A stretch of 32,063 nt of DNA from an uncultured Gammaproteobacteria bacterium (GTDB taxonomy: Bacteria > Pseudomonadota > Gammaproteobacteria > Pseudomonadales > Azotimanducaceae), in contig CAJXCK010000020.1 of the NCBI GenBank assembly GCA_913051785.1, positions 1-32,063 on the forward strand. Reading direction: 5' to 3'. This document shows positions 1 to 32,063 of this stretch, in pieces. Positions within the stretch are counted from its first letter, which is position 1, and every line of letters starts with the position of its first letter. The notes below the pieces were generated by a model. That model did no database searches. It saw only the letters and a program-made list of their open reading frames with translations, and was not told the origin of the DNA. Position numbers and translations under genes: made by a program.

Positions 1-1467
1 AGATTGGCTATCGGCTGATACGGTGTTGGTTTGGTGTTGCTGCTTGTGCTGCTTAGCAAGCTCAACACCCAACTCGTAAAACGACTTGCTTGAGGTCTTA
101 ATGTGATCCAAGAGCTTTGCTGAAGGGGTTAGGTCAGGGTTAGTAAGTTTTTCGAGTTGAATTGCGATTGATTCGGAATAGGTTGGGTTCGTGCAATTAG
201 CATCAAAAATTTCTGCAATTGGTTTGCACTGGTTGATTAGATCTCGAGCCCAGGTCTTCATTTCGATTAGATCAGGGTTTTTAAGAGCTAAGTCAGGTTT
301 GCGTCCCCAATTAACGACTGATGCGTTGTTCTCATTTATTAATACATTCTCTTCAGCTGAATCTGGTGGGCTTTCGCTTAAAAGGCACATGATTAAGAAG
401 GTATCGATAAATTGTATCTGTGTGCTATCTATACCTGTTGGCAGGTAGGGATCGATGTCTAGACAGCGAACTTCGACGTATTCGACTCCATGTTTTTTAA
501 GTGCAGATACTGGCCTTTCTCCAGCCAATAGGCTGCGTTTTGGTCGAATATACCCATAGAATTCGTTTTCGATCTGCAAGATTGCTGTGTTTAATTGTTG
601 ATAGATAGACTTTTGCTTCAAACCGACCTGTTGGTATTCGGAGTGTGTCTGGCTTAAGGCGATAGTCATTCCCTCTAGGTAATCCTCCAAAGAGTTATAA
701 GAGATCGCCAGATTGTTTTGAGCGGTACTTTGATAACCCATGGGCCCCATTCTTAAGCTGGTTGCATGGGACATATAAAAGCTTTCATCATCTAGGAAGC
801 TCAAGTCAGCTAGCTCAGAATGTTGAACTAGTTGTTTAGGAATTGTGGGCGACGCACCGAACAGATACACCAAGAGCCAAGACCAGCGGCGGAAATTTCT
901 GATTAAATCAAAGTAGCCTCGTGTTCTGGATACTTGGTCAACGTATCCGAGCTCTTTCCAGCAGGCGTCAGATAGGGAAAAATTGTAGTGGATGCCTGAA
1001 ATGGTTTGCATTTCAGATCCGTACCTATTGCTAAGTCCCCTTCGATAGATAGTTTTGGCTTTAGCAAGGTTTGTTGAGCCATATTGAGCGATGGGTATCG
1101 AGTGATCTTTCCTAATATGGCAAGGCATGCTAAAGGGCCAAAGCAATTCTTCTTTTAGGTTATCTGAGACAAAAGTTTGAATTTCTGCCAACTCTTGAAG
1201 ACAGTCAGCAATAGATGGATGGACCTGGGTAATTAACTCGACTTGTGATTCTGAAAAGTCCGTGGTGATGTTGGGATTAGTCAGAGGAGACCCCAATGTT
1301 CTCGGATGCATCGCTTGTGATAGACCACCGTCTAAGCCTGACCTTAAGGCCTCTTTTTCTATTCCTCTCCGTAACGTCGGTAGGTAAACACCAGCAGTTT
1401 TTAGCCTGGCTAGGCGTTCGGAGGTCAAAACGGAATTTAGATTTACCCTAGGCAACGTGATGCTCAT
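1..1467 (-). CDS. gshA: Glutamate-cysteine ligase (partial, C-terminus cut by window edge)
   Basis: Catalyses the ATP-dependent joining of glutamate and cysteine, the first step of glutathione synthesis, in the cytosol. Translating the minus strand from ATG 1467 gives 489 codons without a stop, running off the left edge; the family is usually about 510-530 residues, so roughly 30 are missing. Family hallmarks I can see are RGIEKEALR near residues 34-42, a HPRTLGSPLT segment, NITTDF shortly after it, and YVEVRCLDIDPYLPTGID in the middle, all close to the E. coli enzyme as I remember it. An AAGGA motif lies 5 nt before the start, which supports this start. It follows hslR on the same strand after 165 bp. 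Substantial glutathione-linked gene content (GST and GFA genes near 13 kb) fits a glutathione producer. Identification is secure. Confidence 0.95.
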   Translation of the reverse strand, partial: MSITLPRVNLNSVLTSERLARLKTAGVYLPTLRRGIEKEALRSGLDGGLSQAMHPRTLGSPLTNPNITTDFSESQVELITQVHPSIADCLQELAEIQTFVSDNLKEELLWPFSMPCHIRKDHSIPIAQYGSTNLAKAKTIYRRGLSNRYGSEMQTISGIHYNFSLSDACWKELGYVDQVSRTRGYFDLIRNFRRWSWLLVYLFGASPTIPKQLVQHSELADLSFLDDESFYMSHATSLRMGPMGYQSTAQNNLAISYNSLEDYLEGMTIALSQTHSEYQQVGLKQKSIYQQLNTAILQIENEFYGYIRPKRSLLAGERPVSALKKHGVEYVEVRCLDIDPYLPTGIDSTQIQFIDTFLIMCLLSESPPDSAEENVLINENNASVVNWGRKPDLALKNPDLIEMKTWARDLINQCKPIAEIFDANCTNPTYSESIAIQLEKLTNPDLTPSAKLLDHIKTSSKSFYELGVELAKQHKQQHQTNTVSADSQS

Positions 1468-1632
1468 TATCCTTCAGCAGTTCGGAGACACTATTTGTAC
1501 TGCGGTTTAAGGTCAAATTGCAATGTAAGCGGCTTTGTGGCTGCGCTGGTAGGCTGGTTTAGTGAGAAAGCGGCACTAGTTTAATTTTAAGTGTCGTGAA
1601 ATGATTTTTGTAAAAGTCACCTGTCCTCCGAG

Positions 1633-2043
1633 TTAATTGTAGGTGTCCTCGTTCATCTTCAGTTCTGCGATTTTGCGTCTATTTTTCTTCGACGGTTTGC
1701 TTTTTGGAGAAGAGTAACCGGCTCGGATAATTTTCTTTTTTTCTGTAACTATCGCCCTCTCCAATTTGCTTTGTTCAGTCTCCTCGTAGAGGCTTTGTGC
1801 GATGGTTGCGGACCCTCTTTTGTCGGTCAAAGCCAATACTGTAACGATCTGAACCGTATCTCCGCGGCGAACCGATAGAAGATCGCCGTGAGCTATTTCT
1901 TTAGACGCTTTAATTCGATTACCGTTTAATTCTATTTTGCCATTTTCAATAGCGGTCTTAGCGAGCGATCGAGTTTTGAAGAATCTGGCAGCCCAAAGCC
2001 ATCGATCAACCCTCAGCTTTGCCTGGTCAGAGTCTCTTTTCAT
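1633..2043 (-). CDS. hslR: Ribosome-associated heat shock protein Hsp15 (S4 domain)
   Basis: Hsp15 binds free 50S subunits carrying a nascent chain and helps to recycle stalled subunits after heat stress. The 136-residue product starts with an S4 RNA-binding domain (about residues 9-70: LRVDRWLWAARFFKTRS, then NGKIELNGNRIKASKEI) and ends in a very basic lysine- and arginine-rich tail (about 100-128), as in the family. Length matches E. coli Hsp15 (133 aa). It lies 7 bp after yrfG on the same strand; the yrfG-hslR pairing is conserved in gammaproteobacteria, so co-transcription is likely. I see no strong Shine-Dalgarno motif before the ATG, in keeping with possible coupling to yrfG. Confidence 0.93.
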   Translation of the reverse strand: MKRDSDQAKLRVDRWLWAARFFKTRSLAKTAIENGKIELNGNRIKASKEIAHGDLLSVRRGDTVQIVTVLALTDKRGSATIAQSLYEETEQSKLERAIVTEKKKIIRAGYSSPKSKPSKKNRRKIAELKMNEDTYN

Positions 2044-2050
2044 AGTGTTA

Positions 2051-2740
2051 CTAGTTTGCTTTGATTTGCGGGCATATCTCTTCGTAGTGATCGAAGGAGG
2101 GATAGCTTAAGTTAGGTTTTAGGGGCTTTCGCGAATCAGGCTTAGCAACGATCAGATTGTATGCCAATCCATAATTTTTAGATGAATCAAGTACGGGTGC
2201 GTTGTCATCAATGAAAATTGTTTTCGCTTTATCGAATTGATGTTCAATTTGCAGTCTCTCCCAAAATTCAGGAGTTTCCTTTGGGCATTCGTATTGATGG
2301 CTAGAGGTTATGTGGTTGACATGTGAAGAGAGCGCACTGATCTCGTTTTTAATTTGGATTGATTCGGGGTGAGCGTTAGTCGCGATAATTGTTTTTTTCT
2401 TTTTTGCTTTTGCCCAGTTCAGAAACGCCTTTGCGCCGGGTCGGAATTGAATTAATTCAGTGAAGCCACGGTGCAGAGCCGTGATGTCCAGTCCAGTGTA
2501 TTGAGCCCAGTAGGGGAAGCTATAGAAGTCGATGGTCCCATGAATTTCTTGCATGTGACCGATTAACTTTGACCGAGCGGCTTCTTCGTTTATAGAGTGT
2601 TTTTCAGCATAAGCGGATGGAAGTGCTTGGTTCCATACATGGTTATCATAATTTAGGTCCAGAATGGTGCCGTCCATGTCTAGGAGAATCGTATCGATTT
2701 CCTCCCATGGTAAAAGAATTTCTTGAGAATCTGACCGCAT
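2051..2740 (-). CDS. yrfG: HAD-family GMP/IMP nucleotidase YrfG
   Basis: A cytosolic HAD-superfamily phosphatase; the E. coli orthologue dephosphorylates purine 5'-nucleotides, chiefly GMP and IMP. The 229-residue product shows HAD motif I as DMDGT at residues 21-25 (nucleophile Asp21, acid/base Asp23), motif II as a TNAHPES segment in the middle, and motif IV as IFIDDN near residue 175. The helical cap between motifs I and II fits a C1-cap nucleotidase. Length equals the family norm (about 220-230). It is transcribed away from nudE, with a 78-bp divergent intergenic region, and precedes hslR by 7 bp. Function is by homology and neighbourhood. Confidence 0.9.
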   Translation of the reverse strand: MRSDSQEILLPWEEIDTILLDMDGTILDLNYDNHVWNQALPSAYAEKHSINEEAARSKLIGHMQEIHGTIDFYSFPYWAQYTGLDITALHRGFTELIQFRPGAKAFLNWAKAKKKKTIIATNAHPESIQIKNEISALSSHVNHITSSHQYECPKETPEFWERLQIEHQFDKAKTIFIDDNAPVLDSSKNYGLAYNLIVAKPDSRKPLKPNLSYPSFDHYEEICPQIKAN

Positions 2741-2818
2741 TTGTTATTAAGTCTTGGCTATCTGTCTGAGTAAACAGGTTACAATTTAGCAGGTTTCATA
2801 TGGAGTTAACCAGATCGA

Positions 2819-3379
2819 ATGGCCCTACCTGAAATTTTGAACAAAGATGTTTTGGCAAAAACTAGCGCATTTACTGTAGAGCGCTTGGATTTGCGCTTTA
2901 GCAATGGCGTGGAACGCAAATACGAACGATTACCTAAAATAGGCAATGAGGCTGTGATAATAGTCGCGATCAACGATGAGGCTGAAATTATGCTGGTTAA
3001 AGAATATTGCGCAGGTTTTCATGAGGTTAGACTCTCTCTGCCAAAGGGATCGTGTGAAACTGGTGAGCCTTTAGAGGAAGCGACATGCAGAGAATTGGCC
3101 GAAGAGATTGGTTTTTCGGCTCAATCGGTGCAATTTGTTAAGGAGTTGAGCCTGGCCCCGAGTCACATGGGCTTTACAATCAATGTGATGTTCGCCAAAG
3201 ATCTTTATCCCAAGGAGTTAGAGGGAGATGAGCCAGAGCCTCTGGAACTGGTGCGCTGGCCGCTAGCGGATTTAGATGGTTTGATTTCAAGCGATGAGTT
3301 TAGTGAGGCTCGAGCGATAGCAGCCTTAACTCTCTGCAAGCCACTTTTTTTGGATGAATGGAAGACCGACATTGAATAA
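2819..3379 (+). CDS. nudE: Nudix hydrolase, ADP compounds hydrolase NudE
   Basis: NudE hydrolyses ADP-ribose, NADH and diadenosine polyphosphates such as Ap3A to AMP plus a second product. A perfect Nudix box (G-x5-E-x7-RELAEEIGF) occupies residues 77-99. The 186-residue length equals that of E. coli NudE. The neighbourhood (divergent yrfG-hslR, downstream cysQ) is also typical. GGAG at 2802-2805 is the only Shine-Dalgarno-like motif and lies a rather long 13 nt before the ATG. A TACAAT at 2780-2785 could be a -10 element but has no well-spaced -35 partner. The 3' end overlaps cysQ by 26 bp, so the two are probably co-transcribed and coupled. Confidence 0.92.
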   Translation: MALPEILNKDVLAKTSAFTVERLDLRFSNGVERKYERLPKIGNEAVIIVAINDEAEIMLVKEYCAGFHEVRLSLPKGSCETGEPLEEATCRELAEEIGFSAQSVQFVKELSLAPSHMGFTINVMFAKDLYPKELEGDEPEPLELVRWPLADLDGLISSDEFSEARAIAALTLCKPLFLDEWKTDIE

Positions 3380-4187
3380 TCAAGATTTAGCTAAATTGAA
3401 AAAAATCGTTTTGGACGCGTGCCAAGCGATAATGGAGATTTACGAGACCGAATTTTCGGTTGAACTCAAAGAAGATGAGTCTCCTTTAACTAAAGCCGAC
3501 CTGGCGTCCCATGAGATCATTGTTGAAGGTTTAGGGCGACTGTTTCCGGATATCCCTATCTTATCCGAGGAGTCAACAGTTCCAGAATATGACGAAAGGA
3601 GTACTTGGTCAGAGTATTGGCTAGTGGATCCGCTGGATGGCACTAAAGAATTTGTTAATCGAAATGGCGAGTTTACGGTGAATATCGCATTGATAAGGCA
3701 AAACGAAGCTGTTCTTGGCTTAGTGGGCGTCCCTGTGGCGGGTGAAGTTTATATTGGAGATCTGGACGAAGGGCTAGCCGTTCTAGAAGTAGATGATCTA
3801 TCAGAAGAATTAATCGGTCGGAGTATGGCTGGTCGCTCAGAATTAACGGTAGTGGCAAGTCGGAGTCATGGCGGAGCGAAGCTAGAAGACTTCTTGATGA
3901 AAATGAAAAAGCAATTCGCAGGTATTGAAAAAAAATCGGTGGGGAGCTCGCTAAAGCTCTGCATTTTGGCGTCTGGTGGTGCTGACTTTTATCCTAGAAT
4001 TGGCCCCACAAATGAATGGGATATAGCGGCAGCTCATGCCGTATTGCGTGCCGCTGGAGGGGAGCTTTTCGAGATGTCCGGACAGCCCAAAAAATACAAC
4101 ACAAAAGAATCATTACTGAATGATGACTTCTTTGCCGTAGCCGACAATTCCTATCAGTGGGGAGCGCTGATAAAAGAAATAAGCTGA
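3354..4187 (+). CDS. cysQ: 3'(2'),5'-bisphosphate nucleotidase CysQ
   Basis: Removes the 3'-phosphate of adenosine 3',5'-bisphosphate (PAP), the by-product of sulfate assimilation and sulfotransfer, yielding AMP. The inositol-monophosphatase fold signatures are present: SEES at 71-74, the metal-binding DPLDGTKEF at 92-100, and WDIAAAHAV near the C-terminus. At 277 residues it is slightly longer than E. coli CysQ (246), because of the N-terminus. The ATG at 3354 lies inside nudE (26-bp overlap). A few codons could be lost if the TTG six codons later is used instead. The nudE-cysQ pairing is known from Pseudomonas-like genomes. A cysteine synthase gene occurs 3 kb downstream but is not in the same unit. 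Confidence 0.92.
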   Translation: MNGRPTLNNQDLAKLKKIVLDACQAIMEIYETEFSVELKEDESPLTKADLASHEIIVEGLGRLFPDIPILSEESTVPEYDERSTWSEYWLVDPLDGTKEFVNRNGEFTVNIALIRQNEAVLGLVGVPVAGEVYIGDLDEGLAVLEVDDLSEELIGRSMAGRSELTVVASRSHGGAKLEDFLMKMKKQFAGIEKKSVGSSLKLCILASGGADFYPRIGPTNEWDIAAAHAVLRAAGGELFEMSGQPKKYNTKESLLNDDFFAVADNSYQWGALIKEIS

Positions 4188-4198
4188 TGGAGGTTTGG

Positions 4199-4279
4199 TC
4201 TCACTTGCCAGACCAGGCTGTGCAAACACCCTGCCGAGGAAATTAACACTGTATATATATACAGGTCTGGCAAATGAGA
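4199..4279. repeat. 16-bp inverted repeat enclosing a LexA-like palindrome
   Basis: The left arm TCTCACTTGCCAGACC (4199-4214) and right arm GGTCTGGCAAATGAGA (4264-4279) are complementary at 15 of 16 positions, separated by 49 bp. The right arm begins exactly at the last base of the palindrome at 4249-4264. The pair starts 12 bp after the cysQ stop. The spacing is too wide for a simple intrinsic terminator and no T-run follows. No target-site duplication is evident, so I do not call it a mobile element. Confidence 0.7.
4249..4264. promoter_or_regulatory. Perfect LexA (SOS) box
   Basis: The 16-bp sequence CTGTATATATATACAG is a perfect palindrome and equals the enterobacterial LexA consensus CTG(TA)5CAG. 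LexA represses SOS genes by binding such sites over promoters and is released upon RecA-stimulated self-cleavage. No classic SOS gene (recA, lexA, sulA, umuDC, dinB) is adjacent: cysQ ends 62 bp upstream, and the next convincing gene starts 304 bp downstream. The match is seen directly; LexA binding is inferred. Confidence 0.6.
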
Positions 4280-4406
4280 AGGTTAGCATACCGAAATTTC
4301 TCGATAATTGAATAGCAAATAAACTAGCTAAAATTCAAAGATCATTATCTTGTTTTAACTCAACCATTTACCTGCTGCTAATCCATAATATCTTCATTTT
4401 TTTGAT

Positions 4407-4426
4407 GCAGCCTGCTGAGCTTTTTT
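4407..4426 (+). terminator. Weak hairpin plus T6, possible terminator
   Basis: A short stem (AGC at 4409-4411 with GCT at 4419-4421, loop of seven) is directly followed by a run of six T (4421-4426). The stem is too short to be convincing on its own. It is of interest only because a transcript starting at the LexA-like site would end here after about 150 nt. Confidence 0.25.
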
Positions 4427-4567
4427 AGGTCTTTTGTCAGTCGTACGTGGGGACCGTTATGACGATTTTATTATTCAATTAGAGAAATGCTATTTGGAAA
4501 TTTCTCATCGCGTTTGTATGCTGATGAGGCGAAGTAGAGAGAAAGAAAAAGTAAATAAGGCGGCAAA

Positions 4568-5707
4568 TTGGACATTGAAGGTATTCTTAATAGGGTGGAA
4601 AAGCTTAAACCCATGATCTCGGATCATTCGGAGTGGTCAGAGGAGAAAGGTTACCTGCACCCGTCAACTATCGATGCTCTGACTCAAATAGGTGTTCCCA
4701 GGTTCTTTCTTCCCTCAGGACTTAGAGGTTACGAGATTACACCAATAGAATGCGCGCGCGTGACAGAGGCCATAGCCGATATAGACGCAAGCGCGGCATG
4801 GTATGTCATGGTTTATAACGCAGCAAGACTAGCTAGTGCTACTTGGAGTGATGAAGTAATTGAAATGATCTTTCGTGAGAACCCAGATACTTTGGTATCT
4901 GCGAGCGGTAATAGTCCTTATCAAGCTGTTGAAAAGGAAGACTGTTACCAAATTGATGGAGTCAATCATTTTGCCAGCGGTTGTCGATACGCTAAGTGGA
5001 TGTTGTCGCCTGTTCGCTTGGACAACGAACTGGCTACGGTACTGTTACCAATGGAGGATTGTGAGATCTTGGACGATTGGGATAGTCTGGGGATGCGTGG
5101 TTCGGGCAGTAATAGCGTTCGTGCAAACCAATTATGCGTGCCTAAGAACCTTATTAATCTACCTTCTAATAATTCATCTGGTAACAATCGGTATTATTCT
5201 GGATTGCTTTATAAATCGCCGGCGAGGATAGTATTTGCTACTTACGTGCCGATCGCGTTTAGTCTTGCAAGGAAATCTTTAGCTTTGCTGCAAGACTTGG
5301 CTTTAGAAAAGACACCCTACGCCACGAATACTAAATTGAAGAATCGTAAATTAGCGCAGTCTCATTTTGGCAAAGCGAGGGCGATCTATCGCGCTGCCAG
5401 AAGCTTTTTCTATGAGGAATTGGAGAAAGCTTGGGTGTTTACGAAAGAAGAACGAGAGTTTACAGAAGAAGACAAGGCTGACCTATATTTAGCTGGTGTG
5501 CATGCCGTACAGGAGTGCGCGCAAGTATTGAGTTTGGTAAGTAATGCTGCGGGTACTTCGGTCACCGATAGAAAACATCCTCTGGAGCGGATTCGTCGTG
5601 ACATGGAAACACTAAGACACCATGGTTTTGTAAATGAATCGCGGTACTCGAGTGTCGCCCAGGTGTTTTGGGGTGCAGAAATCGACTACCCACTCATTTT
5701 ACGCTAG
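4568..5707 (+). CDS. Acyl-CoA dehydrogenase-fold flavoprotein (group D monooxygenase-like)
   Basis: A 379-residue protein with the acyl-CoA dehydrogenase fold: an N-terminal helical domain, a middle beta domain (about 110-200, with the WDSLGMRGSGSNSV segment typical of the family), and a C-terminal helical bundle carrying an RDMETLRHHGFVN segment. The C-terminal half resembles the type-2 ACAD domain of flavin-dependent monooxygenases such as the HsaA, DszC and HpaB-like oxygenases rather than true beta-oxidation dehydrogenases; no clear catalytic Glu is recognisable by eye. Such enzymes use reduced flavin from a separate reductase, and none is encoded next to it. The start is a TTG at 4568, chosen because AAGG (4557-4560) lies 7 nt before it and no in-frame ATG precedes the conserved region. 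A reductase-like gene starts 5 bp after the stop, so the two form an operon. Confidence 0.8.
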   Translation: MDIEGILNRVEKLKPMISDHSEWSEEKGYLHPSTIDALTQIGVPRFFLPSGLRGYEITPIECARVTEAIADIDASAAWYVMVYNAARLASATWSDEVIEMIFRENPDTLVSASGNSPYQAVEKEDCYQIDGVNHFASGCRYAKWMLSPVRLDNELATVLLPMEDCEILDDWDSLGMRGSGSNSVRANQLCVPKNLINLPSNNSSGNNRYYSGLLYKSPARIVFATYVPIAFSLARKSLALLQDLALEKTPYATNTKLKNRKLAQSHFGKARAIYRAARSFFYEELEKAWVFTKEEREFTEEDKADLYLAGVHAVQECAQVLSLVSNAAGTSVTDRKHPLERIRRDMETLRHHGFVNESRYSSVAQVFWGAEIDYPLILR

Positions 5708-5712
5708 CAAGA

Positions 5713-6708
5713 ATGCACTCGATGAGTGAGCAAGAGGATTGTTGGCAATACCTAATCTATGGAAGTGGCGCTGTTGGTTCAACAATAGGGGCTAGACTTT
5801 GGCTAAGTGGTAAACGGGTGACTCTTGTAGCGAGAGGCGACCATGCCCGCGTTTTGAAGGAGCAAGGCTTACACTTTCTCACGCCTGAATTAGACCAGAT
5901 AATTGGGATTCCTAGCGTTGACCGTATTGCAGAGGTAGATTTCAAAAATAAGATTATTGTTTTGTTGTGCGTCAAGTCCCAACAGACCAAGCTTGCGATA
6001 GAGGAACTGGCGATGGTGGCGCCGGCAGATATTCCAATCTGTTGTGTCCAAAATGGGGTTTCGAACGAGCGGACGGTGCTGCGTTACTTTAAAAACGTTT
6101 ACGCGACGCTAGTGAATTTACCAGCGATGTATTTGAAAGCCGGAGAGGTTGCTAGCTATGTAAGTGGCCTTTCGGGTGTGCTAGACACGGGTAGGTACCC
6201 GACGGGCACGGATAGGTTGAGCCAAGAAATCGCTAAAGACCTTCGTGATGCTGGATTTGGCGCGGTCGCAGATCCTAGAGTCATGCGCAAGAAGTACGGC
6301 AAATTACTGATGAATGTAGGTAATGCAGTCCAAGCGATCATTGATCCTGAAGATGACGTCAAGGAGGTATATCGCTCAGTTAGAAAGGAAACTGAAGCGG
6401 TTTATTTCGCAGGTAATATTGATTATGCAGACAGAAAGGAAATGTCAGACCTTACAGAAGAAATGAAAATAACCCCGGTTCCAGGCTATGAAAGAACGGC
6501 AAGCTCCTCTTGGCAGAGTTTGATGCGCAATACCGGTGATATTGAAACCGACTATTTAAATGGAGAGATTGCCCTGTTGGGGCGAATGCATGGAATACCT
6601 ACTCCCTATAACGATCACCTAGCGCGAATTGCGCGTGAATTTGTTTTGAACAATCGCCCTCCTGGCAGCATGAAGTTGAGCGAATTTTTAAAGGGCATTG
6701 ACCGATAG
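5713..6708 (+). CDS. Ketopantoate reductase-like NAD(P)-dependent dehydrogenase
   Basis: A 331-residue protein of the 2-dehydropantoate 2-reductase (PanE/ApbA) fold. The N-terminus carries the Rossmann dinucleotide loop YGSGAVGSTIGARL; CVKSQQT and CVQNGVSNE segments in the first half are characteristic of the family, and the C-terminal helical domain contains SSWQSLMRNTGDIETDYLNGEI, which resembles the PanE substrate-binding motif. It probably reduces a 2-oxo acid or oxidises a hydroxy acid; because it sits in a catabolic-looking operon rather than beside panBC, I do not call it panE. I chose ATG 5713, 5 bp after the upstream stop. An upstream frame extension back to 5668 would overlap the preceding gene, and ATG 5722 is a further option. 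Ribosome binding site evidence is weak for all of them. Confidence 0.8.
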   Translation: MHSMSEQEDCWQYLIYGSGAVGSTIGARLWLSGKRVTLVARGDHARVLKEQGLHFLTPELDQIIGIPSVDRIAEVDFKNKIIVLLCVKSQQTKLAIEELAMVAPADIPICCVQNGVSNERTVLRYFKNVYATLVNLPAMYLKAGEVASYVSGLSGVLDTGRYPTGTDRLSQEIAKDLRDAGFGAVADPRVMRKKYGKLLMNVGNAVQAIIDPEDDVKEVYRSVRKETEAVYFAGNIDYADRKEMSDLTEEMKITPVPGYERTASSSWQSLMRNTGDIETDYLNGEIALLGRMHGIPTPYNDHLARIAREFVLNNRPPGSMKLSEFLKGIDR

Positions 6709-6730
6709 TTAAGAAACTTGAGAGAGGCGG

Positions 6731-7282
6731 ATGAAAGTATTTCGAAAGTATAGAGTCAGGATGAAAAGTATTGGTCCCAAAGCGATATTTGATTGTATCG
6801 ACGAACCGATTTGGGGCGCCTGGGAAGGCCTATTCGGATTAGCAAGCAATGAAGTTTTCGCAATCACGTTGTCTGAGATAGACGAGCCTGGTTCTTGGTC
6901 TGAAAAGGTTGAAGTTTTAAGTGAAGAAGCGCTGCTGCCAACGGCCAGACCAGCTTCGACAGATCGACCAATCAGAGACGGGCTTTACGTGTTCAGATCG
7001 ATGCACACCGTTTCTGAGCACGTCGAGGAGATTGTTCAGTTGTCAGAGCAAGCTTGGCGAACGTTCGAAACGGGTGATAATTATGTTGCGGAACCGGTGG
7101 GTTTATTTAAGCCGGAAAGTCCTGATGACAATTGCGTTATGTGGTTACTTACTTGGTACGATGGGTTTGAGTCTTGGCAGCGTTCCAGAAGCCCTCATCC
7201 AGACGCTAAAGACGCATTTATCAAAAGGCATTCGCTGCTAACTGCAACGAGTGCTATAGCAACTCGCCTGCTAAAGCCTTGA
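6731..7282 (+). CDS. Conserved protein of unknown function, NIPSNAP/dimeric-barrel-like
   Basis: I do not recognise this 183-residue protein with certainty. Its second half (YVFRSMHTVSEHVEEIVQLS, then AWRTFETG, then a WLLTWYDGFESWQRSR segment) has the pattern of small NIPSNAP/ferredoxin-like alpha-beta barrel proteins: aromatic-rich strands and a helix with E-x-W-x-x-F. No signal peptide or membrane segment is seen. GAGAGG precedes the ATG by about 4 nt. It lies 22 bp after the ketopantoate reductase-like gene and is probably the last gene of that operon, facing the cysteine synthase gene with only 12 bp between the two stops. It could be an accessory or isomerase-like enzyme for the operon, but that is a guess. 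Confidence 0.6.
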   Translation: MKVFRKYRVRMKSIGPKAIFDCIDEPIWGAWEGLFGLASNEVFAITLSEIDEPGSWSEKVEVLSEEALLPTARPASTDRPIRDGLYVFRSMHTVSEHVEEIVQLSEQAWRTFETGDNYVAEPVGLFKPESPDDNCVMWLLTWYDGFESWQRSRSPHPDAKDAFIKRHSLLTATSAIATRLLKP

Positions 7283-7294
7283 AGTCATTCTTTT

Positions 7295-8248
7295 TCAGAG
7301 GCTCTTTAACCAGTCGTCGTCTGATTCTTCGTTTATATCGGCAAAAAGAGGGGTAGAAAGATATCGCTCCGCGGTATCGGGTAACATTGCCAACAACACA
7401 CTTCCAGGGTCTGCCGTTTCGGCCACTTTCAATGCAGCGTTGACCGTGGCACCCGCTGAAATTCCGACAAATATTCCCTCGGATTTAGCGAGCGCCAATG
7501 AGGTCTTGATGGACTCGTCATCATTAACAGGGATAACTTGGTCCGCAATATCTTTTTCCAGAACCTCTGGTATAAAGTCCGGTGTCCAGCCCTGAATTTT
7601 ATGAGGTGACCAGTCTCCACCAGATAGTAATGCTGCCTGTTCCGGTTCCGTCGCAACAATCTTGAGGTCCGGTCTTGCTGATTTCAGGGTTTTACCAGCG
7701 CCTGTTAGTGTGCCGCCCGTCCCCCATCCCGTGACCCAGAAGTCTAATTTTTCCCCCGCGAAGTCTCTTAAAATTTCCGGTCCTGTAGTGTTCGCGTGGT
7801 ATTCCGGATTGGCGGGGTTTTGAAATTGCCTTGCAAGAAACCAACCGTGTTGGTCAGCTAGTTCTTCAGCTCTTTTAACCATGCCTGAACCTCTTTCGGC
7901 AGCCGGAGTTAGTATGACTTTTGCACCAAGTGCCCGCATAATTTTTCTTCTTTCTATCGAGAAAGTTTCGACCATCGTTGCAACAAATGGATGACCAAGC
8001 ACTGCACAGACCATGGCCAACGCGATGCCAGTATTGCCAGAGGTTGCCTCTATTACTGTCTGGCCTTCTTTGAGTTTCCCGGACTGTCTAGCATCATTGA
8101 TTATTGCGAAGGCGAGCCGATCCTTGACCGATGCCATGGGATTAAACGATTCCATTTTGACGTACATCTCGACATGTTCAGGAGCGAGACGATTAATCTT
8201 TATAACCGGAGTCTCACCGATAGTTTGAAGGATGTTTTCATATTTCAT
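7295..8248 (-). CDS. cysK: Cysteine synthase (O-acetylserine sulfhydrylase), CysK type
   Basis: PLP enzyme making cysteine from O-acetylserine and sulfide. The Schiff-base lysine is Lys42 in the NPMASVKDR motif. The substrate loop ATSGNTG, the phosphate-binding GTGGTLTGAG, KIQGW, and a C-terminal LPDTAERYLST all follow the CysK pattern. The product has 317 residues, the usual length. The chain ends in an acidic stretch and WLKSL, past the usual CysK end; whether it docks into serine acetyltransferase, as CysK C-termini do, is unclear because the final residue is Leu rather than Ile. The ATG at 8248 is followed at once by the conserved start. It stands alone on the minus strand, with 215 bp to the divergent methyltransferase gene. 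Confidence 0.88.
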   Translation of the reverse strand: MKYENILQTIGETPVIKINRLAPEHVEMYVKMESFNPMASVKDRLAFAIINDARQSGKLKEGQTVIEATSGNTGIALAMVCAVLGHPFVATMVETFSIERRKIMRALGAKVILTPAAERGSGMVKRAEELADQHGWFLARQFQNPANPEYHANTTGPEILRDFAGEKLDFWVTGWGTGGTLTGAGKTLKSARPDLKIVATEPEQAALLSGGDWSPHKIQGWTPDFIPEVLEKDIADQVIPVNDDESIKTSLALAKSEGIFVGISAGATVNAALKVAETADPGSVLLAMLPDTAERYLSTPLFADINEESDDDWLKSL

Positions 8249-8463
8249 GATTTCTAACCGCTATATTTAATTCAGAAGGGTGCATTGGGATGTGAAGAAT
8301 ATAGACAATGCCAATGGACTGGTAGAATGGTTGGGGACTCTACTCAAGATTTATTTGGGCTAAGAATATTCAAATTTAGTCTAAAATTAGAGAGAGTGGG
8401 TTACGATAATTATCAGCTAGTTGAAAGAATTCGGTAGACGTTTTAAGGGAATTTCAAAAGAGA

Positions 8464-9042
8464 GTGAGCATTGCGGATAGAAAAAAATGGGATCAACGCT
8501 ATCGAGAGGGAGCGTACTCAAGCCGCGACTATCCCAGTGAATTTCTAAAACAACGGCTATCGCAGTCGAAGCCGGGTAAAGCCCTAGACCTCGCCTGTGG
8601 AGCAGGAAGAAATTCCATTTTTTTAGCTCAAAATGGTTTCTGTGTTGATGCAGTCGATGTGTCATCAGTAGGTCTGGAAAGAGCACGGGAAAGGGCGGAA
8701 TTGCTTGGTGTATCCGTCAACTGGTTAAACCAGGATTTATTAGATCAGTGGAAATTACCCAGTGAGCGCTACAGCTTAATCATTATGTTTCGATTTGTTG
8801 CGCTTGATTTGTTACCCGTTCTGCCTGAAATTTTAGAAGTGGGCGGCAGCCTGATAATTGAAGAGCATTTGCAATGGCGAGACGAGATCGTGACAGGACC
8901 TACTAATGAAAAATTTCGAGTGGCTCCAGGAGAGTTAACACGGATCACGGATGGCTTGAAAGTGCTCTATAAGTATGAAGGTTTAGTCACAGAGCCTGAT
9001 GGAGGATTAGCTGCTTTATCACAGCTGCACATGGTTAAGTGA
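8464..9042 (+). CDS. Class I SAM-dependent methyltransferase
   Basis: A 192-residue cytosolic methyltransferase. Motif I (LDLACGAGRNS) is at residues 41-51, followed by an acidic residue at the end of strand 2 (VDAVDVSS) that would bind the ribose of S-adenosylmethionine. The opening KWDQRY plus a YxSRDYPSEF segment resembles TehB/tellurite- and thiopurine-methyltransferase-like small enzymes. The substrate cannot be read from the sequence. The start is a GTG at 8464; AAGGGA about 12 nt upstream is a poorly spaced ribosome binding site, but no better in-frame start precedes motif I. The 2-oxoglutarate oxygenase gene follows after 61 bp on the same strand. Confidence 0.85.
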   Translation: MSIADRKKWDQRYREGAYSSRDYPSEFLKQRLSQSKPGKALDLACGAGRNSIFLAQNGFCVDAVDVSSVGLERARERAELLGVSVNWLNQDLLDQWKLPSERYSLIIMFRFVALDLLPVLPEILEVGGSLIIEEHLQWRDEIVTGPTNEKFRVAPGELTRITDGLKVLYKYEGLVTEPDGGLAALSQLHMVK

Positions 9043-9103
9043 TATCCCGGAAGGAATTTTGATAGAGTTTCACTCTACTGGTTTTAGATAGGCTGAGAAA
9101 GAG

Positions 9104-10081
9104 ATGAGATCGGTCCCCACTATAGATCTGTCGGATTACAGAGCGGATGATTTTGAAGCTGACCACCGTGAGATCCTTGCCTCAGCGTGTAAGGACATGG
9201 GATTTTTCCTCTTGAAGGGACATGGTCTCGACGAGTTGATATCCGAAGTATTTGCCGAGTCAAAAAGTTTTTTCTCTGAAGCAAAAGAATACAAATACAG
9301 GGTGCGTCGAGACGAGGATAATCCGCTGGGTTATTTTGATCGGGAACTCACGAAAAGAAAAAGAGACCAGAAAGAGGTTTTCGACTTCAAGGCAGGAGGG
9401 CATCAATCGAAGAAGGCTGGCCGAACGACTCGCTGGCCGGAAAATCGAGAAGTATTTAGAGATTGTCTAACGCGGTTTTTTGAATCATTCACGCTGCTGT
9501 CTGAAGAAGTCATTGAAATGATATTTGTTTCGATGGGGATGGAAAAAAAGGACGCAAAGAATCTAGTAGTGACATCATTTGGCTCCAAGCACTCGAGTGC
9601 CGCTCGACTGAATTATTACCCTGCGATCGACCCGGTGCCAGAAACCGAACGGGAAACAATTGTGCCCCTGGGGGATATGGCCCTACACCACCACACAGAT
9701 CCTGGAGCGATCACGTTGCTTTTACAAGATGATCATGGGGGACTACAGGCTCACTCGACGAGTGATGGCTGGATGGATGTGCCGCCCAAAGAAGGCACGA
9801 TAGTAGTGAATATAGGGGACGTGATGCAGGTCTGGACTAATGATCAATGTAAATCGGGAATTCATCGAGTCATGCCCATAGAGTCCGAGCTGGGTCGATA
9901 TAGCACGCCATTTTTTTATCAGCCTCGATACGACGCCGTGATTGAGCCCTGGAGTGGAGGCCAGGAACCTGCAAAATACAGGTCTTTTCTCTGGCAGGAA
10001 TTTATTAGAGGGCGTGTCGCAGACAATTTTGCTGACTATGGCGTCGACGACATTCAGGTAGATAAATATCGAGTAGCTTAA
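9104..10081 (+). CDS. 2-oxoglutarate/Fe(II)-dependent oxygenase, isopenicillin N synthase family
   Basis: A 325-residue cytosolic non-haem iron oxygenase. It has the N-terminal DIOX_N region (about 5-120, beginning with PTIDLSDY) and the double-stranded beta-helix with the iron triad His197-x-Asp199 and His254, plus Arg265 in an RYS motif that would bind 2-oxoglutarate. Such enzymes hydroxylate or desaturate small molecules and are common in natural-product and plant-hormone metabolism. The substrate is unknown. The gene follows the methyltransferase by 61 bp and converges on the thiolase-like gene with a 10-bp gap. GAGAAAGAG lies just before the ATG. Confidence 0.88.
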   Translation: MRSVPTIDLSDYRADDFEADHREILASACKDMGFFLLKGHGLDELISEVFAESKSFFSEAKEYKYRVRRDEDNPLGYFDRELTKRKRDQKEVFDFKAGGHQSKKAGRTTRWPENREVFRDCLTRFFESFTLLSEEVIEMIFVSMGMEKKDAKNLVVTSFGSKHSSAARLNYYPAIDPVPETERETIVPLGDMALHHHTDPGAITLLLQDDHGGLQAHSTSDGWMDVPPKEGTIVVNIGDVMQVWTNDQCKSGIHRVMPIESELGRYSTPFFYQPRYDAVIEPWSGGQEPAKYRSFLWQEFIRGRVADNFADYGVDDIQVDKYRVA

Positions 10082-10091
10082 AAGGTCTAGT

Positions 10092-11234
10092 CTAGAAGCT
10101 TGGCTCACTCGAGAAAACGACACAACCACTTGCCCCAAACATCCCGCCAACGCCAAGGCAAAGAGAAACGTCTACATCTGGCACCTGGGCCGGCGCAACA
10201 CCTCTGACCTGCCGAACGCTTTCTTGCATTGCGTACATGCCATACATCCCCGAGTGCATATACGATAGTCCGCCGCCATTGGTATTCATGGGCAGTCTGC
10301 CTCCTGGAGCAGTATTTCGTTCTTCTATGAACGACGGTGCTTCGCCGCGCTCACAGAAACCGAGATCCTCTAGCCCATAAATGGGCAAGTGAGCAAAGGC
10401 GTCATAAATCATGAGGTGATCAACATCATCATGACTGATTTTTGCTTCCCTCATTGCTTCCGGACCAGCCACTGAAAAGGCTCTCGAACTTGTTAGGCTT
10501 TGCATCTGACTAATCATAGGCGTTTCAACACTTTCGCCCGTACCAAGGATATAGACTGGTTTGTTGGGGAAGTCTTGTGCCTTCTCAGCTTTTGTAAGAA
10601 TGAGAGCGCCTCCACCATCTGTTACCAGGCAACATTCGAGCAAATGAAAGGGATAAGCGATCATCTTCGAATTCAAGACATCTTCAACTGTAATAGGTTC
10701 TTTCTGACTGGCCCTGGGATTTTTCGAGGCCCATTCCCTCTGAATTACAGCAACCATCGCAAGTTGCTCATGAGTCATGCCATAGTCTTTCATGTATCTA
10801 AGGACCGGCAAGGTAAAAAGAGAAGTTGGTCCCATAGGGCCAAATGGCATTTCAAACTGACCTGCGAGCGACGAAGGTGCAGCCGCAAATCCGCCTCGCC
10901 CTACTCCTGATCGACCACTTTCTCCATGAGTGATGAGTACTGTTTCACAATGGCCACTGTTGATGGCTGCTACCGCATGGCGTACGTGAAGCATAAAAGA
11001 GCAGCCGCCAACTGCGGTGCCGTCTACCCACTTGGGAGTTATGCCAAGATAGTAGGCAAGATCTGTTGGCCGGTCACCTGCTGTAGCGAGTCCATCGATA
11101 TCTTTAATATTAAGCCCGGCATCTTCCAGGGCATTTAATGCAGCATCAGCATGCAGCTGTTGTTGACTGAGGTTTGGAATGACGCCCAGTTCCGTTGTTT
11201 CTGAGGCTCCAACTACTGCGACTCCTTTATTCAT
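10092..11234 (-). CDS. Thiolase-like protein (SCPx/lipid-transfer type), first copy
   Basis: A thiolase-superfamily protein of the SCPx/Ltp type, 380 residues from ATG 11234. I chose this start because the upstream extension to 11291 lies wholly within the DUF35 gene and the conserved KGVAVVGASETTELG begins here. A Cys in VGGCSFML is in the place where thiolases carry the nucleophile. NTNGGGLSYMHSG near the C-terminus matches the second catalytic loop. The ATG overlaps the stop of the DUF35 gene by 8 nt, so the two are translationally coupled. In steroid side-chain degradation such pairs (Ltp2 with ChsH2) form complexes carrying out acyl-CoA chain shortening or retro-aldol cleavage; a related acyl-CoA role is inferred here. 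A second pair lies at 29560-31337. Confidence 0.85.
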   Translation of the reverse strand: MNKGVAVVGASETTELGVIPNLSQQQLHADAALNALEDAGLNIKDIDGLATAGDRPTDLAYYLGITPKWVDGTAVGGCSFMLHVRHAVAAINSGHCETVLITHGESGRSGVGRGGFAAAPSSLAGQFEMPFGPMGPTSLFTLPVLRYMKDYGMTHEQLAMVAVIQREWASKNPRASQKEPITVEDVLNSKMIAYPFHLLECCLVTDGGGALILTKAEKAQDFPNKPVYILGTGESVETPMISQMQSLTSSRAFSVAGPEAMREAKISHDDVDHLMIYDAFAHLPIYGLEDLGFCERGEAPSFIEERNTAPGGRLPMNTNGGGLSYMHSGMYGMYAMQESVRQVRGVAPAQVPDVDVSLCLGVGGMFGASGCVVFSSEPSF

Positions 11235-11646
11235 CGTTTGCTCCGACTGGGGAGAATAAAGGTAACGTAATGTCTTCAGACAACTCTTCATATTTAACTG
11301 TTAGAGGCATATCCAGTTGCAGCGCCTCTGGCGTTTGTGGGCAATCCACAATATTCGTCATCATTTGAGGACCCTCTTCAAGTTTCACGATAGCGATGGA
11401 GTAAGGACCTTCGAAGGCGGGGTGGTTTCTATGGTTGATTACGTATGAATCTAGCGTCGCTTTTCCTGAAGCTATTTGGATTTTCACATCTTTAGAGCCA
11501 CACGCTGGGCAGAAAGGTCGCGGTGGGAAGTAGGTGTGGTAACAGGAGGAGCAGGATTGCAGTAGTAGTTGTTTTGATTTGGTCCCTTCCCAGAAATGGG
11601 CAGTTTCAGGAGTGGGTTTAGGTAAAGCTCTCTTCGATTTATCCAT
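11227..11646 (-). CDS. Zn-ribbon/OB-fold DUF35 protein, partner of the thiolase-like protein
   Basis: A 139-residue DUF35 protein. An N-terminal rubredoxin-like zinc ribbon carries CSSC and CPAC (about residues 33-36 and 46-49), with PPRPFCPACG typical of the family. It is followed by an OB-fold region (about 60-130) with GKATLDSYVINHRNHPAF. DUF35 proteins bind acyl-CoA moieties and pair with thiolase-fold enzymes, here encoded by the gene overlapping its 3' end by 8 nt. It lies 24 bp after the CaCA exchanger gene on the same strand, so all three may share a transcript. No catalytic activity is claimed for this subunit on its own. Confidence 0.85.
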   Translation of the reverse strand: MDKSKRALPKPTPETAHFWEGTKSKQLLLQSCSSCYHTYFPPRPFCPACGSKDVKIQIASGKATLDSYVINHRNHPAFEGPYSIAIVKLEEGPQMMTNIVDCPQTPEALQLDMPLTVKYEELSEDITLPLFSPVGANDE

Positions 11647-11670
11647 GTTTGGGTGCTCTGATGAAACAGG

Positions 11671-12651
11671 TTAGAAATTGAATCGTAGATACAAGTAGAA
11701 AAAATAGCCAAATAAAAGCCCCACTCCTGCCAGTCTGCCTAGTCTGGCATTACTGAATAGAAAGAGGGGTATTGTTACCAAGACAAAAAGTCCTCCCACG
11801 GCCAAGTCCCAATCTCCACCTTGGGGAATGGGAAGTGGTCTTATAATTGCCGCAGCGGGCAGAACGACTAGAGAGTTAAAAATATTGGATCCAACAATAT
11901 TGCCTAGGGCGAGATCGGTTTCTTTTTTATAAGCCGCTATGGCTGAGGTCACTAGTTCTGGCAGGCTTGTTCCAACTGCAAGTATAAACATGCCGATCAC
12001 AACTTCGGAGACTCCCATAATTTGAGCGACTTCAACCCCATGTTCGATTGTCATTTCGCCGCCGACCACTAATAGCACGAACCCCACTATAACCAGGACA
12101 GTGTTTAACAAAGTATTGCTCCCTTCTTCTGAAGAGATGGAGTCTCCTTCAGCTAATAAAGGGTCATCTTCCTCCGTAATAAAGTCCCTGACCATGAAAT
12201 AAACAAAGACGGTAAACAAAAGAAACAAGATGATTGCATCACCTCTGTCCAATAGAGCTAGGGTGCCTGATAGTTGTTGATCCCAAACCATAACCAGCAA
12301 GATTGCCGTGATAAGAAGTAAAAATGGAACTTCTCTCCTGATGACCCGGCCCTGGAGATAGATGGGAGACATAATCGCTGCAATACCGAGCACTAACCCA
12401 AAGTTCGCTAGATTAGAGCCAACGGCGTTACCAAAGGCTAGGTCAGTTTTGCCTTGCAAAGCTCCAGTGATATTGATGACAAGCTCTGGAGCGCTGGTAC
12501 CAAAGGCTACTACAGTTAGACCAATGATTATGCTGGGGACATTGAGAGATTGAGCGATACCAGAAGCTCCTTTGACTAAGCTCGCTCCACCGAATAGCAA
12601 TAAAGTGATGCCTAATAATACAAAAAGGAAAGAGGCCAACTGGTAATCCAA
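11671..12651 (-). CDS. Calcium/sodium antiporter, CaCA family (YrbG-like)
   Basis: An inner-membrane cation exchanger of 326 residues. It has two inverted halves, each with the family alpha-repeat: GTSAPELVINITGAL with DLAFGNAVGSN near residues 50-80, and GTSLPELVTSAIAAY with DLALGNIVGSN near 225-255. The Glu of each repeat (APE and LPE) coordinates the ion. About ten hydrophobic segments surround a central acidic loop (EEDDPLLAEGDSISSEEGS), which is the cytosolic linker. It probably extrudes Ca2+ or exchanges Na+. It sits upstream of the DUF35-thiolase pair on the same strand; a functional link is not obvious. Confidence 0.9.
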   Translation of the reverse strand: MDYQLASFLFVLLGITLLLFGGASLVKGASGIAQSLNVPSIIIGLTVVAFGTSAPELVINITGALQGKTDLAFGNAVGSNLANFGLVLGIAAIMSPIYLQGRVIRREVPFLLLITAILLVMVWDQQLSGTLALLDRGDAIILFLLFTVFVYFMVRDFITEEDDPLLAEGDSISSEEGSNTLLNTVLVIVGFVLLVVGGEMTIEHGVEVAQIMGVSEVVIGMFILAVGTSLPELVTSAIAAYKKETDLALGNIVGSNIFNSLVVLPAAAIIRPLPIPQGGDWDLAVGGLFVLVTIPLFLFSNARLGRLAGVGLLFGYFFYLYLRFNF

Positions 12652-12757
12652 TGAGGTAAAATAAGATTATCCATCAGGGCAGGGGTCGCCTCAAGGGCTT
12701 AATTAGATGCCCCTACTTAATTGGGTCCTTTAACAGGTGAGAACACAGGAGAGTGAT

Positions 12758-13174
12758 ATGCAAGTAACGGGCAAATGTCATTGTGAGGCGATCAGTTTTC
12801 AGGCTGAAGTCGATCCAGGAAGAGCCGTGCTTTGTCACTGCACTGATTGTCGGGTGATGTCGGGGGCCCCATATCGCTCGATTATTCAGACTAGAGAAAC
12901 TGATTTTAAACTCTTGAGTGGTCAACCAAAGATGTACTACAAGTACGGTGAGAGTGGTAACCGCAGAGAATTAGCTTTCTGCGATACATGCGGTAGCCAT
13001 TTGTATGCGACGTCTGTCGGCGATGAGCCTAATCGTTTGTTTGGGCTGCGGACGGGAATTCTGGATCAGTGTGAGGATCTCAGACCAACGCTTCAGGTCT
13101 GGTGTCTTTCTGAAGTGTCATGGGCTCAAGATGTGAGTCAAATTCAGCGGGTTGACAAGGTTCCTGGTGCTTGA
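12758..13174 (+). CDS. GFA/CENP-V-family zinc protein
   Basis: A small 138-residue zinc-binding protein of the GFA (glutathione-dependent formaldehyde-activating) family. The zinc ligand pattern is complete: CHC at residues 7-9, CHCTDC in the next strand, and CDTCG in the last third. The family takes its name from one member that speeds formation of S-hydroxymethylglutathione; most members have unknown substrates. The start ATG 12758 is preceded by AGGAGAG (12747-12753) at ideal spacing, and the in-frame GTG 21 bp upstream is therefore rejected. Its stop codon overlaps the start of the glutathione transferase gene by one base. Confidence 0.87.
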   Translation: MQVTGKCHCEAISFQAEVDPGRAVLCHCTDCRVMSGAPYRSIIQTRETDFKLLSGQPKMYYKYGESGNRRELAFCDTCGSHLYATSVGDEPNRLFGLRTGILDQCEDLRPTLQVWCLSEVSWAQDVSQIQRVDKVPGA

Positions 13175-13839
13175 TGAAACAGTTACCTGTCTTGTACAGC
13201 TTTCGTCGGTGCCCTTATGCAATAAGAGCGCGAATGTCTTTAATTGAAGCAAAGGTCAGCGTTGAGTTGCGAGAGGTTGTCTTAAAGGAAAAACCCCAGG
13301 AGATGGTAGAGGCCTCCGCGAAGGGAACCGTTCCAGTACTTTTACCATCTGGCGATCAGGGCGAAGTGATTGATGAAAGTTTGGAGATCATGCTTTGGGC
13401 GCTAACCCAAAACAATACACAATGGTTGTCTGGGCCTGTAACGCTTAGTAAGCAGCTAGAGATAATCGCAGACTTTGAAAAATCTTTTAAGCCACTGTTG
13501 GATAGTTATAAATATCATGATGATCAAAGTGAGCATGGTCGGACACAATATCAGCTAGAGGCACTGGAGATAATTAAACAACTGAACGATGGAATGAAGA
13601 ATTCTGACTACTTGACCTGTTCGCAGCCGCGGTTGGTGGATATAGCTTTATTTCCTTTCATTCGCCAATACGCACATGTGGATATGGATTGGTTTAGCAG
13701 ACAGAATGTGAAGTCCATTCAGGAATGGCTCTATCGTTGGCTGGAAAGTGATTGTTTCAAATTGGCCATGCAAAAGTTTAGGGTTTGGAAGCCGGATCAA
13801 GAAGTAACGGTGTTCGACGTATCAGGAGGTATGAGATGA
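13174..13839 (+). CDS. Glutathione S-transferase family protein
   Basis: A 221-residue soluble transferase. The N-terminal thioredoxin-like domain opens with LYSFRRCPYAIRARM, where the CPYA motif offers a Cys, as in omega/beta-type and glutaredoxin-like GSTs. TVPVLL gives the cis-proline that binds the glutathione backbone, and DESLEIM supplies the gamma-glutamyl contact. The C-terminal half is all-helical with a conserved D near LVDIALFPFIRQY. ATG 13174 overlaps the upstream stop (TGATG). The 3' end overlaps the DUF1295 gene by 4 nt (ATGA), so GFA, GST and DUF1295 proteins are very likely made in a coupled manner. A conjugation or dehalogenation role is possible; the substrate is unknown. 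Confidence 0.88.
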   Translation: MKQLPVLYSFRRCPYAIRARMSLIEAKVSVELREVVLKEKPQEMVEASAKGTVPVLLPSGDQGEVIDESLEIMLWALTQNNTQWLSGPVTLSKQLEIIADFEKSFKPLLDSYKYHDDQSEHGRTQYQLEALEIIKQLNDGMKNSDYLTCSQPRLVDIALFPFIRQYAHVDMDWFSRQNVKSIQEWLYRWLESDCFKLAMQKFRVWKPDQEVTVFDVSGGMR

Positions 13840-14711
13840 ATCGATGGGTTTTGGGTTTAGGGGCTACCTTTGCGCTGGTTTTATTCGCGGCGCTAATTTC
13901 ATGGGCAGGGAGTCAGGGCGGTGTCCAGGTTAATGATGTCTCGTTATTTGTTTGGTGTGCGGCAGGAATTTATTGCTTTCAGTGGTTAATCTTTATCCAT
14001 GCGTGGATCAGTCAGACGGAATTGTTTTTCGATTTGATAGGTAGCATCACATTTATCGGTCTAATGGTAGTCGCGGTTTGGTTTGCGGGTGACTACGATA
14101 CTCGCTCCCTGGTAATCGCTGGTGCCATTATTGTTTGGGCTTTAAGGTTAGGACCTTTTCTGTTTTTTCGAACACGAAATGCTGGGGAGGATAAGCGATT
14201 CCGTCAAATTAAAACGTCTTTTCCCACCTGGTTGATGGTTTGGACCATCCAGGGCAGTTGGGTTTTTATCACAGCAAGTTGCGCACTTGCGGCCATTACT
14301 TCTTCAACTTCTCAGCCGTTGGGAACCTTTTTTTACGTGGGACTGACCCTATGGGTGTTGGGCTTCGCAATAGAGATCCTTGCCGACCGCCAAAAGACAA
14401 TTTTTAAATCGCAGCCTGGGAATGAAGATCGATTTATTTCGAGTGGCCTTTGGGCGTGGTCAAGACACCCCAATTATTTTGGTGAAATAGTACTCTGGCT
14501 GGGTGTTGCTCTGATGTCAGTGCCGGTACTTGCAGGCTGGCAGCTCGCGACACTGATATCACCATTGTATGTGGTGATTTTATTAACTTGGGTAAGTGGC
14601 GCGCGAATACTAGAAGCACGAGCAGAAAAAAAGTGGGCCGAAGATGCTGATTACCAATCTTATAAGGCATCTACTCCGCTTATGGTGCTGTGGCCCCCTA
14701 GGCGGCGTTAA
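13836..14711 (+). CDS. DUF1295 membrane protein (steroid 5-alpha-reductase-like family)
   Basis: An integral membrane protein of 291 residues with about six to seven hydrophobic segments. The C-terminal part carries the family signature (FISSGLWAWSRHPNYFGE), shared with steroid 5-alpha-reductases and isoprenylcysteine methyltransferases, plus a closing EARAEKKWAEDADYQSYKA. Family members are presumed NADPH-dependent enone reductases or lipid methyltransferases; most bacterial DUF1295 proteins are uncharacterised. ATG 13836 is preferred because CAGGAGGT (13823-13830) lies 5 nt before it; a longer frame starting at 13785 runs inside the GST gene. It is the last gene of the coupled triad. Confidence 0.85.
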   Translation: MNRWVLGLGATFALVLFAALISWAGSQGGVQVNDVSLFVWCAAGIYCFQWLIFIHAWISQTELFFDLIGSITFIGLMVVAVWFAGDYDTRSLVIAGAIIVWALRLGPFLFFRTRNAGEDKRFRQIKTSFPTWLMVWTIQGSWVFITASCALAAITSSTSQPLGTFFYVGLTLWVLGFAIEILADRQKTIFKSQPGNEDRFISSGLWAWSRHPNYFGEIVLWLGVALMSVPVLAGWQLATLISPLYVVILLTWVSGARILEARAEKKWAEDADYQSYKASTPLMVLWPPRRR

Positions 14712-14760
14712 AATTGTGAACAATGAAGTCTGTATGACTAGTACTTCGGAACAATGGCTG

Positions 14761-14776
14761 ATGCCAATTTTGGCAT
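14761..14776. promoter_or_regulatory. Dyad before the ABC operon
   Basis: ATGCCAA (14761-14767) and TTGGCAT (14770-14776) form a perfect 7-2-7 dyad, 31 bp before the start of the binding-protein gene and within a 96-bp intergenic region. The 2-nt spacer does not make a good RNA hairpin, so it looks more like an operator than a terminator. No cognate regulator is encoded in the window. Confidence 0.4.
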
Positions 14777-14807
14777 AGTTCGATTATCCAGGCAGTGAGG
14801 TAATTCT

Positions 14808-16676
14808 ATGGAAAAGCGATTTGGTGTGAAGGATTTTTTGCTATTTGCCGTTCTGTTAATGGTACTAATTAGTGTCTGGCTGATGATGTTTCAGGTAGAT
14901 CGTCAGTGGGAATTCATCTCTAAGGTGGAAAAACAAATTGAAGAGCAAAGTAAAGACCTGGCTGAGTTGCGACGACAAATTCGAGTGGGTGGGACTTTAG
15001 ACAATTCTGCTCAATCAGTCGACTCGGGAACTGATGCCTCTTGGCAAGGTTTCTCGCGGCTTGCTGAGGTTAGGGAAAGAAAGGACTACGCTCGTGGAGA
15101 CTGGATCGTTGAGGCGTTTTCGGTTGCCTCTCCCACAATGACTCCCTATATAGCGGGAGATGCATATGCAGCCACAATTCAGCAGTTGGTGCTGGATACG
15201 CTCGCGACTAGAGATCCCGAAACTCTGGAGTGGTTGCCTCTTGTTGCATCAGAATGGACCGCCTCAGAAGACGGCCTAAATTACGTTTTTAAGATTCGAG
15301 AGGGTGTTCGATTTGCTGACGGTAGATCTCTGACTGCCAAGGATGTCGAGTTCACTTTTCGTTTTTTTATGGATAGTAAAATCGCGGCTCCTAGGGTCAG
15401 GGCTTATTTCAACCGGGTCGACTCGGTTCAAGCCAGGGGCAATCAGGTGACTTTTGAGATGAAAGAACCCTACTTCGAGAGCTTTGAGATTGTGGCGCAG
15501 ATGCCCATTCTGGCAGAACACTTTTATGGTAAATATCTGGAGAGTGTGGAACAAGCAGAGGTCTATAATACGTCGACGAATCTGCTCTTTGGCTCAGGAC
15601 CTTACCGGCTGGATAATGTTGAGGACTGGGTGCCGGGACAGACGCTCGAGTTAGTTGCTAACGAGCGTTACTGGGGCGCCTTCCCAGGTACTTTTTCAAA
15701 GTTAATTTTCCAAACCATCACGACTGATACGGCCCGGTTGACTGAATTTAAGAATGGCGATCTTGATATTTACGGTGCTCGCCCGCTTGAGTATCGAGAT
15801 TTGCTTGAAGATAAATCAATCGTCGAGCGTACCCACAATTTTGAATACTTTAACCCGAGAGGGGGTTATTCCTATATTGCCTGGAATCAACTGAAGGATG
15901 GAAAACCGACGGCCTTCGCTAATCCCAAAGTCAGGCAAGCGATGACTTATCTTACTGACCGTCAAAGGATTATAGATGAGATCTATCTTGGTTATGCAGT
16001 GGCGGCGAATGGGCCATTTAATCCTTTGGGTAGCCAGATGAACAAATCGCTCCCGACTCGTGACTATAACCTACAAAAAGCGAAACAATTGCTAAAGGAG
16101 TCGGGATTTATTGATCGAGATGGAGACGGGGTGATTGAGTCGGAGGGCGGGCAGCCCTTTTCGTTTGAATTGACCTACCCGTCCGGTAGCGATGACTACA
16201 AGAGAATGATGCTTCTTTTAAAAGATTCCTACGTTCGTGCTGGCATTCTCATGGAGCCTACTCCCACTCAGTGGCCCATGATGATAGAGGCTCTGGATAA
16301 GAAGAACTTCGATGCCATCAGCCTTGCATGGACCGCTGGTTTCGAGGTAGACGTTTATCAGATGCTGCATTCCTCCCAAACGGAGCCAGGCGGCGACAAT
16401 TTTATGAATTATAAAAATGCCGATTTGGATCAGGCCATCGAATTGGCGAGAGGCGAGTTAGATGAAGAAAAGCGTATGGTCCATTGGCAGCAAGCACATG
16501 AAATCATATGGGAAGACCAACCCTATACTTACCTCACGTGGCGCAAATCATTGGCATTTGTCGACGGGCGTTTTGAGAACGTCAGGACTGTCCGTTCTGG
16601 TTTAAATCGCGGCGGTCTATGGAGGATGCCGATAGAATGGTATGTCACTCAAGGGCAGCAGCGATATAGCAATTAA
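14808..16676 (+). CDS. Membrane-anchored ABC substrate-binding protein, family 5 (peptide/nickel type)
   Basis: A 622-residue solute-binding protein. The N-terminus has one hydrophobic segment (about residues 9-28) after positive charges, then a charged, heptad-like stretch (about 31-58, likely coiled coil). No lipobox cysteine is present, so it is probably held in the inner membrane by an uncleaved anchor rather than as a lipoprotein. The SBP_bac_5 domain starts near residue 95, with DPETLEWLPLVASEWT and the hallmark YVFKIREGVRFADGRSLTAKDVEFTF split over adjacent strands; a FANPKVRQAM segment is also typical. Such proteins deliver oligopeptides, but many bind other solutes. It opens a five-gene operon: two permeases, a fused ATPase and a lactonase-like gene follow, with 6-bp spacing to the first permease. 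Confidence 0.88.
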   Translation: MEKRFGVKDFLLFAVLLMVLISVWLMMFQVDRQWEFISKVEKQIEEQSKDLAELRRQIRVGGTLDNSAQSVDSGTDASWQGFSRLAEVRERKDYARGDWIVEAFSVASPTMTPYIAGDAYAATIQQLVLDTLATRDPETLEWLPLVASEWTASEDGLNYVFKIREGVRFADGRSLTAKDVEFTFRFFMDSKIAAPRVRAYFNRVDSVQARGNQVTFEMKEPYFESFEIVAQMPILAEHFYGKYLESVEQAEVYNTSTNLLFGSGPYRLDNVEDWVPGQTLELVANERYWGAFPGTFSKLIFQTITTDTARLTEFKNGDLDIYGARPLEYRDLLEDKSIVERTHNFEYFNPRGGYSYIAWNQLKDGKPTAFANPKVRQAMTYLTDRQRIIDEIYLGYAVAANGPFNPLGSQMNKSLPTRDYNLQKAKQLLKESGFIDRDGDGVIESEGGQPFSFELTYPSGSDDYKRMMLLLKDSYVRAGILMEPTPTQWPMMIEALDKKNFDAISLAWTAGFEVDVYQMLHSSQTEPGGDNFMNYKNADLDQAIELARGELDEEKRMVHWQQAHEIIWEDQPYTYLTWRKSLAFVDGRFENVRTVRSGLNRGGLWRMPIEWYVTQGQQRYSN

Positions 16677-16682
16677 TCGATC

Positions 16683-17753
16683 GTGATAAATTACATACTG
16701 CGTCGGCTATTATTAATTTTCCCAACCTTGTTGGGGATCACCATTATGGTGTTCTCGATCATGGCTATGGCTCCCGGGGGAGTGGGAGCAAGTCTGCTCA
16801 CCCGTGGGGGTGATTTAAGGCCAGAAGAAAGGGCAGCCATGCAGGCCTATATCAACGAGCGTTATGGCCTTGATAAGCCGTTACCCCAGCAATACCTTAG
16901 ATGGCTTAATAACGTCTCTCCGCTTGGTTTTGAAAAAGATGGTGGCTCCGAAAACCACTTCGGATTCAAGACGCCTGATCTGGGAATGAGTTTTGCCAAG
17001 AACCGCCCAGTGACAGAGTTAATCGCGGATGCATTGCCCATCACTTTACTGCTGAACTTGTTAAGTGTGCCTTTCATTTACACCTTTTCAATTATTCTTG
17101 GAGTTTATAGTGCACGTTACCGGGGCGGTGTTTTTGATGTTGGCGTGGGCACCACTAATTTAGCGTTGTACTCTTTGCCGGTGATATGGGTTGGGACATT
17201 GTGTATTGTCTTTCTGTCCAGTAAGGAATACCTAGACTGGTTCCCTACTTCAGGCCTACATAGCCTTGAATCCGATACCTGGACCTTTCTGCCATCAGTT
17301 GGCAGGAATGGCTTTGAGAAAGGTTATCTATTGGATGTGTTGTGGCATCTTTTCTTGCCTCTGATGTGTCTGAGTTATTCAAGTCTGGCGTTTTTGTCGA
17401 AGTTGACTAGAACCTCTGTCCTAGAAAATCTGCAGTCAGATTACGCCCGTACGGCGAGAGCAAAAGGCGCGTCTGAAGCAAGTGTGCTTTGGAATCACGT
17501 ATTCAGGAACAGTTTATTACCGCTGATTACTATTACGGCTGGCATCATTCCTGGACTTTTGGTGGGGTCAGTGGTGGTTGAGACGATTTTCTCGATCGAT
17601 GGGATGGGAAGGCTGGTGGTTGACTCGGTAATGGTTCGAGATCGTGAAGTCGTTCTATCGATCACTTTGATTACCTCGATCTTAACGCTGATCTCTTATT
17701 TGATTGTGGATATTTGCTATGCAATTGCTGATCCTAGGGTGAGTTATGAATAA
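16683..17753 (+). CDS. ABC transporter permease (DppB/YejB type)
   Basis: A 356-residue inner-membrane permease. It begins with INYILRRLLLIFPTLLGITI, the classic first transmembrane segment of DppB/OppB proteins, and has six predicted segments with a long periplasmic loop after the first. The EAA-type coupling loop (YARTARAKGASEASVLWNHV) lies near residues 254-273 and would contact the ATPase. The start is a GTG at 16683, 6 bp after the binding-protein stop. The 3' end overlaps the next permease gene by 8 nt, in keeping with stoichiometric synthesis. The pairing with a single fused ATPase resembles YejABEF-like systems. Confidence 0.9.
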   Translation: MINYILRRLLLIFPTLLGITIMVFSIMAMAPGGVGASLLTRGGDLRPEERAAMQAYINERYGLDKPLPQQYLRWLNNVSPLGFEKDGGSENHFGFKTPDLGMSFAKNRPVTELIADALPITLLLNLLSVPFIYTFSIILGVYSARYRGGVFDVGVGTTNLALYSLPVIWVGTLCIVFLSSKEYLDWFPTSGLHSLESDTWTFLPSVGRNGFEKGYLLDVLWHLFLPLMCLSYSSLAFLSKLTRTSVLENLQSDYARTARAKGASEASVLWNHVFRNSLLPLITITAGIIPGLLVGSVVVETIFSIDGMGRLVVDSVMVRDREVVLSITLITSILTLISYLIVDICYAIADPRVSYE

Positions 17754-18927
17754 GTCTGAAGCTCCAAGAGTGGACGCAGATCAAAGTTTCAGTGCCAAGG
17801 TGATTCGCGATGTCTTTTCCAATCTAGGCGCGAAATTAGGTTTGGTGTGGATTGTGATCATGATCATCAGTGCCGTCTTTGCCCCAATCATTTCCAATTC
17901 TCATCCCTTTTTGATGGTGGTCGATGGAGCATTTTCTAGTCCGATGCTCAGGCACCTCACCTGGATCGATGTGGCTATGTTGTTGTCTTTTTTTAGTGGT
18001 ATTTTGATTTGGTTAGGCTTTAAAAGTGTGGACGGATGGAAGCGCATCTGTCTGATTATTTTGTCGAGTTTATTGATATCGCTTGTCAGTTCTTTATCGG
18101 TTTCGAGTCCAAGAGCCGTGATTTACGATCAATACAGAGAGGGGTTGTCCTCTGGAGAAATCGAATCAGCCTATTTTGCGCCGATACCTTACTCTCCGAC
18201 CGACCGGCTGAGGGATGACCCCTCCCCGCTGAAAGCTCCCAGTACCAAACATCTCCTCGGTACAGATGAAGACGGGGCCGACGTGCTGAGCCGTATGATT
18301 TACGGAAGTCGAATAGCACTCGGTATTGGATTAGTGGCTACCTTTACCTCTTTGATAATCGGCGTGCTATACGGGGGTGTCATGGGTTTTTACTCGGGAT
18401 GGGTAGACATCCTTATGATGCGATTTTTGGAGATTTTTGAGTCAATCCCTTCCTTGTTTCTTATTCTGACCGTGGTCGCGTTTTTTGGGCGTAATATTTA
18501 CCTGATTATGTTGATCATTGGTTTGACCGGATGGCCGGGTTATGCGCGATTTTTGAGGGCTGAGTTTCTCAAGTTAAGACAACAGGATTTTGTCCAAGCC
18601 GCTGAAGCCAGTGGTTTATCCTTGAGCTCGATTTTGTTTAGACACATGTTGCCCAATGGAATTGCGCCGTTATTAGTCCTTAGTAGTTTTGGAATGGCCT
18701 CAGCGATTCTGGTTGAAGCAACCCTGAGTTTTCTGGGTCTTGGAGCAATTGATCAACCCAGTTGGGCTGCAATGCTTAACCAGGCGGTTGGGCCGGGCGG
18801 GTCTATCGCGATATGGATGGCTACCTTTCCGGGACTTGCGATTTTCCTAACGCTGTTCGCCTACACTTTGATCGGAGAAGCGCTACGAGATGCTATTGAT
18901 CCCCGATTACAGCAGCAACCCAATTGA
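17746..18927 (+). CDS. ABC transporter permease (DppC/YejE type) with extra N-terminal membrane segments
   Basis: The second permease, 393 residues, is longer than a typical DppC (about 300). The family motif LLGTDEDGADVLSRMIYGSR is at 171-190 and the EAA loop (DFVQAAEASGLSLSSILFRHM) in the second half. Besides the usual first membrane segment (about 31-50), two more hydrophobic segments at about 73-92 and 101-118 are inserted before the conserved motif, accounting for the additional length. It starts 8 nt before the end of the first permease gene and is followed 9 bp later by the ATPase gene. Function as the second membrane subunit is secure; the insert's role is unknown. Confidence 0.9.
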   Translation: MNKSEAPRVDADQSFSAKVIRDVFSNLGAKLGLVWIVIMIISAVFAPIISNSHPFLMVVDGAFSSPMLRHLTWIDVAMLLSFFSGILIWLGFKSVDGWKRICLIILSSLLISLVSSLSVSSPRAVIYDQYREGLSSGEIESAYFAPIPYSPTDRLRDDPSPLKAPSTKHLLGTDEDGADVLSRMIYGSRIALGIGLVATFTSLIIGVLYGGVMGFYSGWVDILMMRFLEIFESIPSLFLILTVVAFFGRNIYLIMLIIGLTGWPGYARFLRAEFLKLRQQDFVQAAEASGLSLSSILFRHMLPNGIAPLLVLSSFGMASAILVEATLSFLGLGAIDQPSWAAMLNQAVGPGGSIAIWMATFPGLAIFLTLFAYTLIGEALRDAIDPRLQQQPN

Positions 18928-18936
18928 GCAACTGAT

Positions 18937-20568
18937 ATGGAACCACTGTTAGCTATCCGCGACCTCGAAACGCAATTTGGTGCGGGAGAGCAAGCGTCAT
19001 TGGCAGTTCGAGGGATTTCTTTCGAATTATATCCAGGTGAAACCTACTGTTTGGTCGGTGAATCTGGCTCGGGTAAGAGTGTTACGGGGTTGTCGATGGT
19101 TGGCTTGTTACCTGATTTGGCAAATCACCCTTCTGGCGCGATTACCTTTTATTCGAGTGCCCGCGAAGCTGATTCACCTATATCGATTCTGGATTCCGAA
19201 GAGTCTGTACTGGAAAAGCTGCGAGGGTCACGAATTTCAATGATTTTTCAGGAGCCGATGACCGCACTTAATCCGGTTCAGACGATCGGCGAGCAAATAA
19301 TGGAAACTATGTCGTTGCATCTGGGACTAGAAGGAGAAGCTGCAAGGGCGAAAGCTCTTGATCTCTTAGCGCAGGTCGAGCTGCCAGATCCAGAAGTACG
19401 TATTTCCGAGTATCCCCACCGGCTCTCAGGAGGTCAGAGGCAAAGGGTTATGATAGCAATCGCGTTGGCCTGCGAGCCTGATTTGCTGATAGCCGATGAA
19501 CCCACTACGGCACTTGATGTAACGATACAGGCCCAAATTTTAAAACTTCTTAAGAAACTGCAGGAAGATCGTAATACCACGCTACTATTCATTACTCATG
19601 ACCTGAGTGTGGTCGCCCAGATAGCCGATCGCGTAGGTGTAATGCAACATGGGCAACTTGTTGAACAGGGTACAAAGGACGAAGTGCTCTATGATCCCAA
19701 GCACGAATATACTAAAGAACTGATTGCCTCCCTACCTCAGAAAATGACACGTCTAAGCGCCAACGCAGTCGTTTCAGAACCTCCCTTGCTGAGCATCGAG
19801 CAATTAAAGGTGTATTTCCCTATTAGAAAAGGATTGCTGCAAAGACATGTGGATGATGTGAAAGCCGTAGATGATGTGAACTTGAAAATTTACCCAGGCC
19901 GTGCCATGGCAGTTGTTGGTGAATCAGGTTCTGGTAAGACCACGCTCGGGAGAGCAATTCTAGGATTAATTAAAGCAACCGAAGGTGCAGTCCACTATCA
20001 CGGAAATGATTTGACCGAGCTTAATCGGAAAGAAATGAAACCTTTTCGAAGAGACTTGCAGTTTGTCTTTCAGGATCCCCAGTCCTCCCTTAACCCCCGA
20101 CTGACAATAGCGACGATATTGACTGAGCCGATGCAAGCGCATGGGATCGGAGGAGGTCATCTTGACCGGCTTGAGCTCGCTTCGCAGGCTCTAGAACAGG
20201 TTGGTCTGGATAGGTCGATGCTAACTCGATTCCCTCATGAATTTTCAGGAGGCCAGCGGCAGCGAATTGGCATCGCCAGAGCGCTGGTTTTAAGACCGAA
20301 ATTCATCGTGTGTGATGAAGTGACCAGCGCACTAGATGTTCGGGTTCAGGCACAGGTACTTAGATTGCTCGACGAGCTGCGACAAGAGATGAACTTAACC
20401 TATCTTTTTATAAGCCATAATATCGAAGTGGTGAGATTTTTTTGTGATGACATCACTGTGATGCATCAGGGCAAAATCGTAGAGACGGGCTTAGCTGAAC
20501 AAGTTTGTGAAGCGCCCCAGCATGCTTACACAAAGAGATTACTCGATGCGGTCCCAAAGTTTGATTAG
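18937..20568 (+). CDS. Fused dual-domain ABC ATPase (YejF/GsiA type)
   Basis: A cytosolic 543-residue protein with two complete nucleotide-binding domains, the equivalents of DppD and DppF in one chain. Domain 1: Walker A GESGSGKS at 41-48, signature LSGGQRQRV, Walker B LLIADEP. Domain 2, from about residue 280: Walker A GESGSGKT, signature [10 protein letters not shown], Walker [13 protein letters not shown]. All catalytic residues appear intact in both; in domain 2 the residue after the Walker B Glu is Val rather than Pro. An oligopeptide C-terminal extension ([15 protein letters not shown] and [14 protein letters not shown]) follows each domain. It powers the import system encoded just upstream (9-bp gap). 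Confidence 0.93.
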
Positions 20569-20592
20569 GCAGGGAATAAACCGGAGATGATA

Positions 20593-21564
20593 ATGAAGGA
20601 TCGACAAATGGATAGAGACTGGAACTTACCGGTCAGGTATCCGGATCCAGCTATCGAAATTTTAGACAGTCGGTTTTCGAGGCTCGTGATCGGGAGTAGT
20701 ACGCTGGAAAGACTGTGGACTGGTGGCAGGTGGAATGAAGGGCCGGTTTGGTTTGGTGATCGCCGATGTTTAATCTGGAGCGATATCCCTAACAATCGCA
20801 TGATGCAATGGTCAGAGGATAATGGTGAAGTCACGATTTATAGACAGGACAGCCATTATGCAAATGGAAACACGCGGGATCGACAAGGCAGGTTGATTAC
20901 CTGCGAGCACGATAGCCGACGTGTGACTCGAACAGAACACGATGGAACCATCACCGTTCTGATAGATCAGTTTGAAGGGAAGTTACTAAACGCGCCGAAT
21001 GACGTGGTAGTTCACCCAGATGGTTCTATTTGGTTTACCGACCCGGGTTACGGTATTCATGGCTTTTATGAAGGGCATTTGGCAAAGCTTGAGCTACCAA
21101 CTCGTGTTTACCGGCTAGAGCCTGAAACTGGAGACTGTGCAGTGGTCGACGAAGAACTCGAGAAGCCCAATGGCTTGGCTTTCTCGCCAGATTATTCTCG
21201 GCTTTATGTTTCCGATACTGGCGCCTCACATGTAAAAGACCATCCCAAGCAGATTTCGGTTTTTGAAGTGACCGGGAAAACGCTATCGAGAAAGCAAGTA
21301 TTTTGCGACATGGGGGCGTCAATGTCCGATGGCTTTCGGGTTGATACAACGGGCAATGTCTGGACTAGTAGTGGCTGGGGCGGTGAAGAACACGATGGCG
21401 TATTTATTTTTTCGCCGGAAGGCGACAAGATCGGGGTTATCCATCTGCCGGAGGTGGTTTCTAATCTGGCATTCGGTGGCTTAAAACGAAACCGCTTATT
21501 TATAACGGCTTCCCAATCTATTTATTCTCTTTATGTGGAAACGCAGGGCCTTAGCTACTTTTAG
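20593..21564 (+). CDS. SMP-30/gluconolactonase-family protein, first copy
   Basis: A six-bladed beta-propeller lactonase-like enzyme of 323 residues. Family motifs are GPVWFGDRRCLIWSDIPNNR (with the metal-binding Glu immediately before it), a LLNAPNDVVVHPDGSIWFTD stretch with the metal-binding Asn and PDG turn, and PNGLAFSPDYSRLYVSDTG with the catalytic-loop Asp. Enzymes of this family open sugar lactones or other lactones with a divalent metal ion. I chose ATG 20593 because GGAG (20583-20586) lies 6 nt before it; ATG 20587 is too close, and ATG 20608 is possible. No signal peptide is seen, so it is probably cytosolic. It ends the transporter operon (24 bp after the ATPase), suggesting that a lactone or a precursor of one is imported. 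Confidence 0.88.
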   Translation: MKDRQMDRDWNLPVRYPDPAIEILDSRFSRLVIGSSTLERLWTGGRWNEGPVWFGDRRCLIWSDIPNNRMMQWSEDNGEVTIYRQDSHYANGNTRDRQGRLITCEHDSRRVTRTEHDGTITVLIDQFEGKLLNAPNDVVVHPDGSIWFTDPGYGIHGFYEGHLAKLELPTRVYRLEPETGDCAVVDEELEKPNGLAFSPDYSRLYVSDTGASHVKDHPKQISVFEVTGKTLSRKQVFCDMGASMSDGFRVDTTGNVWTSSGWGGEEHDGVFIFSPEGDKIGVIHLPEVVSNLAFGGLKRNRLFITASQSIYSLYVETQGLSYF

Positions 21565-21577
21565 GAGGTATCAGTGA

Positions 21578-22345
21578 CTAACGCATTGAACCAGGAAGCC
21601 CTCCATCAATAACGATTGTCTGGCCTGTTACCGAGGTTGATGTGACGAACGTTAGAACTTGCTCGGCAATGTCTTCAGTTTGACCTACCTTCCCAAGTAT
21701 GGCCTGTTTGCGAGCCGCATTTGATACAGCATCCGGTAAACGGTTTGCCATTCTCGTGTTCTCAACTAAACCAGGGGCCACGCAGTTTACGGCCACTTCT
21801 GGTGACATTGCCACAGCGAGGCAGCGAGTGAGATGGTTCAAACCAGCTTTACTGGAGGAATAGGCGATACTGCTGGACCCAGGCGAAATACCACCTGCTG
21901 AAGAGATATTAACTATGTGGCCTCCACCATCGGCCTTCAAGATTGAGGCGGCAGCTCTTGCTAAGAGAAAAGGTGCTCGGAGATTGGTTTCTAGCACTCT
22001 ATCCCAGATTTCTGCGGTCAGCTCGTCCAGGTTTGGAAACGGAATACCAATATTCCAGGCGGCATTGTTCACCAGAATGTCCAGTCGTCCGTAATCTTGA
22101 GAAACTCGACCAATGATCGTTTCAATTTCATTGGGGTCCCTTTGATCTAGGCGTAATGCTGAAGCGTTTCCTCCATCGGCGTTGATTTCGTCAACGGCTT
22201 GATTTGCGAGGTCTTCGGCGCCAACGTAAGTAATGACAACGGTAGAGCCTGACTGTCCGAGACGTTTAGCGATCGCGCCGCCAATATCCCCGGATCCACC
22301 GGTTACGAGTGACACTTTCCCTTCTAGTTCGTCAGACATGCTCAT
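21578..22345 (-). CDS. Short-chain dehydrogenase/reductase
   Basis: A 255-residue classical SDR. The cofactor loop TGGSGDIGG is at about residues 15-23, NNAAWN in the middle, and the catalytic Tyr-x-x-x-Lys is YSSSK preceded by a serine 12-14 residues earlier (NISSAGG). The Asp-like acidic residue expected after strand 2 for NAD preference is not clear, so cofactor choice is open. The C-terminal segment with a VIDGG motif is standard. AGAGGA precedes the first ATG by about 8 nt; a second ATG two codons on is also possible. It converges on the lactonase gene (13-bp gap) and is divergent from the sulfatase gene. It would interconvert an alcohol and a ketone. Confidence 0.88.
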   Translation of the reverse strand: MSMSDELEGKVSLVTGGSGDIGGAIAKRLGQSGSTVVITYVGAEDLANQAVDEINADGGNASALRLDQRDPNEIETIIGRVSQDYGRLDILVNNAAWNIGIPFPNLDELTAEIWDRVLETNLRAPFLLARAAASILKADGGGHIVNISSAGGISPGSSSIAYSSSKAGLNHLTRCLAVAMSPEVAVNCVAPGLVENTRMANRLPDAVSNAARKQAILGKVGQTEDIAEQVLTFVTSTSVTGQTIVIDGGLPGSMR

Positions 22346-22428
22346 GGTTGTTCCTCTCTGTTAGAAGAATCATTCTAGTTATTTTCAATTTAATTGTCTG
22401 GCGTTTACTCGGCGACCTATCTTTTGTA

Positions 22429-22441
22429 CGGTTCTGAACCG
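22429..22441. promoter_or_regulatory. 13-bp dyad between SDR and sulfatase genes
   Basis: CGGTTC-T-GAACCG is a perfect odd-centred palindrome lying 20 bp before the sulfatase start codon in a 115-bp divergent intergenic region. The position suits an operator that controls the sulfatase-PhyH pair, but no regulator is encoded nearby. Confidence 0.35.
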
Positions 22442-22460
22442 GATCAAGAATTTATGGTCG

Positions 22461-24248
22461 ATGATGCTAACTTTCCGATTATTCAGGCTCATATTTAAAT
22501 GCCTCCTCATTTGTGGCTTTGGGTTACCACTTATAGCAATGGCAGAACGCTCACCGAATATTGTTTTAATTCTGGCTGACGATTTGGGCTTCTCGGATCT
22601 GGGCTCGTACGGAAGCGAGATAGCGACTCCAAACCTAGACGGACTCGCTTATGGTGGTTTACGTTTCTCTAGCTACCATACTGCAGCCAGCTGCGCGCCC
22701 ACTCGAGCAATGTTGGTGACAGGCTATGACAGCCACCTTGTCGGTGTTCCGAACATTCCTGAAGCGATACCCGGTAGCCAAATTCGTGAGCCGAATTATC
22801 AAGGCGTTTTGTCAACGGATTTTGAGACTATTGCAGAAATGTTAGAGCGCAGATCCTATCGAAATTACTTTGCAGGGAAGTGGCATTTAGGAATGGACGA
22901 AGCACGTTTGCCTTTTGCTCGCGGGTTTCACCGCAGCGTATCCATGGCGGATACTGGGTCGGATAACTGGGAGCAAAAGCCTTACCTACCCATTTATAGT
23001 GCGGCCAACTGGTTTGAGGATGGTAAGAGAATCAGACTTCCCGAGGAGTATTACTCGTCCTCCTATATTGTCGACAAGACTATTCAGTACTTAGACGAGG
23101 GACCCAAAGACAATCCTTTCTTTGCCTTTGTTTCTTTTTTGGCGGTGCATATACCTGTCCAAGCGCCAGCTGAATATCGGGATCGTTATAAGGGGATGTA
23201 CCATGATGGGTGGGAGGCATTGGCGGAACAAAGGTCTAAAGGACTTAGAAAGGTGAACATACTTGATAGGGAGCATCCGATTAACCTTCCGCCGACCGCC
23301 GCTTCTTGGGCTGATTTAAATGCAAATGACAAGAATTATTTCAGAAAAGCCATGCAGGTTTATGCTGGTATGGTGGAGTCTATGGACTTTGAAATTGGAC
23401 GTTTAATCGATTACCTCGACCGGGTTGGTCAGCTGGATAACACCGTCTTTTTATTTTTGTCCGACAACGGTGCTGAAGGTTCGATAGCTGTAGACCCTAC
23501 GGCGCCTCTCATTCCGAGACTTTTGTTATCCGCTTGGTTGAAAACCAATGGATACCATAACGACATAGAGAAAATAGGAGAGAGGGGAAGTTTCGTGAAT
23601 ATCGGCCCGTCGTGGGCTGGCGCATCTGTTGGACCGCTTTCCTGGTTTAAATTTCATTCCAGTGAAGGCGGGATGAGAGTCCCGCTGGTCATTTCAGGCA
23701 GTGTGGAAGGGAAGCCTCTTGTCCGTGAGCCAGGCAGAGTTTCCCGTGAATTTGTCTGGGCGACCGACATCGTGCCAACAATCCTGGAGATCGCGGGATC
23801 AAAGGAATTTCAAAACTTATCGGGTAAAAGCCTGATGCCGATACTTAATGATTCTTCCAACAATATCAGAAACAGCGACGAAGTAGTGGGATACGAGCTA
23901 GGGGGTAACAAAGCATTATTCATGGGGCCATACAAACTGGTTTATAACAGAACTGACGATCAATTAGACCGATGGATGTTATTTAACCTAGTTGAAGACC
24001 CATCTGAGCAATATGATCTGTCAGAAGAGCAACCAGATCTTCTTTCTCGAATGAGAGCCGAGTACGGTTCTTGGGAGAAGGAACACGGTGTGTTGGCAGT
24101 GCCTGAGGGTTATAACCAGGGGCAACAAGTGATGTTAAACGGTATGAAAAACCGACCTATTTTGTGGATTGTCCCGCTAGTTATTATCATGCTTGTTCTG
24201 GCTGCTGCATTTTTGCTCGTGCGCTTATCTTTTCTGAGGAGAAATTAA
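22461..24248 (+). CDS. Type I sulfatase with C-terminal membrane anchor
   Basis: A formylglycine-dependent sulfatase of 595 residues. A signal peptide covers about residues 1-28. NIVLILADDLGFSDLG places metal-binding Asp40 and Asp41. The C-x-P-x-R motif is Cys78-Ala-Pro-Thr-Arg82, with Thr in place of the more usual Ser; Cys78 would be oxidised to formylglycine. GKWHLG and FLSDNGAEG supply the remaining active-site parts. The last 29 residues contain a hydrophobic segment (about 567-590) followed by RRN, so the enzyme is probably held in the inner membrane, facing the periplasm. No sulfatase-modifying enzyme gene is in the window. The stop overlaps the next start (TAATG), coupling it to the PhyH-like gene. 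The substrate is unknown; resemblance is to arylsulfatase-A-like enzymes. Confidence 0.9.
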   Translation: MMLTFRLFRLIFKCLLICGFGLPLIAMAERSPNIVLILADDLGFSDLGSYGSEIATPNLDGLAYGGLRFSSYHTAASCAPTRAMLVTGYDSHLVGVPNIPEAIPGSQIREPNYQGVLSTDFETIAEMLERRSYRNYFAGKWHLGMDEARLPFARGFHRSVSMADTGSDNWEQKPYLPIYSAANWFEDGKRIRLPEEYYSSSYIVDKTIQYLDEGPKDNPFFAFVSFLAVHIPVQAPAEYRDRYKGMYHDGWEALAEQRSKGLRKVNILDREHPINLPPTAASWADLNANDKNYFRKAMQVYAGMVESMDFEIGRLIDYLDRVGQLDNTVFLFLSDNGAEGSIAVDPTAPLIPRLLLSAWLKTNGYHNDIEKIGERGSFVNIGPSWAGASVGPLSWFKFHSSEGGMRVPLVISGSVEGKPLVREPGRVSREFVWATDIVPTILEIAGSKEFQNLSGKSLMPILNDSSNNIRNSDEVVGYELGGNKALFMGPYKLVYNRTDDQLDRWMLFNLVEDPSEQYDLSEEQPDLLSRMRAEYGSWEKEHGVLAVPEGYNQGQQVMLNGMKNRPILWIVPLVIIMLVLAAAFLLVRLSFLRRN

Positions 24249-25270
24249 TGGACGTTGGCCAGTCGAGACGCTTTTATAGACAGGGTTACCTCAAGATTCC
24301 TGGCGTGATCCCACCCGAAAAAGTTTTCGCTGCGAGAAGAGAAATGTTTCTGCGTATGGGCTCTACGATTAATCAAATAGGACCCAGCGTAAGGTCCGGA
24401 AAGCTGGAGAAATTGGGCGAAACTGCGTGGTCTTTATTTAGTGCCAGTGAGGGAGAGATTTTTATTGATCTGTTCAATAAAACCGAACTGAAAAAAGTCC
24501 TTGAAAAAGCGTTGGGTTCTAGGGTGCTTCCGATACGGGCTGCTCAATTAGCAACCCTTTTCCCCGCTGACACCGGTGATTCCACCAACGAGTATGGTTA
24601 TTTAGATAAAGACACCCCGCACTATGGCTGGACAGGTCATCTGGATGGCCTTTGGAACGGGGGTATCGCGGTGCCTAGGGTTGGGAAGCGTTTGCGGGGT
24701 GAAAAGCTCAAGTCCTGGAATGCAAGCAAGAGCACCAATGGAGTGAACAAAACGAATCCTGAATTCAACGCAAACATTATGAATTTTACGGCTTTGGTGG
24801 GCGTCGCGTTGTCGGACCAGACCAGCCTCGGCTCGGGAAACCTCGGCGTGCTGAAGGGTGGACACCGACATATGGAGCGTTTTTTTAGTGATCAATTGGA
24901 AAAAGGTGGCCCTCTTGGTCCTGACGGGCCCGGTTGGGAAAGAGAAAATCGTAAGGCACCCAATGGGAGAGGGCTGGTTCACTATCCGAGAGCGGTCAGA
25001 AATTTGTATGCCAAACAAGCTGCTCGATCAGCCGATGGAGAACTATGGCCAAAACCCGACTTGCTGAAGTTGAAAGCTGGTGACGCCGTGATTGTTCATT
25101 CGCTGACACCTCACTCCGCGACACGGGTTTTCGGCGTCGAACCGAGGTTTATGGTGTATTTTCGATGTGTATCCGCGAGACGCCCTGAGCAGAATCTGCG
25201 AATTTATCCTGAGGCATTGTGCGACAGCTTACTGGAATGGCGCGGAGTTAAACGACACTTGGCTCGCTGA
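24248..25270 (+). CDS. Phytanoyl-CoA dioxygenase (PhyH)-family oxygenase
   Basis: A non-haem Fe(II)/2-oxoglutarate-dependent oxygenase of 340 residues. The N-terminal FYRQGYLKIPGVIPPEKVF is typical. The iron ligands are probably the His and Asp of WTGHLDGLW near the middle and the His of VIVHSLTPHSATRVFG, with the following Arg binding 2-oxoglutarate. PhyH enzymes hydroxylate carbon chains, often next to a carboxyl or CoA thioester. ATG 24248 is chosen because it overlaps the sulfatase stop and has GAGGAG about 7 nt before it; a longer frame from 24164 runs inside the sulfatase gene. Coupling suggests that desulfation and hydroxylation of the same compound are linked, although the two would work on opposite sides of the inner membrane. 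Confidence 0.85.
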   Translation: MDVGQSRRFYRQGYLKIPGVIPPEKVFAARREMFLRMGSTINQIGPSVRSGKLEKLGETAWSLFSASEGEIFIDLFNKTELKKVLEKALGSRVLPIRAAQLATLFPADTGDSTNEYGYLDKDTPHYGWTGHLDGLWNGGIAVPRVGKRLRGEKLKSWNASKSTNGVNKTNPEFNANIMNFTALVGVALSDQTSLGSGNLGVLKGGHRHMERFFSDQLEKGGPLGPDGPGWERENRKAPNGRGLVHYPRAVRNLYAKQAARSADGELWPKPDLLKLKAGDAVIVHSLTPHSATRVFGVEPRFMVYFRCVSARRPEQNLRIYPEALCDSLLEWRGVKRHLAR

Positions 25271-25322
25271 ATTTTGCTCCCAAACAGATGCTGATTACGA
25301 ACTAAGCTGGTTTTGGCGCATT

Positions 25323-25339
25323 TCTCTTAGCGTAAGAGA
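25323..25339. terminator. Hairpin between convergent genes
   Basis: TCTCTTA-GCG-TAAGAGA is a perfect 7-bp stem with a 3-nt loop, in the 106-bp gap between the convergent PhyH and cyclase genes. It is followed only by TTGTTG on the plus strand and has no clear T-run on either strand, so termination efficiency may be low. Confidence 0.4.
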
Positions 25340-25376
25340 TTGTTGATGCTTTAATGGAAAGATCACAGACAGAAAG

Positions 25377-26150
25377 TCATTCAATGATCGCTACGCAGCG
25401 GGTCCATCCAGCAGAGGCGTTTTTGATTTTTACTGGGAAGCAAGAAATCATAAAGCCGTGGTCTGGGAGCGATTCAAGATTGTGCAATTTTTCCATTTGC
25501 CAATAGGGTATTTCTCTTCCTGCTTTATGACCTTCCCATATCAAGCTCGGGTCACGATTTTTTGCCCACTTCTTGGCTGTGTGGTTGAAAGGTGCATCCC
25601 ATGACCAGCCGTCGGTACCAACCACTCTGACGCCACGCTCTGTTAAATACATGGTAGCTTCACGCCCCATTCCACAGCCGGCGTCAACGTAACCAGGCTC
25701 GCCGAAGATTCCGCCTGCCCGGGTGTTGACGACCACAATATCGAGGGGCTCAAGCTCATGCTCGATTCTTGTGAGCTCTTTTTCGATATCATCTGCAGTC
25801 ACTAAGTAACCATCTTCAAAATGTCTAAAATCCAGCTTCACGCCAGGTTTCAAGCAGTATTCTAGAGGAGTTTCATCAATTGTAGGTGCCCGCTCCTTTC
25901 CATAGTTTGTAGTGGAGTGAAAATGCCATGGCGCGTCCATGTGGGTGCCGTTGTGCGTTGAGAGGTTGATACTTTCTACGGCCCAGCCTTCGCCATCCGG
26001 TAGCTCCTCAGGTTTAAGGCCCGGGAAAAAGTGAGATAGCCCACCAGCGGTTTGATGGTGAGTGAGGTAATTAACCTTCGGACTGCCGCCAGGGTGATCA
26101 GTGTGTTCATTATTTTCTATGTGCACAGATAAATCGATATAAGTAGCCAC
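25377..26150 (-). CDS. Cyclase-family metal-dependent hydrolase (kynurenine formamidase-like)
   Basis: A 257-residue protein of the cyclase/KynB family. The hallmark metal site HNGTHMDAPWHF is at residues 66-77 of the protein started here, giving His66, His70, Asp72 and His76. Family members hydrolyse amide, ester or enol-ester bonds, for example N-formylkynurenine or cyclic diketones. I chose GTG 26150: AAGGAG lies 7 nt before it, whereas an upstream in-frame GTG (26165) would place that same ribosome binding site inside the coding region. It is followed downstream by nothing on its strand; upstream, 118 bp away, a second SMP-30 gene lies on the same strand. A ring-opening or lactone-opening role is an inference. 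Confidence 0.85.
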   Translation of the reverse strand: MATYIDLSVHIENNEHTDHPGGSPKVNYLTHHQTAGGLSHFFPGLKPEELPDGEGWAVESINLSTHNGTHMDAPWHFHSTTNYGKERAPTIDETPLEYCLKPGVKLDFRHFEDGYLVTADDIEKELTRIEHELEPLDIVVVNTRAGGIFGEPGYVDAGCGMGREATMYLTERGVRVVGTDGWSWDAPFNHTAKKWAKNRDPSLIWEGHKAGREIPYWQMEKLHNLESLPDHGFMISCFPVKIKNASAGWTRCVAIIE

Positions 26151-26268
26151 CCTCTTCTCCTTCACTAAGACTACTAATTATCGTAACACCACGTTACTAC
26201 GCTTCAAGGTGAGCAACGTCTTTTACTTTGGTTAACTCAAAAAGCGGCGTCAGAGTTTTATTGAAAGC

Positions 26269-27165
26269 TTACGACAAGATGTCTAAAGAGCCTTCGGAGT
26301 TTCTGAAGATGCCGTCATAAAAATACGGAACCTCTGCAATTCCTTTGATAGGAGAGTCATAGACAAATACATGGCCGGCCATGGGCTCCTTTGCCCGATC
26401 GTGACTGGCGCTCGTGATGAATAGTTTTGACAATTTGGGGCCGCCGAAAGTCAAGCTGGTTGGTCTGCTGACTGGCAGATCGATGGTTATATCTACTCTC
26501 TTATCTGGGGTATATCGAACAACCCGGCTGCCGTCCCATTTTGCACTCCAAACTCCGCCCTCAGAATCTACGGTTAATCCGTCGGGAGCGCATTCGGTGT
26601 CCTCTGCGAAGATTTGTTGGTTGGTTATTTTTTTTCCGTCAAACTCAAATGAGTAAATCGTCTTTTTCCCTGAGTCGGTGTAATAAATTGTGGTGTTGTC
26701 GGGGCTCCAACCGATACCATTCGAAGTCATGATGCCATCAAGCAGTTTTATCACTTTTCCAGAGTTGTCCAGTCGGTAAAGGCTACCCGTGGGCTCTTTA
26801 TCCTCTTTGTGCTTGCTCCCGAACCAGAAATTTCCGGTCCTGTCGCATTTGCCATCGTTGAATAGATTGTTTGTTTGGGACTCCTCTAGGGGAGCGAGGT
26901 GTTCAGTTCGATTTTCCTTGAGATGTAGTAAGTGCACTCCATCAGACAGGGCTACAAGCCCGACGTCCGTGTGGTGAGTTTTAACAAAACAGCCAACCTT
27001 ATCTTTAAGTCGCCATGTGTTCTGGGTGCCAGTGTTGTAGTCCCATTTGAAAACGTACTTGCTTAAGATATCCACCCGCCATAAGACTTGCTCTTTGTGA
27101 CACCACCAGGGACTTTCGCCCAGGATGTCTCGGCTTGGGATGGCAACTGAGAGAGGAGATCGCAT
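26269..27165 (-). CDS. SMP-30/gluconolactonase-family protein, second copy
   Basis: A 298-residue regucalcin-like beta-propeller. It carries ILGESPWWCHKEQVLWRVDI (with the metal-binding Glu), TNNLFNDGKCDRTGNFWFGS (Asn and the turn equivalent to PDG), SNGIGWSPDNTTIYYTDS, and APDGLTVDSEGGVW with the conserved Asp. The spacing follows the regucalcin/animal SMP-30 pattern more closely than the first copy at 20593. It probably hydrolyses a sugar or other lactone in the cytosol. The ribosome binding site is weak. It is transcribed divergently from the VOC-BVMO genes; a Baeyer-Villiger oxygenase makes esters or lactones, so a lactonase alongside is suggestive. Confidence 0.87.
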   Translation of the reverse strand: MRSPLSVAIPSRDILGESPWWCHKEQVLWRVDILSKYVFKWDYNTGTQNTWRLKDKVGCFVKTHHTDVGLVALSDGVHLLHLKENRTEHLAPLEESQTNNLFNDGKCDRTGNFWFGSKHKEDKEPTGSLYRLDNSGKVIKLLDGIMTSNGIGWSPDNTTIYYTDSGKKTIYSFEFDGKKITNQQIFAEDTECAPDGLTVDSEGGVWSAKWDGSRVVRYTPDKRVDITIDLPVSRPTSLTFGGPKLSKLFITSASHDRAKEPMAGHVFVYDSPIKGIAEVPYFYDGIFRNSEGSLDILS

Positions 27166-27284
27166 GGAATTGTGTCTGGTTTTTAGGTTGGCTTAGCATA
27201 CCAACTCAAAGGAATAAATGGTGACTACCGTGCTAGCCAGTCTGTACGTTTCAAACTAAGATGGAAGAGCGTGAAGGGGGGACT

Positions 27285-27836
27285 ATGTCTAGAAAAGTAG
27301 ATGAAAAAAAAGAAGTCAAACTAGCGAAATTTGCTCATTTTGTTCTTCGAGCAAAAGATCTGGATAAATCGGTCGCTTGGTACAAAACCGTCCTAGGGCT
27401 TGACGTTCAGCATAAAAACCCGATGTTGGTCTTTTTGACTTACGATGATGAACATCATCGACTGGCCATTGTGCAAGCTCAAAACAAGGATGATCTACCC
27501 AAAGGCGCACCCGGAGTGGACCATGTAGCCTATACCCTGGACTCGTTAGAGGACTTGTTGGTGTTGTATAAGCGATTGAAGAATGAGGGGATTTTGCCGG
27601 TGTGGCCGATCAACCACGGGCTAACAACATCGTTATATTATGAGGATCCCGACGGCATACGCGTAGAATTTCAAGTTGAAAATTTTGAAACCAAGGAAGA
27701 ATTAAACGCTTATATCAGAGGAGAGTCCTTTGCTGAAAATCCCGTTGGAGTCAATTTCGACCCAGAAAAGCTGATCGAGCGATTTGAAAACGGTGATGCT
27801 ATTGAGGAGCTTGTCCAATTAGGCTCTGCCTCGTAG
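27285..27836 (+). CDS. VOC-family metalloenzyme (extradiol dioxygenase/glyoxalase-like)
   Basis: A vicinal-oxygen-chelate protein of 183 residues from ATG 27285. Two beta-alpha-beta-beta-beta modules are visible: module 1 around FAHFVLRAKDLDKSVAWY and module 2 around GVDHVAYTLDSLEDLLVLY, ending in YYEDPDGIRVEFQVENF. Likely metal ligands are His18, His80 and Glu128, the 2-His-1-Glu set of extradiol dioxygenases. At this size it is a single-domain enzyme related to biphenyl-diol dioxygenase C-terminal domains. I chose ATG 27285 because GAAGGGGGG (27273-27281) lies just before it; an ATG at 27261 would give eight more residues with no ribosome binding site. The Baeyer-Villiger-type gene follows after 14 bp. 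Confidence 0.83.
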   Translation: MSRKVDEKKEVKLAKFAHFVLRAKDLDKSVAWYKTVLGLDVQHKNPMLVFLTYDDEHHRLAIVQAQNKDDLPKGAPGVDHVAYTLDSLEDLLVLYKRLKNEGILPVWPINHGLTTSLYYEDPDGIRVEFQVENFETKEELNAYIRGESFAENPVGVNFDPEKLIERFENGDAIEELVQLGSAS

Positions 27837-27850
27837 GAGCTGTCCAGGAA

Positions 27851-29482
27851 ATGGAAAAATTTGACTTAGTCATTGTAGGAGCGGGCTTTGCTGGCATGTA
27901 TGGTTTGCACAAGTTTCGCGAGAAAGGACTTCGGGTAAGGGTATTCGAAGCGGGGACTGATGTCGGGGGGACTTGGTATTGGAATCGTTACCCTGGCGCA
28001 AGATGCGATGTACCCAGTATTGAATATTCTTTTGGCTTCTCAGATGAGCTTGAGCAAGAGTGGGACTGGCCGGAAGTCTTTTCTGCACAACCGGATATTT
28101 TGAAATACGCAAACCATGTAGCGGATCGGTTTGGACTGAGAGAAGACATCGAGTTCAACTCTCGGGTAACCGAGGTGCGTTTTGTAGAAGAAGAGGGTTT
28201 GTGGGAAATAGCTATTGATCAAGAAACCCGATGCCGCGCTAAATATTGTGTCATGGCTACTGGTTGCCTTTCCGTGCCGAATACACCTTCATTGGAGGGG
28301 GCCGATAGTTTTGAAGGACAGGTTTTACATACAGGCAGGTGGCCCAAGGAGGCTGTAGACCTATCGAAAAAACAGGTGGGAGTGATTGGCACCGGGAGTT
28401 CTGGTGTACAAGCGATTCCTGAGTTGGCCAAGCAGTCAGAGCATCTTTTTGTATACCAGAGATCAGCTGTATATACGGTTCCTGCAAATCGCAAGGCAAT
28501 GCGGGAGGAGGTCCAGGCAGAATTCAGAAAGAATTACCGGCAAATTAGAGAGCTGCAGCAGCTTAATTTTGGTGGCGTCTCTAATTTCAGGTTAACTGAG
28601 AGCGTGAAGCGGGCTGTTTCTAAGGAGAAACAAACGGCGAGACCGTCAAAAATTCTTGAGCTCAACGAAGAGACGCTTAAGCAGATGATAAAAGAACAAG
28701 GACTAGGAGTTCTTTTATCATTTACTGATGTTTACTCCGATATGCGAGCTAATGAGATTGCCAATCAATTATTTAGAGAAGAAATCTCTAGCATAGTAAA
28801 GAAAGAGGCTGTTGCCAGTAGCCTTTTGCCTAAAGATTATGGTCTGGGATGCAAAAGGCAGGTCTTAGATAGAGACTATTACGAGACCTTTAATCGTTCG
28901 GATGTGACACTGATCGATTTAGAAAAAACGCCTATAGAGAGAATTTCGCCCAAGGGCATCGTGACCGGAGATTCTGAGCAATCGTTGGACGTCATAATTT
29001 ACGCGACGGGGTTTGATGCGATGACGGGTGCTCTTCTTAAATCGAATATTATTGGTAGACAAGGCAAAACCCTCAAAGAAAAGTGGCAATTTGGGCCGGA
29101 AGCTTATCTGGGACTGCAGATCGCCGGTTTCCCTAATTTATTTACCGTGACTGGTCCAGGTAGTCCTTCAGTTCTCTGTAACATGTTAGTCGCGATCGAG
29201 CAGCATATTGACTGGATTGCAGACTGTATCGGCTATTTGGATGCTAATGGATTTTCTTCGATTGAGCCTACATGTGCGGCCGAGCAGGATTGGATTGCCC
29301 ATGTCAATCAGGTTGCGGAGGGGACTATGTATACGGCGCCAAGTTGTAATTCGTGGTACCTCGGAGCCAATATTCCTGGCAAGCCGAGGATATTTATGCC
29401 CTATGTGGGAGGATTTCCCCAATACAAATCCAGGTGTGATGCGATTGTTAAAAATCATTACGAGGGTTTTGTCATTTCCTAA
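27851..29482 (+). CDS. Baeyer-Villiger-type flavin monooxygenase
   Basis: A 543-residue FAD- and NADPH-dependent monooxygenase of the cyclohexanone-monooxygenase class. The FAD-binding GAGFAG is at residues 10-15, VGGTWYWNRYPGARCDVP follows near 38-55, and the Baeyer-Villiger fingerprint F-x-G-x-x-x-H-x-x-x-W-P is complete (Phe154, Gly156, His160, Trp164, Pro165). A second Rossmann loop (GTGSSG, 180-185) binds NADPH. These features indicate conversion of a ketone into an ester or lactone; the substrate (cyclic, aryl or steroid-like ketone) cannot be read off. It is 14 bp after the VOC gene and is followed by an intrinsic terminator at 29520-29546 and then the second thiolase-like gene. AGGA sits very close to the ATG, so the upstream GGAG may also be used. 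Confidence 0.92.
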   Translation: MEKFDLVIVGAGFAGMYGLHKFREKGLRVRVFEAGTDVGGTWYWNRYPGARCDVPSIEYSFGFSDELEQEWDWPEVFSAQPDILKYANHVADRFGLREDIEFNSRVTEVRFVEEEGLWEIAIDQETRCRAKYCVMATGCLSVPNTPSLEGADSFEGQVLHTGRWPKEAVDLSKKQVGVIGTGSSGVQAIPELAKQSEHLFVYQRSAVYTVPANRKAMREEVQAEFRKNYRQIRELQQLNFGGVSNFRLTESVKRAVSKEKQTARPSKILELNEETLKQMIKEQGLGVLLSFTDVYSDMRANEIANQLFREEISSIVKKEAVASSLLPKDYGLGCKRQVLDRDYYETFNRSDVTLIDLEKTPIERISPKGIVTGDSEQSLDVIIYATGFDAMTGALLKSNIIGRQGKTLKEKWQFGPEAYLGLQIAGFPNLFTVTGPGSPSVLCNMLVAIEQHIDWIADCIGYLDANGFSSIEPTCAAEQDWIAHVNQVAEGTMYTAPSCNSWYLGANIPGKPRIFMPYVGGFPQYKSRCDAIVKNHYEGFVIS

Positions 29483-29519
29483 TATCTCAATAGGCAATGG
29501 ATAAGCTGTATGGCGGGTA

Positions 29520-29546
29520 ACTTCTGTTTTCGAACAGAGGTTTTTT
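29520..29546 (+). terminator. Strong intrinsic terminator (UUCG loop)
   Basis: ACTTCTGTT (29520-29528) and AACAGAGGT (29533-29541) form a 9-bp stem with one G-T wobble, capped by the extra-stable TTCG tetraloop, and run straight into TTTTT (29542-29546). It lies 37 nt after the Baeyer-Villiger gene and only 13 nt before the thiolase-like ATG, which is an unusual place for a stand-alone terminator. Confidence 0.85.
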
Positions 29547-29559
29547 CAAAGGAAAGTAG

Positions 29560-30813
29560 ATGGTGCAAGAGATAAATTCTTCAACGGAAAAATACCTGAG
29601 AGGTAAGTACTCAATTGTCGGAGTCGGCGAAACCGGTTATACCAGAGGCTCTGGAGTAACTACCCGAGTGCTTGGTACGAGGGCGGTGCGTGCTGCTGTT
29701 GAGGATTCGGGGCTGGCTATGTCTGACGTCGACGGTATGCTCTCTTATAGCTTTAATGACTCGACGCCATCTCCAACGATAGCAGGCGATTTAGGCATGC
29801 GCCTTAATTTCCATATGGACGTTTATGGTGGAGGCTCCAGCATTGAGGCTTTGGTGGGTATCGCGATCGGGGTGATCGAGGCGGGTATGTGTAAGACCGT
29901 TGTTATTTATCGCGCAATGAATGGTTTTAGCCAGGTCAGGATAGGTGGTACTGGTCGTGGCGGGCAATCGTCAATATCGGGTGATGGTTTATTTACCCGG
30001 GGAATCGGTTTAATGAGTGCCGGACAAATGTTTTGTCACACGTTTATGCGGCACATGTATGATTACGGTACCACCCCGGAACAAGTCGCAAGTGTAAAAA
30101 GTATCCATTCGGAACATGCGTCAAATAACCCTAAGGCCTTTTATAAAAACCGGGTCAGCGTAGATGATGTGCTTGCGAGCAGGATGATCGTGAAACCTTT
30201 GCATTTACTCGATTGTTGCGTTGAAACCGACAATGGCACGGCGATCGTGGTGACCAGCACTGATAGAGCTAAGGACTGTAAACATGTACCAGCTGTTATC
30301 CAGGCTGTGGTTGGGCGCTGTATGAAGCCTAGATCTGACATGCATTATCAGTCAGGACCCATCTCAACCGTAGCCGGTCATTATGCGAAAGATTTATTGT
30401 GGCCAAATGCCGGTGTGGGCCCTGAGGATATTGATGTGACTGGCTCGTATGACGCTTTTACGTTTACCACCATGTTGCAGTTGGAGGATTATGGTTTTTG
30501 TAAAAAAGGAGAAGGTGGAGATTACGTAAGCTCTGGTGTCATTCGACTGGGAGGCGAACGGCCTAACAATACTAGCGGAGGGCATTTGTGTGAGGGTTAT
30601 ACCCATGGGATTAACATGGTTATTGAGAACGTAAGGCAACTACGTCACGACGTCGATGATTATTGTCCACGAGATGCCAATGGTGTCGTGCAGCATAGTT
30701 ATGATTACAGTGAAGGAGGTTGTCGACAGGTCAAGGACGTTGAGCTTACCGCTAACTTGGGTTGGGGCACCCCAGGGATGGGTTCAGCGATGGTAATGGC
30801 AAGGGGCACTTAG
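29560..30813 (+). CDS. Thiolase-like protein (SCPx/Ltp2 type), second copy
   Basis: A thiolase-superfamily protein of 417 residues. The N-terminus has KYSIVGVGETGYTRGSG, and the following region aligns by eye with the first copy at 10092-11234. At the position of the thiolase nucleophile it reads YGGGSSIEAL, with no Cys, whereas the first copy has GGCSF. The late loop is NTSGGHLCEGYTHG. Loss of the nucleophile would fit an Ltp2-like aldolase, which does not use thiolase chemistry, or a non-catalytic role. AAAGGAAAG lies before the ATG. The DUF35 gene starts 2 nt after its stop, so the two proteins probably form a complex. An intrinsic terminator lies directly upstream. Confidence 0.87.
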   Translation: MVQEINSSTEKYLRGKYSIVGVGETGYTRGSGVTTRVLGTRAVRAAVEDSGLAMSDVDGMLSYSFNDSTPSPTIAGDLGMRLNFHMDVYGGGSSIEALVGIAIGVIEAGMCKTVVIYRAMNGFSQVRIGGTGRGGQSSISGDGLFTRGIGLMSAGQMFCHTFMRHMYDYGTTPEQVASVKSIHSEHASNNPKAFYKNRVSVDDVLASRMIVKPLHLLDCCVETDNGTAIVVTSTDRAKDCKHVPAVIQAVVGRCMKPRSDMHYQSGPISTVAGHYAKDLLWPNAGVGPEDIDVTGSYDAFTFTTMLQLEDYGFCKKGEGGDYVSSGVIRLGGERPNNTSGGHLCEGYTHGINMVIENVRQLRHDVDDYCPRDANGVVQHSYDYSEGGCRQVKDVELTANLGWGTPGMGSAMVMARGT

Positions 30814-30815
30814 TT

Positions 30816-31337
30816 ATGGGTCTAAGTGGTGAGTATCTTGGAATGCCTGTACTGATTGATGATCTAGACAAAGACAATCAGGCATTTTACCGATACTGCG
30901 GACAGAATGAGCTTAGGGTTCAAGAGTGTCTCGACTGTCGGTTAAAGAGGTTGCCACCTACTTCCGCATGTCCTTTTTGTGCCTCTGAGCGGGTGCAATG
31001 GAGTCCAGTGAGTGGGAGAGGGACAGTTTACTCATATGGCGAGGTTCATCACGCGATACAAGGAGCATTTAGATCACACGTACCTTACCACCTGCTGCTA
31101 GTAGAACTGGATGAACAGAAAGATATTCCGAATCAATACGATGGTCTTAGATTACAAGGTAATCTTGCGGAAGTTGATGGGAGTCTGGCTACCAGTGAGA
31201 CGGTAAAGCGGGTTGGTATTGGCACGAGAGTAAAGGTGAGCTTTAAACAAATGGGAGATCAGATAGCGATGCCTTTATGGGTAATTGATGAAGACTCAAC
31301 GCAGCCCGAAGCCCCCTGGCGCTATCCCATTGAATGA
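30816..31337 (+). CDS. Zn-ribbon/OB-fold DUF35 protein, second copy
   Basis: A 173-residue DUF35 protein. The zinc ribbon has CLDC and CPFC (about residues 37-40 and 53-56), PPTSACPFC being typical, and the OB-fold starts with GRGTVYSYGEVHHAIQ. ATG 30816 is preferred because AAGGGG (30801-30806) lies 9 nt before it; a longer frame from 30762 runs inside the thiolase-like gene. It follows the thiolase-like gene by 2 bp and would be its partner. Its 3' end overlaps the end of the convergent selenoprotein gene by 16 bp. Confidence 0.85.
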   Translation: MGLSGEYLGMPVLIDDLDKDNQAFYRYCGQNELRVQECLDCRLKRLPPTSACPFCASERVQWSPVSGRGTVYSYGEVHHAIQGAFRSHVPYHLLLVELDEQKDIPNQYDGLRLQGNLAEVDGSLATSETVKRVGIGTRVKVSFKQMGDQIAMPLWVIDEDSTQPEAPWRYPIE

Positions 31338-31555
31338 TCTGATCTGATTTTCTGAATTAGAGAATCTTCGTTTGGAAATTCACCCGTATCGCTTTTTGAA
31401 TAAATGAGTTTTCCTGACAGTTCAACATCAAAAACCCCATTGCTACCTTTGATTAAATCCGTTTCCAGGTTTAAGGAAGCTGTTAATTTTTCAGCCAAAC
31501 TGACTGCCATTGGTTCATAGTTTCACTGAACGCAATAAGTGATGCTGGCCTTCAT
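31322..31555 (-). CDS. SelW/Rdx-family selenoprotein (TGA read as selenocysteine)
   Basis: From ATG 31555 the frame gives MKASITYCVQ, then an in-frame TGA (31525-31523), then NYEPMAVSLAEKL and on to a TAG stop at 31322-31324: 77 residues if TGA is selenocysteine (U). This yields a C-x-x-U redox motif at residues 8-11 in the context Y-C-x-x-U-x-Y-x-P, matching SelW-like proteins. The C-terminal half (GVFDVELSGKLIYSKS, then TGEFP) is the Rdx-family core. Without readthrough only a headless 62-residue fragment from ATG 31510 remains, lacking the active site. AGGGGA lies about 5 nt before ATG 31555, whereas 31510 has no ribosome binding site. SelW-like proteins are thioredoxin-fold redox proteins thought to act with glutathione or other thiols. 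The gene is convergent with the DUF35 gene and divergent from slyX. Other reading: a pseudogene with a TGA for TGC/TGT mutation. The organism would need selA, selB, selC and selD elsewhere. Confidence 0.82.
31497..31525 (-). promoter_or_regulatory. Candidate bacterial SECIS hairpin
   Basis: On the minus strand, starting at the TGA, AAAC (31523-31520) pairs with GTTT (31500-31497). After a 2-nt bulge, TGA (31517-31515) pairs with TCA (31503-31501), leaving an 11-nt apical loop with two adjacent G. Bacterial SelB recognises a hairpin just 3' of the UGA whose loop lies about 15-35 nt on and contains G; this fits in position but is a hand-drawn fold, and the stem is short. Confidence 0.4.
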
Positions 31556-31688
31556 ATTTTCCCCTACCCCTGATTCTTGTTGCTAATAAGAGTGAGTGTT
31601 TTTTATGTTTGAGCAACATTAACATAGTGGCTTTCGAAATTCGTAACTGAGAATCGGTTTTCGAGACTAACTGAGTAACCCAAATATT

Positions 31689-31704
31689 CAGATTCTTGAA
31701 TCTG
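31689..31704. promoter_or_regulatory. Dyad in the selenoprotein-slyX intergenic region
   Basis: CAGATTC-TT-GAATCTG is a perfect 7-2-7 dyad, 81 bp before slyX and 134 bp before the selenoprotein start, in a 229-bp divergent region. It could be an operator; nothing else recognisable is in this gap. Confidence 0.3.
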
Positions 31705-31784
31705 ACCTTTGCATCAGTACAAATGGTTTGGCAACTCAAGAATCGAGTTAAAAAACTTACTACACAAATTTGGAGAATTGCCCT

Positions 31785-31994
31785 ATGGAGAAGGATGCTC
31801 TAGAAGTTCGAGTCACCGAATTAGAGACTGTTTTGACCTTTCAGGAGCAGGCTATTTCATCGCTGAGCGACGAGTTGTTTGTACAACAAGAAAAACTCAA
31901 AGACATGGATAGGACGCTCAAAGCGGTAGTAAAAAGTTATAGAGAAAACCTCCCTCAGGCTTTGCCTGAGGATGAAGTTCCACCTCATTATTAA
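31785..31994 (+). CDS. slyX: SlyX family protein
   Basis: A small acidic protein of 69 residues with a predicted coiled coil over almost its whole length (EVRVTELETVLTFQEQAI, then LSDELFVQQEKLKDMDRTL) and the conserved C-terminal PPHY. These match E. coli SlyX (72 aa). Its function is unknown; in enterobacteria it lies beside slyD. ATG 31785 is preferred because GGAG (31772-31775) lies 9 nt before it; a TTG five codons upstream is the alternative. It converges on the tRNA-Phe gene, whose 3' end is 14 bp past the stop. Confidence 0.9.
   Translation: MEKDALEVRVTELETVLTFQEQAISSLSDELFVQQEKLKDMDRTLKAVVKSYRENLPQALPEDEVPPHY
31953..31971 (-). terminator. Hairpin inside slyX, possible tRNA terminator
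   Basis: CCTCAGGC-TTT-GCCTGAGG is a perfect 8-bp stem with a 3-nt loop within the last codons of slyX. On the plus strand no T-run follows. On the minus strand it is followed by GAGG and then TTTT, which could end the transcript of the tRNA-Phe gene 38 bp upstream on that strand. Confidence 0.45.
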
Positions 31995-32008
31995 AGGTAG
32001 ATTAGGGT

Positions 32009-32063
32009 TGGTGGCCAGAGGCAGAATCGAACTGCCGACACGAGGATTTTCAGTCCACTGCTC
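32009..32063 (-). tRNA. tRNA-Phe (GAA), partial
   Basis: The minus strand from the right edge reads the end of the D arm (GAGC), A26, the anticodon arm GTGGA-CTGAAAA-TCCTC with anticodon GAA, a GTGTC variable loop, the T arm GGCAG-TTCGATT-CTGCC, the acceptor half TCTGGCC, discriminator A, and encoded CCA (32011-32009). The 5' part (about 21 nt) lies beyond the window. The anticodon stem shows a T-T mismatch at 28-42, otherwise the arms pair. Confidence 0.9.

Follow-up and report, generated by a model that had tools for sequence, protein, structure and literature searches.

Does the single in-frame TGA near one end of this contig stop translation, or does it encode selenocysteine (Sec)? The question is posed by a minus-strand frame that runs from an ATG at position 31555 to the last base of a TAG at 31322 of the window, by which we mean the whole 32,063-nucleotide stretch analysed (the entire contig C20 of a 2.37 Mb assembly in 134 contigs that is 93.45% complete). 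We conclude, with a probability of roughly 0.96, that the locus is a gene for a SelW-like selenoprotein of the Rdx family, in which Sec is inserted at UGA codon 11 via a downstream SECIS element.

Read through the TGA (codon 11, 31525-31523, the U of a C-x-x-U motif), the frame comprises 77 codons plus the TAG, and its 77-residue product contains the motif Y-C8-V-Q-U11-N-Y-E-P, with the Cys8 codon at 31534-31532. Coordinates, frame and motif are as given by the first-pass annotation, which had described an unannotated SelW-like gene with a good ribosome binding site at the upstream ATG. A Shine-Dalgarno-like AGGGG is indeed found there (31565-31561, minus strand), its GGGG (31564-31561) stopping 5 nt short of the ATG. 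The expectation that gene callers would begin after the TGA also holds for the standard ORF list, which contains a 62-aa ORF (31322-31510) starting at the ATG that follows it. The gene sits between the contig end and a plus-strand ORF (30762-31337) that encodes an OB-fold ChsH2 domain and overlaps it tail to tail by its last 16 bases. When the window was scanned for in-frame TGAs in C/T-x-x-U or U-x-x-C/T contexts, seven places were returned including this one, the other six being judged by eye. The surroundings include a divergent 74-aa ORF (31770-31994, plus strand), which by eye we take to resemble SlyX, and many catabolic-looking genes between 4568 and 31337, among them those for an acyl-CoA dehydrogenase, thiolase-like and ChsH2-like proteins, a flavin monooxygenase, a sulfatase, a peptide-type ABC transporter and SMP-30-like proteins.

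Both profile and fold identify the read-through product as a member of the Rdx/SelW family. The Pfam profile Rdx (PF10262) matches it with E=1.4e-17 (64.1 bits, cut-off 22.6) and aligns to residues 4-71, that is, to both sides of the TGA, and the NCBIfam model TIGR02174 (SelT/SelW/SelH) reaches 57.5 bits (cut-off 34.2). NF041051, which models campylobacterial SelT/W/H proteins, has the better E-value, but with 75.9 bits it remains under its own cut-off of 88. A six-frame search of the genome returned a single Rdx match with E up to 0.001; it lies at this locus and has one TGA inside. Relatives in the PDB that were recovered by sequence include 2ljk (C17orf37/MIEN1, 9.4e-9) and 2fa8 (Atu0228, 2.2e-6). 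An AlphaFold2 model, built from a seven-row alignment and with Cys substituted for Sec, has a pLDDT of 92 and a pTM of 0.81, and superposes on SelW-like crystal structures with TM scores of 0.83-0.88. The best Foldseek match is 2fa8 (E=6.1e-8, TMq 0.85), and ranks 1-23, all with E up to 0.001, are filled by eight PDB entries also found by sequence, mouse SelW (2npb, 3.9e-4) included; thioredoxins rank after these 23 Rdx-type chains. The predicted structure accordingly has the thioredoxin-like Rdx fold, with C8-V-Q-U11 placed in the loop that follows strand 1 (in the model, residues 2-8 form the strand and 14-28 a helix). Mouse selenoprotein W is related to the window protein by sequence (E=0.01) as well as by fold, with 23% identity by structure.

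Conservation of the TGA was assessed in 120 genomes drawn from the larger bacterial family to which this one belongs. An Rdx/SelW match was obtained in 71 of these, and in the 69 in which the residue is visible in an intact gene it is TGA without exception, or in 72 of 72 loci when three further records are counted: L050, from a gammaproteobacterial MAG whose SelW-like protein is 83% identical, and L051 and L052, from two planctomycete MAGs. Excluded from the 69 are G118, where the contig ends before the TGA position, and G038, where a serine codon is aligned there in a decayed copy (L122, G038:C12:25000-26600, whose match is interrupted by stops and a gap); the latter genome keeps selA, tRNA-Sec and selD. 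Second Rdx copies in G003 and G017 were also kept out of this count, both genomes holding a TGA gene in addition. That of G003 (L121, G003:C129) is of Cys-x-x-Cys type, like the alphaproteobacterial proteins, while that of G017 (L123) gave no tblastn match. Five alphaproteobacterial records (L053-L057) have Cys aligned at U11, the kind of homologue that the first-pass annotation had proposed to look for, and the random stops or decay that had been named as damaging to the proposal are absent from the intact orthologues. The locus consequently displays the two features by which a Sec gene is recognised, namely an in-frame UGA kept in orthologues and Cys in other homologues. Given the Rdx match spanning the TGA, the single genomic match with one TGA inside and the TGA in all 69 orthologues, the TGA-containing frame is not due to chance, in agreement with the first-pass view that such a motif would be hard to obtain in that way.

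The alternative that fares best, and which we nevertheless regard as very improbable, is that the TGA is a true stop and that the gene starts at the ATG at 31510, encoding a 62-aa protein that lacks the redox motif. Such a protein is exactly what a plain ORF list gives, but conservation of the reading frame extends upstream of the TGA: Cys lies three residues before U in all 72 TGA-bearing loci, a start codon is present 10-12 codons upstream of the TGA in all 72 (preceded in 53 by one of six Shine-Dalgarno-like 4-mers), and the Rdx profile extends to both sides. Relative to L050, five changes fall within the 10 codons that precede the TGA, with 2, 0 and 3 of them at first, second and third positions. 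Beyond the TGA, the frames of the family orthologues remain open for 61-79 codons to the next stop. Over the whole gene, 22 of the 32 changes relative to L050 fall at third codon positions, and since dN is 0.085 against a dS of 0.49 (dN/dS about 0.17), purifying selection acts on the gene across the TGA.

If the codon is read as Sec, a SECIS element is expected close behind it, and comparison across the family points to a hairpin 22 nt past the UGA, with a stem formed by 31506-31501 and 31497-31492 and a loop at 31500-31498 (GUU; the whole at 31492-31506, minus strand). Among 68 distinct 48-base sequences, in which offsets 19-24 pair with 28-33 counted from the U of UGA, all six stem pairs are formed in 62 and at least one is broken in the remaining six; the loop is three bases long and reads G-U-[U/C], with G-U-G in a single sequence. 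At three pair positions both sides have changed, in 12, 1 and 4 sequences. Two controls that preserve the encoded protein were compared with this figure, neither of them corrected for relatedness: shuffling codons between sequences that encode the same residue at a position, which leaves column composition unchanged, gave a mean of 40.7 and a maximum of 48 fully paired sequences (n=1000), and resampling synonymous codons from the later part of the genes gave a mean of 3.3 and a maximum of 10 (n=1000). Six slid versions of the hairpin yielded no fully paired sequence. Residue 19 is Ser in 68 of the 72 loci, and all 68 use AGT, whereas further along the genes 15 of 189 Ser codons are AGT.

Folding of the window sequence by itself did not pick out this hairpin, whereas the family comparison did. 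At -7.1 kcal/mol (z -1.13) the hairpin of the window is weak, its folding energy is equalled or beaten by 23.5% of synonymous shuffles, and in stretches of 54 and 71 nt the lowest-energy fold is a different one (z -0.58 and 0.19). Across single loci, 17 of 72 beat 95% of their synonymous shuffles, with means of -9.8 versus -6.3 kcal/mol. The bacterial SECIS model, as given in the available part of a recent review (PMC13188914), specifies a loop of 3-9 nt, a stem of 4-16 bp, a G at loop position one or two and a distance of 16-37 nt from the UGA, all of which the window hairpin fits (GUU, 6 bp, G first, 22 nt). The same model sets an energy at or below -7.5 kcal/mol, a limit for searching of which the window, at -7.1, falls just short (PMC13188914). 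Over 48 nt and with any fold allowed, -7.5 is reached by 69 of the 72 loci, the misses being the window, L050 and L114. Because the hairpin pairs fully in 62 of 68 sequences, beyond both codon-preserving controls, it is on comparative grounds a predicted bacterial SECIS element. The first-pass annotation makes no mention of this hairpin. That the locus is a pseudogene, in which a Cys-type Rdx gene is decaying and has acquired the TGA as a random nonsense mutation, does have a parallel in the decayed copy of G038, but it is less probable even than a true stop, given that the same TGA is common to all intact family orthologues, that dN/dS is low and that the hairpin covaries.

The first-pass annotation had further taken the gene to imply a Sec-decoding organism. 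With respect to selA and selB this was upheld, the two genes (516 and 328 bits) adjoining each other on contig C21; tRNA-Sec (selC) and a full-length selD were not recovered from the assembly. The selB gene is open at the end of C21 (length 31560), with 523 residues present, in which the SelB-wing domain was not matched; in the complete SelB of the relative G050 (618 aa) this domain occupies 573-612. No tRNA-Sec exceeded the Rfam score in the 134 contigs, and ARAGORN identified eight rejected candidates as ordinary tRNAs (Gly, Ser, Trp, Tyr, Arg, Ser, Leu and Asp). In five of six same-genus relatives a tRNA-Sec exceeds the Rfam score, and ARAGORN places a tRNA-SeC (TCA) downstream of selA in each of these five, 1.9-4.9 kb beyond the end of the selA match (in G050, beyond selB and one dienelactone-hydrolase-like gene); the sixth, G115, contains selA, but its best tRNA-Sec candidate (E 6.2e-7) stays under the Rfam score. 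As C21 ends 1.6 kb beyond the selA match, the missing tRNA-Sec would be expected off the contig end. The genome that carries L050 has a tRNA-Sec of 73 bits.

For selD, likewise, nothing in the 134 contigs exceeded the cut-off. The best candidate (G000:C45, 61.6 bits against a cut-off of 125) was rejected: it is a 303-aa protein with an AIRS domain that we take to be ThiL, and the ORF beside it is NusB-like by eye; a second candidate scored 19.7 bits. Elsewhere, contig C113 begins within an Nterm_to_SelD gene, of which the N-terminal half is present (G000:C113:1-561, L128) and matches positions 1-171 of 365 (187 bits, cut-off 310). Judging from this partial match, it is probably what is left of an NDH-SelD fusion gene truncated where the contig ends, and the selD of relatives lies mostly within open frames of 720-820 codons, as would be expected of a putative fusion; the L050 genome has no Nterm_to_SelD match over the cut-off. 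We attribute the absence of tRNA-Sec and of full-length selD from this assembly to contig ends, and infer that the organism possesses both. That the TGA is read as some other amino acid, through a reassigned code or a suppressor, could draw on the missing tRNA-Sec, but with selA and selB present, a tRNA-SeC of anticodon TCA downstream of selA in five same-genus relatives, a SECIS after the codon and Cys at this position in distant homologues, it is no more credible than a pseudogene.

Over the wider family, the 69 genomes with the gene contain selA in 63 cases, tRNA-Sec (at least 59 bits, a line drawn at a gap in scores between 59.4 and 51.3) in 58, selD in 59 and all three in 52, and the other 51 genomes, among which G118 and G038 were placed as lacking an intact gene, contain selA in 35, tRNA-Sec in 29 and selD in 38 cases. 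Fisher tests of the gene against selA, tRNA-Sec and selD, which ignore relatedness and assembly gaps, give p values of 0.002, 0.002 and 0.16. At the Rfam threshold of 47, with stricter filters and 32 candidates scored per genome, tRNA-Sec is found in 92 of the 120 genomes. Possession of selA does not imply possession of the SelW-like protein, since 35 of the 51 genomes without an intact gene have it. In two of the 69 (G079 and G117, 87% and 82% complete), none of selA, tRNA-Sec and selD was found alongside the TGA gene. A separate observation concerns selD itself, which has one in-frame TGA in nine family genomes (G091, G082, G049, G019, G066, G100, G012, G002 and G105), as for selenocysteine-containing SelD; G100 and G105 have a second, TGA-free selD over the cut-off as well.

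SelW-like selenoproteins have been known for some time, and the window gene adds a member to an established family. In the parts of these reports available to us, their abundance among marine bacteria is described in a 2005 and a 2008 paper (PMC1088965, PMC2398784), with 48 sequences and a bacterial SECIS from the Sargasso Sea (PMC1088965) and 427 sequences in the first row of the table of the GOS survey, as SelW-like CxxU (PMC2398784); a 2006 survey counts 10 and characterises the family as one with very few Cys homologues, or none, among organisms that contain Sec (PMC1794560), and the 2026 review includes a SELENOW-like protein (PF10262, CxxU) among its high-confidence predictions (PMC13188914). 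The term 'SelW' does not occur in the available portions of PMC12013277 and PMC5029168. The Sargasso Sea and GOS proteins share with ours the family PF10262, the CxxU motif and a bacterial SECIS after the UGA (PMC2398784, PMC1088965), and no difference is seen from what these sources give, a likeness that refers to Pfam family and motif rather than to alignment. Eukaryotic SECIS elements lie in the 3' UTR (PMC1088965, in the portion available), in contrast to the window element, which lies in the coding region. Cys-type Rdx proteins (2fa8 from Agrobacterium, 2ojl from Bordetella and L053-L057) have the same fold and site, but possess Cys where the window has Sec, and other residues where the window encodes the hairpin; their identity to the window protein is 29-30% for 2fa8 and 2ojl (Foldseek) and 31-34% for L053, L055 and L057.

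Under the reading as a selenoprotein gene, ribosomes would start at the ATG at 31555, the hairpin just past UGA codon 11 would recruit SelB carrying Sec-tRNA-Sec, and Sec would be inserted at codon 11 before translation continued to the TAG. The product would be a thioredoxin-like protein of 77 residues whose redox centre, Cys-x-x-Sec, lies in the loop that follows strand 1, and it would presumably act as a small oxidoreductase of thiols or selenols; we infer both the insertion of Sec at codon 11 and the redox activity.

The existence of a SelW-like selenoprotein family will not surprise specialists. However, a plain ORF list truncates the gene after its active site, and a selenoprotein that recurs across a bacterial family is therefore easily missed. 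The 72 sequences with a covarying hairpin offer a clean benchmark for programs that look for bacterial SECIS elements, and allow it to be asked if Cys ever takes the place of Sec in natural SelW proteins. In this family Sec is kept in all 69 orthologues that show the residue, the other genomes having no match or a decayed copy. A tentative explanation, which we hold to be possible rather than probable, is that the Sec-containing SelW of this family may not be exchangeable for a Cys form, the conserved A-V-S-L-A-A helix being dictated in part by the SECIS element, such that constraints on RNA and protein would be interlocked.
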